DNA of 64,000 nt, taken from positions 1,364,001 to 1,428,000 of the forward strand of contig NZ_JACSMD010000001.1 of NCBI RefSeq assembly GCF_018618475.1, written 5' to 3'. The position numbers were made by a program, and so were the translations under genes. The stretch's first letter is position 1. Every line of letters begins with the position of its first letter. The notes under the pieces were generated by a model. It made no database searches. It was not told the origin of the DNA and was given only the letters and a program-made list of their open reading frames with translations. The stretch is from Exiguobacterium sp. s122. GTDB lineage: Bacteria; Bacillota; Bacilli; Exiguobacteriales; Exiguobacteriaceae. Of this stretch, positions 1 to 64,000 are shown piece after piece.

Positions 1-1464
1 CTGAGCGGCAATCCCGTTGATGACGTCAACGATGTCCCCGATCTCGTTTGAGCGGTGTGACAGCGATTCAATGACGCGAGAGAACGAGTTGACTGACGTA
101 TCAATGGCACGCATCTGAGCCACATTCTCGGTGACGGCAGATGTCCCGTCTTCTGCCTCAATCGCTGTCTCACGCGAGAGTTCGGAAACATCCGTCGAAC
201 TTTCTGCGATGCGCATGATGCCCGAAGTGATGGCTTGGAGCGAGACCGCATTGTCGTCAAGTTGACGCTTCGAATCGTCCGCCCCGGCTGCCATCTGTTG
301 CACTGCCCCGGCAATCTGTTCGGAGGATGCCGTATTTTGAGCCGAGTTCGCCATGAGTTCTTGAGACGAGGCCGCCACTTGGCCGATGGATTCATCGAGC
401 CGAGAAATGATCGTCCGAAGTGATTGTGTCATCGCATTGAAGCTTTCCGCGACCCGCCCGACTTCATCGTTTGAATCCACTGGAATGAGTTCCGTTAGAT
501 CGCCTTGTTGAATCCGCTCTGCTCCTTTTGATAAACGATTGAGCGGACGAATAATCGAACGAATGACAAAGTAAAGAAGAACAGATGCGACGAGGATCAT
601 CCCGGCGATGACCGCTAGCGTCGTCCACAGAATACCGACTGATTCTTGTTGGATTTCGGCTTCGAAAAGCGTGCCCGCGACTTTCCAGCCGGTCAAGTCG
701 TTCGTGATGAAATCCATTTGTTTCGCGTCCCCTTCAAACGAATAAGCGAACGTGTCTTCAGCTGAACCATAGAGTGGTTCGACCCAGTCCCCTGATGCCT
801 CTTCGCCTGTCGCAAGCGTCGGATGGGTGACGAATCGCTGCGTCCGGTCGAGGATGGTGATATAGCCGTTTTTCCCGATTTTAATACTTGCAGCGACGGC
901 TGCGATGTCGTTGACATCGACATCGACCGCAACCACTCCTCGACCGTCTGTCGTTTCACGCGACAACGTGACCATCATCTTCTCAGAAGCCGCGTCGACG
1001 TACGGATCGGTGATGACGACTTGTCCCGCTGCCGCCTCAGCCGATTCATACCACGGCCGTACTCGCGGATCGTAGTCGTCTGGTAGCGATTGTTCAGGAT
1101 AGATCGTCATCTCGCCTTCTGTCGAGGCATAGTAGATGTTCGTGACTTTAGGGTGAGTCGCCAAATACTCTAGAAATTTTTCTTCTAATGCGAGATTGTC
1201 ACTACCCGACTCATAAAGCGTCGCATCGATTCGTTGGGCGAAAAAATCAATATCGCCTTTAATCGGACCGACCAAATTATTAATCTCAACATCCATCCGC
1301 TCCACTCCCGAGTGGGCAGACTGTAAGATTTGACCTTTAATTTTTTGTTTCGCCTGACCATAGGCGACTAGTCCAATCAATAATGACGGAATGAGTAAGA
1401 CAAGTGCAGACATGATAATTAATTTCTGTTTGATGCTGATTGTGCGGGTTGACTTTCGATTCAT
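1..1464 (-). CDS. Methyl-accepting chemotaxis protein (partial, C-terminus outside window)
   Basis: Membrane chemoreceptor that senses a ligand outside the cell and signals to CheA/CheW. The 488 visible codons show an N-terminal membrane segment (about residues 13-32), a large extracellular sensor of the dCache type with a DPRVRPWY motif, a second membrane segment, a HAMP linker (IIRPLNRLSKGAERI) and the start of the coiled-coil signalling domain. The reading frame runs off position 1 before the conserved hairpin tip. The ATG at 1464 is preceded by GGAGT at good distance. A sigma-D-like promoter lies just upstream. The ligand cannot be read from the sequence. Confidence 0.93.
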   Translation of the reverse strand, partial: MNRKSTRTISIKQKLIIMSALVLLIPSLLIGLVAYGQAKQKIKGQILQSAHSGVERMDVEINNLVGPIKGDIDFFAQRIDATLYESGSDNLALEEKFLEYLATHPKVTNIYYASTEGEMTIYPEQSLPDDYDPRVRPWYESAEAAAGQVVITDPYVDAASEKMMVTLSRETTDGRGVVAVDVDVNDIAAVAASIKIGKNGYITILDRTQRFVTHPTLATGEEASGDWVEPLYGSAEDTFAYSFEGDAKQMDFITNDLTGWKVAGTLFEAEIQQESVGILWTTLAVIAGMILVASVLLYFVIRSIIRPLNRLSKGAERIQQGDLTELIPVDSNDEVGRVAESFNAMTQSLRTIISRLDESIGQVAASSQELMANSAQNTASSEQIAGAVQQMAAGADDSKRQLDDNAVSLQAITSGIMRIAESSTDVSELSRETAIEAEDGTSAVTENVAQMRAIDTSVNSFSRVIESLSHRSNEIGDIVDVINGIAAQ

Positions 1465-1509
1465 AGAACAACTCCAATCTCGAGCGATTTGCTCGTCACG
1501 TTACTGACA

Positions 1510-1536
1510 ATATCGGTCGAAATCAGCATTTCTTTA
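1510..1536 (-). promoter_or_regulatory. Sigma-D (flagellar/chemotaxis) type promoter of the chemoreceptor gene
   Basis: On the minus strand TAAA (1533-1536) is followed by 15 bases and ACCGATAT (1510-1517). The known sigma-D consensus is TAAA-N15-GCCGATAA, so the -10 element matches at 6 of 8 positions with exact spacing. It lies about 45 bases upstream of the chemoreceptor start codon, where such a promoter would be expected. Confidence 0.75.
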
Positions 1537-1686
1537 TAACCCTTAGAAAAATTCTTTATGCTATTTAGAATGTTCATAATTGAAAACCTTTTCATTCCAA
1601 TTACGAATAACTTTCATGTCTTAAAGTGGGGGTTTTAGTCAATTTTGTGTGGTCACCATGTAAAACACATGCGTCAAAACGAATCA

Positions 1687-1730
1687 AACCGATAAAACAT
1701 CTGCGCGAAGAAGCAGATGTTTTATCGGTT
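1687..1730 (-). terminator. Long hairpin, probable terminator of the SRPBCC gene
   Basis: An 18-bp perfect stem (1687-1704 with 1713-1730) and an 8-base loop lie 26 bases past the stop codon at 1756. On the minus strand it is followed by only a weak T-rich tail (TTTGATTCGTTTT). The rest of 1465-1755 is AT-rich leader DNA of the chemoreceptor gene, and I see no gene in it. Confidence 0.6.
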
Positions 1731-1755
1731 CTGAGTGAATGAACTGGAAAAGCGT

Positions 1756-2229
1756 TTATTCGCTAGTTTTTCCTTTCAGAAAATCTGAAAGTTGATTTAA
1801 CGTCGCTCCTAGTCCGCTCAAGTGATCTTCTTTCAAAATGCCACTTGGAACGTTCTCACATACAATGGTCACGTTTGTACCGTCGTCCATCTCCTCGAGA
1901 TACCACGTTTGAACCATTTCACCTGAAAAGCTGGGATCCTCGGTCTCGAATATACCGGCCATGACAATCTTCTGATTCGTTTCGAGCTTGACGAATCGCC
2001 CTTTCGAGACGTCTGTATGTAACGACGTCTTCCCTGTGACGGTTTCGTCTTCATACGTCAAAACGATACGATACATACCACCGGCCAGTGGGTCAAACAC
2101 GTCAATCTGCGCGCACATCCCTTTTGGCGCCAACCATTTCTCAAGTCGTCTTGGGTCGAGAAACGATTCATAAATCTCCTTAGAAGAAAACGGAATCCAT
2201 TTTGATGACGTATCGATTCGACCTTTCAT
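1756..2229 (-). CDS. SRPBCC/AHSA1-domain protein
   Basis: Small (157 aa) cytoplasmic protein of the START-like SRPBCC superfamily, Aha1-type, which has a hydrophobic ligand cavity and usually no known enzymatic role. The family pattern is clear: IWIPFS-like N-terminus, FLDPRRLEKWLAPKG, VFDPLAGGMYR, and the C-terminal helix (LSGLGATLNQLSDFLKG). The ATG at 2229 is chosen because GAGAGGAG sits 7 bases before it; a longer in-frame version would overlap the upstream gene. It follows the acetyltransferase gene by 47 bases on the same strand, so the two are probably co-transcribed. Confidence 0.85.
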   Translation of the reverse strand: MKGRIDTSSKWIPFSSKEIYESFLDPRRLEKWLAPKGMCAQIDVFDPLAGGMYRIVLTYEDETVTGKTSLHTDVSKGRFVKLETNQKIVMAGIFETEDPSFSGEMVQTWYLEEMDDGTNVTIVCENVPSGILKEDHLSGLGATLNQLSDFLKGKTSE

Positions 2230-2276
2230 AAACAAGCTCCTCTCAAAAAAAGACGCAACAATAAGGTCGCGTCTGG

Positions 2277-2798
2277 TCAAGCTCCGATAATGGCGTCATA
2301 ATTGGCTTTCGTCCACCCGTAGGCGACTTCGCGAAGCGCGATTTCCCCGAACGTGCGCTCTTTCTCATCAATCACTTCGCCTTGTTTTTGCTCGTAAAAC
2401 GAGCGATATGGGTTCAACTCGAGCGCCCAAATGATGATTCCTGAGCTACACATCGTTTCGACCGCCTTTTCGAGCAAACGTGAGCCGAGACCGTTCCCTT
2501 GATGTTCTTCGAGCACGTAGATGGCGTACACTTCATTCGAATGATCCGGATACTTCCCTGTCCGCTCTGCCCCGTACAGAACGAAACCGACGATTTCTTC
2601 TTCGACGACAGCGACATATCCATCCAATTCCCGTTTTGAAAGGGCGTCGCGAACCTTTTCAGCCCATTCAATCGTGTTCGATGACAGTTTCAACAAAAAA
2701 TCGGCCGGTACGATTCCGCGGTATGTCGTTCGCCACCCGTTCACTCGAACGCGCGCAATCCCGTACGCGTCTTTCGGTTCGGCTGCCCGTATCACCAT
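2277..2798 (-). CDS. GNAT family N-acetyltransferase
   Basis: Acetyl-CoA dependent acyltransferase of 173 aa; the substrate is unknown. The GNAT fold is visible: IRAAEPKDAYGIARVRV at the start, beta4 VYAIYVLEEHQGNGLGSRLL with the acetyl-CoA binding Q/RxxGxG/A pattern, and WALELNPYRSFYEQKQG near the C-terminus. The ATG at 2798 follows a strong GGAGGGGG site; the upstream in-frame TTG overlaps that site and is unlikely. It is first in a short unit with the SRPBCC gene. Confidence 0.88.
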   Translation of the reverse strand: MVIRAAEPKDAYGIARVRVNGWRTTYRGIVPADFLLKLSSNTIEWAEKVRDALSKRELDGYVAVVEEEIVGFVLYGAERTGKYPDHSNEVYAIYVLEEHQGNGLGSRLLEKAVETMCSSGIIIWALELNPYRSFYEQKQGEVIDEKERTFGEIALREVAYGWTKANYDAIIGA

Positions 2799-2894
2799 CT
2801 CGACCCCCTCCTTACGCAAGTTTTATAAGTATTTTACCACAAATCGCCAACCTACAATCCACAAGTCAATGAAATCCAAAGACATTTTAACGAC

Positions 2895-2923
2895 AAAAAA
2901 CGACCGTGGAATCTCCACGGCCG
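2895..2923 (-). terminator. Rho-independent terminator of the fru operon
   Basis: Stem CGGCCGTGGA / TCCACGGTCG (2901-2923) followed on the minus strand by six T (2895-2900), directly after the fruA stop codon. Confidence 0.93.
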
Positions 2924-2929
2924 TTCAAC

Positions 2930-4846
2930 TTACGCGACGTCTTGTTTCGGTGTAGGTGTAGCTGTCGCAGTCGTAAGTGGTTTTTTCAAGAATGAGAGGA
3001 GGAGTGCTCCAATCAAGGCTCCAGCAAGAATTGCAATCGCGTAAAGCCCCATGCTCATGACGACGTTACCAGCTCCTTCAAGGAGTGGGAAGACGAAGAT
3101 GCCGCCGTGTGGTGCAGGCAATTGGATGGCGAAGAATGCTGACAACCCACCGGCAATCGCCGAACCGAGAATAGCTGATGGCAAGACGCGAATCGGGTCA
3201 GCTGCTGCGAACGGGATGGCTGCTTCCGTGATGAATGAGGCACCCATAACGTATGCAGTCTTCCCTGCTTCACGTTCTTGCTTCGAGAACTTCTGACGAG
3301 CGAATACAGTCGATGCGAGCGCGACGAGAAGCGGTGGTACCATCCCACCGGCCATGACCGCTGCCATGACTTCTTGGTTACCCGCCGTGAGCGCGGCTGT
3401 ACCGAAGACGTAGGCGGTCTTGTTAATTGGACCACCCATATCGACGGCCATCATGCCACCGACGATCACACCGAGTAAGACGGCGTTTGCCCCGCTCATT
3501 CCGTTGAGGACTTCCATGAGCCATGTCATGAACGCGGCAATCGGTTCGTTGACGACGAGCAACATGATCATCCCTGCGATGAACGAACCGAGTAACGGAT
3601 ACAACAGTACGGGCTTGATGCCTTCGAGTGACGCTGGCAACTTCGCGAGCGCCCGTTTTAAGAAGACGACGACATAACCAGCAAGGAAACCGGCGATGAG
3701 ACCACCGAGGAAGCCTGCTCCACCTTCACTTGCAAGGAAACCAGCGACAAGACCTGGTGCGAGACCCGGACGGTCGGCAATCGACATCGCGATGAAACCA
3801 GCAAGAACCGGAACGAGGAAGCCGAATGCGGCGCCACCGATTGTCATGAGTTGTGCGGCGAATTCGTTGTATGACGGATCATCCGGGTTCGCTGAGTTGA
3901 TGCCCCAGAAGAAGCTGAGTGCGATCAAGAGACCCCCAGCGACGACGAGTGGAAGCATTGCTGAGACCCCACTCATCAAGTGTTTGTAAACTCCTGTGCG
4001 CTGTTCTTTCTTCTCTCCGTCAGACTTGCCAGACGACTGGTAGACCGGTGCGTCTTGTTTCACAGCGCGGTTGATCAATTCCTCAGGCTTCCGGATTCCT
4101 TGAGCGACAGGAACTTCGATGACGTGTTTGCCAGCGAAACGGTCCATCTCGACCGCCTTATCCGCAGCAACGATAATCGCTGTCGCTTTGGCGATATCCG
4201 CTGACGTCAACTCATTTTTGACACCCGTCGATCCGTTCGTCTCGACTTTCATGTCAACACCCATGGCGTCTGCCTTTTGTTTCAAGCTATCGGCAGCCAT
4301 ATACGTGTGCGCAATCCCTGTCGGACAAGCTGTGACGGCGAGAATATATGGTGCGTCCTCTTTCACGGCTTTCGTTTCGACCGGTGCTGCTTCAGCCGCT
4401 TCTTTCTCTTCAATCGCCCGAATGACGTCATCGGCAGAAGTCGCGGCGTATAGACGTTCTTGGAAGTTCGGATCCATAAGGAAAACAGATAATTTCGATA
4501 ACGTTTCCAAGTGCTCATTGTTCGCGTGTTCGCCTGCTGCGATCATGAAGAACAAGCGGCTGTCTTGCCCATCAAGTGCCTCATAATCGATTCCTTCCGA
4601 GCGACCGAACGCGATTGCCGGTTCTTTGACCGCTTTCGTCTTCGCGTGCGGAATCGCAATTCCTTCACCGAGACCCGTCGTACTTTGCGCTTCACGTGCG
4701 AGAATAGCGTCACGATACCCGTTCCGGTCCGAGAGTTTTCCGGCCCGATCAAGCACGTCGACGAGCTCCTCGATGACGTCTGCTTTCGTACGGCTGCCGA
4801 GATTCAATTGAATCGTGTCTTTTTTGAGCAGATCCGTGATGTTCAT
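2930..4846 (-). CDS. fruA: PTS fructose transporter subunit EIIABC
   Basis: Membrane phosphotransferase component that takes up fructose and phosphorylates it to fructose 1-phosphate. The 638-aa protein has domains in the order A-B-C: EIIA (about residues 1-150) with the phospho-His motif IAIPHAKTKAV; EIIB (about 165-265) with the active-site Cys in AVTACPTGIAHTYMAA; and EIIC (about 290-620) with many membrane helices. It is the last gene of fruR-fruK-fruA, and its ATG overlaps the fruK stop codon by 4 bases, as in the Bacillus subtilis fru operon. A terminator follows immediately. Confidence 0.97.
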   Translation of the reverse strand: MNITDLLKKDTIQLNLGSRTKADVIEELVDVLDRAGKLSDRNGYRDAILAREAQSTTGLGEGIAIPHAKTKAVKEPAIAFGRSEGIDYEALDGQDSRLFFMIAAGEHANNEHLETLSKLSVFLMDPNFQERLYAATSADDVIRAIEEKEAAEAAPVETKAVKEDAPYILAVTACPTGIAHTYMAADSLKQKADAMGVDMKVETNGSTGVKNELTSADIAKATAIIVAADKAVEMDRFAGKHVIEVPVAQGIRKPEELINRAVKQDAPVYQSSGKSDGEKKEQRTGVYKHLMSGVSAMLPLVVAGGLLIALSFFWGINSANPDDPSYNEFAAQLMTIGGAAFGFLVPVLAGFIAMSIADRPGLAPGLVAGFLASEGGAGFLGGLIAGFLAGYVVVFLKRALAKLPASLEGIKPVLLYPLLGSFIAGMIMLLVVNEPIAAFMTWLMEVLNGMSGANAVLLGVIVGGMMAVDMGGPINKTAYVFGTAALTAGNQEVMAAVMAGGMVPPLLVALASTVFARQKFSKQEREAGKTAYVMGASFITEAAIPFAAADPIRVLPSAILGSAIAGGLSAFFAIQLPAPHGGIFVFPLLEGAGNVVMSMGLYAIAILAGALIGALLLSFLKKPLTTATATPTPKQDVA

Positions 4847-5772
4847 GTTGTTTCCTCCAATCGAGATAGTGGGGTGACGTTGACTTCGCCGACCAAGCGG
4901 TCCACGTCTTGTTTCGTACAGAGGCCAAACGTATAGGCAGACGCGCTGCCGGTCGTTACCGCATAGCGGAACGCCTCTGACGCGTCGTGGTCGAGAATGT
5001 TAGCGACGAATCCGGCGACAAGCGAATCACCAGCTCCAACCGAGTTGACGAGCTTCCCGTTCGGCGTATTAGCCGTATAGGCACCGTATGCATTGACGAG
5101 CATCGCACCGTCACCGGCGAACGAGACGATGACGTTCTTCGCTCCCCGTTCAACAAGTTTTTCCGCATAAGGGAGAGCCTGCTCGAACGTCTCAATGTCC
5201 GTATCGAACAGTTCACCGAGTTCATGGTGGTTCGGTTTGATCATAAGCGGTTCGAGTGACAACACCTCAAGCATCGCTTCTTTCGTCGTATCGACGACAA
5301 ATTCGGCCCCGTTGGCACGCACCGTCTCGGCAAGTGTCCGATATAAAGTACTCGGTAAATTACCCGGGATACTGCCTGCGAGGACGACGATGTCACCAGC
5401 GCTCACGTGTTCGAATTGTTTCGTCAGTTGCTCGAGCTCGACGTCTTGAATGACAGGTCCGCTCGCATTGAGCTCCGTCTCTTCTTTGGCCCGAATCTTC
5501 ACATTGATTCGCGTTTCACCCGTGACTTCAATAAAGTCGGTTTGGACGCCTTTGTCTTTTAATGCTTGTTTAATGAATTCACCGGTCGTTCCACCGACGA
5601 ATCCGAGTGCGACCGTCTCGACATCATATTCTCGTAAGACGAACGCGACGTTGATTCCTTTGCCACCTGCTGTTTGTGTCGTCTCTTGAATCCGATTCAC
5701 TTCTCCTAGCACAACTTCCGGTAACGTGACATAGTAGTCGATTGAAGGGTTGAGCGTTAACGTGTAAATCAT
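4843..5772 (-). CDS. fruK: 1-phosphofructokinase
   Basis: PfkB-family sugar kinase of 309 aa. It phosphorylates the fructose 1-phosphate made by FruA to fructose 1,6-bisphosphate, feeding glycolysis. Visible signatures are TAGGKGINVAFVL near the N-terminus and the C-terminal PfkB motif VNSVGAGDSLVAGFV with the catalytic Asp in GAGD. It overlaps both neighbours by 4 bases (ATGA), indicating translational coupling within fruRKA. Confidence 0.96.
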   Translation of the reverse strand: MIYTLTLNPSIDYYVTLPEVVLGEVNRIQETTQTAGGKGINVAFVLREYDVETVALGFVGGTTGEFIKQALKDKGVQTDFIEVTGETRINVKIRAKEETELNASGPVIQDVELEQLTKQFEHVSAGDIVVLAGSIPGNLPSTLYRTLAETVRANGAEFVVDTTKEAMLEVLSLEPLMIKPNHHELGELFDTDIETFEQALPYAEKLVERGAKNVIVSFAGDGAMLVNAYGAYTANTPNGKLVNSVGAGDSLVAGFVANILDHDASEAFRYAVTTGSASAYTFGLCTKQDVDRLVGEVNVTPLSRLEETT

Positions 5773-6515
5773 TGGGCGTTCACCACCTTTGTTGTAGATT
5801 CGATTGAACGAACGTACGCGACATCTGACAGTGTGATCAGGGTCGCCGCTTCGAGTGAAGCGACTCGACTGAATGACCGTTTCCCGAATTTCGAGTCATC
5901 CGCCAAGATGTAAGCCGTACGTGCGAGTTCAATCGCCGTTTTTTTGACGAGGGCTTCTTCTGGGTCCGGTGTCGTATAACCAGCCTCGAGGTCGACACCG
6001 TTGATTCCTAAAAATGCGAGGTCGACTCGATAGTTCATCATGCTCTCGCGGGCGTTATAGCCGACGAGCGCTTGGGTCGAACGTTTCAGTTCTCCCCCGA
6101 TGACGAACGTCTTAATATCGAGGTCGAACAAATCATTCGCAATCGGAAGACTGTTTGTGACAACGACGACTTGTTTTCCAGTTAAGAACGGGACCATGGC
6201 TTGCGTCGTCGTCCCGGCATCGAGATAGACAGACATGCCGTCCTCGATAAACGTCGCGGCCTTCCGTGCAATCGCGACTTTCTCATCGACGTGACGGTCA
6301 CGTTTCTCTTCAAACGTCGGTTCTTCTTCCGGGCGGACGACAAGAGTGGCGCCGCCATGTACCCGTTCTAAATAACCTTCTGCTTCAAGATCGGTCAAAT
6401 CCCGACGGATGGTTGACTCTGACGCTTCTGTCAATTCGACCAACTCTTTCAATTTGACGATTCGTTGCTCCGATAACCGTTGCAAAATCAGTTGATGTCG
6501 TTGTTTCGTTAACAT
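5769..6515 (-). CDS. fruR: DeoR-family fructose operon repressor
   Basis: Cytoplasmic DNA-binding regulator of 248 aa. The N-terminal DeoR helix-turn-helix is clear (LKELVELTEASESTIRRDL then LEAEGYLERVHGGA), followed by a sugar-phosphate sensing domain with DAGTTTQAM and VVTNSLPIA. The family effector for FruR is fructose 1-phosphate. The ATG is preceded by GGAGGGAATACG. As first gene of the operon it probably represses its own promoter through the TGAATG repeats upstream. Confidence 0.93.
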   Translation of the reverse strand: MLTKQRHQLILQRLSEQRIVKLKELVELTEASESTIRRDLTDLEAEGYLERVHGGATLVVRPEEEPTFEEKRDRHVDEKVAIARKAATFIEDGMSVYLDAGTTTQAMVPFLTGKQVVVVTNSLPIANDLFDLDIKTFVIGGELKRSTQALVGYNARESMMNYRVDLAFLGINGVDLEAGYTTPDPEEALVKKTAIELARTAYILADDSKFGKRSFSRVASLEAATLITLSDVAYVRSIESTTKVVNAQ

Positions 6516-6535
6516 CGTATTCCCTCCGTAGTTCT

Positions 6536-6577
6536 AATATAAAGCGTTTACATTCAAAAAACAATCAAAAACATTCA
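6536..6577 (-). promoter_or_regulatory. fru promoter with FruR-like repeats and cre box
   Basis: On the minus strand TTGTTT (6559-6564), 17 bases and TATATT (6536-6541) form a plausible sigma-A promoter. TGTAAACGCTTTAT (6539-6552) matches the CcpA cre consensus at 13 of 14 positions and overlaps the -10. Three half-sites, TGAATG (6572-6577), TGATTG (6562-6567) and TGAATG (6551-6556), recur every 10-11 bases over the -35 region, as expected for a DeoR-type repressor binding one face of the helix. Confidence 0.7.
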
Positions 6578-6618
6578 TATTCGCTCAATATTTTTTCATT
6601 TGTCACAATTATAACATA

Positions 6619-6645
6619 AAAAACGGTCACTAGGTGACCGTTTTT
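6619..6645 (-). terminator. Terminator of the alpha/beta hydrolase gene
   Basis: Stem with core CGGTCAC (6624-6630) and GTGACCG (6634-6640) flanked by A and T runs, directly after the stop at 6652. The T run on the minus strand makes it a good intrinsic terminator. Confidence 0.88.
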
Positions 6646-6651
6646 GACTAT

Positions 6652-7566
6652 TCATGGCTGTTTTTGAAACCATGTATGAAGTTGTTGGATGAGAACCGGA
6701 TGTAACGGCGCTTCGATTGCGTCACGATATTCTTTATGCAGCGTCAGAAGTGAATGCGGACTCGTCCGCTCGACGAGCAGATGGTTCATGTCTTGAATGA
6801 CGTAACTCTGAACTTCCCCTTTCGTACGAAGAGAATGAACGTGTTCTGGCGGGACTTGGACGTCGCGATCACCTGTCATGGCGAGCACGGGTACGTGAAT
6901 ATGTTCGAGTCGTTCGCGCACGTCGTACGATGCGTGCTCACGAATCCATTTCGCATTGACGATTTGGCCCCGATATTTAAATGAAGCGACATTCGTCCGA
7001 AGCGACCGTTCAAATAGTTCGTCTTGGCGCTTTCGTACTTTCCCGGGGACACCGGTCAAGCGGTAAAAGAAGCCCTTCACGCCTTTGACGGATGCGATTT
7101 CTTTAGCAAGCGCATCCGCTTGAAGCAAGAACATCTGTTTCGACGCATTGTTAAATCCGGCTAAGAGAATCAAGCCTGACGCTTTCGTTTCGAGTTGAAC
7201 AGCTGGCGCGATGACTGCTCCTTCGCTATGACCGAGAATCACGACGTCGGTCACTTCCGATAAACGCTTGATTTGATGGACTACAGCAATCGCATCGTCA
7301 ATCAAGTCGTGCAGCCCGACTTTGTTAAAGTCTCCGTCCGATTCGCCAATCCCTTGTTTGTCATATCGAAAGACGTTGACACCCATTTCAAACAACGCCT
7401 CTGCCAACTTCTTGTACGTGCCAAACTGGGACGGTCCCATGTTGCCATCACGGTCACTCGGTCCGCTTCCACTTAAGATGACGACCGTCTTCCGTGGGGT
7501 GTCGTGCAGTCGTAGTGTTCCGGCCAATTCACCGTAAGGTCTCGTTATATTCATGTTTCGTTCCAT
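6652..7566 (-). CDS. Alpha/beta hydrolase
   Basis: Predicted cytoplasmic esterase or peptidase-like hydrolase of 304 aa. The nucleophile elbow GHSEGA (Ser), the oxyanion stretch VVILSGSGPSDRDGN, the Asp loop VLAMTGDRDVQVPPEH and the catalytic His in DMNHLLVE are all visible. The ATG at 7566 follows AAGGAGGCGATACA; the upstream in-frame ATG has no such site. The substrate cannot be inferred. It has its own terminator and no obvious operon partner. Confidence 0.88.
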   Translation of the reverse strand: MERNMNITRPYGELAGTLRLHDTPRKTVVILSGSGPSDRDGNMGPSQFGTYKKLAEALFEMGVNVFRYDKQGIGESDGDFNKVGLHDLIDDAIAVVHQIKRLSEVTDVVILGHSEGAVIAPAVQLETKASGLILLAGFNNASKQMFLLQADALAKEIASVKGVKGFFYRLTGVPGKVRKRQDELFERSLRTNVASFKYRGQIVNAKWIREHASYDVRERLEHIHVPVLAMTGDRDVQVPPEHVHSLRTKGEVQSYVIQDMNHLLVERTSPHSLLTLHKEYRDAIEAPLHPVLIQQLHTWFQKQP

Positions 7567-7787
7567 TGTATCGCCTCCTTTTTTATCATACCGAACATCG
7601 CGAGGCGTATCGAGCAAAACTCATGCGTGAGCACGTTAGTCTTCTCTACATTGTCGCGATGAATCGCCCGTAAAAAAGGATAATCCTTCCAGAAGCCGAA
7701 GTAACTGTGTATCCCCTATGTAAAATCACCGTATAAAGAGCTCAGTATATGTGGTGACCATATTTAAATGAAGAGAGGACTCAGAAA

Positions 7788-8057
7788 ATGCTAAAAAAAA
7801 TTGTAAGATCCAGTTGGAACGTTCTTTCAGGATTGTTCGTCTTATTTTTTTCGGTTATGTTAACGATTGGTCGATCCGCTTTTGCAGAGACGGATGTGCC
7901 AGACTATAGATGGTACTTTCTGTTATGGTTCCTGCTATGGACGATTGGGTTCCTCATGCAGTTCAAGCAACGAACGAAATGGATTGGTTTATTATTCACA
8001 TTGATTCCGACGCTCTTTTATCTGGTTCTTGTATTAAGAGCGATAGAATTTTTCTAG
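7788..8057 (+). CDS. Small hydrophobic membrane protein, unknown
   Basis: 89 aa with three hydrophobic segments (about residues 12-32, 43-58 and 65-88) separated by short charged loops (FKQRTK). No recognised family. The ATG is preceded by GAGAGGA. It stands alone between convergent and divergent neighbours and ends at a shared hairpin. Confidence 0.65.
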   Translation: MLKKIVRSSWNVLSGLFVLFFSVMLTIGRSAFAETDVPDYRWYFLLWFLLWTIGFLMQFKQRTKWIGLLFTLIPTLFYLVLVLRAIEFF

Positions 8058-8106
8058 TGTCCGGTTCGTCAATTTAGGTGACCTGAAATGAAGACTGGCT
8101 AACACA

Positions 8107-8136
8107 AAAGGACTTCCGAATATTCAGAAGTCCTTT
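8107..8136. terminator. Bidirectional terminator hairpin
   Basis: AAAGGACTTC (8107-8116) pairs with GAAGTCCTTT (8127-8136). It lies between the convergent 89-aa gene and the 45-aa ORF, with A and T runs at the stem ends for both directions. Confidence 0.8.
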
Positions 8137-8170
8137 CAATCTTGAAATCAGTTTAATTAATAGGATTGAG

Positions 8171-8308
8171 TTAGGTCAACGCTTGAAGTGCAGAGGAAAT
8201 CAGAAGTAATGCATTGATCAGATCATCGATATGCCAAGCAATATAGCCGGTGCTGATTGCGATAATCGTGAGCATCGATAATTTGAACATTTGAATTTTA
8301 TCCACCAT
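8171..8308 (-). CDS. Putative 45-residue hydrophobic protein
   Basis: Short ORF that reads MVDKIQMFKLSMLTIIAIST and then a second hydrophobic stretch INALLLISSALQ. AGAGGA lies 8 bases before the ATG. A charged N-terminus followed by a hydrophobic segment suggests a membrane peptide. It is bounded by the hairpin at 8107-8136. No family is recognised, so the call rests on ribosome site, composition and isolation. Confidence 0.5.
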   Translation of the reverse strand: MVDKIQMFKLSMLTIIAISTGYIAWHIDDLINALLLISSALQALT

Positions 8309-8443
8309 TCCTATCATCCTCTTATCAATTAGATATTAAACTACAATCACTACAAACGAGCGTACCATGTTTCCATTATGATGTAGTTAATGTACAGATA
8401 AAGCTCTGTTCAGATGTTTATTCATCTTTTTATTTCATATAGA

Positions 8444-8477
8444 AAAGACTGCCGACCATGTATCGTCTGCAGTCTTT
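8444..8477 (-). terminator. Terminator of the M28-like gene
   Basis: AAAGACTGC (8444-8452) pairs with GCAGTCTTT (8469-8477) just past the stop at 8485, followed on the minus strand by TTTTCTAT. Confidence 0.75.
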
Positions 8478-8484
8478 GATCCGT

Positions 8485-9675
8485 TCATTGTGTCTTCAAC
8501 CACTCGACTAACCAATCCACATGCTCGAGCATCGCGTCATCCGATAGCCGATCAATCGTGTCATCTTCTGTAAAAACGTCTTGGCTCGCTGTGAGAGAAT
8601 CGTTCATCGAGATGACATCGATGCCGGCTTGGCGATATTCGTCTAAAATCGACACCCCTAAACTTCTCACTTCGACACCGTCAAACGATGCGCTGTCCAA
8701 GAACAGATACGACTTCATGCCGTGTGTTTTGACGAAACGGTCCGTATCTCCTGTCCCGATCAAGTCGAGCAACATGACGGTTCTCAATGTCACGTCGCGC
8801 TCCTCTAACATGTCAAGGTAATCTGTACTCGCCTCATACCCTTCCCCGTACCCGTTCAAAAAGACGTAGCGAATCGTAGCTTTCGTCTTGACGTCATCCA
8901 TCGCTTGAATGACGTGATACAAAATCGAGGCACCACCGAGGCCAGTCAACGCATGGTCCCCGTAGCCGCTGCTATCTAGGCGTGCCATCACGACAACTTC
9001 CTCATCGCTCGTCCCCGTCTGAACGAATTCCGTATAAGGCATTACCGACTCGTATGGCTCGATCGTCACGGTTTGGCCATCAGTTAACACTTCAGCCGTA
9101 TCCATCCCAACGCCGGTTCCGCCAATACCGAGCCAGGCCGATGCATGGACGAATCCAAACTCGTCCGATGCTTCTTTATGCGGGGTAATGATGTAGCCAG
9201 CCGCTCCTGCTTCCTTCAATTTCGTCAAGTAACGATTCGCTTTCTCATCGTTAAGTACCTCGCCATAATGGTCAAGATGATACGCGTCATCCCGCGCCTC
9301 AAATGACGCATCGGTCATCGGTAAAACGACGATTTTGTCGGTCACGTCAACAATCGGTGCGTCCCATTCGATATGAAGGATGTCGCCTTGAATCGATTTT
9401 TCCACCATCATCGACGAGTACCCGTCGTAGATCACGTCTTCGACGATAATGTCCGTATAAAACGTTTGGAACGGCGCCTCATGCATGATACGGTCCATGT
9501 TCAAATCAAGATCGATCCCGAGTGATTCAAACAACTCCGCATTTTCCCAACTATCGACATGACGGTCGTACGATGCGAAATATTCGGCCGTACTATATGG
9601 AGTGTCGAGCGAGAGAGGGTTCACATATAAAAATGTGACATAAAGCGCATAAATGAAACTAAGTAAAGTGTTCAT
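8485..9675 (-). CDS. M28-like secreted protein, probably catalytically degenerate
   Basis: 396 aa. The N-terminus (MNTLLSFIYALYVTFLY) looks like a signal peptide or anchor; a PA-like insert and then an M28 peptidase fold follow. The M28 metal ligands are poorly kept: the usual A-H-x-D-S is ARLDS, the G-A-N-D-N-A-S loop is TGLGGAS, the E-E pair is YGEGYEAS, and the final zinc His position is Phe in VFTEDDTIDRL. Only the LLDLIG Asp and one Glu clearly remain. It is therefore likely a binding or non-enzymatic relative. The ATG at 9675 is preferred because GGAGAT lies 7 bases upstream. It is divergent from the Zur-box operon. Confidence 0.7.
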   Translation of the reverse strand: MNTLLSFIYALYVTFLYVNPLSLDTPYSTAEYFASYDRHVDSWENAELFESLGIDLDLNMDRIMHEAPFQTFYTDIIVEDVIYDGYSSMMVEKSIQGDILHIEWDAPIVDVTDKIVVLPMTDASFEARDDAYHLDHYGEVLNDEKANRYLTKLKEAGAAGYIITPHKEASDEFGFVHASAWLGIGGTGVGMDTAEVLTDGQTVTIEPYESVMPYTEFVQTGTSDEEVVVMARLDSSGYGDHALTGLGGASILYHVIQAMDDVKTKATIRYVFLNGYGEGYEASTDYLDMLEERDVTLRTVMLLDLIGTGDTDRFVKTHGMKSYLFLDSASFDGVEVRSLGVSILDEYRQAGIDVISMNDSLTASQDVFTEDDTIDRLSDDAMLEHVDWLVEWLKTQ

Positions 9676-9861
9676 ATTACATATCTCCAATACATATAAA
9701 TCATTTCGACCAAGAAATTGTAAAGAATGGATAACTTGGCATTTATTATTATAAGTACATTTCTGAAAGAATTAAATTTAATTTTTTGGATTTTTAAATA
9801 TATTTTCTTCATTTTGAAATTAATTCATTTTTTGATTGATTTGATAATGAATAATAAATGA

Positions 9862-9910
9862 TTGATACATCGTAATGGTTACGTTATGATTTAATTCGTA
9901 ATCATTACAA
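9862..9910 (+). promoter_or_regulatory. Sigma-A promoter with two Zur-like operators
   Basis: TTGATA (9862-9867), a 17-base spacer and TATGAT (9885-9890) form a good promoter. Two 7-1-7 palindromes overlap it: TCGTAATGGTTACGT (9870-9884) within the spacer and TCGTAATCATTACAA (9896-9910) at the expected start site. The Bacillus Zur consensus is TCGTAATnATTACGA; the second box matches at 13 of 14 specified positions. The CG pair distinguishes it from Fur and PerR boxes. A weaker Fur/PerR-like TGATAAT half-site lies at 9842-9848. The rest of 9676-9861 is AT-rich without a gene. Confidence 0.75.
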
Positions 9911-9933
9911 TTTGAAAGAAGGATGTCACTTAT

Positions 9934-11433
9934 ATGAAATATGTACGCTCTCTAATCTGTATACTTTCACTCGTTGTGTTGGCGGCATGTAGCGAACCCG
10001 ACCAAGACAATCGTCACTTACACTTTGTTTATAATTTCTCGACTCAATCACTAGACCCGCATCGTGACTCAAGTTACGTGCCGCTCCGCGCGGGTGTGAC
10101 CGAAACGCTCTTCAAATTGAACGATGAGACATTATCTGTCGATCCATGGCTCGCACGCTCGTTCGAGCAAGTGAATGAAACGACATGGCGCATTTACATA
10201 CGAGAAGACGTCACGTTCCATAATGGAAAACCGCTCGACGCACAAGCAGTCAAACGGTCACTCGATCGCTCTCTTGATGAGAATATAGGGCTCCAAAGCG
10301 CATTGCGTATCAAGTCGATTACTGCGGAAGCATCGAATCTGTTAATTGAGACGACCATCCCTTATCCAGAACTCGTCAATGAACTTGTCCATCCGAACAC
10401 ATCTATCATCGATGTCACCGCGGATGCGGCAATCGATCAGCAACCTATCGGGACCGGTCCTTTTCAAGTTGTGTCATTCCAACCCGGATCGAACATTCAA
10501 CTTGAGCGGCATAACGCCTATTGGGATGGAACACCGAAACTCGATACCGTCATGTTCACATTTAATGAGGACCCAGGATCTCGTACAATGGCGCTTCAAT
10601 CTGGTGAAGCAGACATCGTTTATCGTCCGGAAATCGAAATGATCGATACGTTGGAGCAGAACGGGCATATCGTCGATAAAGCAGAGACGTTCCGCGTCCA
10701 TCAATTGACGATGAACCTTGAACGCGGACATATGCAGTCGCTCGCCATGCGTCGAATGATCGACTCGCTCATCAACCGGGAGCAAATCGTGGATGGCATT
10801 CTAAACGGCTATGCCACGACTGCAGCCGGTCCATTCTTACCGTCGTTCCCGTTCGCCCCGACATACGAAAATCATGAGGAACAAGACGTCTTATATTTAC
10901 TTAAACAAGATGGTTATGAGAACGTTCACGGGGTGTTGACAAAAGATGGTGAACCGGTCCGGTTAAAACTACTGACGTACAGCTCCCGACCTGACTTACC
11001 GCTTATCGCACAGCTGATTCAATCCGACGCAAAACAAGCCGGGATTACGATTGATATTCAAATGATTGACACACCCGAAGAATACATGGCATCCGAACGA
11101 AATTGGGATCTTGCGACGTATAGCAATTTGACCGCGCCCCGTGGTGATGGCGGCTATTATTTGAACGCCACGTTCCATCCGGACGGCGCGTTGAATTTTA
11201 GCGGGGTAGAAGATTCGACGTTGACGCAGAAAATCGACCGCTTAAACGAGACGGTCGACCGTACCGAACGTGACCGTATGACTGAAGAGATTGCGCAATA
11301 TGTCGATGAGCGTGTCATCAACTCCTTTTTAGTCCATCCGTCGACAAATGTCGCGTTGAAAGACAGTGTCCGTGGGTGGGTCACTGAAAAGAGCGAGTAT
11401 TATATGATCACAAAAGATTTGGATGTGTTGTGA
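9934..11433 (+). CDS. Nickel/peptide-type ABC transporter substrate-binding lipoprotein
   Basis: Extracytoplasmic solute receptor (SBP_bac_5 family, 499 aa) anchored by a lipobox with Cys19 (VVLAACSEP). Family features are the N-terminal STQSLDPHRD, FHNGKPLDAQAVKRSLDR, and GTGPFQVVSFQPGSNIQLERH. Members bind oligopeptides, nickel chelates or nicotianamine-like metallophores such as staphylopine. With two permeases and two ATPases downstream it forms a complete importer. The Zur-like boxes over its promoter favour zinc or a metallophore over peptide. The ligand remains inference. Confidence 0.88.
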   Translation: MKYVRSLICILSLVVLAACSEPDQDNRHLHFVYNFSTQSLDPHRDSSYVPLRAGVTETLFKLNDETLSVDPWLARSFEQVNETTWRIYIREDVTFHNGKPLDAQAVKRSLDRSLDENIGLQSALRIKSITAEASNLLIETTIPYPELVNELVHPNTSIIDVTADAAIDQQPIGTGPFQVVSFQPGSNIQLERHNAYWDGTPKLDTVMFTFNEDPGSRTMALQSGEADIVYRPEIEMIDTLEQNGHIVDKAETFRVHQLTMNLERGHMQSLAMRRMIDSLINREQIVDGILNGYATTAAGPFLPSFPFAPTYENHEEQDVLYLLKQDGYENVHGVLTKDGEPVRLKLLTYSSRPDLPLIAQLIQSDAKQAGITIDIQMIDTPEEYMASERNWDLATYSNLTAPRGDGGYYLNATFHPDGALNFSGVEDSTLTQKIDRLNETVDRTERDRMTEEIAQYVDERVINSFLVHPSTNVALKDSVRGWVTEKSEYYMITKDLDVL

Positions 11434-11434
11434 G

Positions 11435-12376
11435 ATGAAGCGGTTTGTGTTGCGAAAGTCGCTTGAGTGGGGACTAGCTTTTCTAGTCTTCACTTTTTTC
11501 AGTTTTTTACTGCTTCGACTCGTTCCGGGAGACCCTGTCCTCTATCTACTGAAAGTTGATGAACTGCAAATCGACGTGGCTGAAATTGACCGCCTTCGTG
11601 AAGAGCTCGGGTTCACGGAGTCCGTCTGGATTCAATACGCGAACTGGCTCTCTGAAGTCGTTCGCCTGAATTTAGGCGACTCCCTCATTACCGGTCAACC
11701 TGTGACCCAACTGTTTAAGGATAACTATGTCGCCACATTCGAGCTTGCGGCAGGTGGTGTCCTTGTAGCGGTTGTGCTCGCCGTCCCGCTCGGTGCGATC
11801 AGTGCGTTCCGGCCGAATTCTGCCTTCGCCAAACTCGCTTCAGGGTTATCAATTCTCGGCTCATCGGTTCCAAGTTTTTTGATTGGCTTGACTCTCATGT
11901 ATGTGTTCGCCGTATCCCTTCAATGGTTACCTGTGATGGGGAGAAACGGATTAACGAGTCTCATCTTGCCATCTTTGACGTTAGGCATCGCCGTAGGCGG
12001 CGTCTACATCCGCCTCATCCGTTCAACATTGCTTGAGGTGATGTCGACGGATTATGTCATGATGGCGAAAATACGTGGGATTCGTTCAAGAACGTTATTG
12101 ACGCGTTATATCGTGCGAGCTGCCTTACCGCCTGTCGTCTCGATGTTCGGAGTGAGTGTGGCAAGTCTTATGGGAGGCGTAGTCGTACTCGAAGTGTTGT
12201 TTGCCTATCCGGGGGTGGGAAAACTCATGGTCGATTCGGTATTACGTCGTGACTTCCCGGTCTTACAGGGCTATCTCGTCTTCACTACTTGTTTAGTCGT
12301 CAGTATTAATCTGATGACCGGTGTGACGTTACGGGTACTTCAACCTCATCTTTATCGAAAGGATGTGTCAAGATGA
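11435..12376 (+). CDS. ABC transporter permease (NikB/DppB type)
   Basis: First membrane subunit of the importer, 313 aa, with an N-terminal TM (LAFLVFTFFSFLLLRLVPGDP is the conserved entry motif), a periplasmic loop and five further helices. The permease/ATPase coupling segment DYVMMAKIRGIRSRTLLTRY is present, as is the family's C-terminal FAYPGVGKLMVDSV. The ATG at 11435 begins one base after the receptor gene's TGA; an in-frame ATG at 11423 overlaps that gene. Confidence 0.9.
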   Translation: MKRFVLRKSLEWGLAFLVFTFFSFLLLRLVPGDPVLYLLKVDELQIDVAEIDRLREELGFTESVWIQYANWLSEVVRLNLGDSLITGQPVTQLFKDNYVATFELAAGGVLVAVVLAVPLGAISAFRPNSAFAKLASGLSILGSSVPSFLIGLTLMYVFAVSLQWLPVMGRNGLTSLILPSLTLGIAVGGVYIRLIRSTLLEVMSTDYVMMAKIRGIRSRTLLTRYIVRAALPPVVSMFGVSVASLMGGVVVLEVLFAYPGVGKLMVDSVLRRDFPVLQGYLVFTTCLVVSINLMTGVTLRVLQPHLYRKDVSR

Positions 12377-13152
12377 ATAAATGGCCGATTCGATTCAGCT
12401 TGGTCTTCATGTTTGTTGCTGTTTGCTGGATGGTAGTAATGGGAGACCCGTTCACTGCAAACGTGACGAATCGACTTGCCGCCCCGTCTCTAAACCATCT
12501 GCTCGGAACCGACCACCTCGGGCGAGATGTGTTATCGCGGCTTCTTCTTGCAGGAGGTATCACGGTCGGGTTAAGTCTCGCCATCGTGATTGTCACAGCG
12601 ACAATCGGCGTTATACTTGGTCTGATGAGCGGTTTCGTCTATCGAAAATTGGAACCCATCGTGACAAAAGTGACAGATGCGACCATCATCTTTCCCGATA
12701 CCGTGCTCGCCATCGTACTCGCCGGAGTCATGGGTCCGAGTATTCAAAGTCTCGTTCTCGCCATCAGCTTGATTAAATGGACGTCTTATACTCGACTCGT
12801 CCATACGCTCGTCATGCAGGAGAGCACCAAAGGACATATTCTCGCTGCCCGTGTGAACGGACTCTCAAGGCCGAAGATTGCACGTCGGCACATTCTTCCG
12901 GCAATCTGTCCGCATATTTTGGTCGTCATGAGTCTCGATCTCGGAAAAGTGATCTTGCTTATCTCCGCATTCTCTTTCATCGGATTAGGTGTTCAGTTGC
13001 CTTTACCGGAATGGGGCGGCATGATCAGTGAAGGACGAAACTACCTCTCGACCAATCCGGCACTCGTGTTCTGGCCGGCCGTCTGTATCGTATTGACCAT
13101 AATCGGGTCGACGAGATTATCGACGAAACTAACACGTCATTTCCAAGTTTAA
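12373..13152 (+). CDS. ABC transporter permease (NikC/DppC type)
   Basis: Second membrane subunit, 259 aa. LLGTDHLGRDVLSRLLLAG and the coupling loop KGHILAARVNGLSRPKIARR are typical of the DppC/NikC family, and LPEWGGMISEGRNYL is the conserved C-terminal motif. It overlaps the preceding permease gene by 4 bases (ATGA). It is on the short side for the family (about 270-300 aa), with a brief N-terminus. Confidence 0.9.
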   Translation: MNKWPIRFSLVFMFVAVCWMVVMGDPFTANVTNRLAAPSLNHLLGTDHLGRDVLSRLLLAGGITVGLSLAIVIVTATIGVILGLMSGFVYRKLEPIVTKVTDATIIFPDTVLAIVLAGVMGPSIQSLVLAISLIKWTSYTRLVHTLVMQESTKGHILAARVNGLSRPKIARRHILPAICPHILVVMSLDLGKVILLISAFSFIGLGVQLPLPEWGGMISEGRNYLSTNPALVFWPAVCIVLTIIGSTRLSTKLTRHFQV

Positions 13153-13170
13153 CTATCAGGAGGCCACGAC

Positions 13171-13941
13171 ATGCTACGCATTGAGCACCTTTATGTCAAG
13201 CAAGGTGAGCGTTCACTTTTACAGGATGTCTCCCTTTTCATCGAACAAAACAAATGGGTCTGTCTTGTCGGTGCGAGCGGGAGCGGGAAATCGCTTCTCG
13301 TCAAATCGATTCTGCAGATGCTGCCGAACACCCTTCAACCGAGCGGTACGATTTCGTGGAACGGCGAAGACATTCAAAGAGCCAGTACCACCTGTTCGAT
13401 CTATGGGTGTGAAATCGGCTATATTCCTCAACAATATACGACGTCGTTCGCTCCATTTTTAACGATGGATGCGCATATTCGCGATTTGTTCGTAAGTCAT
13501 AAGCAATCATACGACGCAGACCGCATCCGCTCCATTATGGACAAAGTCCATTTATCGGAAGAACTGTTGCATCGCTATCCAGGGGAACTGAGTGGCGGAC
13601 AATTACAGCGTTTTTCGCTCGTGCTTGCAAGTATCCTTCAACCGACACTTCTTATCGCGGATGAAATTACGAATGCGCTCGACGTGTTGACGGCTCGGCA
13701 AGTGACCGAGTGGTTGAAGACGATGGTTGGACGAACATCGAGCCTGTTATGGGTCACCCACGATTTAGCCGAGGCGATGATGTATGCCGACTATATTCTC
13801 GTCATGAAAGAAGGACGGATTGTTGACGCGGGAGACCGGGCGCAATTGCTTGACTCACTAAACCCGTACACAAAGTCCTTGCTCAAGGCGGCACCGATTT
13901 TAACACGAGAGGATCGACTCGAATATGTTCCTACACGTTAA
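13171..13941 (+). CDS. ABC transporter ATPase (NikD/DppD type)
   Basis: Nucleotide-binding subunit of 256 aa. Walker A GASGSGKSLL, Q-loop in IPQQYTTSF, signature LSGGQLQR, Walker B LLIADEITNALD and switch His in WVTHDLAEA are intact. Walker B is followed by ITNALD rather than the common PTTALD. A good AGGAGG site precedes the ATG after an 18-base gap. It lacks the longer C-terminal oligopeptide domain of OppD. Confidence 0.9.
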   Translation: MLRIEHLYVKQGERSLLQDVSLFIEQNKWVCLVGASGSGKSLLVKSILQMLPNTLQPSGTISWNGEDIQRASTTCSIYGCEIGYIPQQYTTSFAPFLTMDAHIRDLFVSHKQSYDADRIRSIMDKVHLSEELLHRYPGELSGGQLQRFSLVLASILQPTLLIADEITNALDVLTARQVTEWLKTMVGRTSSLLWVTHDLAEAMMYADYILVMKEGRIVDAGDRAQLLDSLNPYTKSLLKAAPILTREDRLEYVPTR

Positions 13942-14695
13942 AGACGTCTCAAAATACTATAATGGAAAGCCAATCTTGCGTGACGTCACATTCACCGTTC
14001 AGGCTGGCGAATCGGTCGGGCTGATTGGGACGAGCGGAAGTGGGAAAAGCACGTTGTCACGCTGTATCCTCGGACTTGAGTCGATTGACGATGGAGAGAT
14101 TCGTTTCAGAGATTTGTCTTGGCATAGCGCTTCACACGAAGAACGAAGGTCGATGAGAAAAAACATCCAAGCGGTGTTTCAAGATAGCTCCGAATCGTTT
14201 AACCCGAGATGGACGCTAGCAGATTCGATTTTAGAGCCGCTCCGTCACTTTCAAATGATTGAACCGAGTGAGGAATCGACTAAGTTGGCTCATTTGCTCG
14301 ATGTCGTTCAACTGCCACACGCATGCATGGCCTCCTATCCACGAGAGTTAAGCGGAGGACAAAAGCAGCGGGCCGCCATCGCCAGGTCGCTAAGCCTCAA
14401 TCCTCAACTCGTTGTGTTTGACGAAGCGACCACAGCTCTCGACACGCTCACGCAACATCATATCGTCGAGATGCTACAGTCTTATCGTCACGATCAATCG
14501 AAGGCGTTCCTATTCATCTCTCATGATTTATCGGTCGTATCAAAATTGTGCGATCGTATCCTTGTCTTATCTGAAGGAACGATTGTTGACGCATTCCGTA
14601 CCGATGAATTGTTTGGAGATGCGCGACATCCGTACACGACTGCATTGCGTGATGCGTTTGTCGAGAAGGGCCGATTGTTACATGGTCTCGACTAA
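13925..14695 (+). CDS. ABC transporter ATPase (NikE/DppF type)
   Basis: Second nucleotide-binding subunit, 256 aa, with Walker A GTSGSGKSTL, Q-loop AVFQDSSESFNPRW typical of the DppF/NikE branch, signature LSGGQKQR, Walker B LVVFDEATTALD and FISHDLSVV. It overlaps the previous ATPase gene by 17 bases and the downstream exporter gene by 14, so the five transporter genes and the exporter form one tightly coupled unit. Confidence 0.9.
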   Translation: MFLHVKDVSKYYNGKPILRDVTFTVQAGESVGLIGTSGSGKSTLSRCILGLESIDDGEIRFRDLSWHSASHEERRSMRKNIQAVFQDSSESFNPRWTLADSILEPLRHFQMIEPSEESTKLAHLLDVVQLPHACMASYPRELSGGQKQRAAIARSLSLNPQLVVFDEATTALDTLTQHHIVEMLQSYRHDQSKAFLFISHDLSVVSKLCDRILVLSEGTIVDAFRTDELFGDARHPYTTALRDAFVEKGRLLHGLD

Positions 14696-15995
14696 ATCAT
14701 TTTGGCTCATCGCTTATCCGCTCGTACTCGCTGGTTTTTCGACGCCACTCCTCGGTGTGGTCGATACGATTGTCATTGCGAACACGGGCGATTTGACTGC
14801 GATTGGGGCAGTTGCAATCGGGGCGGTCGTATTCAATACCCTCTATTGGCTATTCGGGTTTTTAAAGATCAGCACGAGCGGGTTCACTGCGCAAGCACTC
14901 GGACAAAACGATCCAACCCTCGTTCAAATGAGTTTGTTTCGTCCGCTCGTCCTATCTTTTCTTATCGGAATCGGTTTCGTCTTCCTCCTCATACCGATTC
15001 GCGAGTCCGCCATCTTTATCCTTGTGACCGATGCCTCTATGGCCGACGCCGTCCGAACGTATATTACGACGCGCCTCTTTGCAGCTCCATTCGCCCTTGG
15101 CACATATGTCATACTCGGTTGGTTGATCGGTCACGGCCGAGTTCGGACCGCTTTAGTCATTCAAGTCGGGGGAAACTTGTTGAACATCATCTTAGACGTA
15201 TGGTTCATACGTCTGTTTGATGATTCAGTTGCCGGCATTGCGCTCGCGACAAGTTTGTCAGAAGCGATGACGTTCGGGTTTGGGTGGCTGTTCATCTATA
15301 GTCGTACCTCGTTTTCTACACAAATCAGTCGAGAATTATTGAACGTCGGCGCTTATGTCACCTATTTGACGGTCAATCGTGATCTGTTCATTCGTACCGT
15401 TTTTTTGCTACTTATGACCCTTTCGTTCACCTCACTCGGTGCGAGACAAGGCGTCGAGGCGTTGAGTGCGAACGCCATCTTGTTTCAATTGCAATACTTA
15501 ATCGCCTACTGGTTCGGTGGGATCGGACAAGCTTCAACAGTCTTAATCGGTCGCGCAATCGGGCAGAAATCGCAAGAAGCGTATCGCGTTACCGTTCACA
15601 TCGGCGCTCGCTTTATTTTTTGGTCGATGATTGGAATCACCGTCTTCCTGTTAGCTGCACAAGATGGCGTCATCCGGATGTTCACTGACGATTTGGCGCT
15701 CCGGACGACGATTGAAACGTATTATATTTGGATTTTACTTTATCCGCTCGCAGGCGGTTTCGCCATGTTGTATGAAGGCATTTTTGCTGGCATGGGATTC
15801 GCGCGACCCGTTCGTAATTCACTCATTTATGCGTTTCTCGTTTTTACGTTCGTGGTCATCTTGCTTACCCCATTGATTGCGAACCACGGGATTTGGGTGG
15901 CTTTCCTTTGCTTCAGCCTCACTCGCTCAGTCTCATTGGTCATAAGTGAACGGAGAAAACGTCTTCACCTTTTTTCTCCGTCTCATTTTTCCTGA
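14682..15995 (+). CDS. MATE family efflux transporter
   Basis: 437-aa inner membrane exporter with about twelve TM helices in two six-helix repeats, driven by H+ or Na+ in this family. The start pattern (FWLIAYPLVLAGFSTPLLGV then DTIVIANTGD) is typical of DinF-like MATE proteins. The reading frame is open upstream to 14412 inside the ATPase gene, but the ATG at 14682, with GAGAAGGG before it, is the first that gives a normal MATE N-terminus. Being last in the Zur-box operon, it may export a metallophore or recycle the carrier after uptake; that is inference. Confidence 0.88.
   Translation: MVSTKSFWLIAYPLVLAGFSTPLLGVVDTIVIANTGDLTAIGAVAIGAVVFNTLYWLFGFLKISTSGFTAQALGQNDPTLVQMSLFRPLVLSFLIGIGFVFLLIPIRESAIFILVTDASMADAVRTYITTRLFAAPFALGTYVILGWLIGHGRVRTALVIQVGGNLLNIILDVWFIRLFDDSVAGIALATSLSEAMTFGFGWLFIYSRTSFSTQISRELLNVGAYVTYLTVNRDLFIRTVFLLLMTLSFTSLGARQGVEALSANAILFQLQYLIAYWFGGIGQASTVLIGRAIGQKSQEAYRVTVHIGARFIFWSMIGITVFLLAAQDGVIRMFTDDLALRTTIETYYIWILLYPLAGGFAMLYEGIFAGMGFARPVRNSLIYAFLVFTFVVILLTPLIANHGIWVAFLCFSLTRSVSLVISERRKRLHLFSPSHFS
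15950..15990 (+). terminator. Terminator overlapping the 3' end of the MATE gene
   Basis: ACGGAGAAAA (15950-15959) pairs with TTTTCTCCGT (15972-15981), followed by CTCATTTTT. The hairpin lies within the last codons of the exporter gene. Confidence 0.7.
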
Positions 15996-16067
15996 AGATG
16001 TTATGCTTATCTCCTATATGTCAGTTGAAAATTCGAAATAGTTTATCAGAAGGCGGTCGGTGCTCCT

Positions 16068-16349
16068 ATGAACCTGATTCAGACGAATCCACAAAGAAAA
16101 AAAAGACGCTACATGTACGCCTTTATCCTCCTCACCTTACTCAATACAATGCAACATGCATATGACATCGATTCAGATGCGTCTTCTCCATACCGACTCG
16201 TCGGAGGTCTCATTTTTTATGCGACCCTGCTCTATTTTGGGTTAAAAGAAAAAATGTGGGCTGAGATTGCGATCAAGTTTGGCGTCTGGTTCAACGTCAT
16301 CGCTTTATTCGTCATCCTCTTGTTCATGGGACTCTCCCTGCTTGCATGA
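16068..16349 (+). CDS. Small membrane protein, unknown
   Basis: 93 aa with a basic N-terminus (NPQRKKRRY) and three hydrophobic segments; the last two (LVGGLIFYATLLYFG and FNVIALFVILLFMGLSLL) look like TM helices. AGAAGGCGG lies 11 bases before the ATG. No family recognised. It sits alone between the metal-transport operon and the convergent adhE, sharing a terminator with adhE. Confidence 0.6.
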   Translation: MNLIQTNPQRKKRRYMYAFILLTLLNTMQHAYDIDSDASSPYRLVGGLIFYATLLYFGLKEKMWAEIAIKFGVWFNVIALFVILLFMGLSLLA

Positions 16350-16352
16350 AAA

Positions 16353-16384
16353 AAGGCGGCCACTCGTATGAGTGGCCGCCTTTC
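16353..16384. terminator. Bidirectional terminator between the 93-aa gene and adhE
   Basis: A 14-bp perfect stem (16353-16366 with 16371-16384), GC-rich in the centre with A and T runs at the ends, lies between convergent genes and can act in both directions. Confidence 0.93.
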
Positions 16385-16389
16385 ATTCA

Positions 16390-18981
16390 TTATACGCCTT
16401 CGTACGCTGCGTACATGATTTCTTTCAATTCTTCGACGAGCGGCATTTTCGGGTTTGCCGTCGTACATTGGTCTTCGAACGCGTCGACTGCCATCTTGTC
16501 GACTTTCGCGTCGAGGTCCGCTTTCTTGATGCCTTGTGCTTTGAACGAGAGCTTGATGTTTAAGCGCTGACCGAGCTCGATGACGGCTTGGATGAGTGAC
16601 TCGACACCTTCTTCCGTCGTACTTGCTGGAAGTCCGAGGTAGCGTGCGATTTCTGCGTAACGCTCGTCGGCGATGAACGACTCATATTTCGGGAACGCCG
16701 CGAGTTTCGATGGGCGTGTCGCGTTGTAGCGGATGACGTGCGGCATGAGAATCGCGTTCGTCCGTCCGTGTGGGACGTGGAACTCGCCACCGATTTTGTG
16801 TGCGATCGAGTGGTTAATACCGAGGAACGCGTTCGCGAACGCCATACCTGCCATTGTCGATGCGTTGTGGACTTTCTGACGGGCTTCGGCGTCACTACCG
16901 TTCTCATACGCTTTCGGGAGGTAGTCGAAGATCATCTTCATCGAACGGAGTGCAAGTCCATCCGTATAGTCGTTCGCCATGACCGAGACGTACGCTTCGA
17001 TGGCGTGCGTTAACACGTCCATTCCTGTATCGGCCGTGATCGATGCTGGGACTGTCATGACGAACTCAGGGTCGACGATGGCGACGTCCGGTGTGATTGC
17101 GTAGTCGGCAATCGGATACTTCACGTTTTTCTTCTTATCTGTAATGACTGTGAACGGTGTGACTTCAGAACCTGTACCCGATGTTGTCGGAATGGCGACG
17201 AACATCGACTTGTTGCCGAGTGTCGGGAACTTGTACGTCCGCTTGCGAATATCCATGAATTTTTGGCGAAGGTTCGAGAACTTCTCTTCTGGGCGTTCGT
17301 AGAAGAGCCACATGCCCTTCGCGGCATCCATCGGTGAACCGCCACCGAGTGCGATAATCATGTCCGGTTGGAAGTGGCGCATCGCTTCGGCACCACGCAT
17401 GACCGTTTCAACGGATGGATCTGGCTCGACTTGGTCGAAGATGCGGTACTCGACGCCAGCCGGCAAGTTTTTGATGACTTTATCGGCAAAACCGAGTTTG
17501 ACCATCATTTCATCCGTGACGATCATCGCCCGTTTCTTCGATGTGAGCGATTGAAGATACTGGACCGAGTTTTTCTCGAAGTAAATCTTTTCAGGGACTT
17601 TAAACCATTGCATGTTCACGCGACGTCTCGCCACCTTTTTCACGTTGAGTAGATGTTTCGCCGTCACGTTCTCTGAGACGGAGTTTTTACCGTATGACCC
17701 ACAACCGAGCGTGAGCGACGGTGTCATTTCGTTATAGAGGTCACCGATTCCACCGTGTGCCGTTGGCGAGTTGACGATGATGCGGCAAGCTTTCATCCGG
17801 AGACCGAACGCGAGGATCGCGTCGTCATCTGTCGAGTGGATCGCTGCCGTATGACCGAGACCGCCGATTTCAAGCATCTTCTCGGCGATGGCAAACCCTT
17901 CTTCACGCGATTGGACTTTATACGCACCGAGCACCGGGCTTAATTTTTCGTGTGAGAGAAGTTCAGTCGCACCGACCGTCTCGAGTTCGGCAATCAAGAT
18001 TTTCGTGTCGGCTGGAACGCTTAGTCCAGCTTTCTCAGCGATCCAAGCTGCTGGCTTCCCGACGATTTCCGGGTTGACCGCACATGAGTCCGTTTTGATG
18101 ACGAGTGTCTCGAGTTTTGCCTTCTCTTCTGGTGAGCAGAAGTAGCACCCGAGGGCCGTCATTTCTGCTTTCACTTCTTCGTATACTTCTTGGTCGACGA
18201 TAATCGCTTGTTCAGACGCACAGATCATACCGTTATCAAACGTTTTCGATAAGATGACGTCCGAGATGGCACGTTTCACTTTCGCTGTCTTGTCGATGTA
18301 GGCCGGTACGTTACCTGGTCCGACACCGAGGGCCGGTTTACCTGTCGAATACGCCGATTTCACCATTGCCGCTCCGCCTGTAGCAAGGACCATGGCGACG
18401 CCCGGGTGGTTCATGAGCGCTTTCGTCGCGTCGAGTGACGGCTTTTCAACCCATTGAATCAAGTGTTCTGGCGCGCCCGCTGCGATGGCTGCGTCGCGAA
18501 GGATCCGGGCCGCTTCGCTTGAACAACGTTGCGCCGACGGATGGAATCCAAAGATGATCGGGTTACGCGTCTTGATAGCGATGATTGCTTTGAACATCGT
18601 CGTCGATGTCGGGTTTGTCACCGGTGTGACCCCAGCGACGACACCGACCGGCTCGGCGATGTAGGTGATGCCATTTTGTTCGTCGTCTTCAATGACGCCG
18701 ACCGTTTTCTCGCCACGGAGCGAGTTATAAATATATTCTGTCGCGAAGATGTTTTTGATCATCTTGTCTTCAAATACACCACGACCTGTTTCTTCATATG
18801 CATGTTTTGCGAGCGCGACGTGCTGTTCGAGTCCGGCGAGCGCCATCGCTTGAACGATTGTGTCGATTTTCTCTTGATCGAACGTCATCAACGTGTCGAG
18901 CGCTTTATGGGCTTGCGTGACGAGCGTGTCGACCATCTGTTCTGCTGACGTTTCTACTGCTGCTTTCTCTTTAACTGCCAT
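16390..18981 (-). CDS. adhE: Bifunctional acetaldehyde-CoA/alcohol dehydrogenase
   Basis: Fermentative enzyme of 863 aa that reduces acetyl-CoA to acetaldehyde and then ethanol, recycling two NADH. The N-terminal aldehyde dehydrogenase half (about residues 1-440) has the catalytic Cys in FDNGMICASEQ. The C-terminal Fe-dependent alcohol dehydrogenase half has GGGSPMDAAK for NAD and the iron-binding His motif HSIAHKIGGEFHVPHGRTNA. A GGAGG site precedes the ATG. The upstream region carries a Rex-like box and cre boxes, fitting control by NADH/NAD ratio and carbon supply. Confidence 0.97.
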   Translation of the reverse strand: MAVKEKAAVETSAEQMVDTLVTQAHKALDTLMTFDQEKIDTIVQAMALAGLEQHVALAKHAYEETGRGVFEDKMIKNIFATEYIYNSLRGEKTVGVIEDDEQNGITYIAEPVGVVAGVTPVTNPTSTTMFKAIIAIKTRNPIIFGFHPSAQRCSSEAARILRDAAIAAGAPEHLIQWVEKPSLDATKALMNHPGVAMVLATGGAAMVKSAYSTGKPALGVGPGNVPAYIDKTAKVKRAISDVILSKTFDNGMICASEQAIIVDQEVYEEVKAEMTALGCYFCSPEEKAKLETLVIKTDSCAVNPEIVGKPAAWIAEKAGLSVPADTKILIAELETVGATELLSHEKLSPVLGAYKVQSREEGFAIAEKMLEIGGLGHTAAIHSTDDDAILAFGLRMKACRIIVNSPTAHGGIGDLYNEMTPSLTLGCGSYGKNSVSENVTAKHLLNVKKVARRRVNMQWFKVPEKIYFEKNSVQYLQSLTSKKRAMIVTDEMMVKLGFADKVIKNLPAGVEYRIFDQVEPDPSVETVMRGAEAMRHFQPDMIIALGGGSPMDAAKGMWLFYERPEEKFSNLRQKFMDIRKRTYKFPTLGNKSMFVAIPTTSGTGSEVTPFTVITDKKKNVKYPIADYAITPDVAIVDPEFVMTVPASITADTGMDVLTHAIEAYVSVMANDYTDGLALRSMKMIFDYLPKAYENGSDAEARQKVHNASTMAGMAFANAFLGINHSIAHKIGGEFHVPHGRTNAILMPHVIRYNATRPSKLAAFPKYESFIADERYAEIARYLGLPASTTEEGVESLIQAVIELGQRLNIKLSFKAQGIKKADLDAKVDKMAVDAFEDQCTTANPKMPLVEELKEIMYAAYEGV

Positions 18982-19121
18982 GTTAGGTTCCTCCTCATGA
19001 ATGAGAGCTGATAAGTTAGACTAGATGGAGAGCACGAGACAATCAAGTAGTTCGAGAAGAGTTTGTGCTTTCCTTCACATTCATAGAATACACCCTTTTC
19101 TCGTTTTTGTGCGTGACAACA

Positions 19122-19139
19122 ATGTGAACTATTTCACAA
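19122..19139 (-). promoter_or_regulatory. Rex operator upstream of adhE
   Basis: ATGTGAACTATTTCACAA matches the Rex consensus TTGTGAAnnnnTTCACAA at 12 of 14 specified positions. A possible -10 (TATAAA on the minus strand, 19145-19150) lies immediately upstream, placing the box over the transcription start, where the NADH-sensing repressor Rex would block adhE when NADH is low. Confidence 0.75.
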
Positions 19140-19195
19140 GATTTTTTATAAGAATGAGGATAGCCCTTGCATTTTATGTGCTAGATTCGTAAAAT

Positions 19196-19209
19196 CGAAT
19201 GCGTTTTCA
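19196..19209 (-). promoter_or_regulatory. cre (CcpA) box upstream of adhE
   Basis: Minus-strand TGAAAACGCATTCG resembles the cre consensus TGWAARCGYTWNCW at all but two or so positions. If the -10 noted above is right it lies about 65 bases upstream of the adhE start site, a position where CcpA can activate rather than repress. Confidence 0.5.
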
Positions 19210-19231
19210 TGAAAGATATAACTGAACTTCA

Positions 19232-19245
19232 TGTAAACGCTTTCA
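19232..19245 (+). promoter_or_regulatory. cre (CcpA) box between adhE and the marR gene
   Basis: TGTAAACGCTTTCA matches every specified position of the cre consensus. It lies in the 388-base divergent region 18982-19369, which otherwise holds the Rex box, a second cre and promoter-like AT-rich DNA. Either gene could be its target. Confidence 0.7.
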
Positions 19246-19369
19246 TGAATTAAGGCGTCTAGATGACGAAGTCGGTGTGTAATTCCTCACATGTCGCGGA
19301 TTGGTCGTCCAAGCCGTCCCCACTCGTGTATAATGGAATGTAGAACCTGATTAGGAAGTGAATAGACCT

Positions 19370-19816
19370 ATGCCTAGACAAGATGCAGCCGATCAGTTCG
19401 TTAAACTGATCCCATTGATTCGTAGAAAATTGCTTCGCCGCTCCGATTTGCCCCAAATCCCGAACTTGAACTTCTCTCACTTCCATCTTCTTATGTTGAT
19501 TGAAGATGAGGGTGCCGTGACGAACGGCCACATTAGCGAGACGTTGTCGATCGCTCCGCCGAACGTGACGCCGCTCATCACGAAACTTGTCGATGAAGGC
19601 TATATCACGCGCGTGCCAGACGAGCGCGACCGCCGCGTCATCTGGAATCAATTGACCGACAAGGGCGAACAGGTCCTCCGTGAACGACGGGATTCGTTCC
19701 GCCGCCTGTTCGAAGATCGTCTCGCCTTTTTAAACGATGACGAGACGGAACGATTGATTGATAGTTTGAAGACACTGACGGAAATCGTCGAGAAGATGGA
19801 CAAGAGCGAGGGATGA
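19370..19816 (+). CDS. MarR family transcriptional regulator
   Basis: 148-aa dimeric winged-helix DNA-binding protein. The wHTH is clear: TNGHISETLSIAPPNVTPLI then KLVDEGYITRVPDERDRRVI (the wing with DxRDRR). The ATG at 19370 is preferred over the GTG at 19358 because AGGAAG lies 11 bases upstream of it but abuts the GTG. A TATAAT is seen at 19329-19334. It is divergent from adhE and could regulate it or itself; the ligand is unknown. Confidence 0.9.
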   Translation: MPRQDAADQFVKLIPLIRRKLLRRSDLPQIPNLNFSHFHLLMLIEDEGAVTNGHISETLSIAPPNVTPLITKLVDEGYITRVPDERDRRVIWNQLTDKGEQVLRERRDSFRRLFEDRLAFLNDDETERLIDSLKTLTEIVEKMDKSEG

Positions 19817-19895
19817 TTTTTGCTCGTCAACGTCCCAATCTTCTTATATAATCGACAGTGAATCTATCGAACTATGGAAAGAGAGATGACATGTA

Positions 19896-20606
19896 ATGGG
19901 TCGTAAATGGAACAACATTAAAGAAAAGAAGGCGTCAAAAGACGCCAACACGAGCCGGATTTATGCGAAGTTCGGTCGGGAGATTTATATCGTCGCCCGC
20001 CAAGGTGAGCCAGACCCTGAACTGAACCAAGCGCTCAAGTTCGTCGTCGAGCGTGCGAAGACGTACAACGTCCCGAAAGCGATCATCGATCGTGCCATCG
20101 ACAAGGCAAAAGGCGGCGACGAAGAGAACTTTGACGAGTTGCGCTATGAAGGATTCGGTCCGAACGGGTCGATGGTGATCGTCGACACGCTCACGAACAA
20201 CGTCAACCGGACGGCGTCTGAAGTCCGTGCCGCGTTCGGGAAGAACGGCGGCAACATGGGCGTGAGCGGTTCGGTCGCCTACATGTTCGACGCCACGGCC
20301 GTCATCGGCGTCTCCGGTATGAGTTCGGATGAAGTGCTCGAACTGATGATGGAGCATGACCTTGACGTACGCGATATTCTTGAAGAAGATGACACGGTGA
20401 TCGTCTATGCCGAGCCGGAGGCGTTCCATGCTGTACAAACCGCATTCAAATCGTCCGGCATCGAATCGTTCGAAATCGCCGAGTTGACAATGCTTCCTCA
20501 AAACGAGATCAGCCTCGATGATGCTTCAAAAGAACAGTTCGAGAAGCTAATCGATGTACTCGAAGACCTTGAAGATGTGCGTCAGGTATACCATAACGTC
20601 GAATGA
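19896..20606 (+). CDS. YebC/PmpR/TACO1 family protein
   Basis: 236-aa soluble protein of three domains. Family markers are the start [20 protein letters not shown], the acidic [13 protein letters not shown] and [19 protein letters not shown]. The N-terminal [13 protein letters not shown] form is that of the YeeN/YebC2 branch rather than the GHSKWxNIKHRK form of classical YebC. The family was long called transcription factors; the TACO1/YebC2 members help ribosomes through difficult (for example proline-rich) stretches. Monocistronic, with its own terminator. Confidence 0.92.
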
Positions 20607-20614
20607 TGACGAGC

Positions 20615-20647
20615 AAGCGATAACTTTTCGGAGTTATCGCTTTTTTT
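20615..20647 (+). terminator. Terminator of the YebC-family gene
   Basis: AAGCGATAAC (20615-20624) pairs with GTTATCGCTT (20633-20642), followed by a run of T to 20647. Confidence 0.92.
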
Positions 20648-20658
20648 CAACACTTGAA

Positions 20659-20717
20659 TTGACAAGCCCTATTTCATATGTTAAATTTCAAAAGTCTTTA
20701 TCATATTAAAGTGATAA
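20659..20717 (+). promoter_or_regulatory. Promoter and inverted repeat before the YuiF-like gene
   Basis: TTGACA (20659-20664) followed after 17 bases by TAAATT (20682-20687) is a likely promoter. TTATCA (20698-20703) and TGATAA (20712-20717) form a palindrome around the expected start site, a good place for a repressor. The cognate regulator is unknown. Confidence 0.45.
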
Positions 20718-20753
20718 TAAGAGAAAGAGTTTTTGAGAAAGGTGTTGTCTGTT

Positions 20754-22073
20754 ATGAACGCAGTCTTATTAGCTGTCATCGTCTTATTCGCACTCGCCAT
20801 CAGTCGCGTGCACATTGTCTTATCCCTTATTCTAGCCGCCATCATCGGTGGTCTCGTCGGAGGACTCGGCTTCAACGACACGCTCACCGCATTTAGCGAC
20901 GGGCTCGGAGGCGGTGCATCGATCGCGCTTAGCTACGCGCTCCTCGGAGCGTTCGCCGTCGGTCTATCAAAGACCGGCCTACCGGACGTCTTGGCCGAAC
21001 GATTGATCGCGATGTCTGGTCGTGACGTCACTGGAAAGAACGTCTTATTCGTCAAGGCGCTTTTGCTGTCGCTCCTGCTTTTACTTGCGATCAGCTCACA
21101 AAACGTCTTGCCGATTCACATCGCATTCATTCCAATCGTCGTACCGCCGTTACTCGTCTTGTTCAACGAGTTGAAACTCGACCGTCGACTCGTGGCGACG
21201 ATTCTCACATTCGGTCTCGTCACGCCGTATATGCTCTTGCCTGTCGGTTTCGGTGGCATCTACTTGAATGAAATCTTGTTACCGAACGTCGAGACGAACG
21301 GTATGACCGTCGGAGACGTCAACATCGTTGGCATCATGGCCATTCCAGCACTCGGGATGGTATTCGGTCTGATTGCGGCCTTTATCCACTATCGGAAGCC
21401 GCGCGACTATGAGACGATTTCACTCGGACCGAAAGATTATGAGTTACGTCAATTGAGCCCGGTGAAGATCGGATTGACACTCGCTGTCGTCCTCGTCGTC
21501 CTCGTCGTCCAGCTGCAGACCGACTCGATGATCGCCTCGGCCGTTACCGGTCTCGTGCTCTTGAGTGTGCTCCGCTTGATCCCATGGTCTGAAGCCGATG
21601 ACATCTTCACGAGCGGGATGCGCATGATGGCGTTCATCGGTTTCGTTATGATCGCAGCGAGCGGCTTCGCGGCCGTCATTCGTGAGACGGGCGCCATCGA
21701 GCCGCTCGTGAACGGCGCATCTGGACTCATGGGCGATTCGCAGTTTCTCGCCGCACTCGTCATGTTGCTCGTCGGTCTCGTGATCACACTCGGAATCGGC
21801 TCGAGTTTCTCCACGATTCCAATCATCGCCGCTATCTTCGTTCCACTGTGCATCCAATACGGCTTCTCGGTCGAAGCGACAATCGCCATCATCGGGACAG
21901 CCGGTGCACTCGGTGACGCTGGTAGTCCTGCGAGCGACTCGACACTCGGCCCGACGAGCGGATTGAACGCCGACGGTCAGCACGATCACCTTCGTGAGAC
22001 GGTATGGCCGACGTTCTTACACTACAACATCCCGCTCATCGTCTTCGGACTCATCGCGGCGATGGTGTTGTAA
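20754..22073 (+). CDS. YuiF-like / Na+:H+ antiporter-family transporter
   Basis: 439-aa polytopic membrane protein with about twelve TM helices in the ion transporter superfamily. It has an NhaC-like N-terminus (LILAAIIGGLVGGLGFNDT), GLSKTGLPDVLAERL, and GDAGSPASDSTLGPTSGLNA near the C-terminus, the pattern of B. subtilis YuiF, annotated as antiporter or amino-acid transporter. The ATG at 20754 follows GAAAGGTG; an in-frame TTG 21 bases upstream overlaps that site. Substrate uncertain. Confidence 0.8.
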   Translation: MNAVLLAVIVLFALAISRVHIVLSLILAAIIGGLVGGLGFNDTLTAFSDGLGGGASIALSYALLGAFAVGLSKTGLPDVLAERLIAMSGRDVTGKNVLFVKALLLSLLLLLAISSQNVLPIHIAFIPIVVPPLLVLFNELKLDRRLVATILTFGLVTPYMLLPVGFGGIYLNEILLPNVETNGMTVGDVNIVGIMAIPALGMVFGLIAAFIHYRKPRDYETISLGPKDYELRQLSPVKIGLTLAVVLVVLVVQLQTDSMIASAVTGLVLLSVLRLIPWSEADDIFTSGMRMMAFIGFVMIAASGFAAVIRETGAIEPLVNGASGLMGDSQFLAALVMLLVGLVITLGIGSSFSTIPIIAAIFVPLCIQYGFSVEATIAIIGTAGALGDAGSPASDSTLGPTSGLNADGQHDHLRETVWPTFLHYNIPLIVFGLIAAMVL

Positions 22074-22166
22074 TCACTTCCGATTGCGCCGTGCGTAAAT
22101 CGTCCCGAGTAAGACGAGCACGAGCAAAAACCAAAATCCTGTATACATGAGGATCTCTGTAATCAT
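22074..22166 (-). CDS. Putative 30-residue single-TM protein
   Basis: Reads MITEILMYTGFWFLLVLVLL then GTIYARRNRK: one hydrophobic helix followed by a positively charged tail, a classic inner-membrane microprotein. AGGAGGAAAACG before the ATG is an excellent ribosome site. It is convergent with the YuiF-like gene (its stop adjoins that gene's stop) and lies past the gltD terminator on the same strand, so it could be expressed by readthrough. No family recognised. Confidence 0.6.
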   Translation of the reverse strand: MITEILMYTGFWFLLVLVLLGTIYARRNRK

Positions 22167-22190
22167 CGTTTTCCTCCTGTGCAAAAAGAT

Positions 22191-22217
22191 AAGGAGCGAC
22201 GCTTAGCGTCGCTCCTT
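22191..22217 (-). terminator. Terminator of gltBD
   Basis: A 12-bp stem (22191-22202 with 22206-22217) with a 3-base loop directly after the gltD stop codon; ATCTTTTT follows on the minus strand. Confidence 0.88.
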
Positions 22218-22218
22218 A

Positions 22219-23670
22219 TTATGATGAAGTTTTTAACTCCGTTTGACAAGTTTCCAAGTAGGCGTCGACTTTTTCTGCCACTTCACGCCCTTCACGGATC
22301 GCCCACACAATCAAACTTTGACCACGTCGGGCGTCACCGGCGACGAATACGCCGTCTTCGTCCGTCACGTAATCACGTTTTGACTCGACCCCAAGTTTTC
22401 TCAATTCCGGCTCTGGTCGTTCGAAGCCGATGGCGACGAGGACGAGATCGGCCGGATACGTCTTTTCAGACCCTTCGACGACGAAGAACGTGGCGTGACC
22501 GTCGGGTTTGATGATTTTCTCCATGCGTTCCGTCTCGATCCCGACGACCCGGTCACCTTCGGTCACGATTTGATTCGAACGAATCAAATACGTACGCGGG
22601 TCCGTCTCGTATTGTCCGATTGCCTCGGCGTACGCATAATCAGTCGAAAGGGTATCCGGCTGGAGCGGCCATGGCCGTTCTGGCGCCCGGTAGAGCCCTT
22701 TCTCCGGGTGTTTCCCGAACTGCGTGACCGAGGCAGCCCCTTGACGAATGGCCGTCGCGACGCAGTCCGCTCCCGTGTCACCGCCTCCGATGACGATGAC
22801 ATGCTTCCCGTTCGCGTCATGGCGGGGGTCCAAGTCTTTTCCGTTCAACTGTTTCGTCGAAGCGGTCAAATAGTCCATCGCCATTTCGATTCCTGAAGCA
22901 TCATCCCCGTCGATGCCGAGCGTTCGTTGCTTTTGGGCACCGGTTGCTAAGATGACGGCGTCATACTCGCCTCGGAGAGCCTCGACCGTCACGTCCTTCC
23001 CGACAGTCACGCCTGTCTTAAATCGAATCCCTTCCGCCTCAAGCAAGTCGACGCGGCGCCGGACGACACCTTTGTCGAGCTTCATGTTTGGGATGCCATA
23101 GTACAAGAGACCCCCAATTTGATCGGACTTCTCGAGTACAGTGACCGTGTGGCCGAGCTGATTCAACTGGTCGGCCGCAGCGAGACCGGCCGGACCGCTC
23201 CCGATGATAGCGACGTGATACCCGGTACGCACATGCACGTGACGAGGTTTGACCCATCCTTGTTCGAACGCCCGGTCGATAATCGTCCGTTCGATTGACT
23301 TGATTGCCACCGGGTCTTCACTGATGCCTAGCGTACACGACCCTTCACAAGGCGCTGGACAAACCCGACCCGTAAATTCCGGGAAGTTGTTCGTTTCCAT
23401 CAAACGCTCGTAAGCACGGAAGAAATCCTGATTGCTCACGAGTCGGTTCCATTCCGGAATCAAGTTGTGAATCGGGCAACCGATCGTCTCTTGCCCAATC
23501 ATATCGCCGACATGACAAAACGGTGTGCCGCAGTCCATACACCGCTCGGCTTGTTTGACGATGGGACCATCCTCCATCCGTGACGCATATTCTCCATAAT
23601 CGTGAATCCGCTCCGTTACACCCCGTTCTGGGAGTGACTCACGCGGAATGCTTAAAAAGTTGTGTCTCAT
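22219..23670 (-). CDS. gltD: Glutamate synthase (NADPH) small subunit
   Basis: 483-aa flavoprotein that passes electrons from NADPH to the large subunit. The N-terminal iron-sulfur region (about residues 35-115) has AERCMDCGTPFCH and IGCPIHNLIPEWN; the FAD site is IIGSGPAGLAAA and the NADPH site VIGGGDTGADC; VFVAGDARRGQSLIVWAI is the C-terminal flavoenzyme motif. It overlaps gltB by 4 bases. Together they convert 2-oxoglutarate and glutamine to two glutamate, the main ammonium-assimilation route. Confidence 0.97.
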   Translation of the reverse strand: MRHNFLSIPRESLPERGVTERIHDYGEYASRMEDGPIVKQAERCMDCGTPFCHVGDMIGQETIGCPIHNLIPEWNRLVSNQDFFRAYERLMETNNFPEFTGRVCPAPCEGSCTLGISEDPVAIKSIERTIIDRAFEQGWVKPRHVHVRTGYHVAIIGSGPAGLAAADQLNQLGHTVTVLEKSDQIGGLLYYGIPNMKLDKGVVRRRVDLLEAEGIRFKTGVTVGKDVTVEALRGEYDAVILATGAQKQRTLGIDGDDASGIEMAMDYLTASTKQLNGKDLDPRHDANGKHVIVIGGGDTGADCVATAIRQGAASVTQFGKHPEKGLYRAPERPWPLQPDTLSTDYAYAEAIGQYETDPRTYLIRSNQIVTEGDRVVGIETERMEKIIKPDGHATFFVVEGSEKTYPADLVLVAIGFERPEPELRKLGVESKRDYVTDEDGVFVAGDARRGQSLIVWAIREGREVAEKVDAYLETCQTELKTSS

Positions 23671-26600
23671 ACTCCCCCTCCTTCTGTGACGACTCGAAAC
23701 AGTTCAAGCGCCCGGTCGGCCTCGCTCAATTCAGGTCGCGTTGCTTCGAGCTGACGCATCACGTCAAGGACGTTCGCATAATCTCTCGGCACGACTTTGA
23801 CGAAACGACTCAGCTCGTTTTCAAACGAATCAAGAATCAAGCGCGCCTTGACGCTGTCGGTGTGGAACTGATGCAACTCGAGCAGTGAATAGATTTCTTC
23901 CGCATCTTTATCCGTCAACGCGTCGACCGCCACGAGTTCAGGATTGACAAGTTTGTCGTAATCTTGATCGCCATATAAATAGGCGACCCCACCCGACATG
24001 CCGGCCCCGAAGTTCCGTCCGACCTGACCGAGGACGACGACCGTCCCACCAGTCATGTATTCACAACCGTGGTCGCCGACTCCTTCCGTGACCGCGACGG
24101 CACCAGAGTTTCGAACGGCGAAGCGTTCACCGGCATGACCGTTAAAGAACGCCATCCCACTCGTGGCCCCGTACAGGCAAACGTTTCCAGCGATGATTTG
24201 TTCACTCTCGTCAAACGGGGCATGCTTCTCGGCGATGAGGGCGAGTTTCCCACCGCTCAACCCTTTGCCGACGTAGTCGTTCGCATCACCGATGACCGAA
24301 ATGGTAATACCTTTTGGTAAGAATGCACCGAGACTTTGGCCGGCCGATCCGCTCAAGCGAATCGAAATCGTGTCTTCGGCCAGTCCGACGTTTCCGTGCA
24401 CCCGGGTCAACTCTGAACCGAGCATCGTTCCGACGGCTCGGTCCGTGTTTCGAATCCGACCGACGAAGAACGTCGGTTGTGCCGATTTGATGGAACGCGA
24501 CACGGCTGGCATCAGTTTCCGGTGGTCATACGACTTGAACGCAGGATGTGGCAGCTCTTCTTTCTCAGGGAGCGGTGTCGGCATGGCGATCATCGGGTGT
24601 AAGTCGAGCGAGGACGCTTTCGGATGCGTTTGTTTCCAATCGCTTTCTTCGAGTAAATCCGTCCGCCCGATGATTTCGTCGAGCGTGCGCGCACCGAGTG
24701 ACGCCAATATCTCGCGAACGTCCTCGGCGAGGAACGTCATCAAATTGACGACATGTTCCGGTTTCCCCATAAACTTCGCACGGAGCGCCGGGTCTTGCGT
24801 CGCGACACCGACCGGACACGTGTCCAAGTGACAAGCACGCATCATGATGCAACCGAGGACGACGAGCGGTGCCGTCGCGAACGCATACTCCTCTGCGCCA
24901 AAGATGGCAGCGAGGACGATATCGCGACCGGTCATGAGCTTTCCGTCCGTCTCAAGGGTGACGCGACCTCGTAGCCCGTTCAAGGCGAGGGTCTGGTGCG
25001 TCTCAAGGAGACCGAGCTCCCACGGGAGACCGGTATGTTTAATCGACGTCCGTGGCGAGGCACCCGTACCACCGTCGTAACCTGAAATGACGATCGTATC
25101 GGCGTTCGCCTTGGCGACACCGGCCGCAATTGTGCCGACCCCCGATTTTGAGACGAGCTTGACGCTAATCTTCGCGTTCGGGTTGACGTGCTTCAAGTCG
25201 AAGATGAGTTGCGCCAAATCTTCAATCGAGTAGATGTCATGGTGCGGAGGCGGTGAGATGAGGCCGACGCCAGGAACGGAGCCGCGGACCTCGGCCACCC
25301 ATGGATACACTTTGTTGCCCGGAAGTTGACCGCCTTCGCCGGGCTTGGCACCTTGAGCCATCTTGATTTGAATCTCGTCAGCGTGATAGAGGTATTCGGC
25401 GGTCACGCCGAAGCGCCCGCTCGCCACTTGCTTGATGCGGCTGACTCGTTCCGATCCATCCTCGTCAGGGACGAACCGGTTTCGGTCCTCGCCACCTTCA
25501 CCCGAGTTACTCTTCGCTCCGATTTGGTTCATCGCGATGGCGAGCGTTTCATGTGCCTCTTTCGACAAAGAACCGAACGACATCGCCCCGGTCTTGAACC
25601 GGCTGACAATCGAGGCGACCGATTCGACTTCCTCGAGCGGGACGGGTTGTCGCTCCGTGAAGCTGAACAACTGTCTCAAAAATTGCCCGGAAGACTCGTG
25701 AAGGCGAACGTATGCATCATAATAACGTCGTTCGTTTTCCCGGCAGGCTCGCTGCAACAAATGGATGGTTTTCGGGTTGAAGGCATGTTCTTCTCCGTCG
25801 GCGCGCCACTGGAAGTCAGCTCCTGCCTCGAGTGGGCGGTCGCGGTCATAGGCCAGCTCGTGTTGCGCCCGACCTTCAGCTTCGATTGCTTCAAACCCAA
25901 TCCCTGATAGTTGTGACGTCGTCCCTCGGAAATGTGTCGCGACGAGATCTCGGTCTAACCCGACTGCTTCAAAGATTTGAGCACCGCGATAACTTTGGAC
26001 GGTCGAGATTCCCATTTTCGACATGACTTTCACGATCCCGTCAACGGTCGCCGCTTGATAGCGTCGTACTGCCTCATCGAATGAAAAGCTCAGTTGGTTC
26101 AAATGAATCGCCTCTTCAATCGTTGCATAGGCGAGATACGGATACACCGCATCCGCACCGTAACCGATCAGTGCAGCCGCTTGATGGACTTCTCGCAGCT
26201 CACCGCTCTCGCTGACGAGACTACATGACGCCCGCAAGTTCGAGCGGATGAGGCGCTGGTGGACCGCACTAATGACGAGGAGCGCCGGCATCGGGATTCG
26301 TTCCGCGTTCGTTCCCCGGTCCGATAAGATGATGACTTCCGCCCCATCCCGAACTTCGGCCTCGACGCGCTCGAATAACGCTTCCAAAGACGCCTCTAAC
26401 CCCGTCGTGTACGTCGCATCGACGCGACTCACTTGGAGTTCGTTCTCGATGCCGACGAGGCGGGACCAATCCAAAATCGGATGCTCGAGCCAAACGCGAC
26501 GCGCATGGCCGCGACCCGTATGGACCGGATTCGACTGTGGTCCGAGCCACGTGAACGTCGCCGTCACGACTTTTTCCCGTAAGGCGTCAATCGGTGGGTT

Positions 26601-28103
26601 CGTCACTTGGGCGAAGTGTTGTTTGAAATAGTGGAACAAGGAGCGCGGCCGTTCCGATAACACGGCGACAGGCTGATCGTGGCCCATCGACCCGATCGGA
26701 TCTTTCTTTTCGTTGATGAGTGGCACCATATATTGCTCGATGTCTTCTTTCGTATAACCGAAGGCACGTTGCTTTTGCTGTACGTCCTCGATAATCGGTT
26801 CGATGACAGACTCGTCCTCGATCGTCTTCATTTGTTTCAACCATTTTCCGTACGGTTCAGCCCGTGCAATCGTCTGTTTGATTTCCGAGTCTGGGATGAG
26901 TCGTTTCGATTCCAAGTCAATCAAGAGTAGTTGACCGGGGCGGAGCCGTTCTTTCTTGACCACGTTCTCGGCTTGAACTGGGATGACGCCGCTCTCGGAC
27001 GACAAAATCAACTCGCCGTCTGCCGTCTCGATGTAACGCATTGGCCGCAACCCGTTTCGGTCGAGGATGGCGCCGATTTGACGGCCGTCTGTAAAGACGA
27101 CACCGGTCGGGCCGTCCCATGGTTCCATAATTGAAGAGTGATATTGATAAAAATCTCGTTTATAGCGATCAATCGTCCCTTCGATAAACGGTTCAGGGAT
27201 GAGCATCATCGCTGTATGTGCAATCGATCGACCTGTCCGTGTAAAGAATTCGAACGCGTTGTCGAGCATCGACGAATCGCTTCCCTCTTCTTGTAAAACC
27301 GGGAATAGTCGCTCGACGTTTTCGTACAGGTCAGTCTCCGTCACGCCTTCTCTTGCCCGCATCGCGTCGATGTTACCGCGTAGCGTGTTGATTTCACCGT
27401 TATGGACGATCATCCGATTCGGGTGAGCACGTTCCCAAGACGGGAACGTGTTCGTCGAGAAGCGTGAGTGGACGATGCCGAACGTGCTCGTATAAAAAGG
27501 CGACTGCAAATCAAGATAAAACCGCTCGATTTGTTCCGGTGTGAGCATCCCTTTATAGACGATCGTCTTCGTCGAAAAGCTCGGCATATATAGGTTCAAC
27601 GATTCCGTTTTTTCGATACTTCGGCGAAGTTCATAGAGCGTCCGCTCATTCGCCTCATAATCTAGAAACGGACAAGCGACGAACCATTGGTAAATCATCG
27701 GCTGGGTCGTTCGCGCATGCTCCCCGATTGCGAGCGGGTCAACGGGCACTTCACGCCAGGTGATCGTCGCGACATCCAGGTCTTCGGCGAGACGTTCCAT
27801 CTGTCGTTGCTTTTCAATGAGCGCTGACTCTCCCGGTTGGAAGAACACCATCCCAACTGCGTAAAGCCCCGGAGCCGGCAGATTCATCGTCTGCAAAAAC
27901 AGCTCGTGTGGAATCTCCGTCATGATTCCCGCCCCGTCGCCGGCATCGATGACGCCTTGTCCTCCGCGGTGTTCAAGTCGACAAAGCATAGAAAGCGACC
28001 GACTCACAATCTCGTGTTTTTTCTCTCCGTTTAGGTTGACGTATAGGCCGATGCCGCAAGCGTCTTTCTCGAATCGTGAATCGTATAAACTCGTCCGTTT
28101 CAT
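23667..28103 (-). CDS. gltB: Glutamate synthase large subunit
   Basis: 1478 aa. A short propeptide precedes Cys16 (EKDACGIGL), the nucleophile of the class-II glutamine amidotransferase domain (about 16-430). Central and FMN-binding synthase domains follow, with the GAKSNSGEGGEDRNRF loop, the 3Fe-4S cysteines in CIMMRACHLDTCPVGVATQ, and a C-terminal glycine-rich beta-helix (GGTVVVLGQVGRNFGAGMSG). It is first in gltBD. The 220 bases upstream (28104-28323) are AT-rich and hold no gene; no GltC gene is adjacent and I could not place a regulator box with confidence. Confidence 0.97.
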   Translation of the reverse strand: MKRTSLYDSRFEKDACGIGLYVNLNGEKKHEIVSRSLSMLCRLEHRGGQGVIDAGDGAGIMTEIPHELFLQTMNLPAPGLYAVGMVFFQPGESALIEKQRQMERLAEDLDVATITWREVPVDPLAIGEHARTTQPMIYQWFVACPFLDYEANERTLYELRRSIEKTESLNLYMPSFSTKTIVYKGMLTPEQIERFYLDLQSPFYTSTFGIVHSRFSTNTFPSWERAHPNRMIVHNGEINTLRGNIDAMRAREGVTETDLYENVERLFPVLQEEGSDSSMLDNAFEFFTRTGRSIAHTAMMLIPEPFIEGTIDRYKRDFYQYHSSIMEPWDGPTGVVFTDGRQIGAILDRNGLRPMRYIETADGELILSSESGVIPVQAENVVKKERLRPGQLLLIDLESKRLIPDSEIKQTIARAEPYGKWLKQMKTIEDESVIEPIIEDVQQKQRAFGYTKEDIEQYMVPLINEKKDPIGSMGHDQPVAVLSERPRSLFHYFKQHFAQVTNPPIDALREKVVTATFTWLGPQSNPVHTGRGHARRVWLEHPILDWSRLVGIENELQVSRVDATYTTGLEASLEALFERVEAEVRDGAEVIILSDRGTNAERIPMPALLVISAVHQRLIRSNLRASCSLVSESGELREVHQAAALIGYGADAVYPYLAYATIEEAIHLNQLSFSFDEAVRRYQAATVDGIVKVMSKMGISTVQSYRGAQIFEAVGLDRDLVATHFRGTTSQLSGIGFEAIEAEGRAQHELAYDRDRPLEAGADFQWRADGEEHAFNPKTIHLLQRACRENERRYYDAYVRLHESSGQFLRQLFSFTERQPVPLEEVESVASIVSRFKTGAMSFGSLSKEAHETLAIAMNQIGAKSNSGEGGEDRNRFVPDEDGSERVSRIKQVASGRFGVTAEYLYHADEIQIKMAQGAKPGEGGQLPGNKVYPWVAEVRGSVPGVGLISPPPHHDIYSIEDLAQLIFDLKHVNPNAKISVKLVSKSGVGTIAAGVAKANADTIVISGYDGGTGASPRTSIKHTGLPWELGLLETHQTLALNGLRGRVTLETDGKLMTGRDIVLAAIFGAEEYAFATAPLVVLGCIMMRACHLDTCPVGVATQDPALRAKFMGKPEHVVNLMTFLAEDVREILASLGARTLDEIIGRTDLLEESDWKQTHPKASSLDLHPMIAMPTPLPEKEELPHPAFKSYDHRKLMPAVSRSIKSAQPTFFVGRIRNTDRAVGTMLGSELTRVHGNVGLAEDTISIRLSGSAGQSLGAFLPKGITISVIGDANDYVGKGLSGGKLALIAEKHAPFDESEQIIAGNVCLYGATSGMAFFNGHAGERFAVRNSGAVAVTEGVGDHGCEYMTGGTVVVLGQVGRNFGAGMSGGVAYLYGDQDYDKLVNPELVAVDALTDKDAEEIYSLLELHQFHTDSVKARLILDSFENELSRFVKVVPRDYANVLDVMRQLEATRPELSEADRALELFRVVTEGGGV

Positions 28104-28323
28104 CGAATCAACCCCTCTCTCTCGTACTGTTTCGTAAGTTTCATTTTGTTCTAAATATTCTGAAAAATCAAGTGATGTGTATATATTTTTGCATAATACT
28201 AATCCTTTGTATAAGTTATGTAAGCGTAATCATCTGTGATATCAAGCTTTTTCCCAAAACAACTTATGATAAATAAAGAATAAATATCCATTATATTTAT
28301 TAATTGATAGGGTCTTGAGACCA

Positions 28324-28353
28324 TAAAAAAAGAGACGTCATTCGACGTCTCTT
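28324..28353 (-). terminator. Terminator of the TspO-like gene
   Basis: AAGAGACGTC (28330-28339) pairs with GACGTCTCTT (28344-28353); a run of six T follows on the minus strand. Confidence 0.92.
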
Positions 28354-28356
28354 ACG

Positions 28357-29103
28357 TTAGACTGTTTTTCGTGTATGATGCAAGAACCCACGTGGTCGCT
28401 TCCAAATAATCAACCCGACATAGCCGAGCGCGAGCAAGATGAGTGCGCTGACGAGGACGACGTAGAGCGTCGCATTGTCGACTCGCGCAAAGATGGCGAT
28501 GTAGGCCCATACGAACACAAGTGGATAAATGAAGTCGCGGTGCCACCACATGAAAACGAGGGCGAGGACGACGCCGATCATGAGCATGAGTGACGTCCAG
28601 GCGAGTTCATCAAGACCAAGCACGGTCGTGATGCGTTCCGTCTTCATGACGACAAACACGTTGACGATTGTCGCGACCGAGACCCACCCGATATAGAGCG
28701 AGAACGGAAGGCGATCAAACCAGCTCGTCGATGTCCGGAAAGCAACACGGTACAGCCACGCCAGCGTCCCTAAGAACAAGACCATAACGACGAGCGAGGC
28801 GATAAACCATTCATTCGTAAATGCGAAGAGCCACAGCCCGTTCAAAATACAAGAGACGAGAAATCCTGCCTTCATCCGATTCGCCTGACGGTTCGCGACC
28901 GACCCTTTCTTCAACTGTAAGACGAGCCAGACGGCGAGTGCGAGATAGATGAGCCCCCAAATCGAGAACGCGTACCCGGCCGGTTTAAAGAAGATATCAA
29001 TCCGGTCCGAGACGGCCGCATTGTCCCCGCTCGCGAAATAATTGATGACGATGGTCGCCAAAAAGGCTAACCAGTTGACCAACGGCCATTTTGATAAGTC
29101 CAT
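28357..29103 (-). CDS. TspO/MBR-like tryptophan-rich membrane protein
   Basis: 248 aa with six to eight TM helices. The core FFKPAGYAFSIWGLIYLALA and the Trp-rich helices (ILNGLWLFAFTNEWF, FSLYIGWVSVATIVNV) match the larger bacterial relatives of TspO, often labelled tryptophan-rich sensory protein. TspO members bind porphyrins or sterol-like ligands, but the role of this longer form is unclear. The ATG at 29103 was chosen for GGAAG upstream and because the further-upstream in-frame codons fall in the neighbour's terminator region. Confidence 0.75.
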   Translation of the reverse strand: MDLSKWPLVNWLAFLATIVINYFASGDNAAVSDRIDIFFKPAGYAFSIWGLIYLALAVWLVLQLKKGSVANRQANRMKAGFLVSCILNGLWLFAFTNEWFIASLVVMVLFLGTLAWLYRVAFRTSTSWFDRLPFSLYIGWVSVATIVNVFVVMKTERITTVLGLDELAWTSLMLMIGVVLALVFMWWHRDFIYPLVFVWAYIAIFARVDNATLYVVLVSALILLALGYVGLIIWKRPRGFLHHTRKTV

Positions 29104-29192
29104 ATGCGCGATCTTCCACAGAAGATCTGCCACCCCCTTTTTCAATATAGTAAGGTATACCCATGTGACTCCGCTCATACACAATCGAACAT

Positions 29193-29218
29193 AAAAAAGA
29201 AACCCAGCGAAGGGTCTC
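29193..29218 (-). terminator. Terminator of the aldo/keto reductase gene
   Basis: GAAACCC (29199-29205) pairs, with one wobble, with GGGTCTC (29212-29218). Six T follow on the minus strand. Confidence 0.75.
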
Positions 29219-29225
29219 AATGTGT

Positions 29226-30038
29226 TTAAAAGTCAATGTGGTCTGGGTCAGGACCGAGGCGTTCGTGCGTCGCCACCGCATCCAGTTTTGCCAAATCATC
29301 TGCATCCAGTTCGAAATCAAAAACGTCAAAATTCTCTCGGATGCGATGCGGGGTAACGGACTTCGGTAGCGCAACGTTACCTGTGTCGAGATGCCAGCGC
29401 AACACGACTTGGGCCGGTGTTTTGCCATGCTTCTCAGCAATCTCGGCGAATGCCGGGATGTCGAGGAACTTCCCTTGCATGAGCGGGCTCCACGCCTCGA
29501 TTTGAATCCCTTCGTCTTGACAGTATTCAACGAGGTCCGGTTGTGGCAGTTGAGGATGCAATTCGACCTGGTTGATGAGCGGCGTCATCAATCCTGCCTC
29601 TTTCAACGCCTCGAGATGATGTTCTTTAAAGTTCGAGACACCAATCGCTTTGATTTTCCCGGCTTCTTGTAATTCGACCAAGGCTTCCCATGCCTCGACG
29701 AACCCGTCGACCGGCCAGTGGAGCAAACATAAATCCAAATAATCCGTATCGAGACGTTGGAGCGATTCTTCAAATGCCTCTTTTGTCCGATGCATCCGAA
29801 TATCTTCATTCCAAATTTTAGACGTCAAGAAAATCTCTTTGCGAGCGACGCCTGAAGCCTGAATCCCTTTGGCGACCCCTTCTTCATTCTTATATACAGC
29901 AGCCGTATCGATATGACGATATCCGACCTTGAGTGCCTCGGCGACCGCATCCGGTGCCTCTGTCTCATTATCGACTTTCCAGACACCGAATCCGATCATC
30001 GGGATTTGAATCCCATTCCGTAACGTTACTAATTGCAT
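29226..30038 (-). CDS. Aldo/keto reductase
   Basis: NADPH-dependent carbonyl reductase of 270 aa with a TIM barrel. The catalytic tetrad context is visible: Asp and Tyr in DTAAVYKNEEGVG, Lys in LTSKIWNED, and His in LCLLHWPVDG. The C-terminal NADPH site IALPKSVTPHRIRENF-like stretch (ALPKSVTPHRIRENFDVFDF) is also present. It resembles B. subtilis YtbE/YvgN, which detoxify methylglyoxal and related aldehydes. AAAGGGGA lies before the ATG. Single gene. Confidence 0.93.
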   Translation of the reverse strand: MQLVTLRNGIQIPMIGFGVWKVDNETEAPDAVAEALKVGYRHIDTAAVYKNEEGVAKGIQASGVARKEIFLTSKIWNEDIRMHRTKEAFEESLQRLDTDYLDLCLLHWPVDGFVEAWEALVELQEAGKIKAIGVSNFKEHHLEALKEAGLMTPLINQVELHPQLPQPDLVEYCQDEGIQIEAWSPLMQGKFLDIPAFAEIAEKHGKTPAQVVLRWHLDTGNVALPKSVTPHRIRENFDVFDFELDADDLAKLDAVATHERLGPDPDHIDF

Positions 30039-30102
30039 ACATTCATTCCCCTTTCAACTGTTCGAGCTGATTGTATCATACCCGCGAACTTATTCCGAAA
30101 AA

Positions 30103-30900
30103 CTAAATCGACAAATCTTTTCGAGTGAATCGCGCATAACAGGCGACTACCGATAAGGCGAGTAAGCCAATCAAGACGAGGAACGACACCGTCGGGACGT
30201 CCCCTTGGAGTTGCGCGTTCGCATCGAACAAAGAAAAGACCGACAGCCGTTCGAGCCAGGAGAACGTTTCGCTGAAGCCAGAGAAAATGTTTGCAATCAA
30301 AAACAAGGCGAACAACCCTCCGGTCACCATGTACGAGCGACTGCTATCATCAAAGAGGGAAGCGATGACGAACGCAATCGCACCGAGGACGAGTAACAAT
30401 AGCCCCGCATTTAGTTGTAACGTCCACATAAGACCATAATCGATCCCAAGGTCAAACATTACATCGGCGAGGGTGAGACTGAGGCCGTTTAACACGACGA
30501 ACAATACAGTCGCAAGGAGCAACACGATCAGACTCGCGGAGACGTATGCGCCTCGTGAGATAGGAGCCGCCATATATAACATGACCTCGCCTGAATCGAC
30601 CGGTTTCGCCATAAGCCGCGAGGCAAACGTCAAGGCGAACAAGATAGCGAGCACATAGAAGATGAGGCCATAGTAGTTGCCGGCGAGTAAATTCACGACA
30701 TTATCCATCGCAAGACTCGGATCGATTTTAAATACGTCGAGTAGTTCTGGCGGCAACGATTCAAGTTTTCCTTCGATGAGCCCCGTCTCTTTGATTGACG
30801 GAAAGATAGCAGCTAAAAAGAACAAGTAAAGGCTCGTTCCGAACGCATATCCGAAAATCCAGCTCCGATTCTGTTTGAATAACGAATGGACTAACGTCAT
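30103..30900 (-). CDS. ABC transporter permease (ABC-2 type)
   Basis: 265-aa integral membrane subunit with six TM helices and a large loop after TM1, typical of ABC-2 exporter permeases. It overlaps the upstream ATPase gene by 4 bases. Substrate unknown; with the divergent TetR gene the pair looks like a drug- or stress-inducible exporter. Confidence 0.85.
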   Translation of the reverse strand: MTLVHSLFKQNRSWIFGYAFGTSLYLFFLAAIFPSIKETGLIEGKLESLPPELLDVFKIDPSLAMDNVVNLLAGNYYGLIFYVLAILFALTFASRLMAKPVDSGEVMLYMAAPISRGAYVSASLIVLLLATVLFVVLNGLSLTLADVMFDLGIDYGLMWTLQLNAGLLLLVLGAIAFVIASLFDDSSRSYMVTGGLFALFLIANIFSGFSETFSWLERLSVFSLFDANAQLQGDVPTVSFLVLIGLLALSVVACYARFTRKDLSI

Positions 30901-31772
30901 GACGTTGCCTCCCCGTAATATTGCATGAACATATGCTCGAGCTCGTCCGCACCACTTGTGAGCGACTCCACCTCAAACCGCGTCAAGGTCGCAATTAACG
31001 CGTTCAATTCATCTGATGTTGAAACGGGAACGGTGACAATGCACCCGTCTCTCGTCCCGACTTTCTCTGCCAACGCTTGTGCCTCAGCCTCACTCGTCAG
31101 CTTAATTTGGTACACTTTCACGCTTCGCCGTTTCAATTCATCCATATCGGCCTCGATGATGATCCGACCGTCGCGGATGAGTGCTGCCCGGTCACACGTC
31201 TTCTCCATTTCTGGAAAGTGGTGTGAACTCATCAAAATCGCCTTCCCAGCTGCCTTCTCAGCAAGCACCCACTCAATCAGCCGTTCTTGCATCAGTGGGT
31301 CAAGCCCGCTCGTCGGCTCATCGAGTACGTAAACAGGAGCGTCTTTCATGAAACAAGTGACGATTCCGAGCTTTTGTTTCATCCCTTTCGACATTTTCCG
31401 GACTTTTAGTGATGTATCAAATGGGAAAATCGTTCGGAGACGATGTTCTCGTTCTTGACTCGTACGGTGTAACCGACTCGTCAATCGGATGATTTCCTCG
31501 CCCGTCATGTCTTGCGGATAGTTGATTTCGCCCGGTAGATAGCCGACCGACGCCTTGACACGTTCACTCTCGCGCCAACAGTCATGCCCCATGACCCTCG
31601 CTTGACCCACATCCGCATGCAGTAGCCCCATCAAATGGCGAATCGTCGTCGACTTGCCGGCCCCGTTCGGTCCGATGAAGCCAAAGACCGTGCCCGGTTC
31701 CACACGTAGCGTCACATCAAAGATGCCATGGACGGCATCAAACCGTTTCGTCAATCGATCGATTTGAATCAT
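30897..31772 (-). CDS. ABC transporter ATP-binding protein
   Basis: 291-aa ATPase of the BcrA/NatA exporter type, with Walker A GPNGAGKSTT, signature MSKGMKQKLGI, Walker B VYVLDEPTSGLDPLMQE and switch MSSHHFPEMEKTCDR, then a C-terminal regulatory extension of about 75 aa. It forms a unit with the following permease. It is divergent from the TetR gene, and the shared region carries repeated sequence. Confidence 0.92.
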   Translation of the reverse strand: MIQIDRLTKRFDAVHGIFDVTLRVEPGTVFGFIGPNGAGKSTTIRHLMGLLHADVGQARVMGHDCWRESERVKASVGYLPGEINYPQDMTGEEIIRLTSRLHRTSQEREHRLRTIFPFDTSLKVRKMSKGMKQKLGIVTCFMKDAPVYVLDEPTSGLDPLMQERLIEWVLAEKAAGKAILMSSHHFPEMEKTCDRAALIRDGRIIIEADMDELKRRSVKVYQIKLTSEAEAQALAEKVGTRDGCIVTVPVSTSDELNALIATLTRFEVESLTSGADELEHMFMQYYGEATS

Positions 31773-31807
31773 CTCGTCATCTCCTTTTTTGAAATATATC
31801 CATCATA

Positions 31808-31870
31808 TGATTACAAAACTAGTGTAACACGTTATTTTTTGAAATGGAAATGGTATATTGATTACAAAAC
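31808..31870. promoter_or_regulatory. Repeated motif in the ABC/TetR divergent promoter region
   Basis: TGATTACAAAAC occurs at 31808-31819 and again at 31859-31870; the first copy is part of an inverted pair TTACA...TGTAA (31811-31826). Such repeats between a TetR gene and its divergent target are the expected place for TetR operators. Which copy is bound is unknown. Confidence 0.5.
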
Positions 31871-31890
31871 GAATGGACAGGAGGTAGACC

Positions 31891-32460
31891 ATGGATGGTT
31901 TCATAAAACGGACGGAGGAGAAGCGAGAAGCCATTCTTTTAGCCGCCCATACGTTGATGCGGCAAAAGCAGTCTCGCTTCACTATAAGTGAACTCGCCCG
32001 TGCCGCATCGGTGTCTCCCGTCTCCATCTACAATTATTTCGGATCGAAAGAACAGGTGATCTTACTTGTGCTCACTCGCTTGACCGAGAGCGAGATGGGC
32101 TGGATTGAACGACAAATCGAACGCCACGTCCCTTTCGACGTATTACTAATCGATATATTGAAGCGTAAGATTGACACGGCTATCCTATTTGACGACACCG
32201 TGTTGGCGACCGTCACGTCGGACCCATCCTGGCATGAACTTGCCGCGCGTGGCTATGCCGCGTTTCGTCAGCTTATCGAATATGGGAAGACGAGTGGTGC
32301 CATTGAAGCGACCGTCTCGACCGATGCTTACCTTCGTTATGTACAACTGATGCAGCAGGCAATCTTGTCCGACCCGGCGCTCTCGACAGCACACATGACC
32401 GAGACGATGAACGAGTATTATCATTTTTTCCTACACGGTATTATGAAAAAGAACGATTAA
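31891..32460 (+). CDS. TetR family transcriptional regulator
   Basis: 189 aa. The N-terminal TetR HTH reads FTISELARAASVSPVSIYNY then FGSKEQVILLVL, followed by a helical ligand-binding domain. AGGAGG stands 6 bases before the ATG. It is divergent from the ABC-2 exporter genes and most likely represses them until a ligand binds. Confidence 0.92.
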   Translation: MDGFIKRTEEKREAILLAAHTLMRQKQSRFTISELARAASVSPVSIYNYFGSKEQVILLVLTRLTESEMGWIERQIERHVPFDVLLIDILKRKIDTAILFDDTVLATVTSDPSWHELAARGYAAFRQLIEYGKTSGAIEATVSTDAYLRYVQLMQQAILSDPALSTAHMTETMNEYYHFFLHGIMKKND

Positions 32461-32462
32461 AA

Positions 32463-32507
32463 AAGTCGTCTTGCCTACTTATGCGCATAAGAAAGGCAAG
32501 GCGACTT
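32463..32507. terminator. Bidirectional terminator after the tetR gene
   Basis: AAGTCGTCTTGCCT (from 32463) pairs imperfectly with AGGCAAGGCGACTT (to 32507), with an inner CTTATGCGCATAAG hairpin. A T run follows on the minus strand, fitting the convergent 118-aa gene. Confidence 0.7.
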
Positions 32508-32527
32508 CATCTATTCGTTACGGCTTT

Positions 32528-32884
32528 TTAAGAACCATCATCTTGAAGTTCAGGTGCGATGTATGAATCAACATCTTTTTCGTCTCCACACATAATAATG
32601 AGTTCAGAACTTTCAGGCGTCAAAAACACTCCCATACTTTGACACACCAAACCTTCCTCCATAGGTTCAATATGCATGTGACGTCCGATTTCAAAACGAT
32701 GGGCCATGCGAATCAACTCTGTGCCGAGTCCAATCATGGCATTTCGACTTAATGAAATCATCACTCTTGGATGTTTATGTGGACTTTCTTCCTCTTGATC
32801 TAGTACTTCCACTGTCCCGACGTTATCCGCCAGCTCATAGTAGTCATCATCTTCATCATTTTTTAAGTCGATTTCGTATCGCAT
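32528..32884 (-). CDS. Conserved-looking acidic protein, unknown
   Basis: 118 aa with an acidic N-terminal third (KNDEDDDYYE) and a more structured remainder: PRVMISLSRNAMIGLGTELI, HMHIEPMEEGLVCQSMGVFL, ESSELIIMCGD. The HxHIEP...SSELII layout is reminiscent of small immunity-type proteins, but that resemblance is weak. The ATG at 32884 is preferred over the GTG at 32893, which abuts the AAGGAA site. It follows the FAD oxidase gene by 18 bases and is probably in its transcript. Confidence 0.6.
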   Translation of the reverse strand: MRYEIDLKNDEDDDYYELADNVGTVEVLDQEEESPHKHPRVMISLSRNAMIGLGTELIRMAHRFEIGRHMHIEPMEEGLVCQSMGVFLTPESSELIIMCGDEKDVDSYIAPELQDDGS

Positions 32885-32902
32885 TCCTTTCACTTCCTTC
32901 GA

Positions 32903-34024
32903 TTAGCTATTTTCCTTCATAAAGATTGACTCAGAAATTGAGTAAAGCGACATGTCGAGCTCGCAGTCCCCTGTCAGGACAAGGTCAGCGAGCACTTTGC
33001 CGATGAACGGACCGACCGTCAGTCCCGAAGAGCCGAGTCCGTTCGCGACGACCAACTGTTCCGCTCCTGGGATGCGACCGAGCACCGGAATCGAATTCGG
33101 TGTGACGGGGCGCAACCCGACGCGTGTCTCGACGAGTTCTGCTTCAGCGAGTCCTGGGGCCGATTCGAGTCCTTTTGTGAGCACTTCGTGGACTCCGACT
33201 GCTGTCGGTCGGACATCAAAACCTTTCTCTTTCTCGTGCGTCGAGCCGATGACGACTTTACCGTCTTCGAATCCGAGCAAGTAACGTCGGCGTGGTGGCA
33301 TCGCGACCGGCCATTCTGATGTGTCCGTATCCGACAGCCTCACATGGACGATTTGCGCTTTCTCCGGCTTGACGGTTGTCGTATATCCGATCGGTTCGAG
33401 CAATTCCTTCAGCCATGCCCCACAGGCGAGAATGATTTCATCCGCTTCGTAACGAACCCCCTCGCATAAGACATGATAGCCGTCGTCTTCGACGAGTTGC
33501 GCCGAACCGTGGACGACGTTTACGCCACGCTTGATGGCGACGCGTTCAAGCGCAGATCGGATTCGCTCCCCGTCCACACGCGCCCCACCTTCGACGAGAA
33601 GCGCTTCGTAGTCTTCAGATAGTGGGGGAAAGAGGGAACGTGCCTCTTCAACCGACAATCGTGTCATTTCACCGATTTCCGGTGCGTCTTCACGACGGAC
33701 TTTCGTCCGTTCAAGCATTTCGTTCAGCTTTTTATCTTCATGCAAGGCGAGCGTCCCGACTCGTTTATAGCCGGTGTCCGTCTCACCTGCCTTTATCAAC
33801 GCATCGACCACTTCCGCGTAGTAGCGTGCCCCGCCTTTTGCTAGGGCGTACCATGCTTTGTTCCGCCGTTGCGCAATCCACGGACAGACGATTCCCGCTG
33901 CCGCATCGGTCGCCCGACCGGCGTCTTGTCGATCGATGACCGTCACGTCCGCCTTCCCGGCCAAATGATACGCCGCCGAGATGCCGACGATCCCAGAACC
34001 GATAATGAGTATTTTCTTCATCAT
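32903..34024 (-). CDS. FAD-dependent amine oxidase (glycine oxidase / D-amino-acid dehydrogenase family)
   Basis: 373 aa of the DAO family, using FAD to oxidise an amino acid or amine. IIGSGIVGISAAYHLA is the FAD Rossmann motif; DAAAGIVCPWIAQRRNKAWY and RVGLRPVTPNSIPVLGRIPG are typical family segments. The ThiO/DadA/SoxA branches share them, so the substrate is open; no thiamine genes are nearby. Start ATG at 34024 (a second ATG follows directly) after AAAGGAAAGG. Confidence 0.85.
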   Translation of the reverse strand: MMKKILIIGSGIVGISAAYHLAGKADVTVIDRQDAGRATDAAAGIVCPWIAQRRNKAWYALAKGGARYYAEVVDALIKAGETDTGYKRVGTLALHEDKKLNEMLERTKVRREDAPEIGEMTRLSVEEARSLFPPLSEDYEALLVEGGARVDGERIRSALERVAIKRGVNVVHGSAQLVEDDGYHVLCEGVRYEADEIILACGAWLKELLEPIGYTTTVKPEKAQIVHVRLSDTDTSEWPVAMPPRRRYLLGFEDGKVVIGSTHEKEKGFDVRPTAVGVHEVLTKGLESAPGLAEAELVETRVGLRPVTPNSIPVLGRIPGAEQLVVANGLGSSGLTVGPFIGKVLADLVLTGDCELDMSLYSISESIFMKENS

Positions 34025-34044
34025 GAACCTTTCCTTTCTTCCTG

Positions 34045-34076
34045 AAAAAAATCACCGGCCGGATGGCCGATGATTT
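34045..34076 (-). terminator. Terminator of the BI-1 family gene
   Basis: AAATCACCGGCC (34049-34060) pairs with GGCCGATGATTT (34065-34076). The stem touches the stop codon and a T run follows on the minus strand. Confidence 0.9.
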
Positions 34077-34807
34077 TAGTCCCGATTTGCGAGTCGATAC
34101 AACAAGTCGAGCAATTCGATATAGAGCCAGATGAGCGTCACAATCAACCCAAACGCCGCGACCCACTCGAGCGTCTTCGGTGCCCGCGCTTCTACTTGAC
34201 GCGCGATAAAATCGAAGTCAAGGACGAGGGCGAGCGAGGCGATGATGACAATCACGAACTGGACGCCAATCGCGAGTGGCGAAGAGCCGGTCATAAATGG
34301 AAGTCCTGTCCCGAAGAAGCTCATCCCGATTTGAACGAGATAGAGGAGCATGACTGTAAAGATGGCAGCCATGATGCCGGCACGGAACTTTTGTGTCACT
34401 TTGACGAGCCCCGTCGAATAGACGAACCACATCGCGAATGCGACGACGAACGTCGTCATGACGGCGCGACCGACGATTCCTGGCACCATTGCTTCGAAGA
34501 AGTACGAGACCGTCCCAACGAACACCCCTTGAATGATACCGTAGAGCGGTGCGACGACCGGCGCCGTGTTTGGTTTAAACGTGATGACGAGCGCCAGAAC
34601 CAAACCGAGTACGGCCGATCCGATCATGAGTGGGAAGAGCAATCCTTCCCCGACTGACGGGACGACCGTCCAGGTGACGCCTGCCGAAGCGGTGACAAGC
34701 AGTAGTAGTGTGAATACTTTTGACCAAGTACCGGCTTTTGTCATCGGTGCGGTCGAGTAAGCAGTGGATTCCATTGATTTGCGAAGAATTGGATTAGATT
34801 TAAGCAA
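34076..34807 (-). CDS. Bax inhibitor-1/YccA-like membrane protein
   Basis: 243 aa with seven hydrophobic segments after a soluble N-terminus (NPILRKSMESTAYSTAPMTK). The sequence fits the Bax1-I/YccA-like family, whose characterised members include the pH-sensitive calcium leak YetJ. The start is a TTG at 34807 with GGAG ten bases upstream; the closer ATG is in another frame and stops after four codons. Role in this organism not known. Confidence 0.8.
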   Translation of the reverse strand: MLKSNPILRKSMESTAYSTAPMTKAGTWSKVFTLLLLVTASAGVTWTVVPSVGEGLLFPLMIGSAVLGLVLALVITFKPNTAPVVAPLYGIIQGVFVGTVSYFFEAMVPGIVGRAVMTTFVVAFAMWFVYSTGLVKVTQKFRAGIMAAIFTVMLLYLVQIGMSFFGTGLPFMTGSSPLAIGVQFVIVIIASLALVLDFDFIARQVEARAPKTLEWVAAFGLIVTLIWLYIELLDLLYRLANRD

Positions 34808-34829
34808 CGTTCATAAGCTCCTTTGTTTG

Positions 34830-35354
34830 TTAGCGCTGTGCCATGACATCGACGAAAGCGCGCATGTAATCTGGAAGATCGGGTGGCCGACGACTTGAGA
34901 CGATATGACCGTCCACGACGACTGGCTCATCATGCCAAATCGCACCGGCGTTCTCCATGTCGTCTTTAATACCTGGTGTGCTTGTCACATTGACGCCTTC
35001 TAAAATATTCGCTGAGATCAAGACCCATCCTGCGTGACAAATTTGACCGATTGGACGTTTTTCCTCATGCATGTAGCGGACGAACTCCTTCACCGAGTCA
35101 AACCGGCGCAATAAGTCTGGCGACCAGCCTCCTGGCACGAGAATCGCATCAAATGATGTGATATCGACGTCTTCGAACGCCACGTCCGATTTGGCCGGGA
35201 CACCATATTTACCTGTATACACATGTGCCCCTTTCTCACCAGCGAGGATGACGTTTGCGCCTTCTTCACGTAAGCGATGGACCGGATACCACAACTCCAA
35301 GTCTTCGAAGTCGTCACTGAGAATCTGCAAGACGTTCTTACCTTGTAATTTCAT
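34830..35354 (-). CDS. DJ-1/PfpI family protein
   Basis: 174 aa. The PfpI-type core is intact: Glu in LSDDFEDLELWYPV, FDAILVPGGWSPD, and the nucleophile elbow QICHAGWVLISA with the reactive Cys and adjacent His. Members act as glyoxalases/deglycases or general stress chaperones. The ATG at 35354 follows GGGAGGG; the longer in-frame start does not. Probably a single gene. Confidence 0.9.
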   Translation of the reverse strand: MKLQGKNVLQILSDDFEDLELWYPVHRLREEGANVILAGEKGAHVYTGKYGVPAKSDVAFEDVDITSFDAILVPGGWSPDLLRRFDSVKEFVRYMHEEKRPIGQICHAGWVLISANILEGVNVTSTPGIKDDMENAGAIWHDEPVVVDGHIVSSRRPPDLPDYMRAFVDVMAQR

Positions 35355-35443
35355 CGAATCCCTCCCTTTCATTTCCTTCACAAGTATACCCTAAAAGCTA
35401 CGCCGGGAAAACAAAACGATTGATTAGATTGACACCAAACCGG

Positions 35444-36382
35444 TCATTGGGATACGTTCAATTCGGCTGGCTGTACCACGCTCACGATGACATTTCCTGC
35501 CTTCCCGCCCGCATCGACGTAACGATGGGCCGCGACAATCTCCTCAATCGGATAGATCGAGTCGATGACCGCTTTTATGTGTCCTTCGTCGAACAGCTCG
35601 TTCAAGAAACTCAGGTCCTCTTTTCGTTCGCTCGAGACACCTTGACCGGCGACGGAACGAAACTTCCCACCCTCTTTGACATGCTTCCGGGCCATTCGCT
35701 TATCGATTTTTCCGGCCGCATCGAACACGGCATCATACGTGATCAACTCGTTGTCGTATCCTTCCGTTTTATAATCGACCAAAACGTCTGCGCCTAATTG
35801 TTTCACGAGTTCGAAGTTTCGCGTTTGACAAACTGCCGTCACGTGAGTCCCGAAGTGTTTGGCGATTTGGACGGCCATCGAACCGACTGCCCCGGAAGCC
35901 CCATAAATCAATACGGACTTCGTCTGTTCGATGTTCACTTTCCGTAAAAAGTGGAGGGCGGTCGTTCCACCGAACGGCAGGCTCGCCGCTTCCTCATAGC
36001 TTGCATGTCGTGGCATGTGTTCCACACATTTATGCACTTTGATACACGCATATTCCGCATAGCCGCCAAATCGCATCCTGGTCAACGCATAGACGCGGTC
36101 CCCTACGTTGAACGCGTCAACACGTGCTCCTGTCTCGACGACCTCTCCTGCCAAGACGACACCTAAAATCGGTTGACGCGGTGCTTTGAGTCCGACGACA
36201 AGCCGCATCGGAAGTTTGCCGGTTGCCGGGACGTCGAGCGCCCGGAGCCGACGGTCACCTGAATGAACGGCTGTCGCATGGACTCGAATCAATAGTTCAT
36301 CGGCTTTCGGAACAGGCTCGTCCACTTCGTGAAGCTCTAGCACATCTGGGGGGCCGTACGCGGTACAGATGACTGCTTTCAT
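35444..36382 (-). CDS. Zinc-free MDR oxidoreductase (quinone-oxidoreductase-like)
   Basis: 312-aa medium-chain dehydrogenase/reductase. It has the N-terminal AYGPPDVLELHEVDEP and a Rossmann segment VLIYGASGAVGSMAVQIAKH. The catalytic-zinc GHE motif of alcohol dehydrogenases is missing (the equivalent reads LAGEVVETG), as in quinone oxidoreductases. NAD(P)H-dependent reduction of quinones or enones is likely. ATG at 36382 after AGGAGG. Confidence 0.88.
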   Translation of the reverse strand: MKAVICTAYGPPDVLELHEVDEPVPKADELLIRVHATAVHSGDRRLRALDVPATGKLPMRLVVGLKAPRQPILGVVLAGEVVETGARVDAFNVGDRVYALTRMRFGGYAEYACIKVHKCVEHMPRHASYEEAASLPFGGTTALHFLRKVNIEQTKSVLIYGASGAVGSMAVQIAKHFGTHVTAVCQTRNFELVKQLGADVLVDYKTEGYDNELITYDAVFDAAGKIDKRMARKHVKEGGKFRSVAGQGVSSERKEDLSFLNELFDEGHIKAVIDSIYPIEEIVAAHRYVDAGGKAGNVIVSVVQPAELNVSQ

Positions 36383-36528
36383 CCTATCCCTCCTCATGAA
36401 TCTGAGTCAGCGAAATCGTCTTTTCCTTTAGTCTTCTTTTTCCGATATTCGCTACATGAAACATTCGGAGAGAAACCGATATTTAGAACGATTTGCCCGT
36501 AAACATCCATCGTTTTCCCAATATATTG

Positions 36529-36537
36529 TGTTATAAT
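36529..36537 (+). promoter_or_regulatory. Extended -10 promoter of thyA-dfrA
   Basis: TGTTATAAT is a perfect extended -10 element 47 bases before the thyA start codon. The -35 region is poor, as is common with extended -10 promoters. Confidence 0.65.
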
Positions 36538-36583
36538 GAGTGCGACTTTTTGAATATCTAGAATGAGAAAGGGGATTTCCCAC

Positions 36584-37378
36584 ATGAAGCAATACCATGA
36601 TTTATGCGCCCATATCCTCGAACACGGGGTCGTCAAAGAGGACCGGACCGGTACCGGGACGACGAGCGTCTTCGGTTATCAAATGCGATTCAACCTTCAG
36701 GACGGGTTCCCCCTGATCACGACGAAAAAATTACATACCCGTTCCATCATCCACGAACTCCTTTGGTTCATCTCAGGGGAGACGAACGTCAAATATTTGC
36801 AAGACAACGGAGTCCGCATCTGGAACGAATGGGCAGATGAGGACGGCAACCTTGGTCCTGTCTACGGTGCCCAGTGGCGCTCCTTCCCGAAACCGGACGG
36901 CACGAGTGTCGACCAGCTCGCTCAGGTGATTGAACAGATTAAGACGAATCCAGACTCCCGCCGTCTCATCGTCTCGGCTTGGAACCCCGGTCAACTTGAA
37001 GACATGGCGCTACCGCCATGCCACCTGTTGTTCCAATTTTATGTTGCGGACGGCAAGCTATCGTGCCAGCTCTATCAGCGGAGCGCCGACACGTTCCTCG
37101 GTGTCCCGTTCAATATCGCGTCCTACGCCCTACTCACACATATGGTCGCGCATGTGACTGGCCTTGAAGTCGGGGACTTCGTCCATACGCTCGGCGACGC
37201 CCATATTTATCATAACCATCTCGAGCAAGTGAACTTGCAATTGACTCGTGAGCCACGACCGCTTCCACAACTAAAAATTGTCCGGGACGTCACTTCCATC
37301 GAGGACTTTCGGTTCGAGGACTTCGAAATCGTCGATTACGATCCGCACCCGCACATTAAAGGAGCCGTCAGCGTATGA
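36584..37378 (+). CDS. thyA: Thymidylate synthase
   Basis: 264 aa, the usual size. It methylates dUMP to dTMP using methylene-tetrahydrofolate and releases dihydrofolate. The catalytic Cys is in [13 protein letters not shown], and the dUMP-binding [19 protein letters not shown] and [10 protein letters not shown] are conserved. The ATG at 36584 follows AAAGGGGA; an in-frame ATG 21 bases earlier overlaps the site region. It overlaps dfrA by 4 bases. Confidence 0.98.
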
Positions 37379-37857
37379 TCATACATGTCGTCGCCTATGG
37401 CTTAAATCGTGAAATCGGAAAAGATAACGACTTGCTCTGGAAGCTTCCGGATGACTTGAAGCAGTTCAAAGTGATCACGACGGGCGAGACGATCGTGATG
37501 GGCCGCAAGACTTACGAGTCAATCGGGCAGGCCCTCCCAAACCGGCGAAACATCGTCGTCACGTCCGACACATCGTTTAAGGCCGACAATATCGAAGTTT
37601 GGCATAATCTCGAGCGGCTAAAAGACGAAGCGAAAGAGCATAATTTTTTTGTCATCGGTGGCGCCACGTTGTATGAGCAGACGATGCCGTGGACCGATCG
37701 CTTTTTCGTCACGGTGGTCGATGAAACGTTTGAGGCCGATACGTTCTATCCGACGCTACCGGACGTCGTCGTCACATCGGAACAGTTTCATCCGAGCGAT
37801 GACCGTCACGACTACAGTTTCACCTTTTATCAATACGACAGAAAAGACATCGATTGA
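37375..37857 (+). CDS. dfrA: Dihydrofolate reductase
   Basis: 160 aa. It reduces the dihydrofolate produced by ThyA back to tetrahydrofolate with [25 protein letters not shown] contains the active-site Trp and Asp, GRKTYESIG and [10 protein letters not shown] are the cofactor-binding segments. Translationally coupled to thyA (ATGA). Confidence 0.97.
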
Positions 37858-37872
37858 ATTCGATGTCTTTTT
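37842..37872. terminator. Bidirectional terminator after dfrA
   Basis: AAAAGACATCGA (37842-37853) pairs with TCGATGTCTTTT (37860-37871). The stem includes the dfrA stop codon and serves the convergent GGDEF gene as well. Confidence 0.9.
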
Positions 37873-39353
37873 TAGTCTGGCAATTTTTCAAGCCATTGTT
37901 CAATTTTCTCAGTGATGGCAGCCTCACTATCAGCCTCAGATACGTCGTCATATAGACCAAGCTTGGCTGCCGTCCGTGAAGTCACAGCTAAGATGTGACT
38001 ATACTTGCCGCGTTGTTCTTTCACGGCCGAAAATGTTCGTACGTCACTCGATTCGGGTTCATCGAGTACAAACATCTCGACGTGTTCGTTGCATACATAA
38101 GCTTCATACGGTCGGTAGATGACTTCATATCGACGATGCTGCTTCGGTAGCTGATCCGCCAAGCGGGCGTATTTTCTCGGACTCATCGTGACGTAGGCAA
38201 GCCGCTTCTCTTCCCGAACGGCTGTCGAATAACGAATGATGCGATTGCGTCCGTCCCGCTTCGCCTTATAGAGTGCCTCGTCGGCGTAAGCGCACCACTC
38301 GCCAAGTGTCAGACCGGTCTCACAGACACGCGTGTATCCAATCGAGACGGTGACATGATGTTCATAGGCGAACGTCATCTGCTCAATGCGTGTCCGTACA
38401 CGCTCGAGCACGGTGTCGACGACTTGTCGGTCCGAGACGTTCAAGATGACGAGAAACTCCTCACCCCCGTAACGAATCAATTCATCACTTGAACGGATGG
38501 CGAGCCGAATCTCTTCAGCGACCCGATGGAGCACCTCGTCGCCATAGGCATGACCGAACGTATCGTTCAATTGTTTAAAATGATCGATATCTAGTAGTGC
38601 AATCGTAAAACTCTCGCCTGAACGCTCGAGCCGAGACATGAATCGACTGAACGTCGGCTTTAAATATTTTCGATTGAACGCCCCGGTCAACTCATCGACG
38701 AGTAGCGCTTTTGAGACGAGACGCGCTTTTTCGATATGATGCCCGAGTCGGACGAGACGCTCTTCCATCGGAATCCATGACTCCCAATAGTCATCGAAGC
38801 CATACGAATAGGCGGCGAGCCGATAATGCTCGTTCGTTCCGATGACGATGAGCGGGACGTATAATTTTTTCATCTTGCTAACGAACGACTGGATGTCACG
38901 CTCACGAAAGTTCGACCATAGCTCGACATCCATCATAATCGCTTTCGGGACATCCTCGTAGTCATACTCGACTGCCTCAGCTAACGTTTGTAAAAACACG
39001 GGCCGCGCTCCAAGTTTCTCGACACGCGGTTTATATCGGCTAAACGTCGAAAAACTGGTAGACAAGATGAGGACGAGGTCTTCCTCTTCTTGTTCGATTC
39101 CAAGAATCGTGTGTATGTATCGTTTCACCGGAGCGATTAGCGCTGTCGCCTCCGATTGTGTGAGGACAGCGGGCAAATCACGTGCATCCGCCTCAACCCG
39201 GCTGAAAATTTCAAGTAAATGCATGAACCGACGCGTCTTCACTTCGGTTTTCATCCAATCCAGTAAATAATCAATCTCTTGTTTTGGCAGTTGTCGCGCT
39301 TCTGTCAATTTGAACAAGATCTCGTGTATACGATCTGTAGGTTGATGCAACAT
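37872..39353 (-). CDS. Diguanylate cyclase with pseudo-receiver domains
   Basis: 493-aa soluble protein expected to make cyclic di-GMP. The GGDEF domain (about residues 215-378) has an active GGEEF at 296-300 and the product-inhibition I-site RSSD at 287-290, five residues upstream as it should be. Before it, residues about 92-210 look like a receiver domain with an Asp at 142 but without the usual acidic pair. After it, about 385-490 again has receiver-like beta strands (MFVLDEPESS, HILAVTSR). The N-terminal 90 aa are helical and unassigned. GGGGGG precedes the ATG. Confidence 0.88.
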   Translation of the reverse strand: MLHQPTDRIHEILFKLTEARQLPKQEIDYLLDWMKTEVKTRRFMHLLEIFSRVEADARDLPAVLTQSEATALIAPVKRYIHTILGIEQEEEDLVLILSTSFSTFSRYKPRVEKLGARPVFLQTLAEAVEYDYEDVPKAIMMDVELWSNFRERDIQSFVSKMKKLYVPLIVIGTNEHYRLAAYSYGFDDYWESWIPMEERLVRLGHHIEKARLVSKALLVDELTGAFNRKYLKPTFSRFMSRLERSGESFTIALLDIDHFKQLNDTFGHAYGDEVLHRVAEEIRLAIRSSDELIRYGGEEFLVILNVSDRQVVDTVLERVRTRIEQMTFAYEHHVTVSIGYTRVCETGLTLGEWCAYADEALYKAKRDGRNRIIRYSTAVREEKRLAYVTMSPRKYARLADQLPKQHRRYEVIYRPYEAYVCNEHVEMFVLDEPESSDVRTFSAVKEQRGKYSHILAVTSRTAAKLGLYDDVSEADSEAAITEKIEQWLEKLPD

Positions 39354-39494
39354 TCCCGACCCCCCAGTTTCGTTCTCCCGAATTTCGCTTCTTCTTTCGA
39401 TTATGAGACTTCATCCACGAAAATACAACTATTTCCTCATTTTATTCCTATTGTTTGACAAAAGGATAGTACTTACGTACTAAATATCGCAATA

Positions 39495-39517
39495 AAAAAG
39501 CGACCTTGCGGCCGCCT
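39495..39517 (-). terminator. Terminator of fumC
   Basis: GCGGCC-GCAA-GGTCGC stem with one wobble pair, followed on the minus strand by TTTTTT, just past the fumC stop. The remaining DNA from 39354 to 39494 is the AT-rich leader of the GGDEF gene. Confidence 0.8.
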
Positions 39518-39522
39518 CTGTG

Positions 39523-40923
39523 TTATTTTTCAACCTTTAAGTTTGGAGACGTCATCTCTTCCGGACGAATCCATTTGTCAAATTGTTCCTCGTCAAGGAG
39601 ACCCGTCTTTAACGCCGCTTCTTTGAGCGATACGCCTTCTTTGTGAGCAAGTTTCGCGATTTTCGCCGCATTTTCGTATCCGATGTGCGGGTTAAGCGCT
39701 GTGACGAGCATGAGTGAGCGCTCGACGTTATGGGCAATCACGTCAAAGTCCGGCTCGATGCCGACCGCGCAATGCGTGTCGAACGAATGGAGACTATCCG
39801 TCAATAAGCGACACGTCTGTAAGAAGTTGTACATAATGACGGGCTTAAAGACGTTTAACTCGAAGTTCCCTTGGCTTGCCCCGAATCCGATTGTCGCATC
39901 GTTTCCGAGCACTTGTGCAGCGACCATCGTGAGCGCTTCACTCTGTGTCGGGTTGACTTTTCCAGGCATGATCGAGCTACCCGGCTCGTTCTCAGGGATT
40001 GTGATTTCCCCGATGCCGGCACGTGGTCCTGAGGCGAGCCAACGAACGTCGTTTGCGATTTTCATTGCGTCCATAGCGAGTGCCTTCAACGCGCCGTGGG
40101 TGAAGACGAGTTGGTCATGGCTAGTAAGCGCATGGAACTTGTTCACCGCGGTAACGAACTGTTTGCCCGTCTCTTGTGAGATTTTCGCTGCGACGACTTC
40201 CCCGAAGCGTGGATGGGCGTTGATGCCTGTACCGACAGCCGTCCCGCCTAGGGCAAGTTCCGTCAACGGTTCGATCGTCCGCTCAATCATCTGTTTCGAC
40301 AATTCGAGCATTCGGACCCAACCACTGATTTCTTGTCCGAGTGTGACCGGTGTCGCATCTTGAAGATGGGTCCGTCCAATCTTGACGATGTCCATGAACT
40401 CGTCAGCCTTACGGGCAAGCGTATCGTGCAGCGCCTCAATCGCTGGGAGGACGTGATCTTCGACCGCTAATATGGCCGCGATATGCATCGCCGTCGGATA
40501 CGTGTCGTTTGAACTTTGCGATTTGTTGACATCATCGTTTGGGTGAATCTTAAGTGATTGACCGCGCGCCTTTAACAAGTCATTCGCCAAATGAGCAATG
40601 ACTTCGTTGACGTTCATGTTTGACTGCGTCCCTGAACCGGTCTGCCAGACGACAAGCGGGAACTCGGCATCATGTTTCCCCGCGATGATGTCATCGGCGA
40701 CTTCACTAATGACGTCAGCTTTAGCTTGTTCGAGTACGCCAAGTTCTGCGTTCGCAAGAGCCGCTCCCTTTTTCAAAATGGCGAAGGCGTAAACGACCTC
40801 AAGTGGCATCTTTTCCGTTCCAATCTTAAAGTTCTCTAGACTGCGTTGCGTCTGCGCGCCCCATTTTGCCGAAGCTGGAACATTGATTTCCCCCATCGTG
40901 TCCCGTTCAATCCGATAATCCAT
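39523..40923 (-). CDS. fumC: Class II fumarate hydratase
   Basis: 466-aa oxygen-stable enzyme of the TCA cycle, fumarate to malate. The superfamily signature [15 protein letters not shown] is intact, as are the N-terminal [39 protein letters not shown] and [16 protein letters not shown]. Aspartase shares this fold, but [10 protein letters not shown] and the C-terminal [16 protein letters not shown] favour fumarase. GGGGAA precedes the ATG. Single gene. Confidence 0.96.
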
Positions 40924-41004
40924 GAAAATTCCCCCTCTTTTTTTGACTACGCTTCCATTCTAGCGAAACTTATATGAAAAAGAAACGGGCGTCTCGGTAA
41001 ATGG

Positions 41005-41033
41005 AAAAAAAGTCGGGCAACGTGGCCCGACTT
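41005..41033 (-). terminator. Terminator of the YhaM-CobW-exonuclease-RNase H operon
   Basis: AAGTCGGG (41010-41017) pairs with CCCGACTT (41026-41033); six T follow on the minus strand. Confidence 0.9.
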
Positions 41034-41043
41034 CATGTTGGAA

Positions 41044-41430
41044 TCACTCGGTCAACGCTTGTTTGGCGACCGAATCTGCTCGATTTTCACTGCGTGGCAC
41101 CCATTTCAGGAAAGTGACCGGTAAATCATCATAGGCGATGAGCGCCTCGAGAAAGAGCGGCCGGGCCGATGTGTCTTTTAAGAACCGTTGTTCGAGGGCC
41201 CGCACAATCGTTTCGGCATCCGAATAAATCATGAACGACGTCTCTCCTTCAAGAAGATGAGCCAGCTCGAGCGCAAAGACGAGCGCGGCAAGCTCAGCGT
41301 GCACGCTCGTCAATCCTGACACGCGCTTTCGATGCGTCGACACTGTACCGTCGGAACGACGAATCCAAACCCCGAGCCCGTTCAAACCGGTTTGTTGGTT
41401 CGTTGCGGCGTCAAAATAGATGTGAACCAA
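41044..41430 (-). CDS. RNase HI-like protein
   Basis: 128 aa. The RNase H fold carries all four acidic active-site positions: YFDAATN, SVHAELAAL, YSDAETI and SENRADSVAKQA. This resembles B. subtilis YpeP, which also neighbours a 5'-3' exonuclease gene (ypcP). A TTG at 41430 with GGGAGG nine bases upstream is the likely start, giving MVHIYFDAAT; the longer frame only adds sequence inside the exonuclease gene. It overlaps that gene by 20 bases. Confidence 0.85.
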   Translation of the reverse strand: MVHIYFDAATNQQTGLNGLGVWIRRSDGTVSTHRKRVSGLTSVHAELAALVFALELAHLLEGETSFMIYSDAETIVRALEQRFLKDTSARPLFLEALIAYDDLPVTFLKWVPRSENRADSVAKQALTE

Positions 41431-42193
41431 AGCGATAAGCCTCCCAGCTCGTCTCGATTGGGGCATGGACGTCAATTAGTGACAGTTGTTTTGACAGTTT
41501 CGCCACGTCTTCTTGCCCATCGAGCTTCTTCGAGAACTTCCGGTGCGCCTCGAGCAATTGATCATGCTTCAACCGGTCAAACAGCACTTCGACCGTATCG
41601 TACGATTGAACGAGAATCGTCGCCGTCTTCGGTCCAATGCCACGGACGCCCGGAATATTGTCCGATGCGTCTCCTTGGAGCGCCTTTACATCGACAAACT
41701 GAAGCGGTTTGATGCCGTAAAGCGACTCAAACACTTCACCGTTCATGAGCACTTCTTCCCCTTTTTTCGGGACGATTTGAAAGACCGAGTCCGATAACAG
41801 TTGGTGCAGGTCGCGGTCCGACGAATAGAGGTACGACTCGCCTGGGAAGTGTGTCGCCACCGCGCCCATCAAGTCGTCGGCCTCATAACCAGCGAGCTCT
41901 GATTGGAAGATGCCGCGTTCCGTCAATGCCGCCCGCAATTTGACGTAGTCGTCGAATAACGGTTCCGGCAGCCCGGTCCGTGTTGCCTTATATTCAGGGA
42001 AAATGGCGAATCGATGTGTCGATTCACGCGGCCCGTCCCAAAAGAAAGCGATATGAGAGAAGTCATTCGTCCACCCATCGACTTTTCGGAGCAAGCCTTT
42101 CACGGTCACATCAGGGTCGAGTGCCCGACGACGCTCTGTCGCGAAATAGTAGCGCGACAACAAGTTGAACCCATCCACTAACATCAGTTTCAC
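41411..42193 (-). CDS. 5'-3' exonuclease (PolA N-domain-like)
   Basis: 260-aa stand-alone FEN/XPG-type nuclease like B. subtilis YpcP. MLVDGFNLLSRYYF and the acidic AGYEADDLMGAVA are metal-binding regions; ALQGDASDNIPGVRGIGPKT is the helix-hairpin-helix DNA-binding segment. It removes RNA primers and flaps during replication and repair; the co-transcribed RNase H fits that role. It overlaps the CobW gene by 4 bases. Confidence 0.93.
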   Translation of the reverse strand: MKLMLVDGFNLLSRYYFATERRRALDPDVTVKGLLRKVDGWTNDFSHIAFFWDGPRESTHRFAIFPEYKATRTGLPEPLFDDYVKLRAALTERGIFQSELAGYEADDLMGAVATHFPGESYLYSSDRDLHQLLSDSVFQIVPKKGEEVLMNGEVFESLYGIKPLQFVDVKALQGDASDNIPGVRGIGPKTATILVQSYDTVEVLFDRLKHDQLLEAHRKFSKKLDGQEDVAKLSKQLSLIDVHAPIETSWEAYRFGSHLF

Positions 42194-43125
42194 GTCTCAT
42201 CCACCTCACATGCCTGTAATCCGCGAGCGAGTGCGTCACGGTCAAGTTCTTTTCCAATCCAAACAAACACCGAACGGGCGTCATCGCTCGGCTCGTTCGC
42301 GAACGTCGCACCCATCAACTGGTTCGTCGCCTGGACGACGAATTTAGACCGTTCCCCGTCAAGTCGGACGATCGCCTTTAAACGATACAGCTGGTCCTCA
42401 TAATGCATGAGTACCTCTCGAACGTAGCGCGTTACACGTTCCCTTGAGAGCGGTACGTCTGTCGTCAACGTGACGGCACGAAGCGTGGCGACCGACCCGT
42501 GACCTTCTGTCAACGTCGACAGCTGTCTCTCGTCGACACGCGATAACTGAAACGTGTTTTCGAGCAAATCGTAGTCCCCTTCCGTCTGTACCGTCTCGAC
42601 GACGCGAACGGTTGGGTTGATTGTTCGAATCCGCTCATGCGCCTCCCTGAGCGCGGTCTCGTCCACGAGATCCGTCTTATTCAAAAGAATCACGTCGGCA
42701 TAAGCGATTTGATGAATTCCTTCTATAAACAGGTCACGATTCATTTGGCTCGCATCGACGACCGTTAATATCGCGGTCAACTTGAAATGAGTTCGTAAGT
42801 AGTCATCATAATAAATTGTCTGGATGATGGGGGCTGGATCGGCAACACCTGTCGTCTCGATGACGATCCGGTCGAACGTCTTGTCTTTAGCCGCAAGTTG
42901 ATAAAACGTCTTACTTAAATCGTTTTGAATCGAGCAACAAATACAGCCGTTTGACAATTCAATTTGTTCTTGGTCCATCTGGACGATCAATTGCTCATCC
43001 AAATTGACGGAACCGAGCTCGTTGACGATGAGCAAGATGCGCTCGTTCGTCGCCGCGAGCAGCCGGTTCATATAAGTCGTCTTGCCGGCACCTAAAAAAC
43101 CGGTCACAAGTTGCACGGGAATCAT
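42190..43125 (-). CDS. CobW/COG0523 family metal-chaperone GTPase
   Basis: 311-aa G3E GTPase. Walker A is GFLGAGKTT, the metal-binding CxCC is in SNGCICCSIQND, and NKTDLVDE is the base-specificity motif. The C-terminal CobW domain follows. Relatives insert or transfer zinc (YciC, ZNG1), cobalt or nickel. I find no Zur box before this operon, and it is embedded among nuclease genes, so its client may be one of those metal-dependent enzymes; that is inference. Confidence 0.92.
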   Translation of the reverse strand: MIPVQLVTGFLGAGKTTYMNRLLAATNERILLIVNELGSVNLDEQLIVQMDQEQIELSNGCICCSIQNDLSKTFYQLAAKDKTFDRIVIETTGVADPAPIIQTIYYDDYLRTHFKLTAILTVVDASQMNRDLFIEGIHQIAYADVILLNKTDLVDETALREAHERIRTINPTVRVVETVQTEGDYDLLENTFQLSRVDERQLSTLTEGHGSVATLRAVTLTTDVPLSRERVTRYVREVLMHYEDQLYRLKAIVRLDGERSKFVVQATNQLMGATFANEPSDDARSVFVWIGKELDRDALARGLQACEVDET

Positions 43126-43140
43126 TACAAAAACCTCACT

Positions 43141-44319
43141 TTATAGATTATCATGGATGCGCGCCCACTTTTCATAGCGAGCGTCGAGCAAATCGATGAA
43201 ATGGAGCAACCATCCTTCCGCCGTTACCGGAAGAACGCTCGATCCCCATTCCCGTTTTCCATGATGAGATAAAATCATATGCCAAATGCGATGATGGACG
43301 TCTAGCGGCAACGTGACGCCGGATTGACGTTGGCTCTTCTCGAACAAGAGCCCTCCATACGGCATATGACCGATCAGACTGCCCATCGGATTGATGGAGA
43401 TCCCTGTCGTCTCGCTCGTGCCCGTGACGGCAAACAAATTCTCGAAGCGACGCGGCGAAGACAGGAGATGGCTATATTCGTACAATTTACCGATATCGTG
43501 GAACAAAATCCCGAGGGCAAGCTCATCCCACCGGAGCGGTTCTTTCAACTCGGCCATCGCCTCGCATGCCGCATAAAGCGACTCAAACGTCCCTTTGAAC
43601 GCCTGCTCGACTTTCACACCGTTCATCGTATTCCATACATCTACTTTGTGCAACTGCTCGGCCTCTTTGATGACACGAAACGCCATCGCCAAATAGTCGT
43701 CTTGCTCGTAGATTCGATAGCCAAGCCGAAGCATGCACGTCGTGTGCTTCAATAAGCCACCTGCATAGTTATGGTGATGATACAAGGCGGCCGGTGCCAA
43801 TACGAAATCATCCCATACGTCCTCAAGCAGGGCGTACGCGATCGTTTGGGCATCTGGTGAGAGCGTCGCGAGAATCGCGAACAGTTCCGTTGCGAATGCT
43901 TCTAGCTTCTCGTCGTTCGGCAATCCAGGCAAAAGCGAGACGGCCTCGTCACGAGAGATGGCTTGCACTTTGTCGATTGTGATCGACTTCGCCCCGTCCG
44001 GTTTCGGATAGACGTCGATTTTTCCTGATACGGCGACGACTCCTGACTCATAGATCGGCAAGAGCTGATCTTCATTCCCACGTAGCCAATGCTTCGCACG
44101 AATCAAGCCGCTCGCTGTCGTCAAATTTAACTGAAGCCACTTCGCGCCTGACTTACTCTCTTTCACCTCGACCGTACTGACAAGTGCTTTCGTGTCCACC
44201 GGGGTCCCGTCTGTCAAATCGGACAGGCGTACGTCCGAGGGCTCGATGACCGGGATTCGATACACCTTACGGTCAAACTCGTTCCCCGTCACCGGTTCGA
44301 TTTGTTGATAATAGTTCAT
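43141..44319 (-). CDS. yhaM: YhaM-family 3'-5' exoribonuclease
   Basis: 392 aa: N-terminal OB-fold (about 30-125) and an HD phosphohydrolase domain. Metal ligands are seen in HHHNYAGGLLKHT (181-193), ILFHDIGKLYEY (HD at 274-275) and ILSHHGKREWGS. YhaM is usually about 314 aa; here about 60 residues are inserted between the first His motif and the HD pair (roughly 205-262). First gene of a four-gene unit with CobW, exonuclease and RNase H. Confidence 0.85.
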   Translation of the reverse strand: MNYYQQIEPVTGNEFDRKVYRIPVIEPSDVRLSDLTDGTPVDTKALVSTVEVKESKSGAKWLQLNLTTASGLIRAKHWLRGNEDQLLPIYESGVVAVSGKIDVYPKPDGAKSITIDKVQAISRDEAVSLLPGLPNDEKLEAFATELFAILATLSPDAQTIAYALLEDVWDDFVLAPAALYHHHNYAGGLLKHTTCMLRLGYRIYEQDDYLAMAFRVIKEAEQLHKVDVWNTMNGVKVEQAFKGTFESLYAACEAMAELKEPLRWDELALGILFHDIGKLYEYSHLLSSPRRFENLFAVTGTSETTGISINPMGSLIGHMPYGGLLFEKSQRQSGVTLPLDVHHRIWHMILSHHGKREWGSSVLPVTAEGWLLHFIDLLDARYEKWARIHDNL

Positions 44320-44415
44320 AACAGCCCCTCCTTCACATCTGTGCCCATTGTACCGTTTTTCATCCGGCTAGGCGAACATACTTTCGTTATAGGTCGAAAA
44401 ATATAGTGGAATTCA

Positions 44416-44444
44416 TTGAAAGCGCTTACGAGTATTGATACGAT
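44416..44444 (+). promoter_or_regulatory. Promoter with cre box before the 170-aa gene
   Basis: TTGAAA (44416-44421), 17 bases, TACGAT (44439-44444). TGAAAGCGCTTACG (44417-44430) matches the cre consensus at all but the last position and overlaps the -35, the classical arrangement for CcpA repression. Confidence 0.65.
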
Positions 44445-44473
44445 AGAGATAGTTCTAAAAAGGGGGAATCGAG

Positions 44474-44986
44474 ATGATTTCATTAGTAGAAACGTATGAA
44501 CGGCTCATCGCGACGGGGGAAGCGACACGTTATGCGAGCGAACATCCAACGATTGAACAAATTGTGGCGGCAGCTAACTGTCCGGTGCCTGAAGCCGAGC
44601 TCGAGCAAATCGTCTCTGGCCATGCCGGAAATCCATATACGCACGATTCGGTGTTCGAATCGATCATCACACACGAATTGAAAGGGGCGATGGCGACACT
44701 GCTCGTCCTTGGTTACCCGATACAGACACCGCTCGCAAAAGCGCTCGTCTTGTCCGCATTCGCCCGGACGAACCGGATGAACATCGATAAACTAAAAGAA
44801 TTGAGCCATGCTGACCTGCTCGTTCGAATCCAGTCGGCTGAGCGGTCATGGAAGCGCACATTTGCCCACTTGTATCGGTCGAAGCCGTCACAACTATGCG
44901 ACCAACTCGACTCGATCCTTGGCGGTTGCGCCATCCACCGCGTCCTCGAAGCCATCGGTGACGACAAAAACGTAAAAAGTGCATAA
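44474..44986 (+). CDS. Hypothetical protein under likely carbon catabolite control
   Basis: 170 aa, soluble, mostly helical, no recognised family and no signal peptide. AAGGGGGAATCGAG precedes the ATG. Features include EHPTIEQIVAAANCPVPEAE and a central LVLGYPIQTPLAKALVLSAF. It is alone, ending at a strong terminator shared with hfq. Confidence 0.7.
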   Translation: MISLVETYERLIATGEATRYASEHPTIEQIVAAANCPVPEAELEQIVSGHAGNPYTHDSVFESIITHELKGAMATLLVLGYPIQTPLAKALVLSAFARTNRMNIDKLKELSHADLLVRIQSAERSWKRTFAHLYRSKPSQLCDQLDSILGGCAIHRVLEAIGDDKNVKSA

Positions 44987-45019
44987 AGAAAGAGCGGTCC
45001 CCGGGCCGCTCTTTCTTTA
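44985..45019. terminator. Bidirectional terminator between the 170-aa gene and hfq
   Basis: AAAGAAAGAGCGG pairs with CCGCTCTTTCTTT around a GC-rich loop; it lies between the convergent genes. Confidence 0.9.
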
Positions 45020-45023
45020 TAGC

Positions 45024-45272
45024 TTATCCTTCTGTCACTTCCACCGCATCCGGTTCGTAAAGTGTGACGTTACGTGCCGGTGAAAATGTAGAAATCGCAT
45101 GCTTATAAATCAACTGTTGGCGTCCTTCCGACTCAACGATCACCGTGAAGTTGTCAAACGACTTGATGACTCCCCGAATTTGAAACCCGCTTACTAAAAA
45201 CACGGTCGTCGGTACCATCTCTTTGCGCAACTGATTCAAAAAATGGTCTTGGATGTTATAGCTTGCCTTCAT
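45024..45272 (-). CDS. hfq: RNA chaperone Hfq
   Basis: 82-aa Sm-like protein that forms hexameric rings and binds small RNAs and mRNAs. Sm1 reads [20 protein letters not shown], and Sm2 has the hallmark IYKHAIST. It lies 12 bases after miaA on the same strand, the common miaA-hfq arrangement. GGGGGA precedes the ATG. Confidence 0.96.
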
Positions 45273-45284
45273 GTTGCATTCCCC

Positions 45285-46235
45285 CTAGTCTATGTCTCTT
45301 TCAAATAATCGGAATTTTCGAAAAAACCCCTCAACTTCATCATAAATATTTTTATACGATAGTTCAAATGATTTTCTTCCCATATCTACCCAAATTCCAT
45401 CAAATTGATGTCGGAACCACGTCAATTGCCGCTTTGCGAATTGTCTTGTATGTTGTTTTAGCGTCTCTCGCATCCGTTCTTCCGTGACGCGGCCTTCGAT
45501 GTATGGGACAACTTCCTTATAACCAATGGCACGCATCGCCTGGGTGTCCCCATAACCAGATTCGAGTAGCCGCTCCACTTCCTCGACAAGTCCTGAGGCG
45601 AGCATGACGTCCACCCGTTTGTTGATCCGCTCGTACAGCACGTCACGATCGGCGTGCAAGACGAATAGCTTATACGCGTAATGTTCAGACGGAGTGCTGT
45701 TCATCGCTTGAGCATCGCCTTGCATCGCGACTTCGAGCGCGCGAATGACACGACGGACGTTGTTCGGATGGATTTGTTCGGCGCGTCTCGGGTCGAGTTC
45801 CCGTAAGCGGTCGTGAAGCGTATCGGGGCCAAGACGGCTCGCCTCGTCTTCGAGCGACGCTCGCAGCGTCTCATTCACGGGCCGTTCGACAAACTCGTAA
45901 TCATATAAAATCGATCGGATGTATAGCCCGGTACCACCGACTATAATCGGCAGTTTACCACGGGCATAGATGTCATCGATCGCGTGACGTGCCAGTTGTT
46001 GAAACTTGGCGACACTCATCGGTTCATCAGGGTCACAAAGATCGATCAAGTGGTGTGGAATGCCTTCCGCCTCCTCGACCGTCACTTTTGCCGACCCAAT
46101 ATCCATGCCGCGATACACTTGTACCGAGTCGCCAGATACGATTTCTCCGTTGAACGCTTTCGCCAATTCGATTCCAGTCTTCGTTTTACCGACCGCCGTT
46201 GGACCGACAATCACGATGACAGGTGTTTTTTCCAT
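45285..46235 (-). CDS. miaA: tRNA dimethylallyltransferase
   Basis: 316-aa enzyme that adds the isopentenyl group to A37 of tRNAs reading UNN codons. GPTAVGKTKTGIELA is the P-loop; GDSVQVYRGMDIGSAK and RAIGYKEV are family motifs. The ATG at 46235 is preferred over the GTG at 46244 because the GGAG site falls 8 bases before the ATG and overlaps the GTG. Operon with hfq. Confidence 0.96.
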   Translation of the reverse strand: MEKTPVIVIVGPTAVGKTKTGIELAKAFNGEIVSGDSVQVYRGMDIGSAKVTVEEAEGIPHHLIDLCDPDEPMSVAKFQQLARHAIDDIYARGKLPIIVGGTGLYIRSILYDYEFVERPVNETLRASLEDEASRLGPDTLHDRLRELDPRRAEQIHPNNVRRVIRALEVAMQGDAQAMNSTPSEHYAYKLFVLHADRDVLYERINKRVDVMLASGLVEEVERLLESGYGDTQAMRAIGYKEVVPYIEGRVTEERMRETLKQHTRQFAKRQLTWFRHQFDGIWVDMGRKSFELSYKNIYDEVEGFFRKFRLFERDID

Positions 46236-46283
46236 CTCGTTCACTCCTCAAACGAAAGACCGCTCCTAGAAGGAAACGGTCAG

Positions 46284-46379
46284 TCAAATTCTTCGTTTAA
46301 TTGTATCATCAAATACGACGGCAAACAGCATCCAACCACATAATAGCAAACCGACTAACAAAATTAAGCCATCACTCAT
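46284..46379 (-). CDS. Putative 31-residue single-TM protein
   Basis: Reads MSDGLILLVGLLLCGWMLFA then VVFDDTIKRRI: one hydrophobic helix and a charged C-terminus. AGGAGGCGGACACGA before the ATG is a strong ribosome site. It lies just upstream of miaA on the same strand, with a weak hairpin (GACCG...CGGTC, about 46258-46284) between. No family recognised. Confidence 0.6.
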   Translation of the reverse strand: MSDGLILLVGLLLCGWMLFAVVFDDTIKRRI

Positions 46380-46442
46380 TCGTGTCCGCCTCCTTTGTTT
46401 CCCCATTCCCGATTTTCACATTTTAGACACAATTGAATACGC

Positions 46443-46467
46443 AAAAAAAAGGCCCCCATAGGAGCCC
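46443..46467 (-). terminator. Terminator of the AmiS/UreI gene
   Basis: GGCTCC / GGGGCC stem (one wobble) followed by a run of seven T on the minus strand, directly after the stop codon. Confidence 0.75.
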
Positions 46468-46468
46468 C

Positions 46469-47059
46469 TTACGATGTCACTTCGACGAGCCGATGTCGCC
46501 AAATCGTAAACCCGAAATACATAATCGCCGTCCCGCTTGCAGCCCACCAGATGATCGTGTAAAGCGGTGTCACTAGTCCGGACATTCCGACCATTGCCGG
46601 TACGATTAAAGTCAGCCAACTTAAAACGAGCGCGACGCGAGACGTTACCGCATCGACTGGTCGCCCGAGCCCCATACCGAGGAAGAACAGCGCCCAAAGG
46701 AACGCCCAAAACGTCCACATCGCGCCGTCCACAAAGTCGGCCCGCCCGAAGCCGATGCCTGCATAAAACAGTGCTGCGACCGCGACGAAGAGTGAGAACC
46801 AGCCGACACCGCGACCGTCCAAGTCAAACAAGAACGTAACGCCGACGTATAGATACGTAAACGCGAACAAGTAAATTCCGGCATATCCGAACACTTCAGC
46901 CGGTGACGCTTGAACGACGAGCCATGTCGCGATGAACGCTTGCAAGAAGCCCGTGAACAAGCTGAACACACCGGCACTCTTCACGTCGACTTTCCCAAAT
47001 AAGACGAGGCTATTTAAAAACAACGCCACGCCACCAAATAACAAACTAATATTCCCCAC
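46469..47059 (-). CDS. AmiS/UreI family urea/amide channel
   Basis: 196 aa with six to seven TM helices. The sequence fits the family of proton-gated urea channels and amide transporters (LLFGGVALFLNSLVLFG, FTYLYVGVTFLFDLDGRGVG, GAMWTFWAFLWALFFLGMGL). No urease or amidase gene is adjacent. The GTG at 47059 is chosen because AAAGGAG lies 8 bases before it; an ATG two codons earlier is only 2 bases from that site. A weak cre-like box lies upstream. Confidence 0.85.
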   Translation of the reverse strand: MGNISLLFGGVALFLNSLVLFGKVDVKSAGVFSLFTGFLQAFIATWLVVQASPAEVFGYAGIYLFAFTYLYVGVTFLFDLDGRGVGWFSLFVAVAALFYAGIGFGRADFVDGAMWTFWAFLWALFFLGMGLGRPVDAVTSRVALVLSWLTLIVPAMVGMSGLVTPLYTIIWWAASGTAIMYFGFTIWRHRLVEVTS

Positions 47060-47114
47060 GTGCATTACTCCTTTGTACAGATGTCAGACGTCTTTCGTTA
47101 TCTCCACTGTACTG

Positions 47115-47128
47115 TGAATTCGCTTTCA
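47115..47128 (-). promoter_or_regulatory. Weak cre-like box before the AmiS/UreI gene
   Basis: Minus-strand TGAAAGCGAATTCA matches the cre consensus at 12 of 14 positions and lies 56 bases upstream of the start codon. Confidence 0.35.
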
Positions 47129-47168
47129 ATGCAAGATGGGAAATCCGTGTTCACGAGAACGCCTTGTT

Positions 47169-48032
47169 TTACTCGTTCTCGAGTGTCTGTATCGCCTCAT
47201 CGATTTTGTCTTGTTCGGCTTCTGTGAACGTCGGAAAGGCTGGGTCGATTCGTTCTAACACGTCAATCATGACGGATGAGACGATATAACGCGCATACCA
47301 TTCGTCATCGGCCGGAAGGACGTACCACGGAGCTTGTTCGGTCGCCGTCTTTGATAGCATGTCGGCAAAGATGGCCTGATAGTCGTCCCAATGTTGTCGC
47401 TCCTCGACATCACTAAACGAAAACTCCCAATTCTTTTTTGGATCTTTCAATCGCTCAAGCAAGCGGTCGCGTTGAACTTCTTTTGAGACGTTGAAGAAAA
47501 ACTTGATGATTTCAAACCCGTTCTCATGCAAGTAGCGCTCAAAATCATTGATTTGACGATAACGCATCGACCAAACCGCCTCTTTATCCGTCTCTTCCGG
47601 AATCACTTCTTCCCCGAGCAAATCGTGTACTCGGGGGGCAATGACTTCCTCGTAATGGGAGCGATTGAGGATACCGACCTGCCCGCGTTCTGGCATCAAG
47701 TCGTGCATGCGCCACAAATAGTCATGTTTCTTTTCTTTTTCGGACGGCTTCTGGAAGGCGTTCGTCTTCAACCCTTGGGCGTTCAAGTTCGAAAAGATGT
47801 AGCTGATTGCTTCGTCTTTCCCTCCCGCATCGAGCGCCTGTAAGACGACAATGACCCCTGTCTTTGCCTCGGCATATAGTTTCCAATGCAATTCCTTCAA
47901 GCGTTCAATGCTTTCAGGGATGAGCGTCTGTTGTAATTCCTCGTCAGTTGGTCGGTCATCGATTGATGTGTCAAAATCGTTTAATTTCCGCTTTTGTTTC
48001 TCATCGATTTTGAATCGGTCGAAATCTGGCAT
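47169..48032 (-). CDS. PPK2 family polyphosphate kinase
   Basis: 287 aa. It transfers phosphate between polyphosphate and nucleotides. The Walker A-like DAGGKDEAISYIFS, NRSHYEEVIAPRVH (Walker B region) and the lid-region basic residues (KNWEFSFSDVEERQHWDDY) are conserved. Class I/III members phosphorylate ADP or AMP using polyphosphate; which applies is unclear. The ATG at 48032 follows GAGGTGG; an in-frame upstream start lacks a site. Confidence 0.92.
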   Translation of the reverse strand: MPDFDRFKIDEKQKRKLNDFDTSIDDRPTDEELQQTLIPESIERLKELHWKLYAEAKTGVIVVLQALDAGGKDEAISYIFSNLNAQGLKTNAFQKPSEKEKKHDYLWRMHDLMPERGQVGILNRSHYEEVIAPRVHDLLGEEVIPEETDKEAVWSMRYRQINDFERYLHENGFEIIKFFFNVSKEVQRDRLLERLKDPKKNWEFSFSDVEERQHWDDYQAIFADMLSKTATEQAPWYVLPADDEWYARYIVSSVMIDVLERIDPAFPTFTEAEQDKIDEAIQTLENE

Positions 48033-48136
48033 GTTGATCCACCTCACTTTTTTCTCGTAGCAACTTCCTTTACCCAGAAACAGGTGACGTGTGATCATTT
48101 ATTCGTTGATGAACGCGCAATCGTTTATCAATTTTT

Positions 48137-48160
48137 GGCTCGTTTCATCTGAAACGAGCC
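48137..48160. repeat. Perfect inverted repeat in an intergenic region
   Basis: GGCTCGTTTC (48137-48146), loop ATCT, GAAACGAGCC (48151-48160). Neither strand has a T run after it, so it is not a normal terminator. It lies in the 268-base gap 48033-48300, which holds no gene that I can see. Confidence 0.6.
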
Positions 48161-48260
48161 ATCGATACGATCTAAAAAATCAAAACATGCACTGGCAATG
48201 ATGTATTCACCCTGTTCTTCCTATTCCAAGCATTTCACAATTAAGGGTAATCACACAAAA

Positions 48261-48294
48261 AAGCTGTAGACAAATTGAGATTTGTCTACAGCTT
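48261..48294 (-). terminator. Terminator of the M4 protease gene
   Basis: A 14-bp perfect stem (48261-48274 with 48281-48294) directly after the stop at 48301. Several T follow on the minus strand. Confidence 0.88.
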
Positions 48295-48300
48295 CCTTCA

Positions 48301-49863
<1,563 letters not shown>

Positions 49864-49974
49864 TTACATAGTTTCACACAATTATGATATCCAACTATTT
49901 AATTATTTTGATAATTTAAAATATTAAGTAAATATGACTATTTATAAATGTCCACAGCGCCTTTCTCACTGTAT

Positions 49975-50003
49975 AAAAAAACGTCACCCGTAACGGGCGA
50001 CGT
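49975..50003 (-). terminator. Terminator of the ABC exporter operon
   Basis: ACGTCACCCG (49981-49990) pairs with CGGGCGACGT (49994-50003), with a T run on the minus strand. Confidence 0.9.
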
Positions 50004-50007
50004 CGAA

Positions 50008-51006
50008 TCAATACACATCTTTTTGCGTGAAATGGTAAAACGCGTAAGCGAGTGCCGCCAATGACCAGAGCGTGATCACGACGAGCGAGAACGGTAACGT
50101 CATCCCATCGATCGGGGGTGCTTGCCCTTCGAGATAGGTATGAAGACCGAAGTTGACGTTGACGAGATACTTCGAACTGTCCCAGTTCGACCCGAGTGAC
50201 GTCAAAAGCGGACCTGAAATGAGCACGGCCATCATGATGCCGATCCCGGTCGCCGTATTTTTGACGATGACCGATACCATGAGTGCAATCGTCCCGACCG
50301 CCGCGACAACGAACCAGGAGAGCCCGACAGACATGAGCAAATATTGCCACATCGGCAGCGTATGCACGAAATCGGTCGAGAACGTACCGGTCGGGGAGGC
50401 TTGGAACCCGGTTAAGATCGGCGCGGTCCACCCGTCCCAGCCGAGTACAATACCGGATATCGCATAACTGACGAGTGCCGTGATAAAGATGAGGAGCGAC
50501 GTATAAAGAAGCGTCGTCATCCATTTCGCGAGAAGGATCTTAAAACGCCGGACCGGTCGAGATAAGAGCGTCTTGATCGTCCCATCATTATGCTCACCGC
50601 TGACGATATCTGCCATCAAGACGATAATGAAGAGCGGCAAGACGAGCGTCGTCCCTTGGGAGAAGAAGACGCGCATGAACGTTGGTGCCCCTGGATAACT
50701 CGGATTGATGTCGTTATCTAAGTAATATTGGTTCTGTTGCACCCGAAACTCAAGGATTTGCCGGAACTCGTCTTGCACATTCGCCGAGGCGAGCCTGTTT
50801 TGCGTATCGATAATCTCTTGCTGCAAATCGACGCGCCAGTCAATCGTCCCCTGCTCTTCCCGCTGCTTCTCGATTTGACGATAATTCGCATACGTGAACA
50901 TCGACACGAGCACGACGAGAATCGTCGAGACGACAAGCAAGCGTCGTTTGCGATGAATTTTCAGGACTTCGTTCCGGATCAATCCGATGATTGAAGGATT
51001 AGACAA
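50008..51006 (-). CDS. ABC transporter permease (ABC-2 type)
   Basis: 332 aa. A cytoplasmic N-terminus (LIRNEVLKIHRKRR), TM1, a large external loop of about 100 residues rich in charged helix, then five more TM helices. SGEHNDGTIKTLLSRPVRRF is the usual ABC-2/NatB-like coupling stretch. The start is uncertain: TTG at 51006 has GGGGG eight bases upstream; GTG at 51015 abuts it. Overlaps the ATPase gene. Confidence 0.88.
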   Translation of the reverse strand: MSNPSIIGLIRNEVLKIHRKRRLLVVSTILVVLVSMFTYANYRQIEKQREEQGTIDWRVDLQQEIIDTQNRLASANVQDEFRQILEFRVQQNQYYLDNDINPSYPGAPTFMRVFFSQGTTLVLPLFIIVLMADIVSGEHNDGTIKTLLSRPVRRFKILLAKWMTTLLYTSLLIFITALVSYAISGIVLGWDGWTAPILTGFQASPTGTFSTDFVHTLPMWQYLLMSVGLSWFVVAAVGTIALMVSVIVKNTATGIGIMMAVLISGPLLTSLGSNWDSSKYLVNVNFGLHTYLEGQAPPIDGMTLPFSLVVITLWSLAALAYAFYHFTQKDVY

Positions 51007-51919
51007 TGTGGTCACCCCCGGTTAACGAGATAAACAACTCTTCGAGCGTTTGGACGCGTCGTTCTAACCCAGCGACCGCGACGTTCCGCTCGAGTAAATA
51101 TCGGTTCAATTGGGCGGTGTCCTCCAAGTTCATCGAGACACGGATTGTTCGCTCGTCGATTACGTCCGCCTGGGTCACTGACTTAAAGCCGCGCACAATC
51201 GGAAGCGCCTCAAAGCTGTCCGGCACGTGAACGTCAACGGTCGAGGCGAGCTCGTTAATCAAGTCCCCGACCGTTCCGACCTTCACGATTTTCCCGCGAG
51301 ACATGATGGCGACACGGTCAGCGAGCAGTTCAATTTCCGCTAAAATATGACTTGAGACGAGCACGCTTAAGCCCGTTTCTTCGACGAGTCGGCGGATGAA
51401 GAGACGCAAGTCTCGAATCCCCATTGGATCGAGTCCATTCGTCGGCTCGTCCAAAATCAGGACGCGCGGATTATTGAGGAGCGCCTGGGCAATCCCAAGA
51501 CGCTGTCGCATCCCCAGTGAGTATGTCTTCACTTTATCATCGATCCGTGCCGTCAAATCAACGAGATCAATCACTTCCTGGATTCTCGCCTCGGTCACGT
51601 CCGGCAACATACGAGCGAACACTTCTAAGTTCTCACGGCCGCTTAAAAACTTGTACAATTCCGGATTTTCGACAATTGCTCCGATTTGGTTCATCGCTTG
51701 GACGAATTCTCGCTCAACGTTGTAGCCGCAAATCGAGACGGTCCCTTGCGTCGGTTTGATTAAACCAACTATCATTCGAATCGTCGTCGTCTTGCCTGCC
51801 CCGTTCGGACCTAAGAAGCCGAACACTTCGCCAGGAAACACGTCGAACGACATATTGTCGATAATCGTCTTTTTCCCAATCACTTTAGTCAGTTGATCAA
51901 TCTTCAATGTTGGTTGCAT
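50999..51919 (-). CDS. ABC transporter ATP-binding protein
   Basis: 306-aa exporter ATPase with Walker A GPNGAGKTTT, signature YSLGMRQRLGI, Walker B VLILDEPTNGLDPMG and SSHILAEIE, and a C-terminal regulatory extension. Pairs with the permease that overlaps its stop. Substrate unknown (the type includes bacitracin- and sodium-exporters). Confidence 0.93.
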   Translation of the reverse strand: MQPTLKIDQLTKVIGKKTIIDNMSFDVFPGEVFGFLGPNGAGKTTTIRMIVGLIKPTQGTVSICGYNVEREFVQAMNQIGAIVENPELYKFLSGRENLEVFARMLPDVTEARIQEVIDLVDLTARIDDKVKTYSLGMRQRLGIAQALLNNPRVLILDEPTNGLDPMGIRDLRLFIRRLVEETGLSVLVSSHILAEIELLADRVAIMSRGKIVKVGTVGDLINELASTVDVHVPDSFEALPIVRGFKSVTQADVIDERTIRVSMNLEDTAQLNRYLLERNVAVAGLERRVQTLEELFISLTGGDHIV

Positions 51920-52037
51920 CGTCTCACCTCTTTATCATTCTAGCGGAGACGACACCCGTCTGTCCTATTCGAACATTCACATAGGGCAGGTTGAACTTTT
52001 TTTGTTATGATGAGGACAACGAAAGCGAGGTCATCAG

Positions 52038-52787
52038 ATGAAAAATCGAAAGTGGTATGCGTTTTTAATCGGCACGATCTTCCTGACGGGAACGGCGCTT
52101 TACGGGCTGTGGATCGGCTATCAAGATATCGTCCATCCGCCGGAACGGACGCTTTCTATTGACGAGGATGCCCGTCCTGCACCGGAAGGCGAAGTGTTCG
52201 TCGCCCTCGGCGACTCGCTCACACGCGGTGTCGGCTCGACATCGGGCGCCGGATACGTGCAACCGGTCAGCCGGGCATTACAAGAAGACGGAATCCGGTC
52301 ACAGAACCTAGCCGTCTCGGGAGCTCGTACCGAGGACCTCCTCGCTCAACTCGAGCAGCCCGAAGTTCGACGGACAATCGAAAATGCCCGATACATCACG
52401 TTGACGATCGGAGGAAACGATCTGTTCAACCGTGGCGAGAACGTCGATAACTTCAACTCGGTCGACATCAACCAAGTCGTGACAGATGCGAAGACGAACT
52501 TAGATACGATTTTTACCGAAATCCGCAGCTTGAACGATTCCGCTCAAATTATTTACATTGCGCTCTATAACCCGTTCCAAGACAACGAGAACGGGGAGGC
52601 GTTCAATCAACTCATCCTCGATTGGAACGCCTCGGCCGCACAATTCGCCAATGCGCAACGAATCGACGTCATCGATCCGTTCGCCTACGTCTCTGACGTA
52701 TCAAGGGATCTTGCGACCGATCAATTCCATCCGAGCGACCGGACGTATGAGAAGTTCGCCGATGATGTGCTCTTCCTACTCGACTAA
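52038..52787 (+). CDS. SGNH/GDSL-family lipase/acylhydrolase
   Basis: 249 aa with an N-terminal membrane anchor or signal (about 8-28), so it acts outside the membrane. The four SGNH blocks are present: GDSLTRG (Ser), VSGARTEDL (Gly), LTIGGNDLF (Asn) and TDQFHPSDRTY (Asp, His). It resembles the B. subtilis YpmR-like acylhydrolases. Ends at a shared terminator. Confidence 0.92.
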   Translation: MKNRKWYAFLIGTIFLTGTALYGLWIGYQDIVHPPERTLSIDEDARPAPEGEVFVALGDSLTRGVGSTSGAGYVQPVSRALQEDGIRSQNLAVSGARTEDLLAQLEQPEVRRTIENARYITLTIGGNDLFNRGENVDNFNSVDINQVVTDAKTNLDTIFTEIRSLNDSAQIIYIALYNPFQDNENGEAFNQLILDWNASAAQFANAQRIDVIDPFAYVSDVSRDLATDQFHPSDRTYEKFADDVLFLLD

Positions 52788-52820
52788 AACAAGCCTGATC
52801 ATAACGATCAGGCTTGTTTT
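52786..52820. terminator. Bidirectional terminator after the SGNH gene
   Basis: A 15-bp perfect stem (52786-52800 with 52806-52820) containing the SGNH stop codon and the last codons of the convergent GNAT gene. Confidence 0.92.
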
Positions 52821-53485
52821 TCATAGTCGACGTACCATGTTTCATCTTGTTGACGGATACCTGTCCCGAACCACCCATCTAATAAGAGACGTACTTGTCG
52901 CGCTGTATCAGCCATCTCGACGGACGTGACGAATCCGTCACCTTGCCAATCGGTGTGTAGCTCTTTCATAAAGATGTAACGCCATTTGCCCCCGTATTTC
53001 GGCTTCAATGCGCCGATGCGTAGTCCGAGGGCGAACTTATCTTTTAAACTCGGGATATTGAACGGAGCGACCGTCGCACAGACGAGGTCGAATCGGACGT
53101 CTTGACTGAACGCCTCCATCAAGAGGCGGCCGAGATGCTGTTGCAGGCGATATCCCCGAAACGACGGATGGACGTTCGTCACTTCCTGATAGATGATGCG
53201 CTCGAGTGACTGTTCCGGATATCCGATGTCCCTCCCGAGATGTTCTTCATCGATTGGTGGGATGAGGAGCGCACGAAATGCGATCAATTCCTCATCCCGG
53301 AATGCACCGATGATGGTTCGGTCTTCCAATAGTGTTTGAAATTCGTCAGTCGTGAGCGCTTGATAGTGAGTCGCCTCGGCCAACTCAGCTATGACCGCTC
53401 GTTGGACAGATTCGATGGCCGGCAAGTCTTGCTCCGTTAAATGGCGAACGTGTAACGTAAGACCGCTCCACACCCCTGTCCACAT
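52808..53485 (-). CDS. GNAT acyltransferase of the D-amino-acid/dipeptide module
   Basis: 225 aa, GNAT fold with IAFRALLIPPIDEEHLGRDI, VHPSFRGYRLQQHLGRLLM (acyl-CoA loop) and ATVAPFNIPSLKDKFALGL. It directly follows the enolase-superfamily gene with a one-base overlap (TGATG). In Geobacillus and Bacillus, a GNAT beside an N-succinylamino-acid racemase transfers succinyl from succinyl-CoA to D-amino acids; that role is inferred here from context and resemblance, not proven. Confidence 0.8.
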   Translation of the reverse strand: MWTGVWSGLTLHVRHLTEQDLPAIESVQRAVIAELAEATHYQALTTDEFQTLLEDRTIIGAFRDEELIAFRALLIPPIDEEHLGRDIGYPEQSLERIIYQEVTNVHPSFRGYRLQQHLGRLLMEAFSQDVRFDLVCATVAPFNIPSLKDKFALGLRIGALKPKYGGKWRYIFMKELHTDWQGDGFVTSVEMADTARQVRLLLDGWFGTGIRQQDETWYVDYEKQA

Positions 53486-54597
53486 CAGCCCGTCACCTCG
53501 TATCGCGCTGTCGTCAACTGTTCGAGGATCGCTTCATCGACTTCGATCCCGAGACCCGGTTGGTCGTTTAATCGGATGAACGGTAAATCGTAATGCAAGT
53601 TCCCGACATCTTGTGCGAAGCGGAGCGGGCCGGTCAATTCGACGGAACGTACGATTTTACTTGAAAAGGCGACATGGAAGCCGGCACTCGAGGCGATGGA
53701 TGATTCGACCATCGACCCGATTTGACATTCGATTCCAGACATTTCTGCAATGTGGGCAAGTTTTTTCGCCGGATAGATGCCACCGCACTTCATCAGTTTA
53801 ATGTTCACTTTATGTGCCGCCTGCATGAGCGTCAACCGCCGCATCTCCGGCATGCCGCGCACGCCTTCATCGATCATGATCGGGACGACGCTTTTCGCTT
53901 TCACTTCGACCATCCCCTCGAAGTCATCGGCTCGAACCGGCTGTTCAATCCAGTCAAGTGCATATGGGACGAGCTGTTGCATTGCCTGTAACGTCTTCCC
54001 GGCATTTTCCCAGCCTTGGTTCACGTCGACGCGAATCGGGACATTCGGTCCGACCGCTTGACGAACAGCGGCGACACGCGCGACGTCAGAAGCGACGTCG
54101 ACTCCGACTTTCATCTTGATGGAGGTGTAACCGGCGGCAAGCTGTTGTGTTGCCTCCTCGGCCATCGCGACAGGGTCTCCGATACTGAGGACATGCGTCA
54201 CCGGGAAGGCGTCATGATAGCGCCCCCCAATCAGTTCGTATACCGGCAATCCAAACTTCTTGCCGACAAGGTCGTAACACGCGATATCGAGCGCTGCCTT
54301 GGCGGCCGGGACGTCCCGGATGGATCGGTCCATTACATCATGAATTCGTTCCATATGCATCGGATTCTCCCCGATTAACTGTGGCCCGAGCAACCGATGA
54401 ATGATCGTGATCGTGCTCTCGAGCGACTCGCCCGTGACGTGCTCATCGGCCACCGCCTCCCCGTATCCGACGTGACCACAGGCACTCGTCATTTTGACAA
54501 TGACGGACGGCATATCATCGTAGCGATGATAGCTAACGACGAACGGGACTTTCAATGGAAATCGGACAGCATATACTTCAATCTTTTCAATTCTCAT
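53485..54597 (-). CDS. Enolase-superfamily epimerase/racemase (dipeptide epimerase or N-succinylamino-acid racemase)
   Basis: 370 aa, muconate-lactonizing subgroup. Catalytic lysines are in IKMKVG (161-163) and NIKLMK (267); metal ligands are Asp191 (VDVNQGW), Glu218 (DWIEQP) and Asp243 (MIDEG). Spacing matches B. subtilis L-Ala-D/L-Glu epimerase closely. However the D-x-D that binds the dipeptide ammonium group reads ELT (320-322). A divergent relative of this type in Bacillus cereus is an N-succinyl-arginine racemase, so a blocked amino-acid substrate is possible. The ATG at 54597 follows GGAG. Confidence 0.85.
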   Translation of the reverse strand: MRIEKIEVYAVRFPLKVPFVVSYHRYDDMPSVIVKMTSACGHVGYGEAVADEHVTGESLESTITIIHRLLGPQLIGENPMHMERIHDVMDRSIRDVPAAKAALDIACYDLVGKKFGLPVYELIGGRYHDAFPVTHVLSIGDPVAMAEEATQQLAAGYTSIKMKVGVDVASDVARVAAVRQAVGPNVPIRVDVNQGWENAGKTLQAMQQLVPYALDWIEQPVRADDFEGMVEVKAKSVVPIMIDEGVRGMPEMRRLTLMQAAHKVNIKLMKCGGIYPAKKLAHIAEMSGIECQIGSMVESSIASSAGFHVAFSSKIVRSVELTGPLRFAQDVGNLHYDLPFIRLNDQPGLGIEVDEAILEQLTTARYEVTG

Positions 54598-54635
54598 AGT
54601 CAAGCTCCTTTACTTCTATCGTCTCGTTAGTTATA

Positions 54636-54656
54636 TTGTCGTTAAATAGTCGCTAA
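54636..54656 (-). promoter_or_regulatory. Direct-repeat operator, copy A
   Basis: TTGTCGTTAA, one base, TAGTCGCTAA (read on the plus strand). The TCGYTAA core repeats with an 11-base period; a third TCGTTAG is at 54624-54630. It is 39 bases upstream of the racemase start codon and 19 upstream of the divergent regulator's. 19 of 21 bases are identical to copy B at 57345-57365. Confidence 0.7.
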
Positions 54657-54675
54657 ATTGCAAGGAGGAATTTTC

Positions 54676-55860
54676 ATGGCCATCCATCTCGCGCTCGTCG
54701 GATCTGACACGTTCGTCTCGACCGTTATGAACGCCGTCTCGTTTGATGACGTCCGGTTCAGTCCATTCCCTTATCAACATCCGAAAGAAGCGGCCAACAT
54801 TGCGCAACAGCTCGGTTCGTTCGACGCTGTCTTCTTCTCCGGTTCGTTCCCGTACGCCTATGCCCTTCCCCATTTGAAAGGAATACTCGCGCATCACGTC
54901 GTTCAAGACGAGACCGTGCTGTTGACGACGCTACTATATGCGAGCCTTACGCAGCACGTCCCGCTCGATCGTTTGACGATGGATGTGAACGATCCAGAAC
55001 GGTTGACGTCGATTTTAGCGACTTTACCAGGGGTGGTCCAACCCGACGTCATGAAAATTGATCCCGACGTCTCGTTCCCGGACGTCTTCACGTTTCATGC
55101 GTCGAAGCAACCCGAAGCTGCCACGCTTGCCGTGACGAGTATTGAGCGTGTACATGACGAACTGATTGAGGCCGGATTCAACAGCCTGCTCATGATCGAA
55201 CCGACGCGTACCATCGTGCATCATATTGAAAAACTGATTGAACAAGTTCGGCATGCTCAGGCCGAGGCGGCGCAGTTCGCTGTCGTGCACTATAACTCGA
55301 CGACACGTACGTTACAAAACCATTTGACTTCGTTCCCACACTACGGTCACATCGAAATCCATTCGGACAAGACCACCTTGCTGACAACGAAAGGTGTGAT
55401 TGAACGGGCGTTAGAAGAAAACGCACTCGGTCCGGTCGATGAGGAGACAATCATCGGAATCGGCTATGGACCCGACTATCAGACGGCCAACGCGCACGCG
55501 GTAATCGCGCAATCTGCCTCGACACTTCACCCGATTCGAATCATCGATGCCACGAAACAGCTATCGTTCCCAGGACGAGATGAGACGATTTCGTACCGTG
55601 TGACGGGAGACCGTACGTTCGACTTGATGAAACAGCTCGGAATCAGTCCGGCAAACGTGAGCAAAATCATCGGATTCGCCAAACAGACACATGAGTTTAC
55701 CGCCAAAGAGATGACGGATTTTCTTCACGTGTCACGCCGGACGACAGAGCGGCTAATCAAGAAACTGGTTGATGCCGACTACGTCGAGGTGATCGGGGAA
55801 GAGATGAGTTATGCGCAAGGAAGGCCACGGTCCGTCTATAAATTTAAGCTACCAACGTAA
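54676..55860 (+). CDS. Winged-helix transcriptional regulator, unfamiliar type
   Basis: 394 aa. The first about 310 residues form a periplasmic-binding or Rossmann-like sensor (IHLALVGSDTFVSTVMNAVS, VFFSGSFPYAYALPH) that I do not recognise. The C-terminus is a DNA-binding winged helix (TAKEMTDFLHVSRRTTERLI then KLVDADYVEVIGEE). AAGGAGGAATTTTC precedes the ATG at 54676. Divergent from the racemase gene across a direct-repeat element also found before the NhaC-type transporter gene; it is the natural candidate to bind both. Confidence 0.8.
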   Translation: MAIHLALVGSDTFVSTVMNAVSFDDVRFSPFPYQHPKEAANIAQQLGSFDAVFFSGSFPYAYALPHLKGILAHHVVQDETVLLTTLLYASLTQHVPLDRLTMDVNDPERLTSILATLPGVVQPDVMKIDPDVSFPDVFTFHASKQPEAATLAVTSIERVHDELIEAGFNSLLMIEPTRTIVHHIEKLIEQVRHAQAEAAQFAVVHYNSTTRTLQNHLTSFPHYGHIEIHSDKTTLLTTKGVIERALEENALGPVDEETIIGIGYGPDYQTANAHAVIAQSASTLHPIRIIDATKQLSFPGRDETISYRVTGDRTFDLMKQLGISPANVSKIIGFAKQTHEFTAKEMTDFLHVSRRTTERLIKKLVDADYVEVIGEEMSYAQGRPRSVYKFKLPT

Positions 55861-55861
55861 A

Positions 55862-55883
55862 GGACGCGTCAAACGACGCGTCC
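55862..55883. terminator. Bidirectional terminator between the regulator and NhaC genes
   Basis: GGACGCGTC (55862-55870) pairs with GACGCGTCC (55875-55883), loop AAAC, between convergent genes. Confidence 0.85.
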
Positions 55884-55887
55884 CTGT

Positions 55888-57312
55888 TTATTGCGCTTGT
55901 TGCTGATCGTCCGGTGGGACGGTCTGTAACACATGGAGCTTCGCAATCGTGAAGCCGGTGAACGCATACACGATTGAGATGACCGGAACGATGAAGTTCA
56001 AAACAGCGTAAGGCGCGTACTCGAACGCCCCGACGCCGAGCGTCCCGAGGATGAACACGCCACACGTGTTCCATGGGATAAAGACGGATGTGAGCGTCCC
56101 CCCGTCTTCGAGCGCCCGAGACAAGTTCTTCGATTGAAGCCCCATCTTCTCATACGCACCGGCGAACATGCGGGCCGGTACGACAATCGATATGTATTGC
56201 TCCGAACAGGTCGCATTCGTCGCGAACCCTGCTAAAATCGTTGACGCAATCATCGAACCCGCCGTCTTCGCAAGCTTCACGATTTGATTCATGATTGACT
56301 GAAGCATGCCCGAAGATTCCAATATGCCGCCGAACGTCATTGCGACAATCGTCATTGACACGGTATACATCATCGCATCTAATCCACCGCGACTGAACAA
56401 GTTATCGACAAGCTCGTTCCCCGTATCGATGACGTAGCCGCTCTGCAGCGCCCCGACGCTGTCAGCGAGCGTCCCACCTTGAATGACAAATTGAGCAAGA
56501 AAACCGAGCGTGATTCCGACGACGAGCGCCGGAATGGCCGGCACTTTTTTCGCAACGAGTACGATGACCGCGAGTGGAATCAATAAAAGCCATGGTGAAA
56601 CGATGAAGCTGTCTTGCAGGATCGCGAGTGTCTGAGTAATGTCTGATGAATCGGTGCCCGACGCACTAAACCGTCTGCCAAGCCAAAAGTAGACACCAAG
56701 TGCGATCAACAATCCCGGAATTGTCGTATAGAGCATGTGCCGGATGTGCTCAAACAAGTTCGTGTGCGTCAAACCGGCAGCCAAGTTCGTCGTATCCGAG
56801 AGCGGTGACATTTTATCCCCAAAATAGGCACCAGAAATGACCGCCCCCGCGACCATTGCTGCCGGAATTCCCATGCTGAGTCCAATTCCCATGCCAGCGA
56901 CACCGATCGTTCCCATCGTCGACCACGAGCTTCCGATTGATAATGCGACAACGGCACAAATCAAACAGATCGTGACGAGGAAATAGGCTGGCGAGATAAT
57001 CGTCAAACCGTAATAAATCATCGTGGCGACGATGCCTCCCCCAATCCATGCCCCAATCGTTAAACCGACGAGAATGATGATGACGACCGCTGGCAAGGCG
57101 AGTCGAATCCCTTTGTACATCATCTCTTCAATCTCTTTCCATTTGAAGCCGTGTTTGTAGGCGACCATCGATGCCACTGCCGTGCCGATGATGAGCGGGA
57201 TGTGCGGCCCTTGCTCGAGCAATACAATCGCTACGAGCATGACCCCGATCATGACGAGTAGCGGCAAGAGCGCCCATCCGAGTTTCATTTCTTGCTTGTT
57301 CCCCTGATTCAT
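55888..57312 (-). CDS. NhaC-family Na+/H+ antiporter-type transporter
   Basis: 474 aa with about twelve TM helices. Family signature regions are VVALSIGSSWSTMGTIGVAG, GAVISGAYFGDKMSPLSDTT and AGFATNATCSEQYISIVVPA. Members include Na+/H+ antiporters, but also organic-acid and amino-acid exchangers such as MleN. Its location under the same operator as the racemase gene, plus a cre box, suggests substrate or product exchange for that pathway. Confidence 0.9.
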   Translation of the reverse strand: MNQGNKQEMKLGWALLPLLVMIGVMLVAIVLLEQGPHIPLIIGTAVASMVAYKHGFKWKEIEEMMYKGIRLALPAVVIIILVGLTIGAWIGGGIVATMIYYGLTIISPAYFLVTICLICAVVALSIGSSWSTMGTIGVAGMGIGLSMGIPAAMVAGAVISGAYFGDKMSPLSDTTNLAAGLTHTNLFEHIRHMLYTTIPGLLIALGVYFWLGRRFSASGTDSSDITQTLAILQDSFIVSPWLLLIPLAVIVLVAKKVPAIPALVVGITLGFLAQFVIQGGTLADSVGALQSGYVIDTGNELVDNLFSRGGLDAMMYTVSMTIVAMTFGGILESSGMLQSIMNQIVKLAKTAGSMIASTILAGFATNATCSEQYISIVVPARMFAGAYEKMGLQSKNLSRALEDGGTLTSVFIPWNTCGVFILGTLGVGAFEYAPYAVLNFIVPVISIVYAFTGFTIAKLHVLQTVPPDDQQQAQ

Positions 57313-57344
57313 CTAATTTCCTCCCCGTTAGCGAATAATCAGAA

Positions 57345-57365
57345 TTGTCGTTATATTGTCGCTAA
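57345..57365 (-). promoter_or_regulatory. Direct-repeat operator, copy B
   Basis: TTGTCGTTAT, one base, TTGTCGCTAA on the plus strand, with an inverted TTAGCGA at 57328-57334. It lies just downstream of the predicted transcription start of the NhaC gene, a repressor position, in the same orientation relative to its target as copy A. Confidence 0.7.
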
Positions 57366-57372
57366 TAGGAAT

Positions 57373-57401
57373 ATGATAACGCTTACATTTAACGTTGGCA
57401 A
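57373..57401 (-). promoter_or_regulatory. NhaC-gene promoter with a consensus cre box
   Basis: On the minus strand TTGCCA (57396-57401), 17 bases and TATCAT (57373-57378). TGTAAGCGTTATCA (57374-57387) matches every specified cre position and overlaps the -10 and spacer, so CcpA should repress this promoter when preferred sugar is present. Confidence 0.75.
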
Positions 57402-57404
57402 TAT

Positions 57405-57433
57405 AAAAAAGACGAAAGCGGTTCGCTTCCGTC
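57405..57433 (-). terminator. Terminator of the M20 amidohydrolase gene
   Basis: GACGAAAGCG (57411-57420) pairs with CGCTTCCGTC (57424-57433) with one mismatch. Six T follow on the minus strand; the stem abuts the stop codon. Confidence 0.88.
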
Positions 57434-58531
57434 TCATTTTGTCGTGGCAGCCCGGCGTAACGTATCCGCCAATAAGAGCGCTCCTTCTTCTAAAACAGCG
57501 CGTTCAAATGTCATGTGCGGATGATGGAGACCCGGCGTCAAGTTGGCTCCGATGCCAATCATCGTAGCATCGAGTTCCGGTTGTTTCACTGTATAAAAAT
57601 GAAAGTCGTCGCTCCCCGATGTCACAATCCGTTCAACGAGCGCCTCTTTTCCATACCGAGTCGTGATCGCATCCGTTGCATGACGGCTCGAGCGCTTTCC
57701 GACGACGGCCCCGGGTGTGAAGTCTTGCCACTCCCACTCGAGCGTCACCTCGTGAAGCGATTCAATCTGCTCTAACATCGCCTCGACGCGGTCACGTAAG
57801 GCGAGCAATTCATCGTTTGATTGGGCCCGCACGTCAATCGAGAACGAGGCGTTTCCAGGAATGATATTCACGTTATCACTACCGGCCTGTACCCCGGTCA
57901 ACTTCACAGAATGCGGTTCAAACGGTGACAAATAAATATTTTTTAGTTGTTGATGAATCGTGAACATGACGTCAAGCGCATTTTGTCCTTGATGTGGACG
58001 CGCCCCGTGCGCATCATCGCCGATGACGTTGCCTCTTAAAAAGATGGCGGCACCATGTTGAATCGTCGCCGCGAACTGTCCGAGTGCGAGCTCCTCGATC
58101 GGACGCAGATGGATCCCGTATAGTTCTGTTACATTGACTAAGGCACCTTTCTCAATCATCGCAAGCGACCCGTTGCCTTGCTCTTCTGCCGGTTGGAAGA
58201 TAAAGCGAATCCGTTTTTGTAACGGCTCGTCTTTCAAGATGTCGAGGGCGCCGAGTACCATGCTCATATTGGCGTCGTGACCACACGAATGATTCGCCTG
58301 AAACGTCCCATCGACTTGTTGCCAGAGCGCATCGATATCCGCCCGGACCGCGATGACGTCTTCGCCTTCCCCGATTTCTGCCAAAACACCTGTGACGTCA
58401 TCGAACGTGTCGTGCGATACGCCGAGCGAGGTCAAGATCGTTGCAATCGTCTTCGTCGTCTCGACTTCTTTCCAACTCACTTCTGGATGTGCGTGAAAGT
58501 GGTCGAACCACGTCAATACGTTCGTAGCCAT
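57434..58531 (-). CDS. M20-family amidohydrolase (N-acyl-amino-acid hydrolase type)
   Basis: 365 aa, soluble, di-metal enzyme. HAHPEVSWKEVETT, AVRADIDALWQ, HSCGHDANMSM (metal His-Asp), QPAEEQGNGSLAMIEKG (catalytic Glu pair) and DAHGARPHQGQNALD are the M20D motifs. It removes acyl groups from amino acids. Lying beside the racemase and GNAT genes, it could hydrolyse the N-succinyl-L-amino acid in the last step; other acyl substrates cannot be excluded. Confidence 0.9.
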   Translation of the reverse strand: MATNVLTWFDHFHAHPEVSWKEVETTKTIATILTSLGVSHDTFDDVTGVLAEIGEGEDVIAVRADIDALWQQVDGTFQANHSCGHDANMSMVLGALDILKDEPLQKRIRFIFQPAEEQGNGSLAMIEKGALVNVTELYGIHLRPIEELALGQFAATIQHGAAIFLRGNVIGDDAHGARPHQGQNALDVMFTIHQQLKNIYLSPFEPHSVKLTGVQAGSDNVNIIPGNASFSIDVRAQSNDELLALRDRVEAMLEQIESLHEVTLEWEWQDFTPGAVVGKRSSRHATDAITTRYGKEALVERIVTSGSDDFHFYTVKQPELDATMIGIGANLTPGLHHPHMTFERAVLEEGALLLADTLRRAATTK

Positions 58532-58548
58532 TGTTTTCCCCCTATGTA

Positions 58549-58893
58549 TTAAATCTTCTTCAGTCCTTTAATAAGCACCCATTGCAGTGGCAAACGGATC
58601 CACGTCACCCAACGTGGAATCGACTTGCCGGCGATACGTGATGGTTTTAACGCCATATTGATGTTGGCCGGAAAGACGGCAATCAAAAAGGCTGTTCCCG
58701 TCCGTTTGACAAAGCGCGTGCCCCGATTCAGCAGCAACAACGTCCCGTACACAATCTCAATCACACCGCTCACCTGAACCATGAGCCGCTTGAACGGCCA
58801 AGCCTTCGGAATGATAGACATGAAGGCGCGCTCGTTGACGAAATGCATGACGCCCGCACCTAAAAACAAGATGCCATACAACATACGAATCAA
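58549..58893 (-). CDS. DoxX-like small membrane protein
   Basis: 114 aa with four hydrophobic segments (YGILFLGAGVMHFVNERAFM is the DoxX-like start). A TTG at 58893 with GGAGG seven bases upstream is the likely start, giving MIRMLYGILF. It precedes the M20 gene by 17 bases and is probably in the same transcript. Function unknown. Confidence 0.75.
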   Translation of the reverse strand: MIRMLYGILFLGAGVMHFVNERAFMSIIPKAWPFKRLMVQVSGVIEIVYGTLLLLNRGTRFVKRTGTAFLIAVFPANINMALKPSRIAGKSIPRWVTWIRLPLQWVLIKGLKKI

Positions 58894-58918
58894 ATGAATC
58901 CCTCCTTTCCCTAAGCAT

Positions 58919-58945
58919 ATCAAAAAAGGCGGGCAAGATGCCCAC
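58919..58945 (-). terminator. Terminator of the HtrA-like gene
   Basis: GGTGGGCA / TGCCCGCC stem with one wobble, followed on the minus strand by TTTTTT; directly after the stop codon. Confidence 0.85.
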
Positions 58946-58947
58946 CT

Positions 58948-60201
58948 TTACAGTGCTGAACCGTTCGCATTTTGAATCTCGACATCCACCGTCTCGGTTT
59001 GACCGTCACGAATGTACTCAATTGACACCGTACCGTCCGTATCGCGAACGAGTTCGCTTCGAAGGTCGATGAACGACGAGACGTCCTGTTCATTGATTTT
59101 GACGATGACGTCTCGGGCTTGAAGTCCGGCACGCGCCGCTGAACTGTTCGCCTGCACGTCGATGATAATCGTTCCGCTCGTCACCGACTCAGGTAGATTG
59201 ATTTGTTCAGTCAAGTATCCCGGCGGAAATTCCGATACGTCGCGGAGTGAGACACCGAGCGACGGATGGTTCACTTCGCCCGTCTGCTCGATTTGGTTGA
59301 TGAGCGGCAAGGCGATATCGATCGGAATCGAGAAGCCGACCCCTTCTACGGAGTTCGTCGCGATCTTCATCGAATTGATGCCAATCAATTGTCCCGCTTC
59401 GTTGATGAGCGCCCCCCCTGAATTACCAGGGTTGATGGCCGCGTCAGTCTGAATGACCTCGGCATTGAAATCCGCTTGTCCGTTCTCGTCGGTGTCGACC
59501 GGAACAAGTCGGGACGTCGACGAGACGACACCGCGCGTCACCGAGTTCTCGAACTGGCCGAGCGGGTTTCCGATAGCGATGACCGTCTGCCCTGGCTTCA
59601 ACTCGCCTGACTTGCCAATATTGATGACGGACGGCACGTCGGCCGCATCGACTTTCAAGACGGCCAAGTCATACGTCGCATCACTGCCCATGAGTGTCGC
59701 ATCCGCTGTTTTCCCATCATTGAACGTGACCGTCAAACGGTCTGCCCCGTTGACGACGTGATGGTTTGTGACGATATAGGCGGCGTCGCCTTCTTTTTTA
59801 TAGATGACCCCAGAGCCGACACCAGCTTCGACCGACTGGTTCGAGAAGCCTTGTGTCGCAAAATTGTTCACCGTCACGACTGCGGGTTGCGCGGCAGCCA
59901 CGGCATCCGTCACCGACGTGTCACCGACGTTTGAGGACGTTTGAAGCGGTGTCCCTTCCGAAGTGACGGCCGTATCGTTCACGTTCGATATAGGTTGGTC
60001 GAGAAACGGTAGCGCGACGGCACCCGTCACGAGCGCTCCGATGACACCACCAACAAAGCCTGGGAACAACCGTCCAAGGAACGATGGTCTGGCTGATTGC
60101 TCCGTTCGAGGGGGTTCAGGTGGTCGTGTAGACGACCCGATTTCCGTCTCGAGCCAATCATCACGGCGTTTATCTTCAGGTGTATGATCATTTCGTTCCA
60201 T
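58948..60201 (-). CDS. HtrA/DegP-like membrane serine protease
   Basis: 417 aa. A cytoplasmic N-terminus of about 45 residues, one TM (GFVGGVIGALVTGAVALPFL), a linker, then the trypsin-like domain with His in VTNHHVVNGAD, Asp in TYDLAVLKVD and Ser in NPGNSGGAL, and a C-terminal PDZ domain (ARAGLQARDVIVKINEQDVS). It acts outside the membrane in protein quality control. A TATAAT (minus strand) lies at 60246-60251. In B. subtilis, relatives are controlled by CssRS; no CssRS genes are in the window. Confidence 0.95.
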   Translation of the reverse strand: MERNDHTPEDKRRDDWLETEIGSSTRPPEPPRTEQSARPSFLGRLFPGFVGGVIGALVTGAVALPFLDQPISNVNDTAVTSEGTPLQTSSNVGDTSVTDAVAAAQPAVVTVNNFATQGFSNQSVEAGVGSGVIYKKEGDAAYIVTNHHVVNGADRLTVTFNDGKTADATLMGSDATYDLAVLKVDAADVPSVINIGKSGELKPGQTVIAIGNPLGQFENSVTRGVVSSTSRLVPVDTDENGQADFNAEVIQTDAAINPGNSGGALINEAGQLIGINSMKIATNSVEGVGFSIPIDIALPLINQIEQTGEVNHPSLGVSLRDVSEFPPGYLTEQINLPESVTSGTIIIDVQANSSAARAGLQARDVIVKINEQDVSSFIDLRSELVRDTDGTVSIEYIRDGQTETVDVEIQNANGSAL

Positions 60202-60321
60202 ATTGATTCATCTCCTCAATGATGTTTGTGCTAATCTCTACCCTGATTATAATCGGAACAAATCCGTGCATCGAGAATTGACGGAGCGTTTACAAGATTC
60301 TTCACAATTTGCGTCAATGTT

Positions 60322-61140
60322 TTAGACGATGATATTTCGAAGCGAGCCAATTCCTGAAATGGACACTTCTACCGTGTCGCCCGTCTGTAAATAAACAGGT
60401 GGTTTCATCCCGTGACCAACCCCTGCAGGCGTCCCGGTCGCAATGATGTCACCGGCTTCGAGCGTCATTCCGTTCGACAACGTCCGAATCAATTCTTCAA
60501 TCGGCCGAATCATGTCGGCGGTCGTACCGGCCTGTCGAAGCTCCCCGTTCACCGTCGTTTCAATCGTGAGCGGGAACGAGAGCTCGTCCGGTGTGACGAC
60601 GTAAGGACCGAGCGGACAGAACGTATCGAACGATTTACCACGGAAAAATTGGACGTGTTGTTTTTGCACGTCCCGTGCGGTGATGTCGTTTAGGATGGTG
60701 TAGCCGAAGATGTGCTCCTCCACGTTCTCAATGTCTCGACCCGACTTCCCGATAATGACAGCAAGTTCCCCTTCATAGTCAAGTTGGTCCGTCAGTTCCG
60801 GGTGACGTTCGACAATCGCATCTGGTCCGACCACTGCTGTTGGCGCCTTCGTGAAAATGACGAGCTTCCCGGCACCAGCCGTGTCCATCTCTTTTACGTG
60901 TTCCTCGTAATTCTTCCCGATACAAATAACATTTTTCAGTGGACGATACGGTGCGAGCAGCTTGATCGAATCGAGCGGATAACGCGGCGCGACGTCTAAG
61001 TCGACGTCTGGTTCAAACTCGCGGGCAATCACTTCTAACAACGAGCTCGTATGTAATTGTTTGCTGACGTCATACACATTCTTCCCGTCGACGACACCGA
61101 TTGAAGCTTCCCCATCCCGTTCATATGTACACCATTTCAT
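60322..61140 (-). CDS. Fumarylacetoacetate hydrolase family protein
   Basis: 272 aa, FAH-fold metal enzyme acting on a dicarbonyl compound (acylpyruvase or oxaloacetate decarboxylase-like). DYEGELAVIIGKSGRDI has the metal-binding Glu residues, YTILNDITARDVQK and GDIIATGTPAGVGHG are family motifs. GGGGAATTTAC precedes the ATG at 61140. The substrate is not clear; it follows the nrd terminator and is probably separate. Confidence 0.9.
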   Translation of the reverse strand: MKWCTYERDGEASIGVVDGKNVYDVSKQLHTSSLLEVIAREFEPDVDLDVAPRYPLDSIKLLAPYRPLKNVICIGKNYEEHVKEMDTAGAGKLVIFTKAPTAVVGPDAIVERHPELTDQLDYEGELAVIIGKSGRDIENVEEHIFGYTILNDITARDVQKQHVQFFRGKSFDTFCPLGPYVVTPDELSFPLTIETTVNGELRQAGTTADMIRPIEELIRTLSNGMTLEAGDIIATGTPAGVGHGMKPPVYLQTGDTVEVSISGIGSLRNIIV

Positions 61141-61168
61141 GTAAATTCCCCCTTTTGTATCAGTATAC

Positions 61169-61194
61169 AAAAAATCGGGACGAATCGCCCCGAT
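61169..61194 (-). terminator. Terminator of nrdDG
   Basis: ATCGGGACG / CGCCCCGAT stem (61174-61182 with 61186-61194, one mismatch), followed on the minus strand by TTTTTT, overlapping the nrdG stop. Confidence 0.88.
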
Positions 61195-61652
61195 CATACT
61201 TTGTTCAAAAAGATGATGCGCTGATTGCTCGAACCTCGAAACCGGAGCGATCTGTCCTTTAGGGACTCGATGAATTTCCCGTCGACGAGCACGTCGGCTT
61301 GATTGAGTACGTCCGTCACGTGTTCGTCATTCATCTGTTCAAGTAACTCAAGCGTATACCCGGTATAAACCCAAACGTTTTTTGCCAATCGCTTGCAGCC
61401 CCGAACGAGAGCCGCCAACTCTTTCGGTTGCATAAACGGTTCACCGCCTGAAACGGTAACGCCGTCCCACCCAGACACTTGGATCTGTTCTAGAAGTGTC
61501 TCAACTGACACCTCTTCCCCGCCGGCTGGATTCCATGACTCCGGGTTGTGACAGCCTCGGCAGTGATGCGGGCAGCCCGCTGTAAAGACGACGGTACGGA
61601 TTCCCGGCCCATCGACGACCGAATCTTCAATGACGGATAGGACGCGCATCAT
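61194..61652 (-). CDS. nrdG: Anaerobic ribonucleotide reductase activating enzyme
   Basis: 152-aa radical-SAM protein that makes the glycyl radical on NrdD. The iron-sulfur motif CPHHCRGCHNPESW (CxxxCxxC) is intact, as is VSGGEPFMQP. It overlaps nrdD by 26 bases and uses GAGGGTG as ribosome site, so it is coupled to nrdD. Confidence 0.95.
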   Translation of the reverse strand: MMRVLSVIEDSVVDGPGIRTVVFTAGCPHHCRGCHNPESWNPAGGEEVSVETLLEQIQVSGWDGVTVSGGEPFMQPKELAALVRGCKRLAKNVWVYTGYTLELLEQMNDEHVTDVLNQADVLVDGKFIESLKDRSLRFRGSSNQRIIFLNKV

Positions 61653-63477
61653 GTTTCACCCTCGCTCGTTCTTCTTCCCGTTTTGCCGAGTTCCATCGAT
61701 CCATTGTGCCGACCAAATATCCTGTGATACGGCGAATACGCTCAATTTGCTCGGACTCCCCGCAAGTCGGGCATGCTTCATCAATGATGCCTTCAAGTCC
61801 GCAATTCCCACAACGATCGACCGGGTGATTGATCGACCCATAGCCAATGTCATGTTTACGCATCAGTCTAACGATTGCCTCGACGGCTTCCGGATTATGG
61901 GCAAGGGAACCATCGACTTCGACATACGTGATATGGCCAGCGTCACAAAGGGCATGGTAAGGCGCCTCAATTCTAATTTTTTCACGAATCGAGACATCTT
62001 TGTAGACTGGCACGTGGAACGAGTTCGTGTAGAACGCGCGGTCGGTCACGCCTTCAATCATCCCGAACGCTTCCTGATCTTTCACGACGAACTTGCCGGA
62101 CAACCCTTCCGCCGGGGTCGCAAGGAGCGAGAAGTTTAGATCATATCGGTCGGCCGCTTCTTTCACCCGCTCGGCTAGATGCGTCACGATCTCTAGGCCA
62201 AGTCGTTCAGCTTCTCGCGACTCGGCATGGGTCGACCCCAATAGAACCTGTAACGTCTCGGCCAGCCCGATAAAACCGACCGAGAGTGTACCTTGCTTCA
62301 ATACGTCGCGGACCTCGTCATCCGGAGCGAGCGTCTCGCCGCCACGCCAAACATGTTGCGCGTAAAGAAAACGGAATTCATCGGCTCGGCGTTTGCACTG
62401 GTATTCGAACCGGTCGCGTAATTGCTCGATTGCGATGTCGAAATAGTCGTTGAGCATACGATAGAACGCTTTGATGTCAGAAGAAACGAGGGCCATCTTC
62501 ACCAAGTTCAGTGTCGAAAATGACAAGTTTCCCCGTCCAATCGACGTCTCAGCGCCGTGCCGATTGCCCATCACGCGTGTCCGGCAACCCATATAGGCGA
62601 CCTCGGACTCCGGCGTACCGTCATTGTATTGCGCGTTGAACGGGGCGTCGATGAAGGAAAAGTTCGGGAACAGCCGCTTCCCTGTCACTCGACAAGCGAG
62701 TTTGAACAAGTCGATGTTTGGGTCTCCCTCATGGAAGTTGACGCCTTCTTTCACTTTAAAAATTTGAATCGGGAAGATCGGTGTCTCGCCATTCCCGAGA
62801 CCGCGTTCGGTCGCGCGTAACAGTTCCCGAATAAAAATTCGGCCCCATCGTGACGTATCCGTCCCATAGTTGATGGAAACGAACGGAACTTGCCCACCGC
62901 CACGGGAATGCATCGAGTTGGCGTTGTGGATGAACGCCTCGCACGCTTGATACGTCGCCGTAATCGTCTCCTCTTCCGCAATCGTACGCATCTCGGTGTC
63001 CGTCAACTCGACCGGGAGATGACGGAGTCGTTCGAGGTGACGTTCATACGTCTTCTCCACATAGGGAGCTAAATCAACGTCAAACATTGGGAACGCCTGT
63101 CCTCCGTGCTGCATGTTCTGGTTCGCCTGAAGGATAATCGAGGCGAGTGCCATCGCCGACCGGATGTCTTTCGGGGGCCGAATCGTCCCATGTCCGGTGT
63201 GAAAGCCGTTCATTAGCAAGTCTCCGAGCGGAATTTGGCAACACGTCGTTGAGCCCGTCACGTAATAGTCTGCATCGTGAATATACAAGAAATTGTCGAT
63301 GATTGCTCGCCGCGAGCGTTCTGACAACAAGTATGTCGTCGCGAGCTCTTTTGACACTTCCGAGGACAAGCGAGCCAACTTCCCGAGTGGCGACTTGCCA
63401 TCCACGTTCGCATTTTCCTGGACCAAATCCTGGTCAGGGAGGACACAGACATCTTCATACAATCGAATTAAATTCAT
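61627..63477 (-). CDS. nrdD: Anaerobic ribonucleoside-triphosphate reductase
   Basis: 616 aa. It reduces ribonucleotides without oxygen. SRGGGQVPFVSINYGTD is an active-site region; the zinc site is CGNCGLEGIIDEACPTCGE; the glycyl-radical loop near the C-terminus reads RRITGYLVGTMDRWN. The protein starts directly in the barrel domain: the N-terminal ATP-cone (about 90 aa) of most NrdD is absent, so dATP feedback may be missing or different. ATG at 63477 after GAGGTG. Confidence 0.95.
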   Translation of the reverse strand: MNLIRLYEDVCVLPDQDLVQENANVDGKSPLGKLARLSSEVSKELATTYLLSERSRRAIIDNFLYIHDADYYVTGSTTCCQIPLGDLLMNGFHTGHGTIRPPKDIRSAMALASIILQANQNMQHGGQAFPMFDVDLAPYVEKTYERHLERLRHLPVELTDTEMRTIAEEETITATYQACEAFIHNANSMHSRGGGQVPFVSINYGTDTSRWGRIFIRELLRATERGLGNGETPIFPIQIFKVKEGVNFHEGDPNIDLFKLACRVTGKRLFPNFSFIDAPFNAQYNDGTPESEVAYMGCRTRVMGNRHGAETSIGRGNLSFSTLNLVKMALVSSDIKAFYRMLNDYFDIAIEQLRDRFEYQCKRRADEFRFLYAQHVWRGGETLAPDDEVRDVLKQGTLSVGFIGLAETLQVLLGSTHAESREAERLGLEIVTHLAERVKEAADRYDLNFSLLATPAEGLSGKFVVKDQEAFGMIEGVTDRAFYTNSFHVPVYKDVSIREKIRIEAPYHALCDAGHITYVEVDGSLAHNPEAVEAIVRLMRKHDIGYGSINHPVDRCGNCGLEGIIDEACPTCGESEQIERIRRITGYLVGTMDRWNSAKREEERARVKHDARPIRH

Positions 63478-63488
63478 CCCGCAACACC

Positions 63489-63504
63489 TCACTATATATT
63501 GAAT
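63489..63504 (-). promoter_or_regulatory. NrdR-like box, proximal
   Basis: TCACTATATATTGAAT contains the CTATATATTG core of the NrdR consensus ACACwATATaTwGTGT; the flanks match only in part. It lies 12 bases before the nrdD start codon. Confidence 0.6.
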
Positions 63505-63529
63505 CGATTAGCTAAAACGACAAACAAAT

Positions 63530-63545
63530 CGTCTATATATAGATT
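63530..63545 (-). promoter_or_regulatory. NrdR-like box, distal
   Basis: CGTCTATATATAGATT has the core CTATATATAG. It is 41 bases (about four helix turns) from the proximal box, the kind of paired spacing that NrdR uses to repress ribonucleotide reductase genes. Confidence 0.6.
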
Positions 63546-63607
63546 ATGTCATGGTTTTGTTTTTAGAGGCTCGACGACTTTGTGACATCTTTTCATGTAT
63601 ATTCATC

Positions 63608-63645
63608 AAAAAAACAGCTGAATCCTAGGCGTGGACTCGACTGTT
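63608..63645 (-). terminator. Terminator of the formate/nitrite channel gene
   Basis: AACAGCTGAATCC (63613-63625) pairs, with wobbles and one mismatch, with GGACTCGACTGTT (63633-63645); a run of seven T follows on the minus strand. It separates this gene from nrdD. Confidence 0.78.
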
Positions 63646-63662
63646 ATGATTCGTGATATAAG

Positions 63663-64000
63663 TCATACTTCTTTAGCAGGTTTGACGATCGTTAACTCGA
63701 CTTCCTCTGACTCTTGAGCTTCGCGTAATCCTTTTGCGTTCAACCACGTATAGATGGCCCCCATGAACAAAGCGCCCCCAATGATGTTCCCGAACGTGGC
63801 CGGAATCAAATTGTGGATGGCTCCGGCAAAACTGATTGTCTCTGGATGTGGGACGACGAGGGTGAGTGCGAACAAAACGAAGTTCGCGATGACATGATCG
63901 AATCCGGAAGCAAAGAAGACCGCGACGAGAAAAATCATCGAAAAGACTTGTGCAAATTCATTCTTCATTTGTTTCGGCAAGAAAATCGCGAGGCACACCA
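63663..64000 (-). CDS. Formate/nitrite transporter (FocA/NirC family), partial
   Basis: Last 112 codons of an inner membrane anion channel; the N-terminus lies beyond 64000. The family signature FFASGFDHVIANFVLFALT and the last two TM helices (LIPATFGNIIGGALFMGAIY) are visible, then a charged tail. Formate made by anaerobic metabolism is a likely substrate given the neighbouring anaerobic reductase (class III NrdD often uses formate); inference only. Confidence 0.9.
   Translation of the reverse strand, partial: VCLAIFLPKQMKNEFAQVFSMIFLVAVFFASGFDHVIANFVLFALTLVVPHPETISFAGAIHNLIPATFGNIIGGALFMGAIYTWLNAKGLREAQESEEVELTIVKPAKEV

Follow-up and report, generated by a model that had tools for sequence, protein, structure and literature searches.

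Gene organization and promoter region of the operon

The window is a 64,000-nucleotide stretch of the Exiguobacterium sp. s122 genome (contig NZ_JACSMD010000001.1). It contains six intact genes on the forward strand whose Pfam-type families are, in order, SBP_bac_5, BPD_transp_1 (twice), ABC_tran (twice) and MatE. The first gene (9934..11433) encodes a lipoprotein-like substrate-binding receptor of the Opp5A/NikA family, which scores 673 bits in NCBIfam model NF045468 (cut-off 600) and, among PDB sequences, matches 3t66 with 583 bits and SaNikA 4ofj with 286 bits. It is followed by an Opp2B-like permease (11435..12376; NF045470, 334 bits, below the cut-off of 350) and an Opp2C-like permease (12373..13152; NF045474, 268 bits, below the cut-off of 300). 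The two ATPases, one NikD-like (13171..13941) and one NikE-like (13925..14695), exceed the cut-off of PF00005 and stay under those of TIGR02770 (163 bits) and TIGR02769 (241 bits), respectively. The sixth gene (14682..15995, scanned from 14685) encodes a distantly DinF-like MATE exporter, over the cut-offs of PF01554 and TIGR00797. Three junctions are overlaps of 4, 17 and 14 nt and the other two are gaps of 1 and 18 nt. The gene content stated in the original prediction, including an exporter of the MATE and not the MFS type, was thus confirmed.

A small protein, membrane-like by eye and without a family match, is encoded on the same strand at 16068..16349. This gene was present in all four other loci of the same genus and in none of nine sister-genus loci, and it is perhaps the last gene of the operon transcript. 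A terminator-like stem-loop of 14 pairs lies at 16352..16383 on the forward strand; nine such matches were counted, against 7.4 in shuffled sequences.

Upstream of the receptor gene is a promoter-like sequence, TTGATA-17-TATGAT (9862..9890, forward strand), which agrees at 10 of 12 positions and is aligned with six relatives. The pattern is weak on its own, with 11 such matches in the region against a shuffle mean of 8.8. For scoring of Zur sites we used the 15-base sequence TCGTAATNATTACGA, which we take to be the Zur consensus. Box 1 (9870..9884, no strand assigned; TCGTAATGGTTACGT) has two mismatches to it, lies within the spacer between -35 and -10, and is aligned with the relatives. Box 2 (9896..9910, likewise unstranded; TCGTAATCATTACAA) has one mismatch, starts 5 bp past the -10, close to the expected transcription start, and is aligned with them as well. 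The boxes are spaced by 26 bp and the -10 sits between them.

In the 2.98-Mb genome there are 15 sites with two or fewer mismatches, and boxes 1 and 2 are the sole pair at such a short distance. At three or fewer mismatches, 179 sites were found for the Zur motif versus 51 for the reversed control. The exact core GTAATNATTAC occurs at two places, this operon and about 20 bp upstream of a ZigA-like gene (506 bits, below the cut-off of 600). Since the reversed control gave one, the count by itself says little and the places are more telling. The pair was present in all 14 family loci read, the Exiguobacterium locus included, and the gene stretches of 66 related loci (304 kb) contained no site with two or fewer mismatches. 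The two boxes had been predicted from the letters of this locus, and both their presence and their conservation in relatives held. Conservation makes control of the operon by Zur, which would bind the boxes, well supported.

The boxes were also read as sites of other FUR-family regulators. Box 2 has four mismatches to the Fur and three to the PerR motif, and box 1 more than four to either, so these readings were rejected. Separately, a Fur-like site with three mismatches was seen near -92.

A Fur-family gene follows znuCB in one operon, which has its own box with two mismatches; from this position alone we presume its product to be Zur. It is over no cut-off; it scores best in a PerR model, with 84 bits (under the cut-off), and the E. 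coli-type Zur model gives 41 bits. The genome has two further Fur-family genes, one a Fur over the cut-off and one best in the PerR model. A fourth match to the family (L012) was discarded, being below the cut-off and PadR-like by eye.

Zinc-type and nickel-type receptors

To place the receptor, we used a class sample of 398 genomes, in which two draws with the same handles were taken as one sample. The receptor listing had 104 rows, corresponding to 103 places because one gene is in two pieces. Eighty-nine places were scored and separated into 66 zinc-type (>330 bits) and 23 nickel-type receptors; these names are our own, given by score, and the split was set after the table was seen. The locus L235 was dropped because it overlaps L216. 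The 14 unscored places are the third receptor of G096, second copies in G105, G241, G215, G139, G343, G207, G119, G249 and G109, and those of G033, G244, G208 and G051. The third G096 receptor, in L235, had no site at two or fewer mismatches.

A box with at most two mismatches was found within 450 bp of 53 of the 66 zinc-type receptors versus none of the 23 nickel-type receptors, and the reversed motif was found at none of either kind. Ten of the 66 zinc-type loci, two of them with MATE, had no box at this threshold up to 4 kb upstream. In the receptor tree, which comprised 134 of 136 rows with two short receptors omitted, the box-bearing and the urease-linked receptors fell on separate branches. 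Our named set of at least 80 loci overlaps the class sample, and ten receptor pairs are identical between them. Thirteen positions distinguish 65 zinc-type from 21 nickel-type sequences. By these sequence criteria, the importer belongs to the Opp5A/Opp2 'nickel' family, within which it falls in a branch with Zur boxes, and not to Cnt.

The Exiguobacterium receptor is over the cut-off of NF045468, a nickel-named model. This agrees with the databases, by which the operon would encode a nickel importer that is merely expressed in zinc shortage. However, the receptor lies on the branch apart from the urease-linked ones, urease adjoins 9 of the 23 nickel-type receptors, and urease alpha, the nickel enzyme looked for, was not found in this genome and its family (25 genomes searched); we consider a nickel importer very unlikely here. 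A large branch annotated 'nickel ABC transporter' in Bacilli, for example in plasmid records, is likely to be a zinc-chelate importer.

MATE exporter and carrier synthase genes

MATE was found in 26 of the 66 zinc-type loci and in none of the 23 nickel-type loci; presence of exporters and synthases was scored within the fetched stretches only. In two of the 40 loci without MATE (L229 and L231) the contig ends ahead of its usual place. Since 40 of 66 loci are without it, MATE is not required for uptake. On plasmids, the same MATE subfamily also follows another nik-like importer, one with a Fur box, so the subfamily is not zinc-specific. Identity with DinF was rejected, because the protein scores 220.5 bits in NF007690 (cut-off 409) and the tree places it away from the DinF of E. 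coli.

Models PF10100, PF03059 and NF033601 had no match in this genome and its family (25 genomes), and the searches of this set yielded no CntM, CntL or nicotianamine synthase. The lack of CntL/CntM-like genes noted for the window therefore holds for the genome searched as well. PF03059, the nicotianamine synthase model, matched none of 41 genomes, this one included, its control match being in Methanosarcina only. It also misses staphylococcal CntL (no match in G033), so CntL was searched separately; both CntL and CntM were found in the control genome G033. The synthase protein of the L088 locus had no match in the Exiguobacterium genome either.

Among relatives, a nicotianamine synthase gene was present in 4 of 26 MATE loci versus 0 of 40 others (Fisher p 0.02; the rows are related), and CntL together with CntM in 0 of 26 versus 6 of 40. 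In two named genomes the nicotianamine synthase gene overlaps the end of the MATE gene. For 22 of the 26 genomes with MATE the synthase query gave no match, so the link between MATE and nicotianamine rests on few loci. The idea that the operon is tied to metallophores is supported by the synthase genes in some related operons. The original interpretation is partly supported; the likeness to Cnt did not extend to the importer, which is of the Opp5A/Opp2 (staphylococcal Nik) family.

Loci with MATE and without a synthase match are the majority of MATE loci, as would be expected if MATE were the remnant of a lost synthase cluster. Against this stand its presence in all 14 family loci read and the dN/dS of its gene, which is 0.10-0.13 between this copy and three same-genus copies and 0.10-0.15 among all four (the G006 MATE was omitted). 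A remnant is most improbable.

It is also conceivable that Exiguobacterium makes its own carrier by an enzyme of an unfamiliar family encoded elsewhere, and that MATE secretes it. Where a synthase gene is present, export is probably the task of MATE, and searches with known families would miss a new one. However, besides the lack of matches to the three models in the 25 family genomes, neighbourhood clusters revealed no extra gene common to the MATE-only loci of the named set, among the matches listed, and the second exact core precedes a chaperone-like gene. We consider an own carrier unlikely.

Another explanation is Zur-controlled uptake of zinc bound to histidine or to some other common chelator. 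MATE would then rid the cell of excess chelates or of those with the wrong metal, or be a pump with no connection to uptake, and there would be no metallophore economy. The receptor resembles SaNikA, whose ligand is presumably Ni-histidine; 49 receptor positions are at least 95% kept across both kinds; and 33 of the 66 zinc-type loci have none of the exporters or synthases sought. This explanation does not readily account for the MATE gene overlapping the last ATPase gene, the lack of MATE in all 23 nickel-type loci, or the joining of nicotianamine synthase to MATE in several loci, and it seems rather unlikely.

The reading we favour, to which we give an even chance, is a zinc-starvation system that would take up a zinc chelate of foreign make and return the empty carrier through MATE. 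When zinc is plentiful, Zur would sit on both boxes and block the promoter, and when zinc is short Zur would be released. Outside the cell, the receptor would then capture a small chelate of zinc, which the Opp2-type permeases with the ATPases would import whole. Zinc would be freed inside and MATE would send the empty chelator outward again, so that a chelator made by others would be borrowed and then returned. A nicotianamine-like compound is the likeliest candidate, since some relatives pair a nicotianamine synthase gene with this exporter family.

More generally, we tentatively suggest that most bacteria with this Zur-boxed importer and MATE produce no carrier themselves, take zinc from nicotianamine-type chelators that plants or neighbours release, and re-export the emptied chelator for reuse. 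Some Bacilli have in this operon a nicotianamine synthase gene, putatively under Zur control, and no opine dehydrogenase gene; if the suggestion is true, nicotianamine proper would there act as a bacterial zincophore that MATE exports. The gene pairings provide a direct test of whether bacteria use, and perhaps synthesize, plain nicotianamine for zinc, and of whether the exporter recycles a scavenged metallophore.

Comparison with known systems

A literature search on titles and the starts of abstracts recognised no Zur-controlled Opp5A/Opp2 importer with MATE, an earlier mention being possible. The staphylococcal Nik system (Opp5A with Opp2BCDF), a nickel importer, is similar in its receptor, which shares the model NF045468, in the permeases, whose top-scoring models are Opp2B and Opp2C, and in the importer gene order, which is the same in L056. 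However, the 23 nickel-type receptors, mostly staphylococcus-like, are 29-37% identical, and have no box with two or fewer mismatches and no adjacent MATE.

The staphylopine system (CntABCDF, CntE and CntKLM) likewise combines an Opp/NikA-type chelate importer with an exporter. A zinc role of Cnt is described (PMC5666155), and it is reported to be Zur-regulated (PMC8000910). The Exiguobacterium receptor differs, with 89.7 bits in the CntA model (cut-off 800), and its exporter is MATE whereas CntE belongs to MFS.

Morey and Kehl-Fie (2020) mapped opine zincophore clusters, some of which have Opp/Nik-type importers (PMC7438024). A MATE exporter in zincophore clusters has already been published for fusobacteria, as cluster 8 with a MatE exporter (PMC7438024). 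As presented there, the maps are centred on CntM, and the importers of cluster 8 are FecCD-type (PMC7438024). Here, in contrast, no synthase was found, and the relatives with nicotianamine synthase have no adjoining CntM; scans seeded with CntM would overlook these loci. Two loci identified in this analysis, one in Peribacillus sp. SI8-4 (L088) and one in Bacillus sp. V3-13 (L111), share the Zur-like boxes, the importer branch and MATE with the Exiguobacterium operon, and differ from it in carrying a nicotianamine synthase gene.

The operon and its promoter

Six intact genes run in one direction at 9934-15995, with junctions of 1, -4, 18, -17 and -14 nt and a Pfam content of SBP_bac_5, two BPD_transp_1, two ABC_tran and MatE. 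The receptor exceeds the cut-off of the NCBIfam model Opp5A_nikA (673 vs 600 bits) and scores 24 bits with the OppA model and 90 bits with the CntA model; Opp2B and Opp2C are the top NCBIfam models for the permeases, both with scores below cut-off. The closest solved structure to the receptor is 3t66, named a nickel ABC transporter, and SaNikA comes next, far behind. The available text of PMC5666155 gives metal chelates as ligands of Opp/NikA-type receptors. By receptor family, the substrate would thus be a chelate rather than free zinc. The gene for a small protein of 93 aa (window:16068-16349), located 3' of the MATE gene and 5' of a strong terminator-like stem-loop, has counterparts only in the other four loci from the same genus.

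The promoter-like TTGATA-17-TATGAT lies at 9862-9890, with box 1 within its spacer and box 2 starting 5 bp past the -10; a repressor bound at these positions would block polymerase. The boxes were scored against a 15-base Zur consensus. The B. subtilis Zur box is described as a 20-nt motif, and TCGTAAT has no match in the accessible text of that paper (PMC4324032). The 2.98-Mb source genome, in which the window is G000:C1:1364001-1428000, contains 15 Zur-like sites at ≤2 mismatches, and gene surroundings were inspected for the first eight listed (loci L001-L008). The exact core GTAATNATTAC occurs at two genome sites (one for the reversed control), namely the operon promoter and about 20 bp 5' of a ZigA-like GTPase gene (506 bits, below cut-off). 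A box with 2 mismatches is found 5' of znuC, ahead of a Fur-family gene that we take as zur by its place. No box at ≤3 mismatches was found in the 4-kb locus of the only ZnuA homologue found, or in 4.5 kb around a second CobW-type GTPase gene on the minus strand (window:42190-43125; L058:1191-2126).

In the 41-genome sample, a close receptor is present in 5 of the 19 genomes of the same genus, counting the source genome, and in one of the six from the sister genus; the distribution is patchy, since many genomes of the genus are without the operon. When this sample and the class sample were combined, all 14 family loci read (five of the same genus, own included, and nine of the sister genus) had a MATE gene and two boxes at ≤3 mismatches with a spacing of 26 bp. 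Both boxes are conserved in an alignment of seven promoters, with a poorer -35 in the genomes G014, G019 and G220. The G014 receptor (L054:1333-2798) has a frame broken in two, by sequencing error or real loss, while its boxes and MATE are kept.

Zinc-type and nickel-type receptors in Bacilli

From a scan of named genomes the best 80 loci were retained, and 42 of these, at ≥39% identity, belong to Exiguobacterium, Paenibacillus, Saccharibacillus, Domibacillus, Metabacillus, Ureibacillus and other Bacillales. The box is present at ≤3 mismatches in 42/42 and at ≤2 in 41/42 (L090 only at 3); the other 38 have a site in one locus, at 3 mismatches. Domibacillus sp. PGB-M46 carries both receptor kinds: three boxes accompany L068, and L102 lacks them. 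Across the 398 genomes of the class sample, 89 of 103 receptor places were scored and split, at 330 bits after inspection of the table, into 66 zinc-type and 23 nickel-type receptors. A box lies inside 450 bp of 53/66 zinc-type receptors at ≤2 mismatches and 59/66 at ≤3 (reversed motif, 0/66 and 2/66); the nickel-type counts are 0/23 and 2/23, with 0 and 2 for the reversed motif. In 304 kb of gene stretch there were no sites at ≤2 mismatches. In a further three zinc-type loci the box heads a longer gene row, and ten zinc-type loci have none at ≤2 mismatches. We infer strongly that Zur controls the operon.

Urease adjoins 9/23 nickel-type receptors. The boxes, together with the failure to find urease alpha in 25 family genomes, support zinc rather than nickel as the metal. 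In the FastTree receptor tree, where long branches were flagged and several forks are open, the two types separate, and Exiguobacteriaceae form a single branch within the zinc type. ZigA-like genes lie close to the importer in several Bacillales (L061, L062, L064, L071 (= L205), L096, L217 and L234), which is in line with a zinc role; that of L061, the one tested, scored below the model cut-off. On a Priestia megaterium H2 plasmid (L269:6894-15058), a zinc-type importer (receptor 55% identity) is located near rpsN and the gene of a GTP-binding protein; additional Zur-like boxes are present, and the whole may be a small plasmid-borne zinc-starvation island. A Paenibacillus sp. IHB B 3084 plasmid (L268:7492-8800) has a zinc-type receptor followed by fragmented permease matches and a MATE annotated as three pieces, and is a decayed importer-MATE copy.

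The MATE exporter and the proposed carrier

The operon MATE scores well below the DinF cut-off and is separate from E. coli DinF in a tree with only two outgroups and very long branches, in which the family MATEs form one branch of a subfamily also containing synthase-linked MATEs. Comparison of four same-genus copies gives a dN/dS of 0.10-0.15. Plasmids of Cytobacillus solani, Priestia megaterium (two) and Peribacillus simplex (L265, L266, L267 and L270) carry a nikABCDE-like importer, at 21-23% identity to the Exiguobacterium receptor, followed by a MATE of the same subfamily. Their importer promoters have a Fur-like box with 1-2 mismatches and no Zur-like box at ≤3, and these sets may be iron counterparts of the Zur-boxed module. 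Because these MATEs follow both Zur-boxed and Fur-boxed importers, the subfamily accompanies two importer lineages, presumably under zinc and iron control; it is absent from all 23 nickel-type loci. This pattern is more in keeping with a carrier exporter than with a drug pump, without being proof, and the gene pairing suggests that the MATE is the exit route for the carrier.

Among the 66 zinc-type loci, 33 have none of the sought genes, 26 have MATE (two also EamA) and seven others have EamA, six of these seven with CntL and CntM. The PF03059-type nicotianamine synthase gene occurs in 4/26 MATE loci vs 0/40 others (Fisher p 0.02), and CntL with CntM in 0/26 vs 6/40 (p 0.07), statistics that are weak because the rows are related. 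MATE is present in 8/42 loci of the named set, and in two of these eight, in Peribacillus sp. SI8-4 (L088) and Bacillus sp. V3-13 (L111), a synthase gene overlaps the MATE end. These synthases score 98 and 87 bits with NAS and 57 and 50 bits with CntL (cut-off 350), and neither locus has a CntM match. The synthase genes of L178 (G374) and L180 (G262) have Zur-like boxes of 1-2 mismatches just upstream, and neither 17-kb stretch examined holds such an importer. The few importer loci with a linked synthase suggest a nicotianamine-like carrier. The L088 synthase protein, used as a query, found matches in 54/398 genomes, including just 4 of the 26 MATE genomes and none of the Exiguobacteriaceae listed. 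Since searches of 25 family genomes for known synthases found none, the carrier may be scavenged.

Relation to known systems

Firmicutes Zur targets named in the available text of one Zur review are znu/adc, zinT, yciC and ribosomal paralogues (PMC6103462), and that of another names the Cnt operon as Zur-linked (PMC8000910); the Opp5A-type importer is not mentioned among Zur targets in these portions of either. CntL-like and CntM-like genes accompany the importer in one Fictibacillus locus, together with EamA, and in two from Paenibacillus, together with an MFS gene; of these two, L097 was tested against the CntE model and exceeds its cut-off. The original prediction set the MATE of this operon against the MFS exporter of known metallophore systems. 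This contrast was too narrow, because a MatE exporter has already been published in fusobacterial zincophore clusters, as the accessible part of PMC7438024 describes.
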